From a virus, in IMG/VR virus record IMGVR_UViG_3300043420_000786, positions 1 to 53,965 of that record: a stretch of 53,965 nt of DNA. One strand, 5' to 3'. Position numbers and translations under genes: made by a program. Positions 1-53,965 of this stretch are shown one piece after another. Every line of letters starts with the position of its first letter. The stretch's first letter is position 1. The notes under the pieces were generated by a model. The model was not told where the DNA came from, searched no databases, and saw only the letters and a program-made list of their open reading frames with translations.

Positions 1-2
1 AT

Positions 3-1703
3 CCCAACACGGGTGGTGGTGGTGGTGGTGGCGGCGGCGACAGCGGCACTGGATCTGGTGGAGGAACCAACGGTGGGTCTGGTGCTGCATCTGTTGGTGG
101 AAGGGGTGGAGGGGGTTCTGGAGGAAGACCTAGACCTACTCGTCCAACAGTCTCTACAACTAATCCCGTTTCTCCTTCCAGACCTAGCAGCAGTTCTGGC
201 GGTGGCGGTGGAGGCGGTGGAGGCGGTGGAGGAGGTGGTGGAGGAGGCGGAGCGGGAGGTTCGGGAGGAGGAGGCGGCGGTTCTACCAGATGCGATCCTT
301 TTTCAAAAAAGAAAGAAACAAATAAAGGAAAAGGATGGTCTGAAAGTCCAACTCAATATGCAAAAATTAAAGGTAAGGACATAAAACCAAGAAAAGGTTG
401 CAGTGACTGTGAAGGTAGTGATGGAGTTGGAGATACGGAAGAAGAAAGATTTAAAGACTTAACAATCTATCCATACAATAAAGTAACAGAAACAGAATCT
501 GGTCATGTTTTAGAATTTGATGATACTCCAGGCAGTGAGAGAATTTCAACAAATCATAGAAGTGGAACTTTTGAAGAATACCATCCAAACGGCGATAAAG
601 TAGTAAAAATAGTAAGGGATAGTTATGTTTCTGTTCTTAGAGATGGTCATGTTCATGTTGATGGGTATTGCGATATAACTGTAGATAAAGCATTAAAAAT
701 CCGTATGAACACGGATGAAATGAAAACAAATGAAAACAATGCAGTAAATTTTGATATTCATGTAGGCAAGGGAGCAAATATAAACATTTATGTTGAGGAA
801 GGTCAACTAAATGTCCTTATGGATAAGGGTGACGCCAATGTTCAACTCAAAAAGGGAGACATAAATATGCGTCAAGATTGTGGTAATTTTAATCACTTCA
901 TCAACGGTGACTACAATCTAGAATGCACAGGACATATGCACACGGTAGTAGGTGGGGATATGGTAAATGAAATTGGCGGAAATAGAGATGTTAGAATTGA
1001 TGGTAATTTTGATAATTTGAATATGACAAAGAAAGATTCTGTACAAGAAACTCTCCTAGAAGGAAGCAGAAGAACAAAAATAAAACAAGATCTCCAAGAA
1101 CACATTCAAAAAGTAACGGAACGAGATTACGGAGATGTTGTTAGGGAAATTTATAGGGATGCCGCGGAAAGAACATATGAAGGTTCATATACTTCAGAAA
1201 TCCATAAGGCTTGGTCGGTTGGTGTTGGAAGCAAAATAAATCGCCCATCTGGTTCTCTTGAGTTGGGTGATTTGTCCATTTATGCTGGAAGATCGGTCAT
1301 TAGAACTGATTCTGACAATTATATTATATCTCAAGATGGTAATTCTGGTGTGCTTGGGTTTAGAACCGTCTTCATAGAAGCAGGAGTGGTGGACAATAAG
1401 AGAAATAAAGATGCAGTTATGAGAATTTTTTCAGAAAATTTGAGTTTTATTGGCGGGAAAAAAAATATGAACATTTTTTCTAGAGAAACTCTCCGTCTAT
1501 CGAGTCTCAAGGATATAACTTTGTTTGCTGCTGGTAAACTTTACAAAAATAGTGAGTTTGAAAATGGTGGTAGTTATGTTGGAGGGGAATTGGACGCAGC
1601 AGTTGGGGTGGGATTAGGTGTTGATCCAAGACTACCAGTTGATTTTATACAATGTCCGCCAGGAAAATGGACACCAACTAAACAAAATACTAAATGCAAA
1701 TAG
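3..1703 (+). CDS. 5: Baseplate hub/central spike protein gp5-like, 5' partial
   Basis: The open frame enters from the left edge and runs to the stop at 1701-1703, so the N-terminus is missing. What remains starts with a Gly/Ser/Pro-rich stretch of about 95 residues including 18 consecutive glycines (198-251). It continues through a charged linker with a short C-S-D-C motif into a repetitive beta-rich region (about 540-1120) with spaced xGD/xGN turns such as HVDGYCD, INGDYN, VGGDM and IDGNF. That pattern resembles the octapeptide-repeat triple beta-helix of T4 gp5, the needle that pierces the outer membrane. The next genes, 25 and 6, are baseplate wedge genes, which supports the call. The lysozyme and OB-fold parts of gp5, if present, lie outside the window. 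The long polyglycine linker is unusual. Position 705 is only an internal Met, because the same frame is open upstream. Confidence 0.75.
   Translation, partial: PNTGGGGGGGGGDSGTGSGGGTNGGSGAASVGGRGGGGSGGRPRPTRPTVSTTNPVSPSRPSSSSGGGGGGGGGGGGGGGGGGAGGSGGGGGGSTRCDPFSKKKETNKGKGWSESPTQYAKIKGKDIKPRKGCSDCEGSDGVGDTEEERFKDLTIYPYNKVTETESGHVLEFDDTPGSERISTNHRSGTFEEYHPNGDKVVKIVRDSYVSVLRDGHVHVDGYCDITVDKALKIRMNTDEMKTNENNAVNFDIHVGKGANINIYVEEGQLNVLMDKGDANVQLKKGDINMRQDCGNFNHFINGDYNLECTGHMHTVVGGDMVNEIGGNRDVRIDGNFDNLNMTKKDSVQETLLEGSRRTKIKQDLQEHIQKVTERDYGDVVREIYRDAAERTYEGSYTSEIHKAWSVGVGSKINRPSGSLELGDLSIYAGRSVIRTDSDNYIISQDGNSGVLGFRTVFIEAGVVDNKRNKDAVMRIFSENLSFIGGKKNMNIFSRETLRLSSLKDITLFAAGKLYKNSEFENGGSYVGGELDAAVGVGLGVDPRLPVDFIQCPPGKWTPTKQNTKCK
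12..38 (+). repeat. GGN triplet repeat encoding polyglycine
   Basis: Nine consecutive glycine codons (six ggt, then three ggc) lie in the frame of the gp5-like gene. It is a triplet tract, so slippage would change linker length without breaking the frame. Confidence 0.9.
198..251 (+). repeat. Second GGN tract, 18 glycine codons
   Basis: Eighteen uninterrupted glycine codons (mixed ggc/ggt/gga) in the gp5-like frame are followed by further Gly-rich sequence to about 290. The mixed third bases suggest selection on the protein rather than recent slippage of a single codon. Confidence 0.9.
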
Positions 1704-1711
1704 CATAAATA
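1704..1711 (+). promoter_or_regulatory. Late-promoter-like box CATAAATA before gene 25
   Basis: CATAAATA differs from the T4 late consensus TATAAATA at one base. It ends only 7 nt before the gene 25 start codon, so a transcript starting here would be nearly leaderless. It may be fortuitous AT-rich sequence. Confidence 0.3.
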
Positions 1712-1718
1712 AAAAAGA

Positions 1719-2144
1719 ATGAACAAAAATCTAAAAATAACAGACATAGATTATTCTTTCAAGGCACATCCCGTGTCTGGAAATTTGATATTAAAAACAG
1801 GAAAAGAAGCAATAAAACAATCCGTAAGGACTTTATTGTTGATAAATTCTTTTGAAAAACCTTTTTTTGCAATGTCTGTGAATTTAAGAAATAAACTTTT
1901 TGATAATTTCGATTTTATCGTAGAAAACGACATCATACAAAGAATTAAAAAAATACTAGAAATACATGAGCCAAGAATAGTAGTTGAAGATGTTTCTATA
2001 AATTATGGTAAAACAAGAGAAACTATAGATGATGTTTTTATTGATACAAGAGAACAAGAATTGGTAGTTTCGGTAACTTACACAATAATAGGAGAGGAAG
2101 CATCTAGAGAGACAATATCTCTAGTTGTATCCAGAAGCAGATGA
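1719..2144 (+). CDS. 25: Baseplate wedge subunit gp25
   Basis: A 141-residue protein of the GPW/gp25 family, close to T4 gp25 (132 residues). Gp25 sits in the core bundle of each baseplate wedge with gp6 and helps attach the first sheath ring. The N-terminal segment SFKAHPVSGNL (13-23) is the typical family opening, followed by a conserved KEAIKQSVR helix (29-37) and an alternating beta C-terminus ending in TYTIIGEEAS. The stop overlaps the gene 6 start by 4 nt (ATGA), implying coupled translation and equimolar wedge subunits. No good Shine-Dalgarno precedes the ATG. Identity is well supported by sequence pattern and by the neighbours gp5 and gp6. Confidence 0.88.
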   Translation: MNKNLKITDIDYSFKAHPVSGNLILKTGKEAIKQSVRTLLLINSFEKPFFAMSVNLRNKLFDNFDFIVENDIIQRIKKILEIHEPRIVVEDVSINYGKTRETIDDVFIDTREQELVVSVTYTIIGEEASRETISLVVSRSR

Positions 2145-3982
2145 AGACTAAAGACTTAAAAATAACAGATATAGAGTTTGATTTAATCAAACAAAATTTA
2201 AAAAATTTCTTGAAATCCCAACAGGAGTTCACTGGTTATAATTTTGAAGGTTCTGCTTTAAATATCATTCTCGATGTACTGGCATACAATACTTACTACC
2301 AAGCATTTTACAATAATATGACAGTAAACGAGATGTTCTTGGACAGTGCAACCAAGAGATCTTCTATAGTTTCCATAGCAAAACATTTTGCATATAGACC
2401 AAAAACAATAACATCTGCTAGGTGTGAAGTTCAAATAACTATTGATGCGGGTGAATACCCAACTAGCGGAACATTACCTAGAGGTACTAGAGTAAATGCT
2501 ATAAAAGATGGTTTTAGTTATATGTTCTTTCTACCAATAGATGCAAATCTTGTCCCTTCTTCGTACTATGAAAACGGAAATGTAAGAGAATACTCTACGG
2601 ATACAGTAACTTTAATAGAGGGTGTAGTTAGAAAATATTCTTTTGTTGCTGATTCTGGTGACAGCACTCAAAGATTTGTAATACCATATAAAAATGTCGA
2701 TGCTTCTACTTTAAAAGTACAAATACAAGCAAATTCTTCTTCTACAGAATTTGAAACTTTCTATGAAGCAACAAATATCACAGAAGTAACTGAAGAAAGT
2801 CTTGTTTATTACTTAGAAGAAAATTCTGATGGTTATCTTGAGTTACTTTTTGGAGATGGAGTTTTAGGTAAAAGACTAGAAAACGGTAATGTAATAAGAA
2901 TAGAAATAGTAGAATCAAGTGGTTCTGCTGCAAATGGTATTGGGATTGCAAACAGCACCAATGTTTTTGGCGGAGCAATTGGATATAGCACTACATCTAC
3001 TAGACTAATAGTTCCTTCTTCTGGTGGAACGGACAAAGAAAGTAAAGAATCAATTAGATTTAATGTCACCAGAAATTATGTTACCCAGAACAGAGCAGTC
3101 ACTAAAGAAGATTATAGAAATATAATTCTAAAAGATTTTAACAGTTTAGAAGATGTTATTTGTTGGGGTGGTGAAGAGAATGATCCTATCCAATATGGAA
3201 AGGTGTTTATTTCTGTAAAACCAAAAGAAGGTGTATTTCTTTCTTCAGATGAAAAAAGTAAAATAGTACAAACCCTTACGAGAACTAGAAATGTTGTTGG
3301 AGTATTGGTGGAGTTTGTAGATCCAGAAGTTCTTTATTTGAATCTTACTGTAAATGTAAAAATTGATCCGATCAATCTACCAGAAGGAACTAATCAAATT
3401 ATTTCGGATATAAGACAGTCTGTATATTCCTTTACAGAGGAATATTTGGATAAATTTGATAAAGATCTTTATTCTACAGAATTGAGCACTTCCATTCAAG
3501 AAGTAAATAATAACATAGTTAGCAATGAAGTTTTAGTTGTCTTAGAAAAAAGATTTGTACCTCTTTTCGATTTAAAATCGCATAATTATGTGCTAAAATT
3601 AAACAATAAATTGTATCATCCTGAAGATGGATACAAGAGTATATTGTCTACAAATCTATTTGGTTATTTTGACAAAAATGGGATTGATAGAGACTGTGAA
3701 CTAGATGAGGATGGTTATGGTAATATTCGTCTTTTCTATACTCTTAATGGAAACAAAATAATCATAAATTCCAAGATAGGTTCTATAGATTATGATAAAG
3801 GAATCATTTATTTGAACAAATTTAAACCAACATCTTTGATTGATCAAAAACCAATAAGTGTTTATTGCGTACCAAATGAATCGGATATAGTTGCAAAACA
3901 AAAAATGTTCTTAGTTCACGATTTTAATGATCCTTTGTCTTTGGTGATAAACCAAACACTAGTACCATATAAAAACAGATGA
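2141..3982 (+). CDS. 6: Baseplate wedge subunit gp6
   Basis: A 613-residue protein matching T4 gp6 (660 residues), the dimeric wedge protein that forms the continuous inner ring of the baseplate and holds gp25 and gp53. The N-terminal 5-90 region is the classic gp6/gpJ-like start: a helix, the EFTGYNFEGSALNIILDVLA segment, YNTYYQAF, NEMFLDSATKRSSIVSIAKH and then YRPKT. A gp6-type middle with VTRNYVTQNRAVTKEDYR follows, then a beta-rich C-terminus. It overlaps gene 25 at its start and the gp7-like gene at its end (4 nt each), so genes 25, 6 and 7-like are tightly coupled. Confidence 0.9.
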   Translation: MKTKDLKITDIEFDLIKQNLKNFLKSQQEFTGYNFEGSALNIILDVLAYNTYYQAFYNNMTVNEMFLDSATKRSSIVSIAKHFAYRPKTITSARCEVQITIDAGEYPTSGTLPRGTRVNAIKDGFSYMFFLPIDANLVPSSYYENGNVREYSTDTVTLIEGVVRKYSFVADSGDSTQRFVIPYKNVDASTLKVQIQANSSSTEFETFYEATNITEVTEESLVYYLEENSDGYLELLFGDGVLGKRLENGNVIRIEIVESSGSAANGIGIANSTNVFGGAIGYSTTSTRLIVPSSGGTDKESKESIRFNVTRNYVTQNRAVTKEDYRNIILKDFNSLEDVICWGGEENDPIQYGKVFISVKPKEGVFLSSDEKSKIVQTLTRTRNVVGVLVEFVDPEVLYLNLTVNVKIDPINLPEGTNQIISDIRQSVYSFTEEYLDKFDKDLYSTELSTSIQEVNNNIVSNEVLVVLEKRFVPLFDLKSHNYVLKLNNKLYHPEDGYKSILSTNLFGYFDKNGIDRDCELDEDGYGNIRLFYTLNGNKIIINSKIGSIDYDKGIIYLNKFKPTSLIDQKPISVYCVPNESDIVAKQKMFLVHDFNDPLSLVINQTLVPYKNR

Positions 3983-5811
3983 TAACTTTAAGAAGTCCAC
4001 TTTCCAAATCTACTGTATACTCGGATAAAGTATATGTTGATTATTTGGTCGAAGAAAATTCAAAGTTTACAGATAAGATAGTTTTTATTCTCGATGGAGT
4101 GAAATACGAGAAACAAGATTTGTTTGGTTCCTTCGAAATACAAAATGTGGAATCGGGGAATCATCTTCTTCGTGCTTATTTGGTGAATAAATCTGGAAAG
4201 ATAATAGTAGGATCTGAAAAAAGAGTAAAGTTCAAGACGGATGATAATGTAATCTTTTTGAAGAATAAACTTTCAAATGTTATGTCTTCGCAGATTCCAT
4301 CATTCATAAAAGAAGAATATGATGTGTTTGTTTTGTTCTTGGAAAAATATTATCAGTTTCTAGAACAATCAAACAATCCAAATTATGTGCCCTTTTCTCA
4401 GTTTGATTTCTTTGATGTCGATCATACACCAGAAATACTGATTGAGAGATTTAGAAGAATATTCATACCTGATTTTCCACAAGAACTGACCACGGATAGA
4501 CAGACAGGTGAACCTCTTAATATAAGAAATTTGATAAAAAGAGCGATAGAATTCTATCAATCAAAAGGAACTGAAAAATCTTTAAACTTTTTGTTCAAGA
4601 TTCTTTATGATTCTGAGATAGAAATATTCTACCCAAGAACAGAAATATTTGTGGCTTCTGGTGGTCTTTGGTTGGAATCGAAATCAGTTAAACTTTTTGC
4701 TTTCGTTAACGAAGATAAGATAAGATCTTTGGTTGGTAAAAACATATATCAAAAGAACGAAAACGATATCAGAACAAATACAGCAAGAGTTTCTTCTTGC
4801 AATGTTTATATTCAGAGTCCATATAAAGTAGCAGAATTGTTTTTAGAAGAAGTGTATGGAGACTTTGTAGAAGGTAATATTTATTGCGATTTAGTATACG
4901 AGGACGCTTTTCAAACATTCTCCTTTCCATTAAAACGATCAATACAGACTATAAATTTGTCAAGTGGAGGATCAAATTATTCGGAAGGAGATGTTGTAGA
5001 ACTACTGCCGAATACCTCTTCCTCTGGTGTTGGGTATAAAGGTGTGGTATCTAAAGTCGATCCTATCACTGGATCTATTTTAAAAATAAAAACCATAAAC
5101 TTTGGAGTAAATTATGAAGAAACTCCAACTTCTTATACTTTATCCATAACAAGTTCTGGTGGATCGGGTGCTTCTGGTTCACCATTAACCACATTTATGT
5201 GTAAATATGATGGTTATTATAAGAACAGCAAAAGTCTTCTTGGTGCTAAAAACTTCTTGCAAGACAACTATTACTATCAAACACACTCCTATGAAATAAA
5301 AACTGATGTTTCTTACGATACATTTAAGGATCCAATAACAAGATTGGCGCATCCTGCTGGATACAAGATGTTTGGAAAACTTACATTAAGACCGTTGATC
5401 TTGACCAATCCTTCTACTTTAAACAATGTTGTCGCAACTAGAAGTAATTTTATTGGAAACTATTTGCCTTATCGAGTATCAACCAACTTGAATTTGAGAC
5501 AAGAGGGCAACGATCTGTTTCCAGAAGGATTCAATCCAGATCAACCTATTAGTTCACAAACAGGAGAAGATGAATTTGTTCACGATGTTGCTGGTTATCC
5601 TATAAAAACAAATATAAACAATGCAACTTACTCTTTGAGTAGGACATTACCAGATGTTTCAGACATCTATCAAAAAGGTAGTTATTGGGTGGTATTTCCT
5701 CATCCAAATTCTAATCTAAATACAAATGAAACGATAAGTTCATTTTTAGAATTAACTATTGAACAATTAGCAATAGAAAACACAGAAATACAAGTAGGGG
5801 ATGAGTTCTAA
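3979..5811 (+). CDS. Baseplate wedge protein, gp7-like
   Basis: A 610-residue structural protein in the position of T4 gene 7, between 6 and 8. Residues 1-88 look like a small Ig-like beta domain (VFILDGVKYE... SGNHLLRAYL... IIVGSEK). Residues 104-130 carry a helix of the type seen at the start of marine-phage gp7 proteins (SQIPSFIKEEYDVFVLFLEK, then YYQFLEQ). A helical region with NIRNLIKRAIEFYQSKGTEK follows. The C-terminal half has Gly-rich beta-hairpin units (SSGGSNYSEGDVV, NFGVNYEETPTSY) common in marine phage tail proteins. It is far shorter than T4 gp7 (1032), so the name rests mostly on order and the N-terminal pattern. A different wedge or fibre-connector role is possible. Confidence 0.6.
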   Translation: MITLRSPLSKSTVYSDKVYVDYLVEENSKFTDKIVFILDGVKYEKQDLFGSFEIQNVESGNHLLRAYLVNKSGKIIVGSEKRVKFKTDDNVIFLKNKLSNVMSSQIPSFIKEEYDVFVLFLEKYYQFLEQSNNPNYVPFSQFDFFDVDHTPEILIERFRRIFIPDFPQELTTDRQTGEPLNIRNLIKRAIEFYQSKGTEKSLNFLFKILYDSEIEIFYPRTEIFVASGGLWLESKSVKLFAFVNEDKIRSLVGKNIYQKNENDIRTNTARVSSCNVYIQSPYKVAELFLEEVYGDFVEGNIYCDLVYEDAFQTFSFPLKRSIQTINLSSGGSNYSEGDVVELLPNTSSSGVGYKGVVSKVDPITGSILKIKTINFGVNYEETPTSYTLSITSSGGSGASGSPLTTFMCKYDGYYKNSKSLLGAKNFLQDNYYYQTHSYEIKTDVSYDTFKDPITRLAHPAGYKMFGKLTLRPLILTNPSTLNNVVATRSNFIGNYLPYRVSTNLNLRQEGNDLFPEGFNPDQPISSQTGEDEFVHDVAGYPIKTNINNATYSLSRTLPDVSDIYQKGSYWVVFPHPNSNLNTNETISSFLELTIEQLAIENTEIQVGDEF

Positions 5812-8800
5812 TGGCAGATACACTATCATATTCATTGAGGTCCACTTTTGCTAAAGAGTTCTTTCAAAGTTTGACCGATCCCATATCAAATGATGATTAT
5901 TATATGTTTTATGGGAGAGCCAAGCCTTGGAGCGGAAACACCACACCAACTACTGTTGATACCATAAAAGAACAAAATGAAGCAAAAAGAAATATTCTTT
6001 TTTATCAAAAAATAATATCATCTGATGTATCTTTGGTTGCACCAAGATATGATTGGACTTCAGGTATTGTTTACGATCAGTATGAGGATGATGTAGAACT
6101 TTGGAAACTAAGCAAAAAGTATTATGTTTTAGTTCAAGAAGGCGATGAATTTGGAGTGTTTATCTGTTTGTCTAATAATGGAGGATCGCCGTCCACCGCA
6201 TCTCCATCCTTACCGAACAACGGTTCAGCCGCAACTCAGGAAATAATAACTTCGGATGGATATGTTTGGAAATATCTTTATACCCTTACAGATGAAATGG
6301 AGAAATTTCTAACATCTACTTATATGCCAGTTGTGATTTTGGATAAAATATCTTATAACGATGCTCGTGCTTTGGCTCTAGCAGTCAAATTGGATGCAGA
6401 TAATGGAAGTATTCAAAAAATAACAATAAACACAACAGATGAATTTACTAATTTAGTAAATCCTGATTTTTCCGATAATTCTTATAGTGTAACAAGTTAT
6501 AACTCTCAAACACTAACAATGACAGCATCTGTTGGTTCTGCGATGTCTAGTGTTAATAATTTTTACAACACAAATTATGTTGTATTTTTTGAAAATGGTA
6601 AAATAGGAACAATAGATTCATATACAGTATCTAATGGTGTCGCTACAATTGTTTTGTGTGAAGTTTATCCTGATGACGCAACTGCAATTCAATCTGGTGA
6701 TGTTTTCTCGATATTACCTAAGATTAATATAAAAGGTAATGGCACTGGAGCAGTCGCCGTTCCTGTTTTTCAAAACAACATTCTGACAGATATTATTGTT
6801 ATGAATGGTGGACAGAATTATAATTTTGCAGAAACATTCTTTTTAATAAACACTAATGTTTCTCTGTCTGCTGTTATTCCCCCAGACGGAGGACATGGTT
6901 TTGATATTCTTGGAGAAATAAAACCAACAAGTATATTAATTTCTAAAGATGTTTCTTTCGCAGCAATACCAGACAATGAAGAAAAATATTTCGGAAACAG
7001 TTCATTCCTAAGACAAATAGGAATAGTGAAGAACATAGAAACTTCTAATGGAACAAACCCAAATAATCAAACAAACCAATATGATATGGTTTTAAAGTAT
7101 AATGGTTCCGTATCTGGTACTTCTTATGGTGGCACACCTACTGATTATACCTTACCTAATTGGGGATTTGCTTCAATTTATCTCTTAACTCCGAGTAGTA
7201 ATCCTGTAAATGAATTTAATCAACCAGTAAATATTGATGATTTTTATCAAATAGGAAATACTTATACTGGTAAATCGTTTTTTGTTCAAAATCAGAATAA
7301 TGAAGATTATATCGGTGTTCTTGTTGACAAAAAAATCAATTGGCCAAACAACGGTGACGCCGTTCTATACTTTGAGAGTAGTTCTAGTGCTATAGGATTT
7401 GATACTAACACTTTTATTACTAACCAGCAAACTGGTCAAAAAATTAAACACCAATCTACAATTTTTACAAAAAATATTTATGAATTTAGAGAAAATTTAG
7501 CACAAAGTAGTGATGTTTATTATCATGTTTCTAATTTTAGAAATGATGATGGTCAATATTTTAATTTTTATGAATTAACACCTGTTCCAGTAAATACACA
7601 GTTACCCAGTAATCAAATAACCCAAGCAACTGCTGCAAATTTTTTCACTGTTGGTGATGTAATACAATTTTTCGAAGACAGCACATCTACCACACCTTTA
7701 TTGCAGGCTACTATTTCTGAAATTATTGTGCCTGGTATTTTTGGTTATAGATCAGCATACTCTGCTAATCCAGGTGGGCAGGCAAATATGTCTACTACAC
7801 TAAAACTAACAAATATTGTTGGTGATTTGAGTGCAAAAACTAGATATGAATCATTGATTCAAGATAATATCACTTTGTATTGTGGTCACATTCAAAATTT
7901 ATCAAAAACAGACGAAGTATTTGAGTATGATGGTAGTACTATAGGAGCACCTACTGGTGAGTTTGTTAATCGTTCTTTGAATTTCGATTCTATCTTTAAT
8001 GCTTATTATTCTAGTCTTTTATTCAAAGACAAAGAACAAATATTAATAGAATCAGAATTTGATGTATCTAATTACCTGTTCCCAAATCCGCAATCAGCAC
8101 CCGCAACAGCACCCACACACATATTAGGAAACGATACTCTATCCACAGCAAAAATAGAATCTTTTTCGGTGGATCCTCTTGATCCTACTAAATTGAATTT
8201 AAAAATAACCTCCCCATCTGGCGATTATGAACCAGCAACAATAACAACAAATCAAGTAACCTCTGGTGAAAGTGTCACTCTTTTTAGAAGAACCCCCAGT
8301 AGTTTTACAAACACCGTGAATTTAGTAGAAGGAAACACACAAAATTTGTATGTTCTTTCTGAAAATTATGATGTTTCAGCACCAGCAAACATACCAGAAA
8401 CAATAATTTCTTCTGTAGTTTCTAAATATGTTCTTTCTAAAGATGGGAGTTTCGGTGAAATCGTCACCCCAGTTGGTAGTTATTTGTATAGGGAACCAAC
8501 AGAGACTAAAGATTCGGCGGCAGGATTCGTAATATCGCAAGATTTACCAGAGGGAACTACAACAAAAACAAAAAACATCTATGTTCAGATGGAAAAAGGA
8601 ACATTTGATGTAGGTGATATTTTAATATGTGTTTCTGATCCATTTGTAAAAAATGTGACTCTTTTTAATAATCAATGTGCCGGAAATACTGGTGTATCTC
8701 CAGTCACTGTTTCTGTGGCAGAACAAAAATACAACAATATCAATATTAACAAATACTCAGGAGAAGTGCTATACATACAAAATATAGATCCTGTGCAACT

Positions 8801-8846
8801 TTCGACAGATACAAATTTTACCACTAATATACTTTTGGGATTCTAA
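5811..8846 (+). CDS. 8: Baseplate wedge protein gp8-like with giant C-terminal extension
   Basis: The first 160 residues hold three short motifs also seen in T4 gp8, in the same order: FYGRAKPW (33-40; T4 FGRSEPW), APRYDW (77-82; T4 IPRRDW) and SDGYVWKYLYTL (149-160; T4 GDGYVWKYLFEI). T4 gp8 is 334 residues and forms the wedge periphery that anchors other arm proteins. This protein is 1011 residues. The extra part is beta-rich, low in cysteine, and includes a GGQNY hairpin like those in the preceding protein. It probably carries functions that separate peripheral proteins provide in T4 (gp9, gp11 or gp12 are not seen here). Its start overlaps the previous stop by 1 nt. Confidence 0.75.
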   Translation: MADTLSYSLRSTFAKEFFQSLTDPISNDDYYMFYGRAKPWSGNTTPTTVDTIKEQNEAKRNILFYQKIISSDVSLVAPRYDWTSGIVYDQYEDDVELWKLSKKYYVLVQEGDEFGVFICLSNNGGSPSTASPSLPNNGSAATQEIITSDGYVWKYLYTLTDEMEKFLTSTYMPVVILDKISYNDARALALAVKLDADNGSIQKITINTTDEFTNLVNPDFSDNSYSVTSYNSQTLTMTASVGSAMSSVNNFYNTNYVVFFENGKIGTIDSYTVSNGVATIVLCEVYPDDATAIQSGDVFSILPKINIKGNGTGAVAVPVFQNNILTDIIVMNGGQNYNFAETFFLINTNVSLSAVIPPDGGHGFDILGEIKPTSILISKDVSFAAIPDNEEKYFGNSSFLRQIGIVKNIETSNGTNPNNQTNQYDMVLKYNGSVSGTSYGGTPTDYTLPNWGFASIYLLTPSSNPVNEFNQPVNIDDFYQIGNTYTGKSFFVQNQNNEDYIGVLVDKKINWPNNGDAVLYFESSSSAIGFDTNTFITNQQTGQKIKHQSTIFTKNIYEFRENLAQSSDVYYHVSNFRNDDGQYFNFYELTPVPVNTQLPSNQITQATAANFFTVGDVIQFFEDSTSTTPLLQATISEIIVPGIFGYRSAYSANPGGQANMSTTLKLTNIVGDLSAKTRYESLIQDNITLYCGHIQNLSKTDEVFEYDGSTIGAPTGEFVNRSLNFDSIFNAYYSSLLFKDKEQILIESEFDVSNYLFPNPQSAPATAPTHILGNDTLSTAKIESFSVDPLDPTKLNLKITSPSGDYEPATITTNQVTSGESVTLFRRTPSSFTNTVNLVEGNTQNLYVLSENYDVSAPANIPETIISSVVSKYVLSKDGSFGEIVTPVGSYLYREPTETKDSAAGFVISQDLPEGTTTKTKNIYVQMEKGTFDVGDILICVSDPFVKNVTLFNNQCAGNTGVSPVTVSVAEQKYNNININKYSGEVLYIQNIDPVQLSTDTNFTTNILLGF

Positions 8847-8857
8847 TGGAGATATAG

Positions 8858-10888
8858 ATGCCTCTGAAGCAACCAGACATTTTAGCAAATTCGCCATATT
8901 ATGACGATTTCGACGACGCGAAGAATTTTTTAAGGACTCTTTTCAAGCCTGGTTATTCTGTCCAGGCAAGAGAATTGACTCAGATTCAGACAGTTCTTCA
9001 GAATCAAATTTCAAAATTTGCAGATCATATATTCGTAGATGGATCTCAGGTTTTCGGTGGAAAGGTTTTTGTTACTTCAACAAATTTTGTAAGAGTTGAA
9101 GCAGTGACATACGATAACACTGGTACAGCAACAACCACTTCTTCTCAACAAATATTAAACAGTCTTGTTATACCTTCAGAGGAAACCGTTGCAAGTGACG
9201 AGTATAGTTCCAATAGACTTACTGGAACAATTCAAAAACTTCAAGGTAAGATATTAAGAAATGTAAATGGGACTTATGAAGATACGGGAACCATTCTCAT
9301 AAATCATTTTGACAATTCTCTGGATAATGGAGTAGACGACTATCCAGTTATTTATTTCAGTGATATAACTGGAAATGAAGGAGTACTTCCTAATGATTTA
9401 ATACTTCTTTTTGGAACTAATAATGGAACAACATTTAGTTACTATTTTAAGGTAATAAATCCATCTTTAATAGAAACCGATCTGTATACTATAGCACCAT
9501 CTGGGACCGCATCTTTAGTCAAAGTGGATGCTGGAATCTATTATATTGACGGAATGTTTATAACCAATAAATCTCAGATATTGGTTCCATACGAATTATC
9601 TAATCTCGGTGAAACAGAAAAAAGTTATGAGACAGGTAATTATTCTTACACCAACGCTTCAGCAAATATTAGACTGTTTAGATATCCATCAAACAGAGTA
9701 GGATTGTTCATAAACAGACAAATAATAACGGTGGACGATGATCCTTCTTTAAGAGATCCTTCCAATGGAATATACAATTCAAATGCGCCTGGTGCTGATC
9801 GTTACAGTGTAAGTTTAGATATTCAACAGTATCCATATGATCCACAGGATGTAAGTGTAGATAATTATGCAAATCAAGACTTCATACAGATAGCCAGAAT
9901 TGTTTATGGAAGATTGGATTGGATAAGAAGATTACCAAATTATTCTCAAATTTTAGATCTTTTTGCACAAAGAACATACGATGAATCAGGTTCTTACACT
10001 GTTTCTCCGTTTGATTTGGAGATAAAAAATCACCTAAGAAATGATGTTTATGTTTATATTGTAGAGGGATCCCCCAACGATCCAGCCAGTGCTCAGTATC
10101 TTCAAGTCGGAAGTTACATATGGAGCACCTCTTCAATAAATCCTTTCGATGCTGGATTTGATTTTGAAGGCGCTTCTGTCGGTATAGGAGAAATAGTTTC
10201 TGTAGAATCTTATAAGGAAATACCCGTTGGTAGTGTGGAGCAAACGACAGCAACTACATCAAAATTAATTTATGTAAAATCAAAAAATACCAAGAGAATA
10301 TCTTTAGGTACACCAAATGCAAACGGATTCGGTGCTGTTAATTATAAAAGACCTCCTTCTGCGAACACAGCAACTGTTTCACTAAATCTTCAATACAAGA
10401 ATTTTTTAATAGACAGAAATGGAACTTTTTCTGTTTTTGATAATCCAGTAGGAGATTCCAATAAATTAAATCTAGGAATCCAACCAGGCAAAGCATATGT
10501 GTTTGGTTATGAAACTGCTTTGGATTATACCAAGAATCTAGATTATGATAAGGGAATAAATCCAACTGGAAACACAGAAACAAAAACTGTAAATCTCAAC
10601 TCTTCTAGTTTGATGGGTAATTATGTTGTTGCTAGTTTTGCAAACGATGTAAGCACAGCCATACCTGATTGGGAAACTTTACCCAAATTTGAATTACAAA
10701 CATCAGAAATAATGACTCTGGTGATAGAACAGTCTGGTTTAGTACAAGTAACTGCACCCATTTTATATTGGAGTCCTTTCAAATCTTGGACATCCAGTTC
10801 TACAAATTATATGTTAGGTTTGCCCGATACATATCCACAAGAAAAGTACGAAAGCGTAATCTTCATCGAGGAACAAAATGCCATTTAA
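8858..10888 (+). CDS. DUF4815-type virion structural protein, N-terminal-type
   Basis: A 676-residue protein whose N-terminus (14-68) has the hallmark sequence of a family widespread in marine T4-like phages, referred to here as DUF4815: DDFDDAKNFLRTLFKPGYSV, then QARELTQIQTVLQNQISKF and the DGSQVFGG turn. The rest is beta-rich. These proteins are virion components placed among baseplate or fibre genes, and their exact location is not established. The C-terminus overlaps the next, much larger gene by 11 nt. The motifs I associate with the downstream half of the family (RYTMRDIGK, LEYYTSLSLLE) lie in that next protein, so the two may be one family split into two polypeptides. A weak ribosome binding site (tggaga) precedes the ATG. 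Confidence 0.72.
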   Translation: MPLKQPDILANSPYYDDFDDAKNFLRTLFKPGYSVQARELTQIQTVLQNQISKFADHIFVDGSQVFGGKVFVTSTNFVRVEAVTYDNTGTATTTSSQQILNSLVIPSEETVASDEYSSNRLTGTIQKLQGKILRNVNGTYEDTGTILINHFDNSLDNGVDDYPVIYFSDITGNEGVLPNDLILLFGTNNGTTFSYYFKVINPSLIETDLYTIAPSGTASLVKVDAGIYYIDGMFITNKSQILVPYELSNLGETEKSYETGNYSYTNASANIRLFRYPSNRVGLFINRQIITVDDDPSLRDPSNGIYNSNAPGADRYSVSLDIQQYPYDPQDVSVDNYANQDFIQIARIVYGRLDWIRRLPNYSQILDLFAQRTYDESGSYTVSPFDLEIKNHLRNDVYVYIVEGSPNDPASAQYLQVGSYIWSTSSINPFDAGFDFEGASVGIGEIVSVESYKEIPVGSVEQTTATTSKLIYVKSKNTKRISLGTPNANGFGAVNYKRPPSANTATVSLNLQYKNFLIDRNGTFSVFDNPVGDSNKLNLGIQPGKAYVFGYETALDYTKNLDYDKGINPTGNTETKTVNLNSSSLMGNYVVASFANDVSTAIPDWETLPKFELQTSEIMTLVIEQSGLVQVTAPILYWSPFKSWTSSSTNYMLGLPDTYPQEKYESVIFIEEQNAI

Positions 10889-13800
10889 TTCAACTATATT
10901 CACAGGTTCTAATTTTGAAGCCTGCAATAACAGACAAACACCATTTAATATAGTCAGAGGTCAGTCCTCTTCTGCTTCTTATAACTCCCGACTTATTTCT
11001 GATGCAGTGCAGGCAGTAAGATTTTCTTTTGATATAAACATGCAATCGGATCTTACGGGGTATAATTTTCCTCAAGCGTATGATCCCACACCAACAAAAG
11101 ACACAAATACTGGATTTATAGACAACTATAACAGCACAGACAAATACAAAATATGGCAATTAAATAGAGATGGACAAGTTACTGGTTTTGGTTACTCTTT
11201 GAGATGGGTTCCAAATACTGATATTTCAGATTTGTATGTGCAAAAAGCAGGAACAAATGATTTCAAATCAATATACTCAACTGGAACCACTTTCGATGAA
11301 GCAGCAGCGCAAGATTCTGGAGTGATATTTTACAAAGGTTCTGTTGAGGACAATTATCCCTCTACATCTTGGGGTAGTAGCATAGAAAGCATTTATACAC
11401 TACAAGATGTTTATGAAGTTCAATTGATAATCGACAGCGCGACTCCAGTGGTTGCTAGTGGTGGAACTTTACCTTCAACTGGTGACATAAAACAAATAAT
11501 AATACAAACACCAACAGGACAAATATTAAATGGTTTTATGTTTAGATATGAATATGATACTGGTACTGGCGGAACTTATGCCACAATAAGTGTGTTTAGA
11601 AACAATCCATCTATTTTACCAGATATTACTACTGATTCTCTGTTTAAATCAGTAGAACTTATAAACGGTTCTCCTTGTTTTATTTACAGAATATCCGCTG
11701 TTATAAGAAAAAACAACACTACAAACTTTAAGAGAATAAAATTCAAAGATACTATAGACAAACAATACTTCAGTAATATCTCAATAGGAACGGGAGAAAG
11801 AGATGTTAGACAATGGAATTGGGAATCCATAAACAACGATCAAGCGGAAGAAATAAAAGGTATACTGTATGCATGGTCATCTTTAGAAAAGGCACTTTAC
11901 ATAGAAGAGTGTGTTCCTTCTAAAGAATTTCAAATAAAATACGGTCCAATATACCAACCGTCAGTGGATGCAGTTGTGGGAAATGAAGGATTTTCATCAA
12001 AAACCAATCTAACACCAACTCTTGGTAGATTTGTTAATATAAAACACACTTCTACCAATCAATATTCCGACACCAAAAATTACATAGAAACTGAAACTTT
12101 AGAGCAAACTCTTTCCAGAGAGGTTAGTTATGATCCTTCAGCAAATTATATTGTTGGAGAAAAAATAATTCAAATACAACAACCAAACACAAATGGAGAT
12201 CCAGATTCTTCTATAGATTATGGATATTCTTCTGCTACAGTTTTATCCTGGTCAACACCCGATGAAAGTGATCCAAATGCTCCTATGATACTGGTAGCCA
12301 GAATAGATAAGTATGGTCCAGATCAGCCAGGTGCATATGGTGTTACCACAAAACCATTTGATTTGTTGAATGAATTTGCTGTTGGTGATAACATCAATTA
12401 TTCTGTTTCTGACTATGCTTTCTCTGGAAAGATATTGCCTTATAGAGTCCTGAAGAGTGAAGACAGAACTTGGCCTTATGAGGTCAATGGTCCAAATAGT
12501 TATTTTACAGACAACAGAGAAACAAGAACAGTTAAATCTCCAACGGTTTTAAACAGCACAATAGGAACAACTAGAATAAGAGCAGTAACTCCATTTGGTT
12601 CTCCGAGTGCAGACGAAACCGAACCACTATACAAGTTCTTCTTGTTCGACACAGAATTGTTTGAAAACGATAATTCTTTTAATAATGTTATTAGTTTGGC
12701 TTATAATGATCAAAATCAAAATACCAAGAAGATAGCAAACATTGCACCAATAAGCGGAAAGAAAAGATTTGTAGAGACTTTCCCAGGCACCACACAAACA
12801 ATAAATGTATACAACACTGTAGTATTCGAACCATCCAAAGATAAAAATATCTTCAAACTACCAACTGGAAGTGTTTTCAACAATGTAATTCAAGGTGATA
12901 CTCTTTCTATAGAAATTCAAAAAATCTACTCTGCAAGTTTTGAAGCAGCAGCAGACACCGTTAATATTAACGCAACAGATGGTTCTTCTTCAATAGATGG
13001 TGCTATTTTCTTAGATGCGGATGCTAACATAAATTGGTTTGTAATCAATACCGATACTGGAGAAAAATTAAACCTAACATCATCCACAGCAACAACATCT
13101 ACAGATATACAATATTCTGTAGATCAAGGTAGTATGACTTTAAAAAGAAGTAGTACCGATACAGCAAATTCTTTACCAATAACTGTTTTTGCTAAATTAG
13201 AAAAAACAGTCAATAGCAGTAGTATAAAGACTAAAAAGGTTTCTTCGGAAACAAAAATACTAAGTGGTTTGATAAAACAAACTACAGGAAAACACAAAGG
13301 AAAATATACAGCCTTTATTGATGTTTCTGGTCCAATAAGTCAATTGAGATCAATTTATCTTGTAGACGATTCTGACGGAACTCCTATTGCTGGAGCAGAA
13401 AAAGTCGATTCTTTGTTTAAGATAGATGTAGGAATAAACGATCAAAAAATGGTAAAACCTGTTTTGGTTTTGAATCCAGGCTATGTTGTTGTAGAAAACA
13501 ATGAGGATAAATTAAAAGGTGAATTTTTCAATCCAAAGTCAAAAACTACAAACATTTTACCATCAGAGATATTCTTAGAACTAAATTACGATTATTATTC
13601 TTATTCATCTATAGATACGCCTGGAATAGTATTGAAAGAGTCTTACAAGAAGACTAATGATGATCAAATGGAGTTGAAAGATATTCCTTTCTACTTGAGT
13701 CCTAGCGACGGTAAAATATATCACGAATCTTCAATAATAGATTTTAGACCCAATTCTATGAATCAAACAGATGATTTTGATATGGGAAACACCAAGTTTA

Positions 13801-16658
13801 TTCCACATCCAGATTGGTCCGATTCTATAGAGGTTTCCTATTATCTTCCAAGAAGAGATAAATTGGTTTTAAATTCTCAAGGAAAATTTGAAGTTTTATA
13901 TGGAACACCATCTCTTACTCCAAAATATCCTCAAGATAAACCAGATGCAATGACTTTGTATCTTTTAGATAAAGCAGATTATGTCTTTACACCTTCTGAT
14001 GTCTCTTTTAAGAGGCAAGAAAACAAAAGATATACTATGCGCGATATTGGAAAAATGGACAACAGAGTAAAGAGACTAGAATATTATACATCATTGTCTT
14101 TATTGGAAAAATCAGCAGAAGATTTATTGGTTCTCGATGCAAACGGAAACAATAGATTTAAGAGTGGTATCCTAGTAGATACTTTTAATGGTCACAAAAT
14201 AGGCGATGTTGTTCATCCAGATTACAACATAGCAATGGATTTCAATGCAGGTTATGCAAGACCACCTTTTAGAACAGAATCAATATCTTTGGTAAAAACA
14301 GCAGACGATGACAGCACAACTTTTGTTCGTGTTCAGGATAATTCTTTCTATAATGAGACAGAAAGAAATAGAATGAGGGACAACATTTATATGTTCCCAT
14401 TTACCAAAGAAGTGTTTGTTGCTCAACCTCTGGCAACCAGATCAATAACAGTCCAACCACACGAAGTAACTGTGTTTGAAGGACAAGGTAATATTTCGCC
14501 ACCAATAAGCAATTGGGTAGATACTGAATCCAGACCCGCTGTTAGAGTAAATCTAGCAGGAGAAAACGATGCATGGAGTCAAATGGTTGCTGCATTCAAC
14601 AACAATAATTTGGCGCCATTTGGTACTCAATGGAATGAATGGGAAACCCTTTCAAGAATAGGTATTTCATCATCATCATCAGAAGAAGAAATAAGAACCA
14701 TAATTGCAGAAGGAAACAGACATAGAGGCGATTTACCAACAGGAACTCCAGATCTGGAATTTGGTGCAAGATGGAGATGGTTGTGGAGAGATACTGCAAT
14801 AACTACATTGACTACAACAACTGTAACAGAACAATTAGAACAAGAAAGAAATGGTTTCTTCAATGAACTTACCACTTCTACCTCTGATGTTTCTTTAGGA
14901 AATAGAATAGTAGATGTTTCTATTCAGCCTTATATGAGAGAAGCAAATCTGAAGTTCTGGGCTTTCGGTCTTAAACCAACATCAAAAATGTATGTTTATT
15001 TTGACGGTGTAAATGTCGAAGAATATTGCTACAAATACAATTCTTTGAGTGATCTATTCGGTGATGTCGCAGGAACATCTGCAACCTCCTATCATTTTGC
15101 TACTTCTGATATTTCTGATCTGAAGACAAACGAAGAAGGACAAGCATTTATTGAATTTAGACTTCCTGCTGGTTTGTTCAGAACTGGTGATAGAAAATTT
15201 GAAGTATCTGATGAACCAAGAAACGACAGAAACAAAGCAACAAGTTATGCTTCTGCAATTTATTCTGCCAGTGGTTTGAGAACAGTTTCAGAGGAAACTA
15301 TCGCAACTACAAGAAGTTTTGATATAACATCAAGTCCTCTCCCAACAGAACAAAGAAGCATAGAAGAAACTACAGTAAATGTAAACGAAAACACAGTTGT
15401 AGTAAGAAATAACTGGGATCCTTTGGCACAAACTTTCTTTGTAGATCCCGCACTTTATCCAGAGGGAATATTCCTTCAAAGTGTTGAACTTTTCTTTGCA
15501 AGAAAACCATCAGCAAATATTCCTGTCCACATTCAATTGAGACCTGTTGTTAATGGTTTCCCAGACTCGAAGAAAATCTACCCAGGCGGTGTTGTTTATA
15601 AGCAAAGAGACGAAGTAAATGTATCAGATGTACCAAATGCTTCTGATTCTAGCACAAAAACCGTATTTGCTTTCACAAGACCTGTTCATCTTTCTCCTGG
15701 CGAACACGCTTTGGTAGTCAAGAGTCCAAGTAGTGAATATGAAGTTTATATTGCTACTTTGGGTGAGTTTTTGCTGGAAACAGAACAAAGAGTAACAAAT
15801 CAACCTTATGTTGGTGTTTTCTTTACTTCTGCAAACGCAAGCACATGGTCACCAGAACAAAATACCGATATGATGATGGTTCTTAACAAATGTGTGTTTG
15901 AAACTGGTACAAACTATCAGATGGATATAAAGAACGATGTATCTGATAATCAAATTAAATACCATACAGCAAATCTTTCTGGATCTTATATTGACTTCAA
16001 TTCTTCTAGAATTCAATGGGAATTGTTGTCAAATCCATTAGACGGTAGCAGTCTTCCAGCAATTAGATTGGAACCAAATGCAAATATACAATTACCAATT
16101 ACTTGTTCTTACGGTGGAAATGATAACAATACTATAAGAGTGACAATGCAAGCAACATCAACCAACAGAGATGTAAGTCCTGTAATTGATCTGGATGCTA
16201 TGAGTTTATTTACTGTAGAAAATCTCATAGAAAACAATTCTATAGAATCCAATGGAGAAGTAAATCCTTTTGCTTCTGTTCCTTCTGGTAATGTAGCAAG
16301 AGTTCGTTATATTTCTAGAGTTGTAACTTTAGAGGACGGGTTCGAATCTAATAATCTTAAGTGTGTTTTGACTATAAACAAACCACAAGGAACTAATATA
16401 CAGGTATTTGCAAAGACACAAGACTCGTTTTCTACCGGCGAATTCCACCAAAATCCATATGTAAAGATGGATGCCAATGTTGAGAATTTCGATACTTATT
16501 ATACAAACAATCCAAACGATTATGTGGAAGTAGAATTTGATCTTCCACAGGATACAGTTTCACCTTACAATAAATTCTGTATAAAAATCTGTCTTTACAG
16601 TGAAAACGCAGCATTTGTTCCTAAAGTGAAGGATATGAGAGCGATGGCTGTTCTATGA
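10878..16658 (+). CDS. Very large DUF4815-type baseplate/fibre structural protein
   Basis: At 1926 residues this is the longest protein in the window. Recognisable parts are the segment around 1050-1078 (YTMRDIGKMDNRVKRLEYYT, then SLSLLEK) and a following region with TVFEGQGNISPPISNW and TQWNEWETL (about 1198-1260). A beta-sandwich module at about 1510-1680 starts DPLAQTFFVDPALYPEGIFL and carries HIQLRPVVNGFP, HLSPGEHALVV and NQPYVGVFF. All three are recurrent in large structural proteins of marine T4-like phages. The N-terminal thousand residues are beta-rich without a fold I recognise. It likely builds the outer baseplate or fibre attachment. It overlaps genes on both sides (11 nt upstream, 4 nt downstream). 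Confidence 0.7.
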   Translation: MPFNSTIFTGSNFEACNNRQTPFNIVRGQSSSASYNSRLISDAVQAVRFSFDINMQSDLTGYNFPQAYDPTPTKDTNTGFIDNYNSTDKYKIWQLNRDGQVTGFGYSLRWVPNTDISDLYVQKAGTNDFKSIYSTGTTFDEAAAQDSGVIFYKGSVEDNYPSTSWGSSIESIYTLQDVYEVQLIIDSATPVVASGGTLPSTGDIKQIIIQTPTGQILNGFMFRYEYDTGTGGTYATISVFRNNPSILPDITTDSLFKSVELINGSPCFIYRISAVIRKNNTTNFKRIKFKDTIDKQYFSNISIGTGERDVRQWNWESINNDQAEEIKGILYAWSSLEKALYIEECVPSKEFQIKYGPIYQPSVDAVVGNEGFSSKTNLTPTLGRFVNIKHTSTNQYSDTKNYIETETLEQTLSREVSYDPSANYIVGEKIIQIQQPNTNGDPDSSIDYGYSSATVLSWSTPDESDPNAPMILVARIDKYGPDQPGAYGVTTKPFDLLNEFAVGDNINYSVSDYAFSGKILPYRVLKSEDRTWPYEVNGPNSYFTDNRETRTVKSPTVLNSTIGTTRIRAVTPFGSPSADETEPLYKFFLFDTELFENDNSFNNVISLAYNDQNQNTKKIANIAPISGKKRFVETFPGTTQTINVYNTVVFEPSKDKNIFKLPTGSVFNNVIQGDTLSIEIQKIYSASFEAAADTVNINATDGSSSIDGAIFLDADANINWFVINTDTGEKLNLTSSTATTSTDIQYSVDQGSMTLKRSSTDTANSLPITVFAKLEKTVNSSSIKTKKVSSETKILSGLIKQTTGKHKGKYTAFIDVSGPISQLRSIYLVDDSDGTPIAGAEKVDSLFKIDVGINDQKMVKPVLVLNPGYVVVENNEDKLKGEFFNPKSKTTNILPSEIFLELNYDYYSYSSIDTPGIVLKESYKKTNDDQMELKDIPFYLSPSDGKIYHESSIIDFRPNSMNQTDDFDMGNTKFIPHPDWSDSIEVSYYLPRRDKLVLNSQGKFEVLYGTPSLTPKYPQDKPDAMTLYLLDKADYVFTPSDVSFKRQENKRYTMRDIGKMDNRVKRLEYYTSLSLLEKSAEDLLVLDANGNNRFKSGILVDTFNGHKIGDVVHPDYNIAMDFNAGYARPPFRTESISLVKTADDDSTTFVRVQDNSFYNETERNRMRDNIYMFPFTKEVFVAQPLATRSITVQPHEVTVFEGQGNISPPISNWVDTESRPAVRVNLAGENDAWSQMVAAFNNNNLAPFGTQWNEWETLSRIGISSSSSEEEIRTIIAEGNRHRGDLPTGTPDLEFGARWRWLWRDTAITTLTTTTVTEQLEQERNGFFNELTTSTSDVSLGNRIVDVSIQPYMREANLKFWAFGLKPTSKMYVYFDGVNVEEYCYKYNSLSDLFGDVAGTSATSYHFATSDISDLKTNEEGQAFIEFRLPAGLFRTGDRKFEVSDEPRNDRNKATSYASAIYSASGLRTVSEETIATTRSFDITSSPLPTEQRSIEETTVNVNENTVVVRNNWDPLAQTFFVDPALYPEGIFLQSVELFFARKPSANIPVHIQLRPVVNGFPDSKKIYPGGVVYKQRDEVNVSDVPNASDSSTKTVFAFTRPVHLSPGEHALVVKSPSSEYEVYIATLGEFLLETEQRVTNQPYVGVFFTSANASTWSPEQNTDMMMVLNKCVFETGTNYQMDIKNDVSDNQIKYHTANLSGSYIDFNSSRIQWELLSNPLDGSSLPAIRLEPNANIQLPITCSYGGNDNNTIRVTMQATSTNRDVSPVIDLDAMSLFTVENLIENNSIESNGEVNPFASVPSGNVARVRYISRVVTLEDGFESNNLKCVLTINKPQGTNIQVFAKTQDSFSTGEFHQNPYVKMDANVENFDTYYTNNPNDYVEVEFDLPQDTVSPYNKFCIKICLYSENAAFVPKVKDMRAMAVL

Positions 16659-16867
16659 TTCCTTTTATAGACAGAACAGATATAGTCAGAGATCCCGCTT
16701 CAAAAGCGGTGTTGTCTAGAGACAAGGCAGGATTCATTGAAGCAAAGAAAAGAAAAGAGATGGATAATAGATACATAAATCTAGAAAAAGAAATGACTAA
16801 TTTAAAAAATGAAACTGCTGAGATAAAACAATTATTGCGAGAACTGTTAAACAGAGGATCTAAATGA
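16655..16867 (+). CDS. Small coiled-coil structural-cluster protein
   Basis: A 70-residue protein. The N-terminus (RTDIVRDPASKAVLSRDKAG) resembles small conserved proteins next to fibre genes in cyanophages. Residues 28-66 form a strongly heptad-like charged helix (ALKKRKEM-type spacing ending LLRELLNRG), so an oligomerising coiled coil is likely. It overlaps both neighbours by 4 nt, so it is translated with them. Possible roles are a fibre chaperone or a small baseplate connector. The function is not known. Confidence 0.6.
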   Translation: MIPFIDRTDIVRDPASKAVLSRDKAGFIEAKKRKEMDNRYINLEKEMTNLKNETAEIKQLLRELLNRGSK

Positions 16868-19800
16868 GCACTAATACCGACGACATCATTTCAGGTGGTT
16901 TGTTTGCTCCCATTCAACCACTAAAACTGAATGACACCTTTTATACTTGGTACAATACTACCAATTTTATAATTGATGCTTTAAATCCATTAGCAATATA
17001 TGATGTTGCTTCTGGGCCTGGAATTGATGTTACTAAAATTACTGGTGGTGTTGCTGTTATAAGCATAAAAACAGGTTGCGGTCTTTCATTCGATTCTGGT
17101 GTTTCTCTTAAATTAGACATAGGAGGAACACCAGAATCATTAGAAGTACAAGCGCAAGATTATTTTGTTTTCGAGTCTTATACTGGAACTAATATCACTA
17201 CAGATAGTTCTGATTGCGAAACACTTTTTAAAGTAGAAGCAACAAATATGCTTCCTTACATTGTGTCTGGTGATCACGATTTTATTGGTGGTTCTTCCTC
17301 TGAATTTAAAGTCTCTTCTGATAATCTTGTAATAGATTCTCCCACAGTAGAATTTAAGACAACTAATATTTACCTTAATAACGATCCAGAGACTACAAAT
17401 GACGATTTTGTAACGAGATCGGAAATCGGATTTGCTGGTTTTACAGTTCATGCTTCCGACACATCTCCTACATTTGGATACGATGGTTCTCTTTTGGCTT
17501 GGAAGAGTAATCAAAATTTGTCTGTGGATAGCGATAAATCATTTGTTTCTGATTCTTCTGGTGTTAACTCTATATTCAATTTTAGCACCAAAACGGCAAA
17601 TCAAAGAAATGTTGTTGTTAATCTTTTAACTGGAAGTAGAGAATCAGATACAGATGATGGTAAAATATTCAGTATAAAAACATCGTTTACACTCAATAAA
17701 CTTCAATTTAACTTTTATAATGAACAAGATACTTTTGGTTCTGATTCTGAGATGTTCTCAGTATCTTATGATGAACTAACAGATCAATCTAATTTTCAAA
17801 TTCAGGGAACTCTTTATGTAAGAGACATTTCGGAATCTTCTCAGTTTTTAACAGAATCGGATTATACCAGTAATAAAGTTCCTTTGACGAATGGTTATGG
17901 TGTTTTGGATCATAAATTTAGCAATAGATTTGTAACTACCAAATACGATCCAAACATACAAGTTGGCGATTTGGTTCGTTTCGAATATTCCGATTATACA
18001 AATACAACAGAAGACATACAGATAGTTGCAGCACAAGCAGATACAGAAGAAAATTCAAAAGTAATAGGAATAGTAGAACAGATCGCTGGTGGAGAGGCAA
18101 TAATTGTTTTAACGGGTGTTTTTGAATACAACGGAGAATCAGTAAATATAACATCTGGTGATGTTTTTTACCTTTCCCAAACAAACGCGGGTTTGGCTAC
18201 AAGCATCAAACCAGAATTTGGCATAATAAAGGAAGTGTTTGTTGGTGTTGAGCCTTCTAAAGGTCTTCTTCTTTCCTCTGGAGTAACTAAAGAACCATTC
18301 TTTGCAAAAGTTCAAATTAGTGGAGGAAGTTTAGTAGAATCGGAATCTTCTGGAGATACTTTAATTCTTAAAGCAGGAAGTAATGTAAATCTAGAATATA
18401 CATCTAATAATGAAATCGAAATAAATGCTGGTTCTTTGAATGATGCAGATTATTGGAATACAATTTACACAAATACTGGATCTCCATCAAGAATAATCGC
18501 ATCTACAAACAATGATTCTTTTAGTTTACTCGGTGGAAACGGAATTTCTACAGAATCATCTTCTTCTACTATAACAATAAATGCTCCAAATTCTTATGGA
18601 GTCATACAAATAGTCGGAGAAAACACAGACGAATTAGATTATACATTATCCGCTTCCTCTGGTTCCGATACTCTAACAATTCGTTCTGGTACAGGAATAA
18701 ACATAACCTCTTCTACAAACAATGATATTGTTATAGAAGCAATAGGAATATCTGTACCAGCAAATAGAAGTGTTGGTAATCTGCAATTAGATGAAATGCC
18801 TGCTTTTAGTATAAAAGCAGCACAAGCAAACGGCGAACCAGTAGATGTGTATCAAATCACAGAAATACAAGAAATAACATACCCAGTTCTTGCTGAATAT
18901 TATAATGTCTATTACAATACAGATGGAGATAAAGTTTATCAAGATCCAATAACTCTTACAGAATACCCAACTATTTACAGTGAAGTTTTGGATTATAGAC
19001 TATCTACAGGAACACCAGATGCGATTGCTGGATATGTTTATGGTAGAGTTGTAGATGAATTGGGAAATGTTTCTGATATAAAACCACTGAATAGACAAGA
19101 ACTAAGACTTCTTATTGGTGCATCTGAAACTGGATTTTTGGAAGAGAACAATAAACTCTTTTCCTCTTGGCAATTATTTGATGATTCTGATTTATCTAAT
19201 AATATTGCTAGTGCTTATGCAGGCGACAAATCAGGTGTTCTCAGTGTTGTCTCTGGAACAGGTATAACTCTAGAATCGGAGATTTTGGACGATGGTTCTT
19301 CTGCTATAAAGATAATAGCAACAGGAGATGCTGCTGCTTTTTCCACAATTTATAACGAAACTACAAGCGAATCTCTTGAAGCCACCAGTATAGGTTCTAC
19401 TGTAAACATATCAGAAAGAGATGCTGTTGGTATAAATGTAACAAGCAACAATTCTTTAGATTTCTATATCAAAGACGCCAGTATAACCAACACTATGTTG
19501 GCCGATATGGTGGAAAACAGTGTAAAAGTAAACACTGGTGGAACAAACGATCCCACTCCTATTGATCTGTATATTGATGAAAACCAAATATTAGGAAGAC
19601 CACAAGGAGATTACCTTAAAGCACTGGATGCTTTAGAGGTGAGAACCATACTAGGTTTATCAAGTTCTTCTTACTACAAGTCATTTACTTGCTATACTGG
19701 AAGCACATTAGTAGGAACAGGTAATAGTTCGTATGATGAAGGTCTTATCTTCAGAGGAGGCACAAATATTTCTCTGACTGTTTTGGGCGATAACAGCATT

Positions 19801-21309
19801 AGAATTGATGCTTTAACCGATTCCGCTGTGCATGGCCTCAGAACAATAGGATTTACAGATTCTGGATCAGTATATACGACCACACATCTTGTAATAGAAG
19901 AACTTAGTTTAAATTCTGTAAATGGTCTTTATAAAAATATAGACATAACTCATGGTTATAACACAAACACAGCAACACTGACTACTGTGTTTGATTTGGG
20001 TGTTATGCCGCAAAGATCTGTAAAAGTTGCAGGAACTTCCTTTGATTATCAAAGAGGAGGTTATATTGCAAATAATTTGGTGTTGCAACAAGGCCATGTT
20101 CTTGGTGTAACTGAAACAGGGACTACCGTATCCAGCATACCATTCTCTGAAATAGTAGAAAATGCAAATCTAAATTATTTTAGTTCGGCTACAGTAGGTA
20201 ATACAAATATACCTGCTTTGGGTTCTAGTGTTTTGAGTTTTATTGGTGCAGGAGATACTTCTCTTTCGTATGAGAACGGAAATATAGTCATTTCTTCTGA
20301 CAGTAGTTTGATTACAGACAAACAACCAAAATTAGGCGGTAGTTTGGAACTAAATTTGAATTTTATAACTCAAAATACAAGAAAATCTCTGTTTGTTTCG
20401 AATACACTTACTAGTTCTACAAATCATTATTTGTCTATAAACAATTCTTCTTCATTGATAGAATTAAGAGCACTTAGAGACACATCAACTGCTTCTAGCA
20501 TAGATTTGAAACTGACGCCATATGGAACTGGTTCTGTGATATTGAATAAACTGTCTTCAGAGTCTTTAACAAATTTGACTTTAAGATCATCAAAAACAGA
20601 TGGTATAATATATTTTGATTCTACCAATTCTTCTCAAACTATTCTTAGTTCTTTAGGAAACAAGAGTATTTGTTTATCACCAGGCTCAGCATCATACGAT
20701 GTAAAAATGGTTTTTGATAATGGTACAAATAGCAGAATTTTAACAACTAGAAGAAACAACGACAATACTGCAATTATTCATTCCAATTCTGTTGGTAATC
20801 TTATACTTTGTGCGGGTTATACAGGAAACGGTGTCTCTACTGGTTCTACAAGTATACAGATGAATTCTGATGTGTTGATGAATTCTGCTAAGTCAATAAA
20901 GTCTACAGATAATATTGTAAAAATAAACACAACTGATTCTGGCTATTTAAAACTATCTGGAGATACAAAATCAACAACACATTCTGTTTCTTCTTTATCT
21001 TTCAATCCAAATGTTTCTAGAATAATAGATTCATTTAAATTGAGTACTTTTGGTAATTGTGTCAAGTACATAGTACGCGGAGAAAATCCATCAAACAGCG
21101 ATGATGTATTTGTTCTAGAATTCAATGTTCTTATAAATTCTACGGAAGAAATATCAGATGTAATCTCCTTGATACACCCAACGACATCTCCATCAAATAC
21201 TCAAAATTTATCAGTAGCAGTTAGTTCGGATGGAACCGATGTAGAAGTATCCCTAAATACCATCAGTGATTCGTATACTTTAACCATATACAGAACATCT
21301 TTAACTTAA
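16864..21309 (+). CDS. Long fibre-like structural protein with repeated beta modules
   Basis: A 1481-residue protein. The N-terminus holds LNDTFYTWYNTTNFIIDALN (21-40), the type of opening shared by gp10-like and fibre proteins of marine T4-like phages. Much of the body repeats a short beta unit of form GxGIxI....S..xIxIxA, with copies at about residues 493-520, 553-578, 606-635 and 792-820 (for example GTGINITSSTN and GTGITLESEIL). A module reading ITSGDVFYLSQTNAGLATS is also present, a type common in phage tail fibres. The C-terminal third is Ser/Asn-rich with no intramolecular chaperone motif that I can identify. It is probably a receptor-facing fibre or a gp10-like pin. It shares a 4-nt overlap with the coiled-coil gene. 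Confidence 0.65.
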   Translation: MSTNTDDIISGGLFAPIQPLKLNDTFYTWYNTTNFIIDALNPLAIYDVASGPGIDVTKITGGVAVISIKTGCGLSFDSGVSLKLDIGGTPESLEVQAQDYFVFESYTGTNITTDSSDCETLFKVEATNMLPYIVSGDHDFIGGSSSEFKVSSDNLVIDSPTVEFKTTNIYLNNDPETTNDDFVTRSEIGFAGFTVHASDTSPTFGYDGSLLAWKSNQNLSVDSDKSFVSDSSGVNSIFNFSTKTANQRNVVVNLLTGSRESDTDDGKIFSIKTSFTLNKLQFNFYNEQDTFGSDSEMFSVSYDELTDQSNFQIQGTLYVRDISESSQFLTESDYTSNKVPLTNGYGVLDHKFSNRFVTTKYDPNIQVGDLVRFEYSDYTNTTEDIQIVAAQADTEENSKVIGIVEQIAGGEAIIVLTGVFEYNGESVNITSGDVFYLSQTNAGLATSIKPEFGIIKEVFVGVEPSKGLLLSSGVTKEPFFAKVQISGGSLVESESSGDTLILKAGSNVNLEYTSNNEIEINAGSLNDADYWNTIYTNTGSPSRIIASTNNDSFSLLGGNGISTESSSSTITINAPNSYGVIQIVGENTDELDYTLSASSGSDTLTIRSGTGINITSSTNNDIVIEAIGISVPANRSVGNLQLDEMPAFSIKAAQANGEPVDVYQITEIQEITYPVLAEYYNVYYNTDGDKVYQDPITLTEYPTIYSEVLDYRLSTGTPDAIAGYVYGRVVDELGNVSDIKPLNRQELRLLIGASETGFLEENNKLFSSWQLFDDSDLSNNIASAYAGDKSGVLSVVSGTGITLESEILDDGSSAIKIIATGDAAAFSTIYNETTSESLEATSIGSTVNISERDAVGINVTSNNSLDFYIKDASITNTMLADMVENSVKVNTGGTNDPTPIDLYIDENQILGRPQGDYLKALDALEVRTILGLSSSSYYKSFTCYTGSTLVGTGNSSYDEGLIFRGGTNISLTVLGDNSIRIDALTDSAVHGLRTIGFTDSGSVYTTTHLVIEELSLNSVNGLYKNIDITHGYNTNTATLTTVFDLGVMPQRSVKVAGTSFDYQRGGYIANNLVLQQGHVLGVTETGTTVSSIPFSEIVENANLNYFSSATVGNTNIPALGSSVLSFIGAGDTSLSYENGNIVISSDSSLITDKQPKLGGSLELNLNFITQNTRKSLFVSNTLTSSTNHYLSINNSSSLIELRALRDTSTASSIDLKLTPYGTGSVILNKLSSESLTNLTLRSSKTDGIIYFDSTNSSQTILSSLGNKSICLSPGSASYDVKMVFDNGTNSRILTTRRNNDNTAIIHSNSVGNLILCAGYTGNGVSTGSTSIQMNSDVLMNSAKSIKSTDNIVKINTTDSGYLKLSGDTKSTTHSVSSLSFNPNVSRIIDSFKLSTFGNCVKYIVRGENPSNSDDVFVLEFNVLINSTEEISDVISLIHPTTSPSNTQNLSVAVSSDGTDVEVSLNTISDSYTLTIYRTSLT

Positions 21310-21319
21310 GGAGATAGTA

Positions 21320-21676
21320 ATGAAAGTTAGTTTGGGTGAAATTTATATGTCCACATCTGTTATGAACAAATTGATAGACGCACCTTTTAATGCTAAAATT
21401 TCGTTCAGATTAGCAAGAGCCATGAAAGAAATGAATGATGCTTTGAAGAATCTGGAAGAAGAAAGAGCCAAACTTATCAAGAAGTACGGTGAAGATGGTG
21501 GAGATGGAAATATAACTGTGTCGGAAGAGAATAAGAATAAATTTCTAGAGGAATTTTACTCTTTATTGGAAGAAAATATAGAAATCGGTTGGGAACCCCT
21601 TGAACCAGAAATTCTAGGAGAAACCACACTAAGCGTTGGTGAAATTTCAAAAATTGCATTTCTTTTTCGCCAGTAA
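21320..21676 (+). CDS. Small helical phage protein of unknown function
   Basis: A 118-residue protein preceded by a good ribosome binding site (aaggag, 21308-21313). The N-terminal half is a long helix (FNAKISFRLARAMKEMNDAL, then KNLEEERAKLIKKYG) followed by an acidic segment ending EILGETTLSVGEISKIAFLF. The pattern of a conserved helix, KYG and a short beta/helix tail resembles a small phage protein family found near tail genes of other tailed phages (DUF1617-like), but I cannot confirm this by reading. It lies between the fibre-like gene and the neck genes and may be an assembly factor. Confidence 0.55.
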   Translation: MKVSLGEIYMSTSVMNKLIDAPFNAKISFRLARAMKEMNDALKNLEEERAKLIKKYGEDGGDGNITVSEENKNKFLEEFYSLLEENIEIGWEPLEPEILGETTLSVGEISKIAFLFRQ

Positions 21677-21684
21677 TTTTACAT

Positions 21685-21716
21685 CTCCTCAAACATAAAT
21701 AAAAGAAATTGAGGAG
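21685..21716 (+). promoter_or_regulatory. Inverted repeat around the gene 13 late promoter and RBS
   Basis: CTCCTCAA (21685-21692) and TTGAGGAG (21709-21716) are perfect 8-base complements separated by 16 nt. The right arm contains the gene 13 Shine-Dalgarno (gaggag) and the loop contains the late box CATAAATA. A readthrough transcript could fold and hide the ribosome binding site. A transcript starting at the late promoter would lack the left arm. T4 uses this logic for gene e. Confidence 0.55.
21694..21701 (+). promoter_or_regulatory. Late promoter box CATAAATA for gene 13
   Basis: One mismatch to the T4 late consensus TATAAATA. The expected start point, about 6 nt downstream, falls just before the gaggag ribosome binding site and 14 nt before the ATG at 21722, which is good spacing for a late promoter. 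Confidence 0.55.
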
Positions 21717-21721
21717 AAAAA

Positions 21722-22537
21722 ATGACACCAACGACCAGAGAAGAACTCAAGCAATATGCATTAAGAAGACTTGGGTATCCCGTCATAGAAATCAATATAG
21801 ACGATGCTCAGATAGAGGATCGTATAGATGATGCTCTGCAATTTTTTGCAGAGTATCATTTTGATGGGGTAGAACGCTGTTATATCAAAAAACAAATAAC
21901 TCAGGAAGACATAGACAATAAGTATATTGATTTAACGGAACCGACTTTAGCAGATCCATCAATAGGAATAGTTGCATCCCCGGCAATAGATCCCGATGGA
22001 AAATCTATCATAAGTGTAATAAGATGCTTTCAGTTGTTTGATACTCTCGGTGGTACTGGTATGTTTGATGCTCGCTACCAGATAGCGTTGAACGATCTTT
22101 ATGGATTGAGAACTAACACATATAGCGATTCTTTGATAGGGTACAATTACACTCGCTCTCATATGCAGATGTTGCAGGATATGCTTACCCCAGAAAAAGC
22201 AATAACCTTTAGCAGAGTAACCAATAAGATTTATGTAGATATGGATTGGAACACCCATCCTATAATTGGCGATTATTTGGTATTTGAAGCATATAGAGTT
22301 TTAAATCCAGAAACATACGGAGAGATATTCAATGATCGTTTACTTAAACTGTATACAACTGCAAAAATAAAAGAACAATGGGGTGCTAATCTTTCCAAAT
22401 TTTCTGGTATATCTTTGGCTGGAGGAATAACTCTAAACGGACAAGAAATATACGAAGATGCTAGAAAAGAAATTGAAAAATTAGAAAGCGAAGTTCAGAG
22501 TAAATACGAAGCACCTCCAAACTTCTTTATTGGATAA
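21722..22537 (+). CDS. 13: Neck protein gp13
   Basis: A 271-residue homologue of T4 gp13 (309), which forms the neck ring with gp14 that seals the packaged head and joins it to the tail. The N-terminus (TTREELKQYALRRLGYPVIE, then INIDDAQIEDRIDDALQFF and DGVERCYIKK) is highly characteristic of gp13 in T4-like marine phages. The region around 140-200 with SHMQMLQDMLTPEKAITFSR and VDMDWN also fits. It is expressed from a late-type promoter inside a possible RBS-masking hairpin (see the separate entry). Gene 14 follows after 3 nt. Confidence 0.92.
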   Translation: MTPTTREELKQYALRRLGYPVIEINIDDAQIEDRIDDALQFFAEYHFDGVERCYIKKQITQEDIDNKYIDLTEPTLADPSIGIVASPAIDPDGKSIISVIRCFQLFDTLGGTGMFDARYQIALNDLYGLRTNTYSDSLIGYNYTRSHMQMLQDMLTPEKAITFSRVTNKIYVDMDWNTHPIIGDYLVFEAYRVLNPETYGEIFNDRLLKLYTTAKIKEQWGANLSKFSGISLAGGITLNGQEIYEDARKEIEKLESEVQSKYEAPPNFFIG

Positions 22538-22540
22538 TTT

Positions 22541-23236
22541 ATGGCAACAAATCCATATTTCAATAACAACAAATATAAACCGACTCAAGATCTTATGGAA
22601 GATCTTATGATAGAATCCATAAAGACCAAGGGTATGGATGTTTATTATATTCCCAGAAGATATTCTGAAAAATTGGATACTATCTTTGGTGAAGATCCCA
22701 TGTCAAGTTTCAACATATCTTTTCCTATAGAAATGTATCTTGATACATTCAATGGATTTCAAGGAGACAATGAAGTTATCTCCAAGTTTGGAATAGAGAT
22801 CATGGATAACATGACATTAACTGTTTCAAAAAAGAGATTTGAGCAAGAAGCAAGCAAATTACCAGAATTACCAGATAGACCTATAGATCTGGATGCTCCT
22901 GCTATGGGAGACCTTATCTATTTTCCTCTTTCCAAAGGACTGTTTGAAATTAAATATGTTGACAACAAACAGATATTTTTTCAAGGCGGAAAACTCTACA
23001 CCTATAAACTAGAATGTGAACTCTTTAAGTATTCTATGGAACGAATTGACACAGGCGACAGCGATATTGACGAAATAGAAGATAATATAGTTCAGAGTAT
23101 AGATGAAGATGGTGATGGGGATATTGATTTTATCAGAGATGCAAAGAATCCAAGCGATAATGCACAGTTACAGACAGACGCTGCATCAATAGTTGACTTT
23201 ACAGAAGTGGATCCTTTCTCGGAGGGTAATTACTGA
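22541..23236 (+). CDS. 14: Neck protein gp14
   Basis: A 231-residue homologue of T4 gp14 (256), partner of gp13 in the head-completion neck. The N-terminal NPYFNN segment, QDLMEDLMIESIKTKGMDVY, YIPRR and GEDPMSSF (51-58) are typical. The middle has LTVSKKRFEQE and a PxDLDAPAMGDLIYFP stretch, followed by an EIKYVDNKQIFFQ strand. The C-terminus is acidic with a DEDGDGDID stretch. It follows gene 13 directly and overlaps the gene 15 start by 1 nt, so 13, 14 and 15 form one translation unit. Confidence 0.92.
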   Translation: MATNPYFNNNKYKPTQDLMEDLMIESIKTKGMDVYYIPRRYSEKLDTIFGEDPMSSFNISFPIEMYLDTFNGFQGDNEVISKFGIEIMDNMTLTVSKKRFEQEASKLPELPDRPIDLDAPAMGDLIYFPLSKGLFEIKYVDNKQIFFQGGKLYTYKLECELFKYSMERIDTGDSDIDEIEDNIVQSIDEDGDGDIDFIRDAKNPSDNAQLQTDAASIVDFTEVDPFSEGNY

Positions 23237-23904
23237 TGTTTACCACATTCTATCACGGTTTAATAAAGAAAGCAGTTGTATCTTTTGGTACTCTGTTTAA
23301 TAATCTGTATATTGTTAGAACAGCAGGAAGTGAAACTCAAAAAATAAAAGTTCCTCTTGTTTATTCTCCCAAAGAAAAATTCATTCAAAAACTTGAGCAA
23401 AGTTTTGCAGATTTAAGAAATCAAGCAACACAAATAACTCTTCCTAGAATGTCTTTCTACATTTCAAACATGCAATATGACCCAGAAAGAAAAAAGAACA
23501 GTATACACAAAAGAGTAAAGGAAACGGTAACGACTAACGACGATGTAGAGTTTTCTTTTCATCATAGTAATGTTCCTTACAATTTAGATTTTACTTTATC
23601 TTGTTATGTTAGAAACATGGATGATGGTTTGCAGATAGTAGAACAAATACTTCCATATTTTACACCAGAATTTACTATAACAATAAAACCTGGAGTTTTG
23701 GGAGACGAAAACGAAAAATTAGACATACCCATAGTCTTGTCCTCAATAACCACAGAAGAAAAAGCAGATGGTTCTTTGGTTCAAGAAAACACAAGGTTCA
23801 TTACTTGGGATTTAACATTTACAGCAAAAATGATGATATATGGTCCAGTAAAATCTGGTAATGTCATAAAAACAGCAGATATAAATCTGTTTGATATGGA
23901 GTAA
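23236..23904 (+). CDS. 15: Tail terminator/sheath stabiliser gp15
   Basis: A 222-residue homologue of T4 gp15 (272), the hexamer that caps the finished tail tube and sheath and receives the head. Family features include the opening FYHGLIKKAVVSFGTLFNNL, the segment KEKFIQKLEQSF, and LPRMSFYISNMQYDPERKKN (78-97), with NVPYNLDFTLSCYVRNMDDG following. The usual next gene in T4 is 16, but here a foreign-looking cassette of three genes follows. Confidence 0.92.
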   Translation: MFTTFYHGLIKKAVVSFGTLFNNLYIVRTAGSETQKIKVPLVYSPKEKFIQKLEQSFADLRNQATQITLPRMSFYISNMQYDPERKKNSIHKRVKETVTTNDDVEFSFHHSNVPYNLDFTLSCYVRNMDDGLQIVEQILPYFTPEFTITIKPGVLGDENEKLDIPIVLSSITTEEKADGSLVQENTRFITWDLTFTAKMMIYGPVKSGNVIKTADINLFDME

Positions 23905-23907
23905 CAT

Positions 23908-24078
23908 ATGGCATTTAAAAGAGCACAAATAACGGTATCACCAATTCTTTATGAACAAGACACCAATGGTGATTATTTACTGGATACAAACAACAATAAA
24001 ATTGTTCAAAATGATGATCCGAATCAAATATCACCATCATCAGATTATTCAGTAACTATTATTATTCAGGAAAATTAG
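23908..24078 (+). CDS. Small 56-residue protein, unknown
   Basis: A short open frame with ATG at 23908 and TAG at 24076-24078. It fills exactly the gap between gene 15 and the propeller gene: 3 nt after one stop and 1 nt before the next start. The product begins MAFKRAQITVSPILYEQDTN, is Asn/Asp-rich in the middle and ends in a beta-like segment SDYSVTIIIQEN. No family was recognised and there are no membrane segments. Its tight placement suggests it is translated as the first gene of the accessory cassette, perhaps as a small partner of the next protein. Confidence 0.6.
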   Translation: MAFKRAQITVSPILYEQDTNGDYLLDTNNNKIVQNDDPNQISPSSDYSVTIIIQEN

Positions 24079-24079
24079 T

Positions 24080-26020
24080 ATGCCATTTGATAAAAGAAAC
24101 ATATCATCATTTCAGAGAAATGTGAATATAAATGAAGGAAGTTTTTTTTGGAAAAAAGTCATTGTAGATTCTGTAAAATATACAGAGTCTTTGTTGCAAT
24201 TAGATAGATTAAAAAGAACAAATTATTCAAGTATAAATGGTTTTGATTTAGTTGAAGAAGTGTCTTTAGATACTATGTCTTATTTTTCAGATAATGGAAG
24301 TAAGATAGCATTTTTCAATAAATTAAATGATGGTAGTAAAACAATTAATATTTACTCTATAAATCTACAACAAAAAACCAAAACATATTTACACAATGTT
24401 AATATTACGAATACTGTTTTTAGTGCCAAATCATCTGAAAATTGTTTTGTATCAAATGATGGAAAATATTTACTATTGAGCGTACCAAGCGCAAGCACAG
24501 TTTATTTTTTTGATGTAGTAAACGGAACTCTTCTTCAAACAATAACAGATGAACAAATCAATTTCGGTTCTTTAATAGCAATTGATTCGGATTTTAAAGG
24601 ATTAGCAATTTCTACAAAATATTTGAGAAGAGAACCAAATGAATATGACGGGAGAATTACTGCTAACGATTGTTCTAGTTTAATTCATTTTTATAAAAGA
24701 AACTATAAAAGTAAACAGCCTCAAAAATTCAAGAAAATACATTCAAAAACTGCATTTTCTCCCTTTGTAGATAATGGTTGTGCTTTTCCTCAATCTTTTC
24801 CTTATGGTATTGTTTATGAATACACGGGTCTAGAACCAAATGTTTATCAATTTAATGGTGTTTACAGATTTTCTGATATTTACTGCAAGCATGATAATTT
24901 TTCTCATTGCTCTCTTGCGCTAAAAGAAGACCAACTCGCATATAAATCAAGATTTTTTAACTACGACTCTTCAAGATATTCTATTAGAAATTTGATATCG
25001 ACAAATATAAGACAATCAGAATATTTAAAAGCAAGTAATCTTTATTCTCCAGGCTCAGGTTTTTTGCAATTTATAAGAAATGATTCTTTTTACAACAATT
25101 CTACATATAAATTAATAAATCATCCTTCTTGTAATATTTTCAACATAATTAAAACCATAGATGATACAGAAATAATAGACAATAGCATTTATTCTAGTGT
25201 TCCGATAGGAACAAATATGCATATCTCAGATGGAACTACCATTGATCTGTTTGGTGATCAGGCATATTTAGATAATTTTAATAAAAAACATATAGTATAT
25301 CATTTGACTAATTTTTATACACAAGACTCAATATATGATTTTTCTGCTTATGAGCAACTTTTATCCAATGAACAATTGATGATTGAAAATAAAGTATGCG
25401 TAAATGACTTCTATGTTTTTAACATTTCAGTGTTTTTAAGTAATGGAATAAAAAACATAAGAATTAATCGTTATCCTATAAAATCATCAGACAATCTGAA
25501 CACTTTTGCATACTTTGATCATTCTTACAATGGTTCTGGTTATTCTAATTTGCCAGATGATCCTGGCGTTGGATTGGTAAAAATACTATACGAGACAGGT
25601 GAAAAAAGTAACTTAGAAAATACATTTTTAACAAAGGAACAAATTCAGAATATGTTTTCTGATCCTCAGACTGGTCAGGTATTTGTAGACGCTAGAGTTT
25701 CTTATAATAAACCATTTCTAGAAAATCCCACACAGTGCGTTGATTGTGAATTTTCTCTTGAAATATCTTCTGTTTTGAATCAATCTTTTAAAAATTGTTT
25801 ATGTTCTAATGATTATTTGTTTTTAAATTTTGAGTCTAATACTTTGGTATTTAAAATTCATTCTGATGTTTGTAAATCTGTAAAATATATAAATCAAATA
25901 GACACGATAAAGGACTATGATTTTTGCTATACAAGCACTGGTGAATATTTTTCTATGTATAATAAAATTTATAAACTCAATAGAACATCTGGAGTTATAG
26001 AAGAAAGTATGGTGCTTTGA
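24080..26020 (+). CDS. Beta-propeller-like protein in the accessory cassette
   Basis: A 646-residue protein of unknown function, clearly AT-richer than its neighbours. Several stretches read like propeller blades, for example residues 52-90 (FSDNGSKIAFFNKL... INIYSINLQQ) and 120-156 (FVSNDGKYLLLSVPSASTVY, then FFDVVNGTLLQTI). The C-terminal 600-646 blade (YDFCYTSTGEYFSMYNKIYK) could close the ring with the N-terminus. The centre (about 200-560) is a large Tyr/Asn/Ser-rich insertion. I see no signal peptide, transmembrane helix or catalytic motif. It sits between gene 15 and the hydrolase gene, overlapping the latter by 1 nt (TGATG). A virion-attached binding or adsorption protein is the simplest guess. 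Confidence 0.55.
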   Translation: MPFDKRNISSFQRNVNINEGSFFWKKVIVDSVKYTESLLQLDRLKRTNYSSINGFDLVEEVSLDTMSYFSDNGSKIAFFNKLNDGSKTINIYSINLQQKTKTYLHNVNITNTVFSAKSSENCFVSNDGKYLLLSVPSASTVYFFDVVNGTLLQTITDEQINFGSLIAIDSDFKGLAISTKYLRREPNEYDGRITANDCSSLIHFYKRNYKSKQPQKFKKIHSKTAFSPFVDNGCAFPQSFPYGIVYEYTGLEPNVYQFNGVYRFSDIYCKHDNFSHCSLALKEDQLAYKSRFFNYDSSRYSIRNLISTNIRQSEYLKASNLYSPGSGFLQFIRNDSFYNNSTYKLINHPSCNIFNIIKTIDDTEIIDNSIYSSVPIGTNMHISDGTTIDLFGDQAYLDNFNKKHIVYHLTNFYTQDSIYDFSAYEQLLSNEQLMIENKVCVNDFYVFNISVFLSNGIKNIRINRYPIKSSDNLNTFAYFDHSYNGSGYSNLPDDPGVGLVKILYETGEKSNLENTFLTKEQIQNMFSDPQTGQVFVDARVSYNKPFLENPTQCVDCEFSLEISSVLNQSFKNCLCSNDYLFLNFESNTLVFKIHSDVCKSVKYINQIDTIKDYDFCYTSTGEYFSMYNKIYKLNRTSGVIEESMVL

Positions 26021-28107
26021 TGGCAATCATTATTAATGATTTATGTTTTGGTTTAAAAACAAAAGATACAAATCTGAACAACACTTCACCATTTTTGTTA
26101 ACAGATTCTGTCGATACTTCTACTAATTTTTACTTTTGTTCAAACATCTTGTTCTTGAATCAAAAAAGGAATCAATTAGGATTGCCTTCTATAAACACAC
26201 AAATGAATTTAATTGTGTTTGTTTGTGATCAGATAAACAACAACATTTTTCAGACATTAATTTCAATAAAAACATATAAAATCAATCTTTTAAATGATTA
26301 TATTAATGGTGATATAACTGATTCTTTTTTGATTCACGATGATATGTGCGATAGCATGAGTCACGAAGAGATACTATCTCTATGTAAAGAGCACAAAGTA
26401 ATTTTTAGAATTTCAACAACAAATGATGTGGATCCGTTTTTAAAAAATGGCGATATTGTAAACAATATAAAGATAGTTTTAGATACAAAACAACCTGGAC
26501 CATACAGTGTCCAGTTTGAAAGCGTGGATATGTTAAATCCACAAGAATTTACAAATGAAGAAAGAATAAATTCTTATGAAACTTGTCTTGGTCTTTTTGG
26601 ATTTGAAAGTATAAGAGTTTTTTATCCAAAAGAAGCACTGGATAATTCATATTTGATGCCCATAGTTTGTATACAGCATGGAATTGGTCAAGAACACTGG
26701 GGTTATGATGTGTATGCATCTAAATTAGCATCCTATGGGTATTTTGTTTGCTATTTATTTCAAGAAACATATACAAAAAGTCCTACCGCTACTGGTGGAA
26801 CTATGCAAGATGGTAATTACCACATTTTAGGTAAATTGCGACATTTAAAAAACAACATTGATAAAATAAAAAATGGTAAATTTCAAAATAAATTAAATTT
26901 TGATAAAATAACATTGATGGGTCATAGTCAAGGAGGAGAAAAGGTAAAATCTGCTTGTAGTGAAGTGGGTGTGGATCCTTCTGCTGGTATTGATATCAAC
27001 AGTATAATGTGTCTAGTTGTTATCAATGGTGCTCTGGATAGTATAAGTACTCTAGGCACTGGTGAATCATTGTTGTGTACAAATTCCAGTATACCAAATA
27101 CCAGTTTTAATCTTCCTAAAAATATACCAATACTTTTACTAAATTCTGATAGAGATGAAGTTACTAAATCATTGATGCCAACTTGGTTTGTAAATTATGG
27201 GTTAAATTCTGATACCTTAGAAAATGAAGTACCTAAAAGAATTATATTCATAAGAAATTCACAACACGGTGGAGCAATTATTGATTACAATTTTAAAAAC
27301 TATATCAACATTCCCAGTGGATATAACATAGATACTCGATATTTTTACACATACAACTCAAGAGCAAATAATTTAGGTTTTGTTTCTTCGGATCTTGTAA
27401 ATTTTTTAAGTTTATGTCTGAAACAGAAAACCAAAAATTATTTAAAAAACACAAATACACATTCTATTTCACCCAATCAACAAAAAATAAGAGATTTTTC
27501 TTATAGTTTAGATCATGTACCATTTTCCGATGTTAGGCTAGTTGTAGACAAATTTAACAATGTAAATCCAGAAAGATCATTTGGTAATTTAACTTTTTTC
27601 TTACAAACTCAAGATGCAAGAGATCTGCCTTCTGTTTCAGATATTTTTACAGGAATTGTTTCTAGGAGTTGTTCTGGTAGTAGTGATGGTGCTTGTGTAT
27701 TGACGATTACACAAGATTCTTATCTTCAATTCGAAAGAAGTTCTTTTAATTTAAACAATTCTAATTACATCGAAGTACACTGTGGGATGATGGATGATCC
27801 TCTGAATACTAATACCGAAAATTTTCATTTTTGTTTAGAATTGATAGATTCGCTGGATAATTCGTCTATTATCAGCAGTAGCATGATGAATATAGGAATT
27901 CCATCTAAAACAACTACAACTTCTCCGCTCCCAGAAAGTCACGAATTTATTTGTGCATTTCCCGTCAAATTTAACATAAAACAACTACAACAAAATAATA
28001 TTGATCTAGATTTAAGAAATATAACAAAAATTATTCTAAGATTTGGTTCTTCATACGGAACTTCGATTGGTAAAATTTACATAAATAGAATACAAGTGAC
28101 AATTTAA
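26020..28107 (+). CDS. Alpha/beta-hydrolase (putative virion-associated esterase/depolymerase)
   Basis: A 695-residue protein with an alpha/beta-hydrolase domain at about residues 190-430. The expected elements appear in order: oxyanion strand VCIQHGIG (H220-G221), nucleophile elbow GHSQGG (S303), acid loop LLLNSDRDEV (D377 or D379) and catalytic histidine NSQHGG (H416). The HG...GHSxGG layout resembles the dienelactone-hydrolase and polyester-hydrolase branch. Residues 1-190 are of unknown fold. Residues 510-695 are beta-rich with VVDKFNNVNPERSFGNLTF and IDLDLRNITKIILRFG, suggestive of a jelly-roll carbohydrate-binding module. The start is taken as ATG 26020, which overlaps the previous stop by 1 nt; a TTG just upstream is less likely. 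It lies where T4 has nothing, between genes 15 and 16. The substrate is unknown; host-surface polymers or O-acetyl groups are plausible. Confidence 0.72.
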   Translation: MAIIINDLCFGLKTKDTNLNNTSPFLLTDSVDTSTNFYFCSNILFLNQKRNQLGLPSINTQMNLIVFVCDQINNNIFQTLISIKTYKINLLNDYINGDITDSFLIHDDMCDSMSHEEILSLCKEHKVIFRISTTNDVDPFLKNGDIVNNIKIVLDTKQPGPYSVQFESVDMLNPQEFTNEERINSYETCLGLFGFESIRVFYPKEALDNSYLMPIVCIQHGIGQEHWGYDVYASKLASYGYFVCYLFQETYTKSPTATGGTMQDGNYHILGKLRHLKNNIDKIKNGKFQNKLNFDKITLMGHSQGGEKVKSACSEVGVDPSAGIDINSIMCLVVINGALDSISTLGTGESLLCTNSSIPNTSFNLPKNIPILLLNSDRDEVTKSLMPTWFVNYGLNSDTLENEVPKRIIFIRNSQHGGAIIDYNFKNYINIPSGYNIDTRYFYTYNSRANNLGFVSSDLVNFLSLCLKQKTKNYLKNTNTHSISPNQQKIRDFSYSLDHVPFSDVRLVVDKFNNVNPERSFGNLTFFLQTQDARDLPSVSDIFTGIVSRSCSGSSDGACVLTITQDSYLQFERSSFNLNNSNYIEVHCGMMDDPLNTNTENFHFCLELIDSLDNSSIISSSMMNIGIPSKTTTTSPLPESHEFICAFPVKFNIKQLQQNNIDLDLRNITKIILRFGSSYGTSIGKIYINRIQVTI

Positions 28108-28108
28108 A

Positions 28109-28558
28109 ATGAACAATGATTTTGAAAATAAAATGGAACAGATCTTTGATCTTGAAGTAAGCAAACAAGTGCCTTCTTCTGTGGGTGACATTCTTCCTGT
28201 AAAGGAAGTAGTAGTCAATAAAGAAGATGTTGATAAAGATTACACCACAGTCAGAGAGAATCTAAAAGATATAGTAAGAAGAGGAACAGAAGCAATAGAC
28301 GGAATAATGTTAGTTGCTTCTGAAACACAATCCCCAAGAGCATACGAAGTAGTAGCAACATTAATTAAGAGTGTTGCTGATGCTAACAAAGATCTTCTAT
28401 CCCTACACAAACAGATCAAAGAAATTAAGAAGACAGAGGTAAACAACAACACCACAAATGTAACAAATAATTCTTTGTTTGTTGGAAGTACATCTGAACT
28501 TCAAAAATTAATCAAGGGTAAAGTCAAGGAAATAGACGAAACTAAGTTTGAAGAATGA
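28109..28558 (+). CDS. 16: Small terminase subunit gp16
   Basis: A 149-residue homologue of T4 gp16 (164), the DNA-recognition and regulator subunit of the packaging motor. The central part (VRENLKDIVRRGTEAIDGIM, then SPRAYEVVATLIKSVADANK and LLSLHKQIKEIKK) is the two-helix coiled-coil oligomerisation core seen in T4-like gp16. An Asn/Thr-rich segment and a charged tail follow. The stop overlaps the gene 17 start by 4 nt. Confidence 0.88.
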   Translation: MNNDFENKMEQIFDLEVSKQVPSSVGDILPVKEVVVNKEDVDKDYTTVRENLKDIVRRGTEAIDGIMLVASETQSPRAYEVVATLIKSVADANKDLLSLHKQIKEIKKTEVNNNTTNVTNNSLFVGSTSELQKLIKGKVKEIDETKFEE

Positions 28559-30171
28559 ACAATAATACATCATATCTTGGAAATGATAATTTAAAGGCTG
28601 CTGGAGTAAAGGTAAGTTTTACTCCAGACCAGATCGAAGAGTACATTAAGTGTGCAAACGATCCTGTGTATTTTATCCGTAAGTACATAAAAATCATCAA
28701 TCTGGACAAAGGTTTGGTGAATTTTGATATGTATAAATTTCAAGAAAACATGGTCAATACGATTCACAACAATCGTTTTACCATAGCAAAACTACCCCGT
28801 CAGTCGGGTAAATCCACCACGGTCGTTTCCTATATTCTTCATTACATACTGTTCAATCCAGAGGTCAATGTTGCAATTCTTGCACACAAACAGGAAATCG
28901 CTCGTGAACTATTGGGTAAACTAAAAGTGGCATATGAATATTTGCCAAAATGGCTACAGCAGGGTGTAGTGGAGTGGAATAAGGGTTCTATCGTTTTGGA
29001 AAACAAATCCAAAGTAAAAGCATCCGCCACTTCCTCTTCGGCTATTCGTGGTGGTTCTTTCAATATGATATTCTTGGACGAGTTTGCGTATGTCCCCCCA
29101 AACATCGCAGATGACTTCTATGCGTCAGCCTACCCCACTATATCCTCTGGTACTGATACTAAGGTGTTGATATTCTCTACACCTAACGGGTTGAATATGT
29201 ACTACAAGATCTGGACGGATGCAGAAGAGAATAGAAATTCATTTGTTCCCATATCTGTTCATTGGTCGGATCTTCCAGGTCGAGATCAGGACTGGAAGAA
29301 ACAACAAATTTCTAACACTTCTGCTGAACAGTTTCGTGTAGAGTATGAATGCGATTTCATAGGTTCCACTAACACTCTTATTGCTGCCACCAAACTCAAG
29401 AGTATGACATACAAGACGCCTATTTCAAAAAATGAACAAGGATTATGTATCTACGAATACCCCCACAAGGATCACATCTATGTGATGTCGGTAGACACAT
29501 CAAGAGGAGCGGGGTTCGATTATCACGCATTTACGGTAATAGACATAACAGAAATACCATACAAAGTCGTTGCTACTTTTAAGAATAACGAACTGTCTCC
29601 TATGATATATCCTAATGCTATTTACCCAATCGCACAGAAGTATAATGATGCATATGTTTTGGTGGAGATCAACGATATTGGTGGACAAGTAGCCGACATT
29701 CTATACAACGAACTTGAGTATGAAAATATGCTTATGTCCAGTTTTCGTGGTCGCAAAGGACAAACTCTAGACGGTGGATTCGGTTCTTCCCAAACTCAAT
29801 TAGGTGTTCGAACAACCAAACCCATAAAAAGAATTGGCTGTTCTATCCTAAAAAGTATGATAGAGGACGACAAGTTAATTATTTCTGATTTATATATAAT
29901 ACAGGAATTAGTAAGTTTTGTTGCCAAATCTGCATCTTTTGAAGCGGATACTGGTCATAATGATGACTTGGTAATGTGTTTAGTGCTTTTTGGTTGGTTG
30001 ACTACTCAAAATTATTTTAAAGATCTCACAAATATGGATATTCGTAAGAGACTATTTGACGAGAAACTCAAACAACTAGAAGAAGAAATTGTGCCCTTTG
30101 GATTTATTGAAAATGGTTTGAATTCTGACGATGAACCAGATCAGCAAGGTAATATTTGGCAAACTTACTAA
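28555..30171 (+). CDS. 17: Large terminase subunit gp17 (packaging ATPase/nuclease)
   Basis: A 538-residue homologue of T4 gp17 (610), the two-domain motor that cuts concatemeric DNA and pumps it into the prohead. ATPase elements are Walker A PRQSGKST (81-88), Walker B MIFLDE (171-176) and the coupling motif STPNG (208-212). The RNase H-fold nuclease starts at VMSVDTSRG (D314), with VEINDIGG in the middle and the late acidic motif HNDDLVM. All key residues are present. It is shorter than T4 mainly at the ends. An AT-rich 62-nt gap then leads to gene 18. Confidence 0.95.
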   Translation: MNNNTSYLGNDNLKAAGVKVSFTPDQIEEYIKCANDPVYFIRKYIKIINLDKGLVNFDMYKFQENMVNTIHNNRFTIAKLPRQSGKSTTVVSYILHYILFNPEVNVAILAHKQEIARELLGKLKVAYEYLPKWLQQGVVEWNKGSIVLENKSKVKASATSSSAIRGGSFNMIFLDEFAYVPPNIADDFYASAYPTISSGTDTKVLIFSTPNGLNMYYKIWTDAEENRNSFVPISVHWSDLPGRDQDWKKQQISNTSAEQFRVEYECDFIGSTNTLIAATKLKSMTYKTPISKNEQGLCIYEYPHKDHIYVMSVDTSRGAGFDYHAFTVIDITEIPYKVVATFKNNELSPMIYPNAIYPIAQKYNDAYVLVEINDIGGQVADILYNELEYENMLMSSFRGRKGQTLDGGFGSSQTQLGVRTTKPIKRIGCSILKSMIEDDKLIISDLYIIQELVSFVAKSASFEADTGHNDDLVMCLVLFGWLTTQNYFKDLTNMDIRKRLFDEKLKQLEEEIVPFGFIENGLNSDDEPDQQGNIWQTY

Positions 30172-30198
30172 AAAACATAAAAGTATACATAAGTTTAG

Positions 30199-30218
30199 TA
30201 TAATTCGAATAGCGAATT
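30199..30218 (+). promoter_or_regulatory. TATAAT box and small hairpin upstream of gene 18
   Basis: TATAAT (30199-30204) lies 29 nt before the gene 18 ATG without a clear -35 element. It overlaps AATTCG (30202-30207), which is complementary to CGAATT (30213-30218) with a 5-nt loop. A strong aaggag RBS follows at 30221-30226. The short hairpin could insulate the leader of this highly expressed gene. Confidence 0.35.
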
Positions 30219-30233
30219 CAAAGGAGAAAACAA

Positions 30234-32033
30234 ATGCCATTTCAATTGAGTCCAGGCGTTACATTCACAGAAACAGACTTGACACTGATCGTACCCGCTG
30301 TTGCTACAACAAGCGCAGGTTTTATTGGTTTATTCCAATGGGGACCATCAGAAGAAGTCATCACAATTACTTCCGAAAACAATTTATTGGAAAGATTCGG
30401 TAAACCAGCATTCGATACCACATACGCTCGTTATTGGTTCGTTGCTTCAAATTTCCTAAAGTACGGAAATAATCTCAAACTCGTAAGATATAGAAGTAAC
30501 GGTGATATGACAGCCACCGTAGAGGGTAGCGGTATATCATCCATCTACAGTAGAGCCACATACGATGCAAATGTAGACAGCACAACGGGATATGGCGAAT
30601 TTGCTGCAAAATATGCTGGTGCTCTAGGAAACAGTCTAAAGGTCTATATTCTCGACCACACAACAGCATCTGTTTCTGATATGACAAATACAACAGCATC
30701 TGATAATTATTACGATCTCATCGACAACTTCGAAGATGTTCCCGGCACATCCCCCTGGGCAGAAAACTTGACAGGAAATGCCAATATAAACGACGAAATT
30801 CACATTCTAGTAGTTGATGCCGGTGGTAGTTTCTCTGGTGTTGCTGGATCTGTTCTTGAAAAATTCGGATTCTTGTCTAAGGCCAGAAACGCAAGAAATG
30901 CTGACGGCGAATCCAACTACTACAAGGATGTCATCAACAACAAGTCCAAGTACATTTGGTGGTTGAAGCACCCAACAGCAGTGACAACTACTTCTGGTGA
31001 TCTTTCTTGGGGTGATGAACTTCTCCCAACCAGCACCGCGTCATATGATCTCATCAATTCCATCACTGATGATGAAAGTTGGACAGATGACCGTATCGTA
31101 GGTTATGCACTTTCAGGTGGTGTTACAGACGCAACACCAGCAGAAGATGACGCAATTTCTTCCGCATATTACACCTACTTTGAGAGTGGACAAGAAGTTG
31201 ATGTTGCTCTCTTGATTGCGGGACCAATGGCAGCAGTAAACGCCAAGAGAGTAATAGAAGTAGCCGAGTCCAGAAAAGACTGTGTTGCTTTCGTTTCTCC
31301 ACAACCATCATCAGGAGTTGATAGTATTTCTACTCTCTCTTTGACTGATGTTCTTTCTTATAGAACAGCACTCGACATCTCCTCTTCTTATGGAGTAATG
31401 GATAGTGGTTGGAAGTTGCAATACGATTACTACAATGATCGTTACATCTATGTTCCTCTTTGCGCCGATTTTGCAGGTGCTTGCGTCAAGACAGACTTCG
31501 AATACGATCCCTGGTATTCCCCCGCCGGTTTCACCAGAGGTCAAATCAAGAATTCTGTTCGTCTTGTCTACAATCCAGGCAAGGCCGACCGCGATGAACT
31601 TTACAAGAAGAATATAAATCCAATCGTTTCTTTTGGTGGTGAAGGTACAGTAATCTTCGGTGATAAGACTCTTCTCACCAGACCAAGTGCATTTGACCGC
31701 ATCAATGTTCGCCGTCTCTTCATCGTTCTTGAGAAGGCAATCGCAACAGCATCCAAATATCTGCTCTTCGAGTTCAACGATGAATTTACTCGCGCGCAGT
31801 TCAGACAATTGGTAGAGCCATATTTGAGAGAAGTTCAAGGCAGAAGAGGTATCACCGACTTCAGAGTTGTATGTGATGAAACAAACAACACACCACAAGT
31901 CATTGATACCAACAACTTCGTAGGTGATATCTACATCAAGCCAAACCGCTCGATCAACTTCATCCAACTCAACTTCATTGCAACACCATCTGGTGTAAAC
32001 TTCGAAGAAGTTGGAGCACCTCCAGCCGTCTAA
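30234..32033 (+). CDS. 18: Tail sheath protein gp18
   Basis: A 599-residue homologue of T4 gp18 (659), the contractile sheath subunit. The N-terminus LSPGVTFTETDLTLIVPAVA followed by TTSAGFIGLFQWGP is the conserved sheath opening. The C-terminal domain carries RLFIVLEKAIATASKYLLFE, RAQFRQLVEPYLREVQGRRG and the terminal INFIQLNFIATPSGVNFEE strand used in inter-subunit weaving. Codon use shifts here toward C-ending codons compared with the AT-rich accessory genes, as expected for a very abundant protein. It has a strong RBS (aaaggag). Confidence 0.96.
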   Translation: MPFQLSPGVTFTETDLTLIVPAVATTSAGFIGLFQWGPSEEVITITSENNLLERFGKPAFDTTYARYWFVASNFLKYGNNLKLVRYRSNGDMTATVEGSGISSIYSRATYDANVDSTTGYGEFAAKYAGALGNSLKVYILDHTTASVSDMTNTTASDNYYDLIDNFEDVPGTSPWAENLTGNANINDEIHILVVDAGGSFSGVAGSVLEKFGFLSKARNARNADGESNYYKDVINNKSKYIWWLKHPTAVTTTSGDLSWGDELLPTSTASYDLINSITDDESWTDDRIVGYALSGGVTDATPAEDDAISSAYYTYFESGQEVDVALLIAGPMAAVNAKRVIEVAESRKDCVAFVSPQPSSGVDSISTLSLTDVLSYRTALDISSSYGVMDSGWKLQYDYYNDRYIYVPLCADFAGACVKTDFEYDPWYSPAGFTRGQIKNSVRLVYNPGKADRDELYKKNINPIVSFGGEGTVIFGDKTLLTRPSAFDRINVRRLFIVLEKAIATASKYLLFEFNDEFTRAQFRQLVEPYLREVQGRRGITDFRVVCDETNNTPQVIDTNNFVGDIYIKPNRSINFIQLNFIATPSGVNFEEVGAPPAV

Positions 32034-32055
32034 TGCAAAGTTTTGGTTCTTCGCT

Positions 32056-32063
32056 CATAAATA
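32056..32063 (+). promoter_or_regulatory. Late promoter box CATAAATA for gene 19
   Basis: One mismatch to TATAAATA; the ATG at 32086 is 22 nt downstream with an aaaagga RBS between. A weak complement (gttctt at 32046-32051 against aaggaac at 32073-32079) surrounds the box, echoing the stronger arrangement at gene 13. Confidence 0.5.
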
Positions 32064-32085
32064 GTCTTTAAAAAGGAACAAAAGA

Positions 32086-32598
32086 ATGTCTCAATTCGGT
32101 ATCAATAATTTTATTCAAAACTTTGACGGTGGCTCCAAGCCAACACTCTTCAGAGTTTCTGTCAATGGTTTCGGTAATCTCGGAAATTTAAGATTCTTCG
32201 GTAAGGCTTCCTCCCTACCAGCATCTACAATCGGTGAAGTTGCCGTTCCATACATGGGTCGTACAATTAAGGCCCCTGGCGACAGATCTTATGAAGATTG
32301 GCAAGTCACAGTCATCAACACAGAAAACATGGATCTTCGTAAGCAATTCGAAGATTGGAACCGTCAATTCAATGATCACTTGAACAATGTTGCTTCTGGT
32401 GCAGGTCTTTGGTCTGCCGTTAGAACATACAAGGCTCAAGTAGAACAACTCAACAGAGCAGGAAGCGTAGTTAGAACATACGACTTCTCTGCAATCTTCC
32501 CCAAAGAAGTATCCTCAGTTGATGTTGCGTTCGATCAAGTAGACACGGTTTCAGAATTCACAGTGACATTTGCATATTCATACTTCGAACTTAAATAA
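32086..32598 (+). CDS. 19: Tail tube protein gp19
   Basis: A 170-residue homologue of T4 gp19 (163), the hexameric inner tail tube. Motifs seen are NNFIQNFDGGSKPTLFRVSV, the segment GKASSLPASTIGEVAVPYMG (40-60) typical of tube proteins, then DRSYEDWQVTVINTENMDLR and a final VDTVSEFTVTFAYSYFEL beta segment. Codon use is C-ending-rich as in genes 18 and 23. A late-type box lies 22 nt upstream, consistent with a dedicated promoter for a high-copy protein. Confidence 0.95.
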   Translation: MSQFGINNFIQNFDGGSKPTLFRVSVNGFGNLGNLRFFGKASSLPASTIGEVAVPYMGRTIKAPGDRSYEDWQVTVINTENMDLRKQFEDWNRQFNDHLNNVASGAGLWSAVRTYKAQVEQLNRAGSVVRTYDFSAIFPKEVSSVDVAFDQVDTVSEFTVTFAYSYFELK

Positions 32599-32619
32599 TT
32601 GAAGAAATGAGTTTATATT

Positions 32620-34278
32620 ATGGGTCTATTTGATAATCTGTTTGGTTTTACCTTTGGGCGAAAACCAAACGAAGAAGATACTTTCTCTATAGTCCCTCCT
32701 CCTGTTGACGATGGCGCAACAGTCGTCGAAGCAGGAGGGGGACTACAGGGGTATTATGTCGATCTCGACGGTACTGTTCGTACAGAGACTGACATGATTC
32801 GTAAATATAGAGAAATGTCTCTTCATGCAGAAGTTGAAATGGCAGTAGATGACATAACAAATGAAGTCATCACAATAGATGCAAGAGAAAAGACAGTTAA
32901 ATTAAATCTTGATAAAGTTAATGTTTCTGAAAACATAAAAACTAGGATTCAAGAATCTTTTGATGAAGTTCTTTACTTGCTGGATTTTGAAAGAAAAGCA
33001 TTCGATATCTTCCGTCGATTCTATATCGACGGAAGACTTTATTATCACATCATTCTTCACGAAAACAAGAAGAAGGGTGCAAAAGAATACAGAGTAGTAG
33101 ATCCTCTTCGTATTCGTAAAATCAAACAAGTTAAAGAAAAAGAAAAGGTGGGTAACTTAGAAATTCCAACGGATATGGAAGAATTCTATATGTACATGCC
33201 TTTTGACAGAACTACACCAAGTACATACAATATTAATTACAACACAGTTGAACAAGGTGTAAAAATTGCACCCGATTCTATCAATTATGTTCACTCTGGT
33301 ATGTACGACCACACTACAAAGAGAGTAGTTGGTTTCTTGCACAAAGCAATCAAACCATTAAATATGCTTCGTATGGTGGAAGATGCGACTGTAATCTATC
33401 GTTGGTCTAGAGCACCTGAGCGTAGAATATTCTACATTGATGTCGGTTCTCTTCCAAAGAATAAAGCAGAACAATATCTCCGTGAAGTTATGAACCGCTA
33501 TCGAAATAAGGTAGTGTATGATGCAAACTCTGGAGAAATTAGAGACGATAAGAAGCATATGAGTATGCTTGAAGATTTCTGGCTTCCAAGAAGAGAAGGC
33601 GGAAGAGGTACATCAATAGAAACATTACCAGGCGGACAAAATCTTGGTGAAATGGCAGATGTCCTATATTTTCAAAAGAAACTATTTCGTTCATTGAATA
33701 TTCCCGAATCTCGTCTACAGGGAGATAGCGGATTCAACATGGGTCGTGCTTCCGAAATCAGCAGAGATGAATTAAAATACTCAAAATTTATAAGCAGACT
33801 TCGTGTAAAGTTTGCAGAATTACTTTTTAACTTTCTAAAGGTTCAGTGCTTAAGTAAGCAGATTATGAATGAGGAAGATTGGTTTGAAGTATGTCAGAAA
33901 ATGAAACTGGACTATGCAACAGATTCATATTTTGCAGAATCCAAGCAAGCAGAAATTTACAAAGATCGCATGGCTATAATGCGCGAAGTATCGGATTACT
34001 CTGGTAAATTCTTCTCTGATTATTGGATTCGTAAGAACATTCTTCGTCAGACAGATGAAGATATTGCTGAAATTGATGCACAAATTGAACAAGAGAAGGC
34101 CGAAGAAATGGCTCAAGTTCAAGCACAAGAACAAGCAGCAATGGCTTCACAGGGAGGTCAGGATATGTCAGGAGGAGCACCACCAGCACCAGACATGGGT
34201 GGTCAACCTACTCAAAGTTCGCCTGAATCTTTCATAAGTAATAAAGGTGTCGATTATGATGCCAGCAGTCTGATATGA
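32620..34278 (+). CDS. 20: Portal protein gp20
   Basis: A 552-residue homologue of T4 gp20 (524), the dodecameric portal that nucleates prohead assembly and forms the DNA channel. Recognisable are the start MGLFDNLFGFTFGRKP, the clip/stem region FRRFYIDGRLYYHIILHENK with YRVVDPLRIRKIKQ, and the later LPGGQNLGEMADVLYFQKKL and LNIPESRLQGDSGFNMGRAS segments. The C-terminal 50 residues are Gln/Ala/Gly/Pro-rich and probably disordered. The ribosome binding site is weak, so coupling to gene 19 transcription is likely. Gene order after it departs from T4: an accessory pair precedes the prohead genes. Confidence 0.95.
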   Translation: MGLFDNLFGFTFGRKPNEEDTFSIVPPPVDDGATVVEAGGGLQGYYVDLDGTVRTETDMIRKYREMSLHAEVEMAVDDITNEVITIDAREKTVKLNLDKVNVSENIKTRIQESFDEVLYLLDFERKAFDIFRRFYIDGRLYYHIILHENKKKGAKEYRVVDPLRIRKIKQVKEKEKVGNLEIPTDMEEFYMYMPFDRTTPSTYNINYNTVEQGVKIAPDSINYVHSGMYDHTTKRVVGFLHKAIKPLNMLRMVEDATVIYRWSRAPERRIFYIDVGSLPKNKAEQYLREVMNRYRNKVVYDANSGEIRDDKKHMSMLEDFWLPRREGGRGTSIETLPGGQNLGEMADVLYFQKKLFRSLNIPESRLQGDSGFNMGRASEISRDELKYSKFISRLRVKFAELLFNFLKVQCLSKQIMNEEDWFEVCQKMKLDYATDSYFAESKQAEIYKDRMAIMREVSDYSGKFFSDYWIRKNILRQTDEDIAEIDAQIEQEKAEEMAQVQAQEQAAMASQGGQDMSGGAPPAPDMGGQPTQSSPESFISNKGVDYDASSLI

Positions 34279-34288
34279 AGAGGATGAC

Positions 34289-35878
34289 ATGCCTGATAAT
34301 TATGATCTAAACACATTTCAAAACGAATCCATAGACTCTTGTGCTGATGGTAATTGCGGAAGATCTGTTGTTACAAATGCAAACGATAATGATGGAGACT
34401 GTTGTATACCAGGTCCACAGGGTCCAGAAGGACCTGCTGGAAAAACCGGTCCAGCAGGACCAATAGGGGCCGCTGGCAGACCTCCTGTAATTCGTTGTGG
34501 TTGCTTACCCACAAACGAAACAGATGGTGGAAGCAACAGTCCTATACAGCAAGAGTGTATTGATGATTTAAAAGGCAGAGTTGTTATATCAAACCCTAAT
34601 ATTGATTATTATGGGGCCGGAACAACATCAAATGGTTTTTACCAAGTAAACTGTTCTCCTGCTACTTTTTGTGGTTATTTCAATGTAACTAATCCAAACC
34701 AACAAACCCCCCCTCTTGGTTCTTTTACAGGTAATCTCGGTAGTCCGTCCGTAGATATAAATGGTGATAAAAACATTGTTGCTTGGGGTTATATTGGAAC
34801 AGGAGATGTACCAAATATAAATTACACTTGGTCTTATGGTGATTTTAAGAAATTAAATGGACTGAATGGTGATAAATTAACAGCATCTACAGGAGGAGTA
34901 AGTAAGTTTACATTCATGCCAACGGATCCACTATTTGCTGGTGGTGGAACAATAAATCTAACAGAATTTAAAAATTTAGTAGGAGGCACACCTTCCGAGG
35001 AATTAACAGCAGCATTTTTAGATGATTTTCCACAGTGTGCAACTGACGGAACTGGCACACCTCCAAGTGGAAAAAACGGTCAAGGAGCAAGTATATGCTC
35101 AAATTTAAGCAGTCCTTGTGATTGCACAGGATGTGATGAAAACAATAGATTGACTTCTTGTGATGGTTTACAAGCAGGAGATATGTTTGTTGATGCTTGT
35201 AACAAGGTAATGTATATCAGAGGAAGTGAGGATTGGCCGACAGACGGGATCCCTTTTGATGAAGGGGCAGACTGCCCTGCTTGTCCATCTTGTCCAGATT
35301 GTCCAGGCTGTCCAGAATGTCCACCACAAAACTGCAAAGAATGTCCTTGTGAATGTAACGACATATTGCCTCCACAAATTTGTAATTGTGTAGGTCTACT
35401 CAGTGGTCTTGTGGGCACTGATTGTAATTGTCCCGGCGGTCTTGGGCCACCAAAATGTCCAAGAGAGTGTAGTAACGGTAACGGTGTTTTCTATCAAGAT
35501 GAAGCAAAAGAATGTGGGTGTGATACAAATCAAACATATGTTGGTTGTGTTGATTGTAAACAAGAGCCTACTATTATATGCGAGTGTCCAGAAGGAAAAA
35601 CAGCAGGATGCTGCGAAACCTGTCCTCCCCCTAAAACTTGTGCAGAACTCGATTGTTGTACAGAATGTCCTACACCTACTTGTGAATCTTTAGGTTGTCC
35701 CTGTCCCCCCGCAGACCAGTTTGGTAATTGTGGTTGTCCGCCGTCGCCTATTGGTGGATGTACTCCAACACTTGGATGCTGCATATTTGGCGATGAGTAT
35801 GATATTTGCCTACCCCTGAGTTGTTGTGGTGGGCCTAGTTCTTTTACTCAAAATGGTGCTCTTTTATTGGGTGAATAA
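34289..35878 (+). CDS. Cysteine-rich collagen-like protein
   Basis: A 529-residue protein without a counterpart in T4. Residues 42-65 are eight consecutive Gly-X-Y triplets (GPQGPEGPAGKT, then GPAGPIGAAGRP), a short collagen-like helix flanked by cysteines. Residues 90-250 look like a compact globular domain. From about 255 to the end the chain is extremely cysteine-rich (about 55 Cys in the whole protein, roughly one in ten), with CPxCP repeats at about 327-345 (CPACPSCPDCPGCPECP) and repeated CCxxC pairs. There is no signal peptide. It begins 11 nt after the portal gene with a good RBS (gaagagga) and is followed after 3 nt by a glycosyltransferase-like gene. A disulfide- or metal-stabilised head or neck fibre is a reasonable inference. 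Confidence 0.7.
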   Translation: MPDNYDLNTFQNESIDSCADGNCGRSVVTNANDNDGDCCIPGPQGPEGPAGKTGPAGPIGAAGRPPVIRCGCLPTNETDGGSNSPIQQECIDDLKGRVVISNPNIDYYGAGTTSNGFYQVNCSPATFCGYFNVTNPNQQTPPLGSFTGNLGSPSVDINGDKNIVAWGYIGTGDVPNINYTWSYGDFKKLNGLNGDKLTASTGGVSKFTFMPTDPLFAGGGTINLTEFKNLVGGTPSEELTAAFLDDFPQCATDGTGTPPSGKNGQGASICSNLSSPCDCTGCDENNRLTSCDGLQAGDMFVDACNKVMYIRGSEDWPTDGIPFDEGADCPACPSCPDCPGCPECPPQNCKECPCECNDILPPQICNCVGLLSGLVGTDCNCPGGLGPPKCPRECSNGNGVFYQDEAKECGCDTNQTYVGCVDCKQEPTIICECPEGKTAGCCETCPPPKTCAELDCCTECPTPTCESLGCPCPPADQFGNCGCPPSPIGGCTPTLGCCIFGDEYDICLPLSCCGGPSSFTQNGALLLGE

Positions 35879-35881
35879 AAA

Positions 35882-36835
35882 ATGAAAATAGTGCAAAGTT
35901 TTTTTACAGATTCTTTAATAAATGGTAATAGTAGCGATATTTCGTCTATAAAAACATTAACAGGTATAACTGATAAAGAAAAAAATACATTCTATTGGTA
36001 TGTTTGGTTGACTTCGGTGATGTCTTTTGTGGAAAAAGGATACGAAGTAGAATTAGTTGCTGATGAAAACGGTAAAAGAATACTAGTAGATTTGCTAGGA
36101 TTGCCTTATAAAAATGTAGTAATAGAAACAAACTTACCAAAATCAAAATATCTTTGGGCTTTAGGTAAACTGAAAGCATACAGCATTCAGAATGAACCTT
36201 TTTTGCATTTTGATGGTGATGCTTTTTACAGAAAACAATTACCAGAAGTAGTTTCCCCTCTGTTCGTACAAGACATCATTGAAGAGAAGGCTACATTTAC
36301 GGACGAATATTATGTAACTACAAAAGATATAATCAAAAACTTTCACAATGTTCCCACTCAAATAATTAAAATAGCAGAAGATTATGATAAAAAAGATTAC
36401 ATTGAAAAAGTAAATGTGGGTGTTATTGGTGGAAAGGATGTTGAATTATTAAAAACATACAGTAAAACAATGCTGAATTTTGTAGAAGAAAATTTACAAA
36501 ATATTGATTATTTTCTAAAAAACAAATCTCCCAGATATATCACTATTTTTATGTCCTGCCTAGAAGAACTTTCTCTTTTACAGTTTTACAAAGAAAAATA
36601 TGGGGACCTTCGCAGCATACAGACTGCAATTGGCTATATTGATATTAGAGACTTACAAGAGCAAAAGACTTTTATGGAATCCAGAAGTAGAGAGACAGGA
36701 TACACACATTATATGGGTATTGGTAAATCGAACAACACCGAAAAAATGATAGAACACAGACAAAAGTTAATAAATGATGCTAGAAAAAAATACCCAGAAT
36801 ATTGCGAACTGTTCGATTATCACCTAAATAAGTAA
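35882..36835 (+). CDS. Glycosyltransferase-like protein (DxD motif, DUF6734-like)
   Basis: A 317-residue protein. The opening MKIVQSFFTDSL, the segment KNTFYWYVWLTSVMSFVEKG, YEVELVADENGK, a PKSKYLWALGKLKAYSIQ helix and HFDGDAF (109-115, DGD at 111-113) follow the layout of DxD-type glycosyltransferases, most like the family known as DUF6734. The acidic DGD would bind a metal and nucleotide-sugar. No membrane segment is visible, so it would act in the host cytoplasm. It starts 3 nt after the collagen-like gene and is surely co-transcribed, so that protein is an obvious possible acceptor. DNA or another virion protein could also be the acceptor. Confidence 0.6.
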   Translation: MKIVQSFFTDSLINGNSSDISSIKTLTGITDKEKNTFYWYVWLTSVMSFVEKGYEVELVADENGKRILVDLLGLPYKNVVIETNLPKSKYLWALGKLKAYSIQNEPFLHFDGDAFYRKQLPEVVSPLFVQDIIEEKATFTDEYYVTTKDIIKNFHNVPTQIIKIAEDYDKKDYIEKVNVGVIGGKDVELLKTYSKTMLNFVEENLQNIDYFLKNKSPRYITIFMSCLEELSLLQFYKEKYGDLRSIQTAIGYIDIRDLQEQKTFMESRSRETGYTHYMGIGKSNNTEKMIEHRQKLINDARKKYPEYCELFDYHLNK

Positions 36836-36838
36836 AAT

Positions 36839-36846
36839 AATAAATA
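36839..36846 (+). promoter_or_regulatory. Late promoter box AATAAATA for the prohead genes
   Basis: One mismatch to TATAAATA, 18 nt before the ATG at 36865 with a cggagt RBS between. It would separate expression of the prohead genes from the upstream accessory pair. Confidence 0.5.
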
Positions 36847-36864
36847 TAGAAAACGGAGTAAATT

Positions 36865-37149
36865 ATGTCCGATGCAATAACACATCTTATCAACGGCGAT
36901 TTAGAACTTTTTAAACAAGCAATAAATCAATCTCTATATTCCAAAGTAGGTCAAGCATTTGTCGAGAAAAAGAAAGAAATAGCACAACAAATGTTTTCAG
37001 AAGAAGAATGCTCTTCTTGTGGTGAGCAAATAGAGGAAGAAAAGGTTCCAGGCCCAGTAGTTGCTAGAAGACTTGCTGGCGGTATGCCTCCTCACGAAGC
37101 CAAAACTAAAAAAGTTGGAATTAGAGGAAAGCAGAAAGGTCACGGATGA
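36865..37149 (+). CDS. Prohead core protein, gp67/gp68-like
   Basis: A 94-residue protein directly before the prohead protease, the position of the small prohead core genes 67/68. The N-terminal helix (ITHLINGDLELFKQAINQSL, then YSKVGQAFVEKKKEIAQQMF) has the pattern of the short core proteins of marine T4-like phages. The C-terminal half is charged and basic (RRLAGGMPPHEAKTKK...). An unexpected CSSC motif (C49, C52) sits between two acidic runs and could bind a metal or form a disulfide. The stop overlaps the gene 21 start by 4 nt. Confidence 0.65.
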   Translation: MSDAITHLINGDLELFKQAINQSLYSKVGQAFVEKKKEIAQQMFSEEECSSCGEQIEEEKVPGPVVARRLAGGMPPHEAKTKKVGIRGKQKGHG

Positions 37150-37799
37150 AATTAATCACCGAAACAACACTTGATGTTCGTGTCCTCACAGAAGCATCTT
37201 CCGATGGAAAGAAGAACTATTTCATCGAAGGTGTCTTTATGGAGTCGGATGCAAAGAACAGAAACGGTAGAGTTTACCCTATGCCCATCATGCAAAAAGA
37301 GGTAAACCGCTATATTACAGAATATGTCAACACAAGTAGAGCAATAGGTGAACTGGGACACCCAGAAGGACCAACCGTCAATCTTGAGCGTGCTGCCCAT
37401 ATAATTAAAGAATTACACTTTGATAATAATCAAGTTTGCGGTAGAGCCAAAGTTCTCGACACACCATACGGCAAGATCGTTAAGAATCTTATGGATGAAG
37501 GTGCTAAACTGGGTGTTTCTTCCCGTGGTATGGGTTCGCTGATCGAAAAGAACGGTTATCAGGAAGTCCAAGAGGACTTTATGCTCGCCGCAGTAGATAT
37601 TGTTGCGGATCCTTCTGCTCCTAATGCATTTGTGAATGGTATTATGGAAGGCAGAGAATGGATTTGGGAAAACGGTAATTTCAAGCAAGTTGACTTGGAA
37701 AACTATAAAAAACAAATCAGCAAAGCATCATCAAGAGAATTAGAAAAAACAAAACTTAAAATATTTGAAAATTTCTTATCAAAATTGACGGGTTTATAA
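37146..37799 (+). CDS. 21: Prohead core protease gp21
   Basis: A 217-residue homologue of T4 gp21 (212), the serine protease of the assemblin-like fold that matures the prohead by cutting scaffold and capsid proteins. The segment NRNGRVYPMPIMQKEVNRYI is characteristic. The catalytic histidine is in GELGHPEGPT (H72) and the serine in LGVSSRGMGS (S125 or S126). VAADIVADPSAPNAFVNG-type sequence follows (seen as AAVDIVADPSAPNAF). It is coupled to the preceding core gene by overlap. Confidence 0.95.
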   Translation: MKLITETTLDVRVLTEASSDGKKNYFIEGVFMESDAKNRNGRVYPMPIMQKEVNRYITEYVNTSRAIGELGHPEGPTVNLERAAHIIKELHFDNNQVCGRAKVLDTPYGKIVKNLMDEGAKLGVSSRGMGSLIEKNGYQEVQEDFMLAAVDIVADPSAPNAFVNGIMEGREWIWENGNFKQVDLENYKKQISKASSRELEKTKLKIFENFLSKLTGL

Positions 37800-37802
37800 A
37801 TA
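37795..37802 (+). promoter_or_regulatory. Consensus late promoter TATAAATA before gene 22
   Basis: An exact match to the T4 late promoter octamer, overlapping the gene 21 stop. The expected start lies about 6 nt downstream, ahead of the aaggag RBS (37815-37820) and the ATG at 37828. This is the best copy of the motif in the window. Confidence 0.65.
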
Positions 37803-37827
37803 AAAGGCATTACTAAGGAGATATTAA

Positions 37828-39114
37828 ATGGATCCCAAGCAACTTGCAGAAGAAATCATTGATAATCTATTTTCAGAAATAGATCCAAACGATGAAATCG
37901 AAGAAACCGAAGAATACGAAGATGACCTTTACGAAGAAGTAGAGGATGAAGATGAAACGGAGGAAGATGATTCTGAAGATGATTCTGAAGATGATTCTGA
38001 AGATGATTCTGAAGATGATTACGAGGAAGATGATTCTGAAGATTCCACACCAATGAAATCTACTTCTGAACCAAAAGTTTCTGGTGGATCCGATCTGGGT
38101 TCAACTTTAAATATGAAACCTTCTTATGCAAGTGCTCAAATGCCAACAGGTGGGGTTCCTTCCTCTGGTGATGATTTGGAGTCTGATGCAAACGGAGGAT
38201 CATCACACGATGCAATGGGTAAAGGATTCCAATTAGGAACCAAACAATATGTTGGACCAGGACCAGGCCAAATAGCAGGAACTCTTTCTATGAAACCATC
38301 ATCTGCTTCTCCACAAATGCCATCGGTATTTGGACCAACCTTGAACAAGGAAGAACTCCAAAAAGATGTTCGTGCAATGTTCGGTGGAAGCGAGGATCTT
38401 TCGGAAGAATTCGTTTCTAAGGCGGCTTCTCTATATGAGGCAGCAATTGTTACAAAAATTAACATGATTGCGGGTGCTCTTCGTGAAGAATTGGCAGAAC
38501 AATTCTCTGATAAGATTGTAGAAGTCAAGGAAACACTCGAAGAACAGTTAGACACTTATCTCAATTATGTTGTCGAGGAATGGATTAAGGAAAACGAAAT
38601 CGCCGTAGAAAGCGGTTTACGCACAGAAATTTCGGAAAACTTCATAAGAGGATTGAAAAATCTTTTCACAGAATCTTATATCGAAGTTCCAGAGGAGAAA
38701 ACAAATGTTTTTGATGAACTATCAGAAGCCGTTTCTCATCTTGAGAATCGTTTGAATGAAGAAATTGAAACAAATGCAAACCTCATCAACAAGATAAAGT
38801 CTCTAAAGGCTCAACAAATCTTTCAAGAGCAAACATCTCATCTAACTGCATTAGAAGCGGAACAAATTCGTCACCTTGCTGAAAATGTAGCATTTGAGTC
38901 CGAAAAAGACTACTCTGAAAAAGTTTCAGTTTTGGTAGAAGGATATGTAAATACTACCAAACCAAAGAAGACTTTAAAAGAATCAAAACAACAAACAAAA
39001 CAAAATCTCTTCGAAAGAGTAATTCTTGAAGAAGAAACAGAAGAAGAGATTGAACAAATTTCACCCTCAATGGAGATCTATTCTAGAGCAATAGAAAGAT
39101 CTCTGCAAAAATAA
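37828..39114 (+). CDS. 22: Prohead core scaffold gp22-like
   Basis: A 428-residue protein in the position of the T4 scaffold gp22 (269), between protease and capsid genes. It is larger because of an acidic N-terminal region (about 10-75, nearly all Asp/Glu/Ser) with a 12-nt tandem repeat, followed by a Pro/Gly/Met-rich segment with two LxMKPSxASxQMP copies (about 92-105 and 151-164). From about 170 on it is helical: EELAEQFSDKIVEVKETLEE, a WIKENEIAVESGLRTEISEN segment that fits gp22 of T4-like phages, and a long coiled coil around 290-340. The C-terminus ends SPSMEIYSRAIERSL. It is cleaved and lost during maturation in T4, and the same is expected here. Confidence 0.85.
   Translation: MDPKQLAEEIIDNLFSEIDPNDEIEETEEYEDDLYEEVEDEDETEEDDSEDDSEDDSEDDSEDDYEEDDSEDSTPMKSTSEPKVSGGSDLGSTLNMKPSYASAQMPTGGVPSSGDDLESDANGGSSHDAMGKGFQLGTKQYVGPGPGQIAGTLSMKPSSASPQMPSVFGPTLNKEELQKDVRAMFGGSEDLSEEFVSKAASLYEAAIVTKINMIAGALREELAEQFSDKIVEVKETLEEQLDTYLNYVVEEWIKENEIAVESGLRTEISENFIRGLKNLFTESYIEVPEEKTNVFDELSEAVSHLENRLNEEIETNANLINKIKSLKAQQIFQEQTSHLTALEAEQIRHLAENVAFESEKDYSEKVSVLVEGYVNTTKPKKTLKESKQQTKQNLFERVILEEETEEEIEQISPSMEIYSRAIERSLQK
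37963..38020 (+). repeat. 22: 12-bp tandem repeat in gene 22 (E-D-D-S units)
   Basis: Four perfect copies of gaagatgattct (37963-38010) and a partial fifth, in frame, encode Glu-Asp-Asp-Ser units. The unit length is a multiple of three, so copy number can change without frameshift. Confidence 0.92.
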
Positions 39115-39118
39115 AAAT

Positions 39119-39126
39119 TCTAAATA
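39119..39126 (+). promoter_or_regulatory. Late promoter box TCTAAATA before gene 23
   Basis: It contains CTAAATA, close to the late motif of T4-like marine phages, and lies 33 nt before the ATG. CTAAAT (39120-39125) is also complementary to ATTTAG (39134-39139), giving a small AU hairpin. A strong aaggag RBS follows at 39145-39150. Confidence 0.45.
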
Positions 39127-39159
39127 TTAAAAGATTTAGGTTAAAAGGAGTAACAACAA

Positions 39160-40599
39160 ATGGATAAGACAATGCTTTGTGAAAGCACAAGAAAAAAGTG
39201 GGCGCCTATCGTAGAACACAAGGCTCTCCCAGAAATCAAAGATTCGTATAAGAAAAATGTAACAACTATTCTTCTTGAGAACCAAGAAAGATTCCTTCGT
39301 GAAGATTCTCTTCAAGGTATAGCAGGAACAGGTTTAGGAACAATCGGTGGTGCTTCTACCACAGCAGGACAAGGTATTGATGCCTTTGATCCAATCCTAA
39401 TCTCTCTTGTTCGTCGTGCAATGCCAAATTTGATGGCTTACGACATCGCTGGTGTACAACCAATGAATGGTCCAACAGGACTCATCTTCGCAATGAAGTC
39501 CAAGTACGGCAACACAGATTCCGATGGAAATAGAACAGGTGCAGAGGCTCTCTATAATGAAGCACTGAACTCTTCTGGTTCTAGCACAAACACAGTATAC
39601 GGTCAAATGGATGACATTTTTGCTGGTGAATTAGGATCCACCACAGGTGCATTCGAAGCAGGCCGTCCAATGCCAACAACAACTGCTGAAAGACTTGGTG
39701 GTACAAGTCTGACACCAGCAGGTGCAGCATTCAACGAGATGTCCTTCACAATCGAGAAGACATCCGTAACTGCTAAGTCTCGTGCTCTCAAGGCAGAATA
39801 CACAACTGAACTCGCTCAAGACCTCAAGGCCGTTCACGGACTTGATGCTGAGACAGAGTTGGCTAACATCCTTTCTACGGAAATTATGTTCGAAATCAAC
39901 CGCGAACTAGTCCGCACAATCTATGATGTTGCTAAACTCGGTTGCAAGCAAGCAGATCTTGCTTCTATGACAACCTCTCCCTGGGGCAATCCAGCAGTTC
40001 TCGGTGGTCAATACGATCTTGAACTCGACTCTGACGGTCGTTGGTCTGCTGAAAAGTTCCGTGGCTTGACATTCCAAATTGAAAGAGAATGCAATGTCAT
40101 CGGTGCTGAAACACGCCGCGGTAAGGGTAATATGGCAATCGTTTCCCCAGATGTCGCCGCTGCTCTCTCTATGAGCGGTCTTCTCGACTTCTCTCCAGCA
40201 TTCAGTGGACAACTCTCCACCGATGTAAACGGAAACACCTTTGCTGGTACACTCCACCAAGGTAGAATCAAGGTCTACATCGACCCATATTCTATGCCAA
40301 CAGACTACAATGATTTCACTCCAATTGATTTCATCTGCCTTGGCTACAAGGGAACAAGTCCATATGACGCTGGTATTTTCTACTGCCCATATGTTCCTCT
40401 CCAAATGGTAAGAGCAGTTGACACAAGCACATTCCAACCAAAGATCGGCTTCAAGACTCGTTACGGTATGGTAAGCAATCCATTCGTAAGAGGAACGAAC
40501 GGATTGGGTGATGGTGAAGCACTTTCTCGTCGTCGCAATCAGTACTACCGTATCTTCAAGGTCAAGAACCTCCACGGTAATGACGCTACACTCAACTAA
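39160..40599 (+). CDS. 23: Major capsid protein gp23
   Basis: A 479-residue homologue of T4 gp23 (521), the HK97-fold subunit of the head. Diagnostic segments are DAFDPILISLVRRAMPNLMA (about 86-105), YDIAGVQPMNGPTGLIFAMK, SRALKAEYTTELAQDLKAVH (about 207-226), NILSTEIMFEINRELVRTIY and a C-terminal YCPYVPLQMVRAVDTSTFQP. Candidate gp21 cleavage sites of the (I/L)-x-E type lie in the first 40 residues (IVE 17-19, LPE 23-25, LLE 38-40). Codon use is the most C-rich in the window, as expected for the most abundant virion protein. It is followed by the only clear strong terminator. Confidence 0.97.
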   Translation: MDKTMLCESTRKKWAPIVEHKALPEIKDSYKKNVTTILLENQERFLREDSLQGIAGTGLGTIGGASTTAGQGIDAFDPILISLVRRAMPNLMAYDIAGVQPMNGPTGLIFAMKSKYGNTDSDGNRTGAEALYNEALNSSGSSTNTVYGQMDDIFAGELGSTTGAFEAGRPMPTTTAERLGGTSLTPAGAAFNEMSFTIEKTSVTAKSRALKAEYTTELAQDLKAVHGLDAETELANILSTEIMFEINRELVRTIYDVAKLGCKQADLASMTTSPWGNPAVLGGQYDLELDSDGRWSAEKFRGLTFQIERECNVIGAETRRGKGNMAIVSPDVAAALSMSGLLDFSPAFSGQLSTDVNGNTFAGTLHQGRIKVYIDPYSMPTDYNDFTPIDFICLGYKGTSPYDAGIFYCPYVPLQMVRAVDTSTFQPKIGFKTRYGMVSNPFVRGTNGLGDGEALSRRRNQYYRIFKVKNLHGNDATLN

Positions 40600-40607
40600 T
40601 ATTGAGT
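40590..40607 (+). other. Small hairpin across the gene 23 stop codon
   Basis: ACTCAA (40590-40595) and TTGAGT (40602-40607) are perfect complements with a 6-nt loop holding the stop codon. It sits just before the main terminator and might add to 3'-end stability. Confidence 0.35.
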
Positions 40608-40621
40608 AAAACTTAGTAACG

Positions 40622-40650
40622 GGGGGGGATCGAAAGATCCCCCCCTCTTG
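40622..40650 (+). terminator. Strong GNRA-tetraloop terminator after gene 23
   Basis: GGGGGGGATC (40622-40631), loop GAAA (40632-40635), GATCCCCCCC (40636-40645): a perfect 10-bp GC-rich stem with a GNRA tetraloop, followed by the T-rich stretch tcttgcttt. It stands out in an AT-rich genome and closes the structural operon. Confidence 0.85.
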
Positions 40651-40653
40651 CTT

Positions 40654-40661
40654 TATAGATA
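40654..40661 (+). promoter_or_regulatory. Possible late promoter box TATAGATA after the terminator
   Basis: One mismatch to TATAAATA. The ATG at 40676 is 14 nt downstream with an aggag RBS at 40666-40670. Restarting transcription just after a strong terminator makes biological sense. Confidence 0.35.
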
Positions 40662-40675
40662 CTGTAGGAGAATTT

Positions 40676-41233
40676 ATGGAAGTATCTTCAACAATACCTT
40701 ACTCATATCTGGGTAGTCAAGCATTGAAAGATGCTATGGCTAGACAACCAAAACAAGAAAATCCACTGCAACTTAACGAATATAAATTCGTATTGCACAG
40801 AACACCTCATCTTGTCTATTTTTGTCAATCTGTAAATCTGCCAGGAATTTCTCTTGGTGAAACGGTTCTACCTAGTCCTTTTGCTACTTCTATTCGTAGA
40901 CCAGGAACATCTATAAAAATGGATGATCTCACTATAGATTTTTTGGTAAACGAAAATATGTCAAACTGGACAGAAATAAGAAACTGGATGACTATATTAC
41001 TCAACGAGAGAAATTACGGTCAGCAAGCACCAAATGAAAGAGAAAAATTCTCAGATGCGAGTTTAATTCTTATGAATAGTGCATCTAAAGCATTTATAGA
41101 AGTTTCTTTTACAGATGTGTTTCCCATACAATTAGCATCAATACAATTTGATTCAAAAGTTACAGATATTTTACCAGCAACATCAAAAGTAACATTTGCA
41201 TACACAGGATATGAATATCGTTATTATTCTTAA
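40676..41233 (+). CDS. Tail tube-fold protein, gp3/tube-like
   Basis: A 185-residue protein. NEYKFVLHRTPHLVYFCQSV followed by NLPGISLGE (about 36-64) is the signature of a tail protein found after the capsid gene in cyanophages, often labelled gp3 (tail completion). It also resembles the tube/initiator fold of gp19, gp48 and gp54: an LPGI loop, then MDDLTIDFLVNENMSNWTEI and a closing beta segment SKVTFAYTGYEYRYYS. In T4, gp3 terminates the tube. I cannot separate gp3 from a second tube or initiator protein by reading alone. A probable late box and a good RBS precede it. Confidence 0.6.
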   Translation: MEVSSTIPYSYLGSQALKDAMARQPKQENPLQLNEYKFVLHRTPHLVYFCQSVNLPGISLGETVLPSPFATSIRRPGTSIKMDDLTIDFLVNENMSNWTEIRNWMTILLNERNYGQQAPNEREKFSDASLILMNSASKAFIEVSFTDVFPIQLASIQFDSKVTDILPATSKVTFAYTGYEYRYYS

Positions 41234-41239
41234 TACACT

Positions 41240-41677
41240 ATGAATCTAAACACAATTCGTGAAATGGTTTCTCAGGACATTCCTATTGACGAAACAAGTC
41301 TTGACAAGGAATCACTGAACATTCCAAAATTACATAACAAATACTTGAATATTCTACACGACGAAAAACTCTTGTTACAAAAATACAAGATAGAACTTTA
41401 TAAGATGGAAAAATTAAAGTGGGAATACTTTAATGGTAAACTTGACGAGCAGACTCTAAAAGACCTCAACTGGGAACCGTTTCAACTTCGTATACTGAAA
41501 CAAGATGTTGAGTTGTATATGAACGCGGATGATGATTTGGTCACCATTCGTTCAAAGGTTGCTTGTCAAGAAGAAAAAATAAATTACCTTGAGTCCACAA
41601 TCAAGGGTCTGAATAATCGTCAGTATCATATCAGAGATGCTATTATTTGGCGCAAATTTATCAATGGTGTTTCTTGA
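41240..41677 (+). CDS. uvsY: Recombination mediator UvsY
   Basis: A 145-residue homologue of T4 UvsY (137), the hexameric mediator that loads UvsX recombinase on gp32-coated single-stranded DNA. The protein is almost all helical and charged: LHNKYLNILHDEKLLLQKYK, the segment KMEKLKWEYFNGKLDEQTLK, and KQDVELYMNADDDLVTIRSK near residue 100. The last is typical of the family. The final RDAIIWRKFINGVS tail also matches. It is followed 15 nt later by uvsW; the two are also adjacent in T4, though in the opposite order. Confidence 0.9.
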   Translation: MNLNTIREMVSQDIPIDETSLDKESLNIPKLHNKYLNILHDEKLLLQKYKIELYKMEKLKWEYFNGKLDEQTLKDLNWEPFQLRILKQDVELYMNADDDLVTIRSKVACQEEKINYLESTIKGLNNRQYHIRDAIIWRKFINGVS

Positions 41678-41683
41678 TAAATA
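41676..41683 (+). promoter_or_regulatory. Possible late box GATAAATA before uvsW
   Basis: One mismatch to TATAAATA, but it overlaps the uvsY stop and ends 9 nt before the uvsW ATG, leaving almost no leader. Possibly chance. Confidence 0.25.
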
Positions 41684-41692
41684 AATAATGAT

Positions 41693-43201
41693 ATGAATGA
41701 TTTTGAAATAGAACCAGTAGATTCTGTCTTCATAAAAGTAAATTGTGATTCTGGATTCACAAAAGAATTATCCGATTACTTTACTTTTCAAGTACCAGGT
41801 CACAAATTTATGCCTGCATACAGAAACAGAATGTGGGATGGTAAAATCAAATTATACAATTCTTTGACAAAACAGATTTATGCTGGTCTGTATGATTATG
41901 TTGTTAAATTTGCTAAGGATAGAAATTATTCTGTTAAAGAATTCGATCAACCAAACAATCAAGATATAACTCAAGACTATGTAAAAGAATACTGCAAAAC
42001 ACTTAAGATAAGTGCTGGTGGTAAACCTATTGAACCCCACAATCACCAAATTGAAGGAATAACTCACGCTCTCTCAAAAGAAAGATGTCTGTTACTTTCT
42101 CCTACAGGTTCTGGTAAGAGTTTAATGATTTATGTAATATGCAGGTATTTACAAGATCAGATTCCAGAAGATAAAAAAATACTAGTGATAGTCCCCACTA
42201 TTTCTCTGGTTTCTCAAATGTATTCTGATTTTTTTGATTATTCAAAAGGAACCAAATGGAAGTGTAGGGAGAATTGTCATAAGATATTTGGTGGACAAGA
42301 GAAAGAGACAGACAAGCAGATAGTCATAACTACTTGGCAAAGCATATACAACTTACCAGAAAAATATTTCAAAGATTTTAGTGTCGTGATAGGTGATGAA
42401 TGTCATCTGTTTAAATCAAAATCTTTGACAAGTATTATGTCAAAGTTAAAAAATTGTCCATATAGAATAGGTACAACTGGAACTTTGGATGGTTCTTTTA
42501 CACACAAACTTGTAATAGAAGGATTATTTGGCAGAGTACATAAGTTGACTTCAACAAAAGAACTTATGGATAAAAACCTTCTATCGGATCTTTCTATTGA
42601 TTGTTTGGTTCTACAGTATCCAAATTCTGTAAGACAGACTTTTAAAAAACTAACATATCAAGAAGAGATAGATTGGTTAGTACAGAACAATGCTAGAAAT
42701 GATTTTATCGCAAAACTTTCAAACAGTATGAAAGGAAACACTCTTGTTCTGTTTCAATTTGTAGAAAAACACGGAAAACCTTTATTTGATAAAATCAAAT
42801 CTTTGGCGAAAAACAGAAAGGTATTCTTCATTCATGGCGGAACCGAAGCAGATGATAGAGAAAGTATTCGTCAAATTGTAGAAAAAGAAGAAAACGCCAT
42901 TTTGGTTGCTTCCTATGGAACATTCTCTACTGGTGTATCTATCAAAAGACTACATAATATTGTGTTCTCGTCTCCATCAAAAAGTCGAATAAGGGTTTTA
43001 CAATCCATAGGAAGACAATTGAGAAAATCAGAACACAAGGAAAAGGCAAAGTTGTACGATATTTCTGATGATCTATCTTGGAAATCATATCAAAACCATA
43101 CTCTCAAACATTTTATAGAGAGAGTAAAGATATACGAATCAGAAAAATTTGACTACAAGAAGATTCTAATACCCATAGAGGAGTCAAATGGAACAGACTA
43201 A
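41693..43201 (+). CDS. uvsW: Helicase UvsW
   Basis: A 502-residue homologue of T4 UvsW (503), the superfamily 2 helicase that unwinds R-loops, reverses forks and branch-migrates recombination intermediates. Walker A is SPTGSGKS (136-143), motif II is GDECH (DECH 235-238), motif III is the GTTGTLDG region and motif VI is SIGRQLRKS. The N-terminal 1-110 region (AYRNRMWDGKIKLYN) is the small DNA-binding domain of UvsW. Length and motifs agree with full function. The end overlaps the next gene by 14 nt. Confidence 0.95.
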   Translation: MNDFEIEPVDSVFIKVNCDSGFTKELSDYFTFQVPGHKFMPAYRNRMWDGKIKLYNSLTKQIYAGLYDYVVKFAKDRNYSVKEFDQPNNQDITQDYVKEYCKTLKISAGGKPIEPHNHQIEGITHALSKERCLLLSPTGSGKSLMIYVICRYLQDQIPEDKKILVIVPTISLVSQMYSDFFDYSKGTKWKCRENCHKIFGGQEKETDKQIVITTWQSIYNLPEKYFKDFSVVIGDECHLFKSKSLTSIMSKLKNCPYRIGTTGTLDGSFTHKLVIEGLFGRVHKLTSTKELMDKNLLSDLSIDCLVLQYPNSVRQTFKKLTYQEEIDWLVQNNARNDFIAKLSNSMKGNTLVLFQFVEKHGKPLFDKIKSLAKNRKVFFIHGGTEADDRESIRQIVEKEENAILVASYGTFSTGVSIKRLHNIVFSSPSKSRIRVLQSIGRQLRKSEHKEKAKLYDISDDLSWKSYQNHTLKHFIERVKIYESEKFDYKKILIPIEESNGTD

Positions 43202-43826
43202 TTACAGAATCCTCAAATTAAAAAATGGTGAATCTTTAATTGCTGGTTTGATGCCAGTAACAAAAAAGGATATGATGACTTTAGAAAACCCGATGGTTTT
43301 CAAGACAGTTTCGATGATAGATGAAAAGAATCTAGGAATGAAAGAATTCTTGGTAATCAGAAACTGGAACGAATATTCCACAGATAAAACAGTAGACATA
43401 GCAATAGATTGTGTAATGGCCATACTGATCCCAGATGAAAAAATATCATCAGTTTATGACTTCGAGAAAAATAAAAAAACTATGTCTAATACTGAATTGG
43501 AAGATTTTCTTAAACAACATCAAGATCAAAATACACAAAAACCAAATGGACATTTTAACACGGTAAATGTTGAATTGCAATTATCACCAGAAGCGTCTAT
43601 GAATTTTCTAGATCTATTGGGCATAGAACTAGAAGATATGGAAGAACTGGAAGATATGGACGAGGAAGATGTTGATGATGAAGATCTAGAGGATTTTTTG
43701 GAGGAAGAGCCACAAATATCTGCTCCTCTCCCCAAGAAAAAAAATAAGCCCACTGAAAACAAAAAAACTACTTGGGGTAATTCTTTTGAAGACTGGTCGC
43801 CCGATCCTAATGACTATCTTAAGTAA
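43188..43826 (+). CDS. Sm-like-domain protein with acidic linker, unknown
   Basis: A 212-residue protein between uvsW and gene 55. The first 90 residues (YRILKLKNGESLIAGLMPVT... LENPMVFK... VAMAILIP-like strand seen as IDCVMAILIPDEKISSVY) follow the beta-barrel pattern of phage proteins related to Sm/LSM folds. A second short region (NTVNVELQLSPEASMNFLDL) follows, then an acidic run of about 30 residues and a Lys/Trp C-terminus ending WSPDPNDYLK. The function is unknown. Its place beside gp55 leaves open a link to late transcription (T4 needs co-activator gp33), but I see no gp33 signature. RBS agaggag lies in the end of uvsW. Confidence 0.55.
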   Translation: MEQTNYRILKLKNGESLIAGLMPVTKKDMMTLENPMVFKTVSMIDEKNLGMKEFLVIRNWNEYSTDKTVDIAIDCVMAILIPDEKISSVYDFEKNKKTMSNTELEDFLKQHQDQNTQKPNGHFNTVNVELQLSPEASMNFLDLLGIELEDMEELEDMDEEDVDDEDLEDFLEEEPQISAPLPKKKNKPTENKKTTWGNSFEDWSPDPNDYLK

Positions 43827-43832
43827 TAGGTC

Positions 43833-43861
43833 TTATCAAACCTGGCACAGAGAAGTATAAC
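43833..43861 (+). promoter_or_regulatory. Weak upstream promoter candidate before gene 55
   Basis: TTATCA, 17 nt, TATAAC. The GAAGTATAA context recurs at the stronger promoter downstream (43919-43927), which may mean a duplicated or shared element. Confidence 0.25.
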
Positions 43862-43900
43862 AAACTTTTTAAAGGTGTCAAGTAAATACCATTAATTTTC

Positions 43901-43928
43901 TTGACTGTGCAAAGAACTGAAGTATAAT
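43901..43928 (+). promoter_or_regulatory. Sigma70-type promoter of gene 55
   Basis: TTGACT (43901-43906), 16-nt spacer, TATAAT (43923-43928). The expected start is near 43935, giving a leader of about 12 nt with a ggag RBS (43937-43940) before the ATG at 43947. This would let the host RNA polymerase make the late sigma factor early. Confidence 0.6.
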
Positions 43929-43936
43929 CTTTGCAC
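43907..43936 (+). promoter_or_regulatory. Dyad GTGCAAAG-N14-CTTTGCAC over the gene 55 promoter
   Basis: A perfect 8-base inverted repeat begins right after the -35 hexamer, encloses the -10 box and ends immediately before the RBS. It could be an operator or, in longer transcripts, a hairpin next to the ribosome binding site. Confidence 0.55.
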
Positions 43937-43946
43937 GGAGACAATA

Positions 43947-44438
43947 ATGAAAAAACAAAAACGAAAAACAGAACATTACTTAGACAACAAAAAGTTCTTC
44001 GAAGAGATGCAAAAATGGAAAAAGACTGTTTTAGAAGCAGAACAGTCGGGGGAAGACAAACCCCCAGTTACGGAGTATATTGGTATAGCATTTTTGCAAA
44101 TAGCAGAAAATTTAGCAAAGAAACCTAATTTTGTAAACTATCAATTTAAAGAGGATATGATAAGCGATGGTGTCGAGAATTGCTTAATGTATGCTTCTAA
44201 TTTTGATCCAGAAAAGTCCAGTAATCCCTTTTCTTATTTTACACAGATAATATACTATGCATTCTTGAGACGAATACAAAAAGAAAAGAAACAAAATTAC
44301 ATTAAATACAAATACTTAGAATCACTGGACAAGGTTGGAGATTTTTCTGAGATACTGAGAATGATGGGTATAACAGACGAAGAGAAAAATTCGTTTTCCA
44401 CATTTGAAAAGAAATCAAAAGGAAAGAAGAAAGAATGA
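43947..44438 (+). CDS. 55: Late-transcription sigma factor gp55
   Basis: A 163-residue homologue of T4 gp55 (185), the minimal sigma that directs RNA polymerase to TATAAATA late promoters and contacts the sliding clamp. The core is NPFSYFTQIIYYAFLRRIQKE (about 91-111), equivalent to sigma region 2, preceded by FKEDMISDGVENCLMYASNF. The N-terminus and C-terminus are very lysine-rich. The late boxes found before genes 13, 19, 22 and 23 in this window are its expected targets. It has its own sigma70-like promoter within a dyad. The stop overlaps the gene 47 start by 4 nt. Confidence 0.9.
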   Translation: MKKQKRKTEHYLDNKKFFEEMQKWKKTVLEAEQSGEDKPPVTEYIGIAFLQIAENLAKKPNFVNYQFKEDMISDGVENCLMYASNFDPEKSSNPFSYFTQIIYYAFLRRIQKEKKQNYIKYKYLESLDKVGDFSEILRMMGITDEEKNSFSTFEKKSKGKKKE

Positions 44439-45478
44439 AAGTCGCAGTAGTGACCGATACTCATTTTGGGGTTAAGAACGATTCTCCTTTGTTTTTAGAT
44501 GAGTTTCTATCTTTCTTCGAAAAACAGTTCTTTCCCTATCTTCTAGAAAACAACATCACTACGGTCTTACATCTAGGTGATCTTTTGGATCGAAGAAAAT
44601 TTGTAAACTTCTATACTCTGGCACAAGTCAGAGATAGATTTATGTCGTTCTTCGAGAAGCACAATATAACTCTGCATATCATTCTAGGCAATCACGATAC
44701 ATTCTATCGTAATACTAGCAGCATCAACTCTATGACAGAGTTGTTTTCTCATTACAACAATATTCACATTTACAGTGATCCAGTTACTATAAATCTAGAT
44801 GGTGTGGATATTGGTCTAGTTCCGTGGATAAATGAAGCAAATACAGATAAGTGTATACAGTTTCTGAACGATGCAAGTGTTTCCATCGTCATGGGTCACT
44901 TTGAAATAAACGGATTTCAGGTTGTGTCAGGAGTAAAACACGAACACGGTCTTTCTCCTTCCTTGTTCGATAAGTTTGATGCTGTTTATTCTGGTCATTT
45001 TCATATAAAGCAGACAGACAAGAACATAACATATCTGGGAACACCTTATCAAATAACATTTTCAGATGCATATGACAATAAGGGGTTTCATATCTTCGAC
45101 ACCGAAGATTGCAGTATGACTTTTATTGTAAATGAAAGAAAGATGTTCTATGTTATAACTTATGACGATAGAACGGAAGACCCACTCAAGAGTTTGGATG
45201 TCAGTAAATACAAGAATAGTTTTGTCAAAATTATAGTAACCAACAAGACAAAACCATACACATATGATCGGTATATTGATGCCATATATTCGATGCAACC
45301 GGCTTCAGTAACCTTCATAGAAGATGTCGTTGAGATTTCTAAGGAAGATATAGTTGACACTACCGAAGATACGATTACAATCATCAATAACGAAATCGAC
45401 TCTATGGAAGAAGTCGATGATAAACCCAAGTTGAAGAAAATCGTACAAGAACTGTATATGGAAAGTCTCACGCTATGA
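44435..45478 (+). CDS. 47: Recombination nuclease subunit gp47 (SbcD/Mre11-like)
   Basis: A 347-residue homologue of T4 gp47 (339), the metallophosphoesterase nuclease of the gp46/47 end-resection complex. The metal-binding motifs are complete: TDTHFG (D8, H10), GDLLDRR (D49, D52), LGNHD (N86, H87, D88), MGHFEI and SGHFHI. It also degrades host DNA and supplies 3' ends for recombination-dependent replication. In T4, gene 46 follows gene 47 almost directly; here two small genes separate them. The end overlaps the next gene by 4 nt. Confidence 0.95.
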   Translation: MKVAVVTDTHFGVKNDSPLFLDEFLSFFEKQFFPYLLENNITTVLHLGDLLDRRKFVNFYTLAQVRDRFMSFFEKHNITLHIILGNHDTFYRNTSSINSMTELFSHYNNIHIYSDPVTINLDGVDIGLVPWINEANTDKCIQFLNDASVSIVMGHFEINGFQVVSGVKHEHGLSPSLFDKFDAVYSGHFHIKQTDKNITYLGTPYQITFSDAYDNKGFHIFDTEDCSMTFIVNERKMFYVITYDDRTEDPLKSLDVSKYKNSFVKIIVTNKTKPYTYDRYIDAIYSMQPASVTFIEDVVEISKEDIVDTTEDTITIINNEIDSMEEVDDKPKLKKIVQELYMESLTL

Positions 45479-46068
45479 ATATCTTTGTATTAGCACACGA
45501 CCCTTATATTGCTGCCAAACAAATGTGCGACAAGCATGTGGTCAAAATGATTGTGGAAACCGCCCAAATGCTTTCCACTGCTCACCGCGTACTTGATGGT
45601 GTTCCTCTGAATAGCACTTCTGCTTCTGGTAGAAAGTACAAGAAATATGTTATGCCAGATGCACAGTGGGACAATATTCTATGTAAAGCGGTTATGCCAA
45701 ATCACCCCTGCACTGCTTGGTGTATGGAGACACGGGAAAACTACAAGTGGTTGTGTCGTCACGGTATGCAACTGTTGCAAGAATATACTGTGCGTTATGG
45801 TAAAGTTCACAAGATGGAACCCCTATACTGGGAATATTTGATCCATACTCCCAAGATGTTTGTTCATCACAAGCATCATATTCTCACGGAGTTCCCACAA
45901 GCGATGCCGCCACAGTACAGGGATCCAGATCCCGTCACAGCGTATCGCCAATACTACATAAATGAGAAGTCCCGCTTCGCAAAGTGGAAGATGGGTAATA
46001 TTCCTGATTGGTATACCGAGGGTCTAAATGCAAAACAAATTTCTTCAAGAAATGAACAACTTACATAA
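45475..46068 (+). CDS. Conserved phage protein inserted between genes 47 and 46
   Basis: A 197-residue protein. The start MNIFVLAHDPYIAAKQMCDK followed by HVVKMIVETAQMLSTAHRVL, the middle NHPCTAWCMETRENYKWLCR, and the RYGKVHKM segment are very typical of a family I know from many T4-like and marine phages, whose function is not established. Several conserved His and Trp residues (CDKHVV, HHKHH) hint at metal binding or an enzymatic role. The position between the nuclease subunits suggests DNA metabolism or repair. It has 4-nt and 41-nt overlaps with its neighbours. Confidence 0.7.
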   Translation: MNIFVLAHDPYIAAKQMCDKHVVKMIVETAQMLSTAHRVLDGVPLNSTSASGRKYKKYVMPDAQWDNILCKAVMPNHPCTAWCMETRENYKWLCRHGMQLLQEYTVRYGKVHKMEPLYWEYLIHTPKMFVHHKHHILTEFPQAMPPQYRDPDPVTAYRQYYINEKSRFAKWKMGNIPDWYTEGLNAKQISSRNEQLT

Positions 46069-46528
46069 ACTGTATGAAAATACAGGTCATGTAGAATTGA
46101 CAGAATTGGAAGATGGATATGTTCTGGTTACAGTTGATAAAATCGACATTAGATATATCCTAGAAGAAAACAATTTTGAATATGTGCAGACAACTGATGG
46201 GATTATTGTAACTGATCCATTTGAAGAATTAATTGAAGAATTCGAGGAATATGATTTCCTAGTTAGTTCTGCCACAGAGATACTGGAAGGTGCTGCTAAG
46301 AAGAAATTAGTTATCAGAAAAGGAAAAAGAAAAATCATATTTAAATGCCCTCCAGGTCAAAAAAAGGTGGGGCGCCGCTGCAACAAAAGACCTTCTAGGG
46401 ATCTTATGAAACTTAAGAGAAGAGCAAAGAGAGCAGCAAGGAAAGCAAAAAGAAAGAGATCTCAAGCAAACAGAAAGAGAAAGATTTCTTTAAAAAGAAG
46501 ACCGCATAAAGCCAAACACAAGAAGTGA
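46028..46528 (+). CDS. Small protein with highly basic C-terminus
   Basis: A 166-residue protein whose N-terminal 90 residues are acidic (EELIEEFEEYDF). Its last 65 are extremely basic (KIIFKCPPGQKKVGRRCNKR, then runs of KRRAKRAARKAKRKR). The CPPGQKKVGRRC element looks like a small knuckle also seen in other marine phage proteins. Nucleic-acid binding is likely from composition alone. The first 41 nt overlap the preceding gene; the start at 46028 is supported by a gaggg RBS 3 nt upstream of the taa ATG context (46018-46022). The next ATG (46052) has a poorer RBS and would also overlap. Confidence 0.6.
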   Translation: MQNKFLQEMNNLHKLYENTGHVELTELEDGYVLVTVDKIDIRYILEENNFEYVQTTDGIIVTDPFEELIEEFEEYDFLVSSATEILEGAAKKKLVIRKGKRKIIFKCPPGQKKVGRRCNKRPSRDLMKLKRRAKRAARKAKRKRSQANRKRKISLKRRPHKAKHKK

Positions 46529-46534
46529 TTTATT

Positions 46535-48235
46535 ATGCTAAAATTTGAAAAAATCCGTTGGAAGAATTTTCTTTCAACAGGTAATGTCTTTACAGAGTTA
46601 CACCTCAACAAAAATGATACAACACTAATCAGCGGCGAGAATGGTGCGGGTAAGACCACCGTTCTTGACGCTATTGTGTTTTGTTTGTTTGGGAAACCAT
46701 ATAGAAACATCAACATACCTCAACTAGTCAACTCAATCAATCAAAAAGATTGTGTCACAGAAATCGACTTTGATGTATCTGGCATCAAGTACAAGGTTCG
46801 TCGCGGTATTGCACCAAAGTTCTTAGAGATATACAAAGATGGCAAATTAATAGATCAAGATGCTACAAACAAGGATTACCAGAAGATGTTCGAGGATCAG
46901 ATCCTGCGAATGTCTTACAAGTCTTTTTGCCAGGTAGTTATTCTTGGCTCCACAAACTATGTTCCATTTATGCGTCTTACCGCCGCGGAGCGTAGATCGG
47001 TCGTAGAGAACCTATTGGATATAGATGTATTCTCTAATATGAATATTCTTCTCAAAGGTAAACTGTCTTTACTCAAGGATCAGCAGAAGGATGCAGACAA
47101 CAAGATAGTTCTTCTACGGGAAAGAGCCGAAGGACAGAAGAAACTAGTGAAAACTCTTGAAAGTTCAAATAAAGAGCACATAGAGAAGTCTAAGAGTTCT
47201 CTTGAAGAATATGCAAGAGAAATAGAAGTTCTGACCGAAGAGAACGAACAATTGCTCAAGCAAGTTGAGGAGTTGGAGGAGAAACTTATTCCAACAGATA
47301 TGTCTATTCAAGATATCGAATTGTCCAAGATAGAGACAGAAGAGAGCAAGTTGGAAAAGGAAATTTCTTTCTATGAGAAGAACAGTTCCTGTACTCGATG
47401 CAAGCAGGAACTCTGTGAAGACCACAAGCAAAGCATAACAAAGGTTCTCAAGGAAGATCTATCCAATCTCAGTTCCAAGAAAACAACCGTTCTTGGACAA
47501 ATGAAGGTGATCAAAAATGATATGGAAAGCAATTCCAAGATAAACAAAGAAATAACAGAACTGAACAAGCAAATTCAGTTGAATAATGCAAAGATCACTT
47601 CCACTAAAGGTATAATCAACAAGACAACTGATCAGATTAATAAAGCGGCAAAAGACACTAAGAATGTCGATGATGAGAAGGAGAAGTTTAATCTGATAGT
47701 CCAAGAAGGGATTGATGCAGCAGAGAACAGAAAGGTTGTAGTCGAGGATGTTCATTACCATACTATAGCAGCATCTCTTCTCAAGGATAGTGGCATCAAA
47801 GGTAAGATCATCAAGCACTATCTGCCTATTATGAATAAGGTGATCAACAAGTATCTTGCACAGATGGATTTTTTCGTTCAGTTCCAACTGAGTGAGTCGT
47901 TCGAAGAAACTATCAAATCTCGGCACAGAGACATATTCACATACGATAGTTTCAGTGAAGGCGAAAAGCGTAAGATCGACTTGGCACTTTTGTTTGCTTG
48001 GAGAAAGATTGCTGCCATCAAGAACTCGCTCAGTTGTAATCTATTGATATTTGATGAAGTTCTTGATGGTAGTTTGGATGATTATGCCACCGAGTCGTTC
48101 CTGAATATTCTCAAGTCTTTTGGTTCGGATACTAATGTATTCGTTATATCACATAAATCCAAAGAACTTCTTCAAGATAAATTCCAAGATCATATCTCCT
48201 TCGTCAAGAAGGGTAATTTTAGTAGAATGTTATGA
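46535..48235 (+). CDS. 46: Recombination ATPase subunit gp46 (SbcC/Rad50-like)
   Basis: A 566-residue homologue of T4 gp46 (560). Walker A is GENGAGKTT (34-42). A long coiled coil (about 180-400) carries a zinc hook CTRC at C286/C289. The ABC signature is SFSEGEKRKIDLALLFAWR (about 472-490), and the Walker B/D-loop is LLIFDEVLDGSLDD. It pairs with gp47 to resect DNA ends. All catalytic elements are present. The end overlaps the GNAT gene by 4 nt. Confidence 0.96.
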   Translation: MLKFEKIRWKNFLSTGNVFTELHLNKNDTTLISGENGAGKTTVLDAIVFCLFGKPYRNINIPQLVNSINQKDCVTEIDFDVSGIKYKVRRGIAPKFLEIYKDGKLIDQDATNKDYQKMFEDQILRMSYKSFCQVVILGSTNYVPFMRLTAAERRSVVENLLDIDVFSNMNILLKGKLSLLKDQQKDADNKIVLLRERAEGQKKLVKTLESSNKEHIEKSKSSLEEYAREIEVLTEENEQLLKQVEELEEKLIPTDMSIQDIELSKIETEESKLEKEISFYEKNSSCTRCKQELCEDHKQSITKVLKEDLSNLSSKKTTVLGQMKVIKNDMESNSKINKEITELNKQIQLNNAKITSTKGIINKTTDQINKAAKDTKNVDDEKEKFNLIVQEGIDAAENRKVVVEDVHYHTIAASLLKDSGIKGKIIKHYLPIMNKVINKYLAQMDFFVQFQLSESFEETIKSRHRDIFTYDSFSEGEKRKIDLALLFAWRKIAAIKNSLSCNLLIFDEVLDGSLDDYATESFLNILKSFGSDTNVFVISHKSKELLQDKFQDHISFVKKGNFSRML

Positions 48236-48684
48236 TATTTGCTACAAAAGAACAAACAAAAGAAATATACGATATTTTCCGCAAGAGAGGAGACATATTT
48301 CCACACATCCGTTTTGATTATGTGAGCAGAGCGATCAATAGTGGTCGGTGTGTTTATCAGGACGGTGTGGTGATAATCTTCAGTGTATACAAGAAAAGAA
48401 CAAGAGTTGGCACTTGTGGTATACCAAGAAACAACTGTATGCTTCATCAAATAGTCAACGGATCTGAAGGAAACGGTAAAGCAAAGGAAGTTCTCAATCA
48501 ATTTCTTGCCTACATATCTTCGCTCAACTTGCCAGCAGTTTGGTTGAGTGTAAGAGCCGACAATAAAAGAGCGACAGATTTCTATGAAAGGAATGGATTT
48601 CTTCAAGTCGGTAGTGTAGAATGGATGAACGGAACTCTAGCAGGATTGATATTCAGGTATTCAAATGAACAAACCATACTATGA
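48232..48684 (+). CDS. GNAT-family acetyltransferase-like protein
   Basis: A 150-residue protein of the GNAT fold. The acetyl-CoA-binding motif A region is HQIVNGSEGNGKAKEVLNQF (about 82-101), and the following PAVWLSVRADNKRATDFYER, NGF is the usual motif B. The substrate is not predictable. It overlaps gene 46 by 4 nt and the DNA methyltransferase gene by 20 nt, so it is translated with them. Phage Mu Mom, a DNA-modifying enzyme, has a GNAT-like fold, so a role in base modification is a speculative option alongside protein acetylation. Confidence 0.75.
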   Translation: MIFATKEQTKEIYDIFRKRGDIFPHIRFDYVSRAINSGRCVYQDGVVIIFSVYKKRTRVGTCGIPRNNCMLHQIVNGSEGNGKAKEVLNQFLAYISSLNLPAVWLSVRADNKRATDFYERNGFLQVGSVEWMNGTLAGLIFRYSNEQTIL

Positions 48685-50248
48685 ACGAAATGATTATGTG
48701 ATTAACTCAAAGATAAATGTGCTCTTTGAGGATCTTCTCGAAATGACCCCACAGGACTTTGAGAAGTGGGTAGTCGAAATGCGTAAGGAAATTCTTTATG
48801 CTTGGGACACATATGGTTGTCCACCAAGAACAGGCAAGAGCGAACAAGATATAGTAGATCAATTTAATCGTTTGGAGTCCTTTCCTGTTCACGAATTCAC
48901 AAATTCCGATGAACTATCGAATACTCCTGACGATGTGATTATTAACAAGTCAAGAGTTGGTGTGGAAGTAGATCAGTTCTTTTCCAATATGTTCAAGACG
49001 CGAATCAATTATTCCGATAAGGATAATGGATATTCTATTTACGATTTGTTCGCCAAGGATGAGTTTCTACCTAGAATAGTGAAGGGTGCTGCTCGTCACC
49101 TTAGACGCGATTCGATGTATAAGCACGCTTTGTCTGCCATTCGCAACGACAAGAAATATTCTATTGTAGATGTGAATAATGCCGATGAGTGGATGGATGC
49201 TTTCTTCAGCAATCCGTCTGTGTTTACTGGTTATGATTTTATGTTGGAACAAGTGGAACCCAGAGAAGGTCTTAATTCTGGGTATTTTCAAATTGAACAA
49301 AACAAGATCCTTCATTTGACCAAGGAACAGTTCATCAAGTGGAAACCAAAGATGTCTTATCGGCATTATTCCACATTCGATGCTGACAATCTTCCTGATG
49401 ATAAGATCTATGCGCTTAGAGTTTATAAGAAGGGAGAGAAGGTTTTTCCTGCTGGCTTTGCCTCTTTCCGTATTGGTTACATTCAACCAGCAGTAAATTT
49501 TCCTCCTTTAACAGCAAAGTATTTGTATGAAAGATTTACGGAACATATTGATAAATCTAGCACAATTAACATATATGATCCCTCTAGCGGCTGGGGCGGC
49601 CGTATTTTGGGTGCTATGTCTATTTGTGACGACCGTTGTGTGCATTATATTGGTACTGACCCAAATCCTGAAAACTATCCACCAAACCTTAATAAATTTG
49701 GTAAGTATGGTAGTATTGCCGAATTTTACAACACAAAAACATATAGAGGTAATGGACTATTCTCGTCTACCAATACCTACGAAGTGTTCCAACTCGGCTC
49801 AGAAGTAGTCAGACAAGACGCAGGATTTCAAAAATACAAAGGTAAACTAGATTTGGTGTTTACTTCTCCTCCATATTTTAATAGAGAAGCATACTCAGAA
49901 GATCCAAATCAATCTTATAAGAAGTTTTCTTCATATGATAACTGGAGAGATGGGTTCCTTCGGCCTACTTTGGAAACTTGTGTAGAGTGGCTTCGATCTG
50001 AAAGATACTTGCTTTGGAATATTGCCGATCTTTTGGTGAAAGGTGAATACCTCCCTTTGGAAGAGGACTCAAGAAAGATACTAGAAGAGATGGGCATGAA
50101 ATACAAGATGACTGTGAAGATGGCTCTTGAACCCATGCCTGGAACCAATCGTATAGGTGAAGACGGTATCCCCAAGTGCAAGAATTACTGCAAGGTGGGT
50201 GGACGGTATTTGAAATATGAACCAGTTTTTGTATTCTGGAAGCCTTGA
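48665..50248 (+). CDS. DNA methyltransferase (N4-cytosine/N6-adenine type)
   Basis: A 527-residue protein. SAM-binding motif I is YDPSSGWGGRILGA (about 304-317) and catalytic motif IV is TSPPYF (about 400-405, SPPY), which is characteristic of amino-methyltransferases. LLWNIADLL and the C-terminal KYEPVFVFWKP complete the fold. The first 300 residues are an extension of unknown function (MTPQDFEKWVVEMRKEILYA... YIQPAVNFPPLTAKYLYERF). Gene order GNAT-MTase with a 20-nt overlap suggests a joint function. It may protect phage DNA from restriction or mark it; no matching endonuclease gene is in the window. Confidence 0.85.
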   Translation: MNKPYYERNDYVINSKINVLFEDLLEMTPQDFEKWVVEMRKEILYAWDTYGCPPRTGKSEQDIVDQFNRLESFPVHEFTNSDELSNTPDDVIINKSRVGVEVDQFFSNMFKTRINYSDKDNGYSIYDLFAKDEFLPRIVKGAARHLRRDSMYKHALSAIRNDKKYSIVDVNNADEWMDAFFSNPSVFTGYDFMLEQVEPREGLNSGYFQIEQNKILHLTKEQFIKWKPKMSYRHYSTFDADNLPDDKIYALRVYKKGEKVFPAGFASFRIGYIQPAVNFPPLTAKYLYERFTEHIDKSSTINIYDPSSGWGGRILGAMSICDDRCVHYIGTDPNPENYPPNLNKFGKYGSIAEFYNTKTYRGNGLFSSTNTYEVFQLGSEVVRQDAGFQKYKGKLDLVFTSPPYFNREAYSEDPNQSYKKFSSYDNWRDGFLRPTLETCVEWLRSERYLLWNIADLLVKGEYLPLEEDSRKILEEMGMKYKMTVKMALEPMPGTNRIGEDGIPKCKNYCKVGGRYLKYEPVFVFWKP

Positions 50249-50249
50249 C

Positions 50250-50277
50250 TTGACTACAAGTATTCTTAGGATAGAAT
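50250..50277 (+). promoter_or_regulatory. Sigma70-type promoter TTGACT-16-TAGAAT
   Basis: TTGACT (50250-50255), 16-nt spacer, TAGAAT (50272-50277). The ATG at 50284 follows only 7 nt later, so the leader would be very short. The hexamer is doubled (TTGACTTGACT), with the first copy at 50245-50250. Same -35 and spacer as the gene 55 promoter. Confidence 0.5.
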
Positions 50278-50283
50278 ATAGTT

Positions 50284-51387
50284 ATGACGAAGCGATACAA
50301 AACACTTAGCAGAGGATCCGATCCTATCAGTGTTCTTATTGGCTCTGAGCCTGTAGTAACAGATGATGGACAAATTTCTGGTGCTTTGAATTGGTACAGA
50401 AATGCGCCAGCAAAGATGTATCCAAAATTCATAAAAGAATATATGGAGAAAACATCTTATTCAAAAGATGAAATCTCCAGAGCAGTCAGAGGACCAAAGA
50501 AAGCATATGAATACTTTGCGGCCGCTGCTTATGGCAGAATGGTGTCTCGCGGCACAACATTGCCTGAAGATGCAGCCAAGAAACTCAATGAGAGTATCAA
50601 ATATCTTCTAGAAAAGACTGCCACTAAGCCAGTAAAAAATGTACCAAAACTGAGTGTTCAGGATCATATAAAGGAAAAAGCACACAGGCTTATTTGCTCT
50701 TTGGAATTGGAGATTGATGCCTTTGCGGAAGCACTCAAGAACAGCAAGAAGCATTCTTATGATCTTGTCGATTGGTTTAAAAGACACGAAGTGAAAGCCG
50801 CTCAAGCAGATTTCATTTCTACTCATTTCCAACCCCGTCTAGACGACATCAATTTGGCTCTAGATGGAGACAAGGATATGAAAGAAGCGTACTCTTGGTT
50901 GTCTAAACCAAGTCTAAGAAAGTACGCGGATTTCTACACAGAGATCATCACTCTTGCCAAGGAGCAGGTGAGCGTAGCAAAGACCAATCGTAAACCCCGC
51001 AAGAAGAAGCAAAAGACTCCAGAGCAACTGGTGTCCAAGATGGTCTATATGAAAGAGTTTGCAGAACTCTCCATCAAATCAATCAATCCTGCGGAAATAA
51101 TTGGTGCTAACCGACTTGTGGTGTATAATACAAAGACACAAGTTATTGCTGTATACAACTCATCGGAACTGTCAAATGGCTTGAGCGTAAAAGGAAATAA
51201 GATTCTCAACTACGACATCAAGACATCTACTATGAAAAAGGTGCGCGCTCCCAAGAAGTCGGTCAGTAAATTCTTGGGTGGTATTCGTGCCATCAACAAT
51301 GCATTCAGCGAGATTAAGACCAAGGAAAAGCCAGTAAACGGTAAAGTAAACGAGCAGTGCATTATTCTGCAAGCGATCACAAAATGA
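50284..51387 (+). CDS. Conserved phage protein of unknown function, early region
   Basis: A 367-residue protein starting MTKRYKTLSRGSDPISVLIG. Residues 30-110 (ALNWYRNAPAKMYPKFIKEY... KKAYEYFAAAAYGRMVSRGT) and a long helical, lysine-rich middle precede a C-terminal beta domain (NRLVVYNTKTQVIAVYNSSE, then GNKILNYDIKTSTMKKVRAP). The pattern resembles uncharacterised proteins near rnh in marine T4-like phages. The charged composition fits nucleic-acid contact. It has its own sigma70-like promoter and overlaps rnh by 4 nt. Confidence 0.6.
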   Translation: MTKRYKTLSRGSDPISVLIGSEPVVTDDGQISGALNWYRNAPAKMYPKFIKEYMEKTSYSKDEISRAVRGPKKAYEYFAAAAYGRMVSRGTTLPEDAAKKLNESIKYLLEKTATKPVKNVPKLSVQDHIKEKAHRLICSLELEIDAFAEALKNSKKHSYDLVDWFKRHEVKAAQADFISTHFQPRLDDINLALDGDKDMKEAYSWLSKPSLRKYADFYTEIITLAKEQVSVAKTNRKPRKKKQKTPEQLVSKMVYMKEFAELSIKSINPAEIIGANRLVVYNTKTQVIAVYNSSELSNGLSVKGNKILNYDIKTSTMKKVRAPKKSVSKFLGGIRAINNAFSEIKTKEKPVNGKVNEQCIILQAITK

Positions 51388-52220
51388 TTCTCATCGACAA
51401 TACACAAATTTTGATTGCCAGTATCTTTTCGCAGTACAAGAATATGAACGATGTGTCTGAAGATGTTATTCGGCACATCGTGATCAATACCTATCGAATG
51501 TATCGAACCCGCTTTAAGGAGGAGTACGGGGATCTTGTCATTTGTCAAGATTCTGCTAATCCTTGGAGAAGAGAAATCTTCCCACAATACAAGGCGAACC
51601 GTAAGAAGGCTCACGACAAGGACAAGGAGCAGTGGGACAAGATCTTCGAAGTTTTGACCAAGATTCGTCAGGAAGTTATGGAGAACTTCCCATTTAAGAA
51701 TATGCGTGTTGACCGCTGTGAAGCGGATGACATTATTGCCACTCTTGCGAAGAACTTCCATCAGCATGAGAAGATTCTTATCGTGTCGAGTGATAAGGAT
51801 TTTCAGCAGTTGCAGAGGTTTCCCAACATTTATCAATTCAGTCCTATTCACAAGGATTTTTTGAAGTGCGAGAATCCACAGAAGCACTTGTTTGAACACA
51901 TTCTTCGCGGTGATACTGGTGATGGTGTGCCAAATATTCTGTCTGACGATGATACTTTTGTGGATGATGCAAAGCGCCAAAAGCCACTTTCCAGTAGGAA
52001 GATTACTAATTGGGCCTTCTATGGTGTTCCTTCAGAACACGAAAGAAATTACGATAGAAACAAAAATCTAGTGGATCTTGCATACATACCAGAGGAGATT
52101 GAGCAGAATATTCTAAATGAATATGCTCTTCCATATGCAGGAAACAAAGGCAAGGTATTTGATTATCTTGTCAAAAACAATATGAAACTTATTCTTGAAA
52201 GTGTTGATGAATTAATATGA
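51384..52220 (+). CDS. rnh: RNase H / 5'-3' exonuclease (FEN-like)
   Basis: A 278-residue homologue of T4 RNase H (305), which removes RNA primers and short adjacent DNA from lagging-strand fragments. The metal-ligand motifs are present: ILIDNTQ (D5), ICQDSANPWRREIFPQYKAN, CEADDIIATLA, IVSSDKDFQQL and the helix-hairpin part RGDTGDGVPNIL. I chose ATG 51384, which forms an ATGA overlap with the previous stop and places MILIDN at the T4-like start. The frame is open to a GTG at 51357, but that would add nine residues without support. Confidence 0.92.
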   Translation: MILIDNTQILIASIFSQYKNMNDVSEDVIRHIVINTYRMYRTRFKEEYGDLVICQDSANPWRREIFPQYKANRKKAHDKDKEQWDKIFEVLTKIRQEVMENFPFKNMRVDRCEADDIIATLAKNFHQHEKILIVSSDKDFQQLQRFPNIYQFSPIHKDFLKCENPQKHLFEHILRGDTGDGVPNILSDDDTFVDDAKRQKPLSSRKITNWAFYGVPSEHERNYDRNKNLVDLAYIPEEIEQNILNEYALPYAGNKGKVFDYLVKNNMKLILESVDELI

Positions 52221-52642
52221 GAACTCAAGCAGAATACATAGGTGAAGTGTTTTTACATACACAAAAACTAAAAACAGAACAAGAAAAGATAGAGTATCTT
52301 AAAAGTGTAGATACTCTTGCTCTTAGAATGATACTAAAATTTGCATATAGTGATGCATTTACTACTTCATATAAAGAAGTACCTAAATACGAACCAGACG
52401 ACTCCCCTATAGGGTTGAGCATCAGTGGTCTGCATAAGGAATACAAAAGAATTCCTTACTTTTTAAACACTAAACATTTCATTCAGAACGAAAATATTCG
52501 CAATAGAAAGTTGCGTAATATTCTTGAGATTATTCATTGGACAGAAACTCCAATTTTAGAGTCAATTATTCTCAAGAAAGAATTACCACATATTAGTAAA
52601 GATTTGGCGCTAAAAGCGTTTCCTAGTCTTTTAGAGGAGTAA
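52217..52642 (+). CDS. DUF6433-like conserved phage protein
   Basis: A 141-residue helical protein. The layout (EYIGEVFLHTQKLKTEQEKI, then EYLKSVDTLALRMILKFAYS, a PDDSPIGLSISGLHKEYKRI segment and a helical ILEIIHWTETPILESIILKK tail) matches the phage family known as DUF6433, found beside replication genes in many T4-like phages. The function is not known; a partner of rnh or the clamp loader has been a natural guess from position. It overlaps rnh by 4 nt. Confidence 0.65.
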   Translation: MRTQAEYIGEVFLHTQKLKTEQEKIEYLKSVDTLALRMILKFAYSDAFTTSYKEVPKYEPDDSPIGLSISGLHKEYKRIPYFLNTKHFIQNENIRNRKLRNILEIIHWTETPILESIILKKELPHISKDLALKAFPSLLEE

Positions 52643-52645
52643 TAA

Positions 52646-52837
52646 ATGGGCAGAAGTTTTCATAGAAACGAGTCGGAGGATTGTGATCGCCGTAGAGTAA
52701 AAAAGAAGATGACAAAGAAGCATAGAAATAATGATAAAGCACATCTTCGTGAGATGACATCTGGACAGATAAACGAAGAAGATTACTACGAAATTGAAGA
52801 GGATAAACATGGAAACGGAAAAAACTCCAGAATATGA
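52646..52837 (+). CDS. Small very charged protein, unknown
   Basis: A 63-residue protein, basic N-terminal half (RRRVKKKMTKKHR) and acidic C-terminal half (NEEDYYEIEEDK). It has a good RBS (agaggag, 52633-52639). It resembles short charged ORFs common in this part of T4-like marine genomes. The last 29 nt overlap the next gene. Confidence 0.55.
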   Translation: MGRSFHRNESEDCDRRRVKKKMTKKHRNNDKAHLREMTSGQINEEDYYEIEEDKHGNGKNSRI

Positions 52838-53327
52838 TGATTATAGAAAGAAGATATTGGAGAATGCCAAAAAGAATGCAGGTTTAGGCAAAGACGAAAA
52901 AATAGACACCAAAGATCCTTCTCTGTTAGAGAAAGCAGCAACTCTCGCAAAAGCAGTTGTGTCTCGCGGAATAAACAACAATAAAGCACCAAATGAAACT
53001 ATTAAACTTCGTGATTTGAGTTGTCACGGGGATGGGGATCTTGCTCCTTGTTCTGAAAGAAAAGACAGTCAAAAATATCCTGGTTCTTTTTACTGTGGGG
53101 CGTGTGGTTGTGGTGATAAGAAAATGACACAATTAGTCAATCTTGTGATTAATGGTAAAAAAGAATATTCCAAGATAGATTATCCAAAAGTTTCTTGTCC
53201 TTTCAAGATGCCTGGATTCAGCGATTATGTTCCTTCACAAGAAGGTGTAAGTGAGAATTCTCGCAAGAAAGAACTGGAAAAGCGTTACGGTGTAGAGTAT
53301 ATTACAGAACACAGCAATCCTAAGTGA
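52809..53327 (+). CDS. Cysteine-containing putative zinc-binding protein
   Basis: A 172-residue protein with six cysteines in a compact pattern: C72, C81, C96, C99, C101 (FYCGACGCGDKK) and C130 (VSCPFKMPGF). This suggests zinc or iron-sulfur binding. The N-terminal 60 residues are helical and lysine-rich. No family name can be given. The ATG at 52809 is preceded by agagg at 52798-52802, which fits better than a TTG 15 nt upstream. It sits directly before the sliding clamp gene, 15 nt away. Confidence 0.6.
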   Translation: METEKTPEYDDYRKKILENAKKNAGLGKDEKIDTKDPSLLEKAATLAKAVVSRGINNNKAPNETIKLRDLSCHGDGDLAPCSERKDSQKYPGSFYCGACGCGDKKMTQLVNLVINGKKEYSKIDYPKVSCPFKMPGFSDYVPSQEGVSENSRKKELEKRYGVEYITEHSNPK

Positions 53328-53342
53328 TTGGAGAACTATATT

Positions 53343-53965
53343 ATGAGCACAGCAACAGCAATGAAAATTTCTAAGAAAACACTAGACATCCTTAAGAACT
53401 TTGCGTCAATCAACTCAAACATTCTTGTTCATCCTGGCAACAAGATCACCACAATCTCTCCAGTAAAGAATGTTCTTGCCGAAGCAACTGTAGAAGAAAC
53501 ATTTGATACAGAGTTTGGTATTTGGGACTTGAATAAGTTTCTAGGAGTTGTTTCTCTCTTTAACGATCCAGAGTTTGAGTTTGAAGAGAAATATGTTCGT
53601 ATCAGTGGGAGTAATGGTTCTGTGAAGTATCATTACTGTGAACCTAAGTTGCTGACTGTTCCGAACAAGAAGATCAACATGCCATCAACGGCAATTAATT
53701 TTAGTCTTACACAGAAGAAGTTTGCAGAGTTGCAGAAGGCGGCATCTGTTCTTCAGGTTTCGGACATCTCTGTGAGCAACGATGGTAGTCTGATCAGTAT
53801 GACTGCACTCGATAAGGCGGATGTGAGTAGTAACACTTACTCAATCGGTGTTGGTGAGTATGATGGTTCAAACTCTTTCGAGATGTTCTTTAAGATCGAA
53901 AACCTCAAGTTGCTTCCTGGCGATTATGATGTTGAAATCTGTGAAAAGGTAGTAAGTAAGTTTAG
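53343..53965 (+). CDS. 45: Sliding clamp gp45, 3' partial
   Basis: The first 207 codons of a protein matching T4 gp45 (228), the trimeric DNA polymerase clamp that also couples replication to gp55-dependent late transcription. Seen are KISKKTLDILKNFASINSNI, LVHPGNKITTISP, FGIWDLNKFLGVVSLFNDPE (about 59-78), the strand VRISGSNGSVKYHYCEPK and FKIENLKLLPGDYDVEI near the cut end. These follow the gp45 order. The window ends about 15 to 20 residues before the expected stop. Confidence 0.93.
   Translation, partial: MSTATAMKISKKTLDILKNFASINSNILVHPGNKITTISPVKNVLAEATVEETFDTEFGIWDLNKFLGVVSLFNDPEFEFEEKYVRISGSNGSVKYHYCEPKLLTVPNKKINMPSTAINFSLTQKKFAELQKAASVLQVSDISVSNDGSLISMTALDKADVSSNTYSIGVGEYDGSNSFEMFFKIENLKLLPGDYDVEICEKVVSKF

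Follow-up and report, generated by a model that had tools for sequence, protein, structure and literature searches.

An exchange slot between genes 15 and 16 of a T4-like phage clade known only from metagenomes, and the two-gene insert that occupies it

Organization of the locus

The window, i.e., the whole stretch of DNA analysed (53,965 nucleotides; IMG/VR virus record IMGVR_UViG_3300043420_000786), is from a T4-like phage whose clade is known only from metagenomes. Its TerL is less than 60% identical to that of every annotated phage, the nearest being Methylophilales phage Melnitz and cyanophages. Genes are arranged in the order gp13 (from 21722), gp14 (22541), gp15 (23236), p56, prop, hyd, gp16 (28109), gp17 (28555) and gp18. 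The upstream flank is gene 15, tail sheath stabiliser (23236–23904, plus strand, as are the other features of this locus; Pfam T4-gp15_tss, E = 2.4e-66). The downstream flank is gene 16, small terminase (28109–28558; PHROG 445, E = 1e-40). Three tightly packed ORFs lie between them: p56 (23908–24078), encoding a conserved 56-aa protein; prop (24080–26020), encoding 646 aa; and hyd (26020–28107), encoding 695 aa. The gp15/p56/prop/hyd/gp16 spacers are 3, 1, −1 and 1 nt. This layout is as given in an earlier reading of the same DNA (the sequence-only reading), except that prop and hyd are joined by a 1-base overlap (TGATG) and not by a spacer.

The G + C content is 27.2% in prop and 29.4% in hyd vs 31–43% in neighbouring core genes, and to that extent the insert is AT-richer than its flanks, as had been claimed. 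Third-position GC is 0.17–0.20 in the two genes and 0.19–0.25 in the baseplate genes of the window. Since these values are close, the low G + C content reflects mainly amino-acid composition, and a foreign origin of prop and hyd, considered on the grounds of base composition, was found unconvincing. No transposase, integrase, recombinase or endonuclease is present among the window ORFs, the absence of the first two having already been noted in the sequence-only reading. No tRNA was found, and no direct repeats flank the insert. The insert is without hallmarks of a mobile genetic element (recombinase, endonuclease, terminal repeats).

The conserved 56-residue protein

Relatives were collected via gp15, gp17 and a p56 profile; p56 was recognized in them by HMM matches. 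Among loci with gp15 of at least 50% identity and gp16 in view, p56 lies directly 3' of gp15 in 34 of 35 (exception, L086). It is present also at empty sites, where gp16 comes next, and the protein is identical in the window and in L001. No match to p56 was obtained in Pfam or PHROG, and no convincing copy in annotated phages or in the loci of cyanophage S-SM1 and of Melnitz. p56 is a core gene of this phage clade, not an accessory one. Because it is conserved in the clade and kept at empty sites, the accessory part consists of prop and hyd only (24080–28107). The cassette described earlier as three accessory genes is thus reduced to two, and the expected absence from close relatives holds for prop and hyd, not for p56. 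In L128 (7989–9659), p56 runs on in frame into a slot protein of 500 aa before gp16; this natural fusion argues for a physical association of p56 with slot proteins.

In loci that do not carry p56 (L095, 1194–2597, and about 30 others), gp15 often has a C-terminal extension, mostly of 29–75 aa and of 251 aa in L095. The extension is absent from loci carrying p56, so that the two are mutually exclusive. An origin of p56 as a detached C-terminal tail of gp15 was not retained: profile comparison gave no homology and the pattern follows clades. It is kept as a lead only.

The slot between p56 and gene 16

In the closest sister, L005 (gp15 84%, gp16 89% identical), p56 is followed by gp16 within about 20 nt; the site is empty, which bears out the earlier claim of an accessory insertion between genes 15 and 16. 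The prop–hyd pair occupies the p56–gp16 site in the window, L001 and L160. The same slot holds a single 1157-aa protein in L042 and L006, giant fn3/TIG proteins in L011, L012, L072, L086, L127, L132 and others, and still other occupants in L050 and L149. On the gp15 tree, nine slot states (empty, two-gene, 1157-aa, fn3, others) need eight changes. On the concatenated gp13–15 tree, the window and L001 are sister to the empty L005 (100/98), and L160, with the same pair, is sister to L042/L006, with another body (100/99). With L160 grouped this way and the window beside an empty site, slot bodies are out of step with the phage tree. The p56–gene 16 junction thus serves this T4-like clade as an exchange slot within its structural module.

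Several further observations were made on slot occupants. Giant fn3-repeat proteins reach at least 2654 aa (L072, L086, L125, L127, L129, L131, L132, L133, L137) and have in common a short motif at the N-terminus, SxGxYxSGExVxNxVF, which is a candidate for another front end. The body of the L042 slot protein has GDS- and DxxH-like motifs, seen by eye only. In a distant group of loci without p56 (L091, L105, L106, L110, L112, L119), a protein of about 820 aa, unassigned to a family, lies directly between gp15 and gp16. Next to the insert, gp17 (28555–30171 in the window, 5903–7519 in L001) has a dS of 0.57 between window and L001 vs 0.09–0.25 in other late genes, with the protein 98% identical; this looks like recombinational replacement.

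The insert proteins

The first protein, prop, is divided into a front end, the putative anchor (residues 1–53; 24080–24238), with N-terminal matches to L042/L006, and a body (residues 54–646; 24239–26020), homologous in L001, L160, L162 and L163. Over its residues 1–48, L160 prop shares 58% identity (E = 4e-14) with the beginning of the 1157-aa protein of L042, with no similarity beyond; the L160 body matches the body of window prop. When the N-terminus of window prop was compared with 856 ORF N-termini (own copies excluded), L042 scored 62, L006 56 and the next best 38. In L162 and L163, homology starts only at residue 54–66 and the front end is different. By the L160/L042 match and the N-terminal scores, the front end remains tied to the phage lineage, and it is the body behind it that is swapped. 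A conserved N-terminus under an exchanged C-terminal body, the hallmark of anchor-plus-body proteins, is found in prop on comparison of L160 with L042.

Residues 59–197 of prop gave signals to PD40 (E = 0.026) and 6-phosphogluconolactonase (E = 0.0076), both sub-threshold; the PD40 signal came from one fragment, and whole window prop gave no match. The prop profile had no match in the PDB. AlphaFold returned a pLDDT of 28.7 from a two-sequence alignment. From the sub-threshold profile signals, the body is possibly a beta-propeller, and the propeller-like call of the sequence-only reading is kept at that strength.

The second protein, hyd, is an alpha/beta hydrolase of PETase/cutinase-like type, with putative ester hydrolysis. 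A five-sequence hyd profile matched GlacPETase (8x6v) with E = 1.4e-5 and other PETases and cutinases with E of about 0.002, over the nucleophile region, and the alpha/beta-hydrolase call made earlier was thereby upheld. The L160 hyd core gave 20.2 bits to PAF-AH (cut-off, 20). The core spans residues ~187–420 and is followed by a beta-rich C-terminal domain (~540–695). The candidate triad is S303 (26926–26928), D377 (27148–27150) and H416 (27265–27267). S303, in GHSQGG, is present in all five hyd copies; D377 and H416 are present in three of five and are not conserved in L162 and L163, in which hyd activity is for this reason uncertain. AlphaFold returned a pLDDT of about 30 for hyd, also from a two-sequence alignment. 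The GHSxG nucleophile region and the strands preceding it are shared with GlacPETase and PHL-7; hyd differs from these enzymes in being phage-borne, in being extended by about 185 aa at the N-terminus and about 200 aa at the C-terminus, and in that Asp and His are not conserved in its two distant copies.

Copies of the pair

The pair was detected five times (window, L001, L160, L162, L163), with the two genes always adjacent, prop then hyd. L160 is 46% (prop) and 44% (hyd) identical to the window. L162 and L163 are from other large phages with a different gene neighbourhood; one is clearly T4-like, and a cyanophage-like UvsX is encoded on the contig of L163. Searches with tblastn of prop and hyd against annotated phages gave no match, plasmids yielded weak alpha/beta hydrolases only, and nothing was found in genome contigs. 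Pfam does not place either insert gene as metabolic. PADLOC models of anti-phage defence families gave no match at E ≤ 0.1, and a defence-gene reading of the insert was rejected on this result.

The patchy presence of the pair, its AT-richness and its occurrence in other phages would suit a largely neutral or selfish two-gene moron, spread by phage–phage recombination and having no role tied to the slot. Such an origin is quite improbable given that both genes are under purifying selection (dN/dS 0.19–0.20 for prop and hyd, window vs L001) and that ORFs are intact and their order kept in five copies down to ~30% identity; the lack of recombinase, endonuclease and terminal repeats also speaks against it. 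That prop and hyd are internal head or ejected proteins, acting in the host cytoplasm as infection starts, is highly improbable. Some ORFs neighbouring the pair in L162 and L163 begin MKxFxxxLxE-like, resembling by eye the capsid-targeting sequences of T4, but the window proteins do not start in this way, neck genes are adjacent to them, and other slot occupants carry fn3/TIG domains.

Late-promoter motifs

The late-promoter motif, known as NATAAATA in S-PM2 (PMC2984593), is present in the window as CATAAATA at 21694–21701 (plus strand), 28 nt 5' of gp13, a conserved motif position. It precedes gp13 in 39 of 58 loci, mostly by 28–36 nt (0.02 expected per site), is found also before gp19, and is almost never found before gp14, gp15 or p56. 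With a motif before gp13 and none before p56, the insert would be read together with 13-14-15-p56, in agreement with its earlier placement in a late operon.

A second CATAAATA lies within the 3' end of the hyd gene (28080–28087, plus strand), 29 nt 5' of gp16. It is present also in L001, and is absent in L160 and at almost all empty sites. A motif precedes gp16 in 4 of 15 loci with an insert, as against 1 of 62 with an empty site (p = 0.004 by Fisher's test, uncorrected for kinship). That gp16 has its own late promoter whenever an insert is present is no rule: L160, L042 and L011 are without the motif.

Proposed role and comparison with known systems

On balance, prop and hyd probably form a surface-binding/esterase module that is expressed late, is associated with the virion and has an exchangeable body; we infer the virion location from position and modularity. 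Virion association gains indirect support from the gp13 promoter motif, the conserved front end, the L128 fusion and the fn3/TIG occupants of other loci. Domains of the fn3 and TIG types are usual on virion surfaces. Counting against a virion module, no recognisable structural genes of the type seen in the window surround the pair in L162 and L163. As a module of this kind, the slot product would be a late one, expressed when transcription from the gp13 promoter reads through into the insert. Its front end would dock it on the particle, with p56 or the vicinity of the gp13–15 neck/tail-top complex as the probable attachment point. The prop body may bind a host-surface or environmental ligand, and hyd may cleave off groups attached by ester bonds to lipids or surface polymers of the host, like known phage tail esterases. 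With a new body, the preference for host or surface would shift, and assembly would be unaffected.

The site falls in a part of the T4 structural module already known for insertions. In T4-like cyanomyoviruses, the hyperplastic region g15–g18 contains 4–14 inserted genes, often host-like and metabolic (Millard 2009; PMC2984593, PMC3037559). Both are hypervariable insertion points with contents differing among close relatives; the slot described here lies exactly at the p56–gene 16 boundary, and its content is one or a few large proteins of modular build, not 4–14 genes of metabolic type. In S-SM1, extra genes are located between 16 and 17. By analogy with the metabolic genes zwf, gnd and PTOX of the cyanomyovirus g15–g18 region (PMC2984593, PMC3037559; S-SM1 map), the slot might be a tolerant insertion point, and the pair a late, unpackaged intracellular auxiliary enzyme pair: an esterase/lipase with host lipid or a storage polymer as substrate, or a lysis aid. 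The esterase-like nature of hyd fits this role, and packaging is a deduction from position and modularity. The role is nonetheless unlikely, as a slot-specific front end under unrelated bodies is needless for an unpackaged enzyme, p56 is fused to a slot protein in L128, and the other occupants are large fn3/TIG-type proteins, not metabolic enzymes.

The virion-module reading has its closest parallel in modular receptor-binding proteins (RBPs) with an N-terminal anchor and an exchangeable enzyme, as in Klebsiella phages (PMC6872550, PMC8262889). A short conserved front end and a swapped body, in some cases enzymatic, are common to both. Those proteins are encoded in tail fibre genes, whereas the present site lies between neck and terminase genes; no sequence relation was found, and virion attachment is here presumed. 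Phage tail polysaccharide esterases/deacetylases (Aristophanes, PMC8471582; Possum, PMC9569702) resemble hyd in the proposed action, deacylation of polysaccharide on the host surface; they are of SGNH type, whereas hyd is an alpha/beta hydrolase encoded in a separate, overlapping gene. The kind of system is known (T4-like hyperplastic region, modular RBPs); what is new in this variant is where it lies, p56 as its marker, and the type of content.

Extended to the whole clade, p56 and the slot proteins might form an undescribed exchangeable virion appendage of T4-like phages near the neck or tail top, with a conserved adaptor and varied bodies (esterase–propeller pair, fn3 giants, others) attached via short clade-specific front ends, i.e., a host-contact device apart from the tail fibres. 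This wider proposal is tentative and rather doubtful. If slot products are on the virion, p56 marks a site of exchangeable surface proteins in uncultured T4-like phages, metagenomes would give a direct view of host-contact diversity, and body exchange could be tested on this module. Otherwise, the slot would still extend the known g15–g18 hypervariable region to phages other than cyanophages, and different large phages would still share a gene pair whose front end can be replaced.

Other genes of the window

A fast-evolving late protein of 1481 aa with no family match is encoded at 16864–21309 (61% in L160, 72% in L005, ~39% in L047), upstream of gp13; we take it to be roughly in place of T4 wac. 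Between gp20 and gp21 lies an ORF (34289–35878) whose protein is rich in Cys and Pro and has a short collagen-like segment; a DUF6734 protein comes next (35882–36835; E = 1e-42). The ORF at 48665–50248 has an FTSPPYF motif and is DNA methyltransferase-like by eye.
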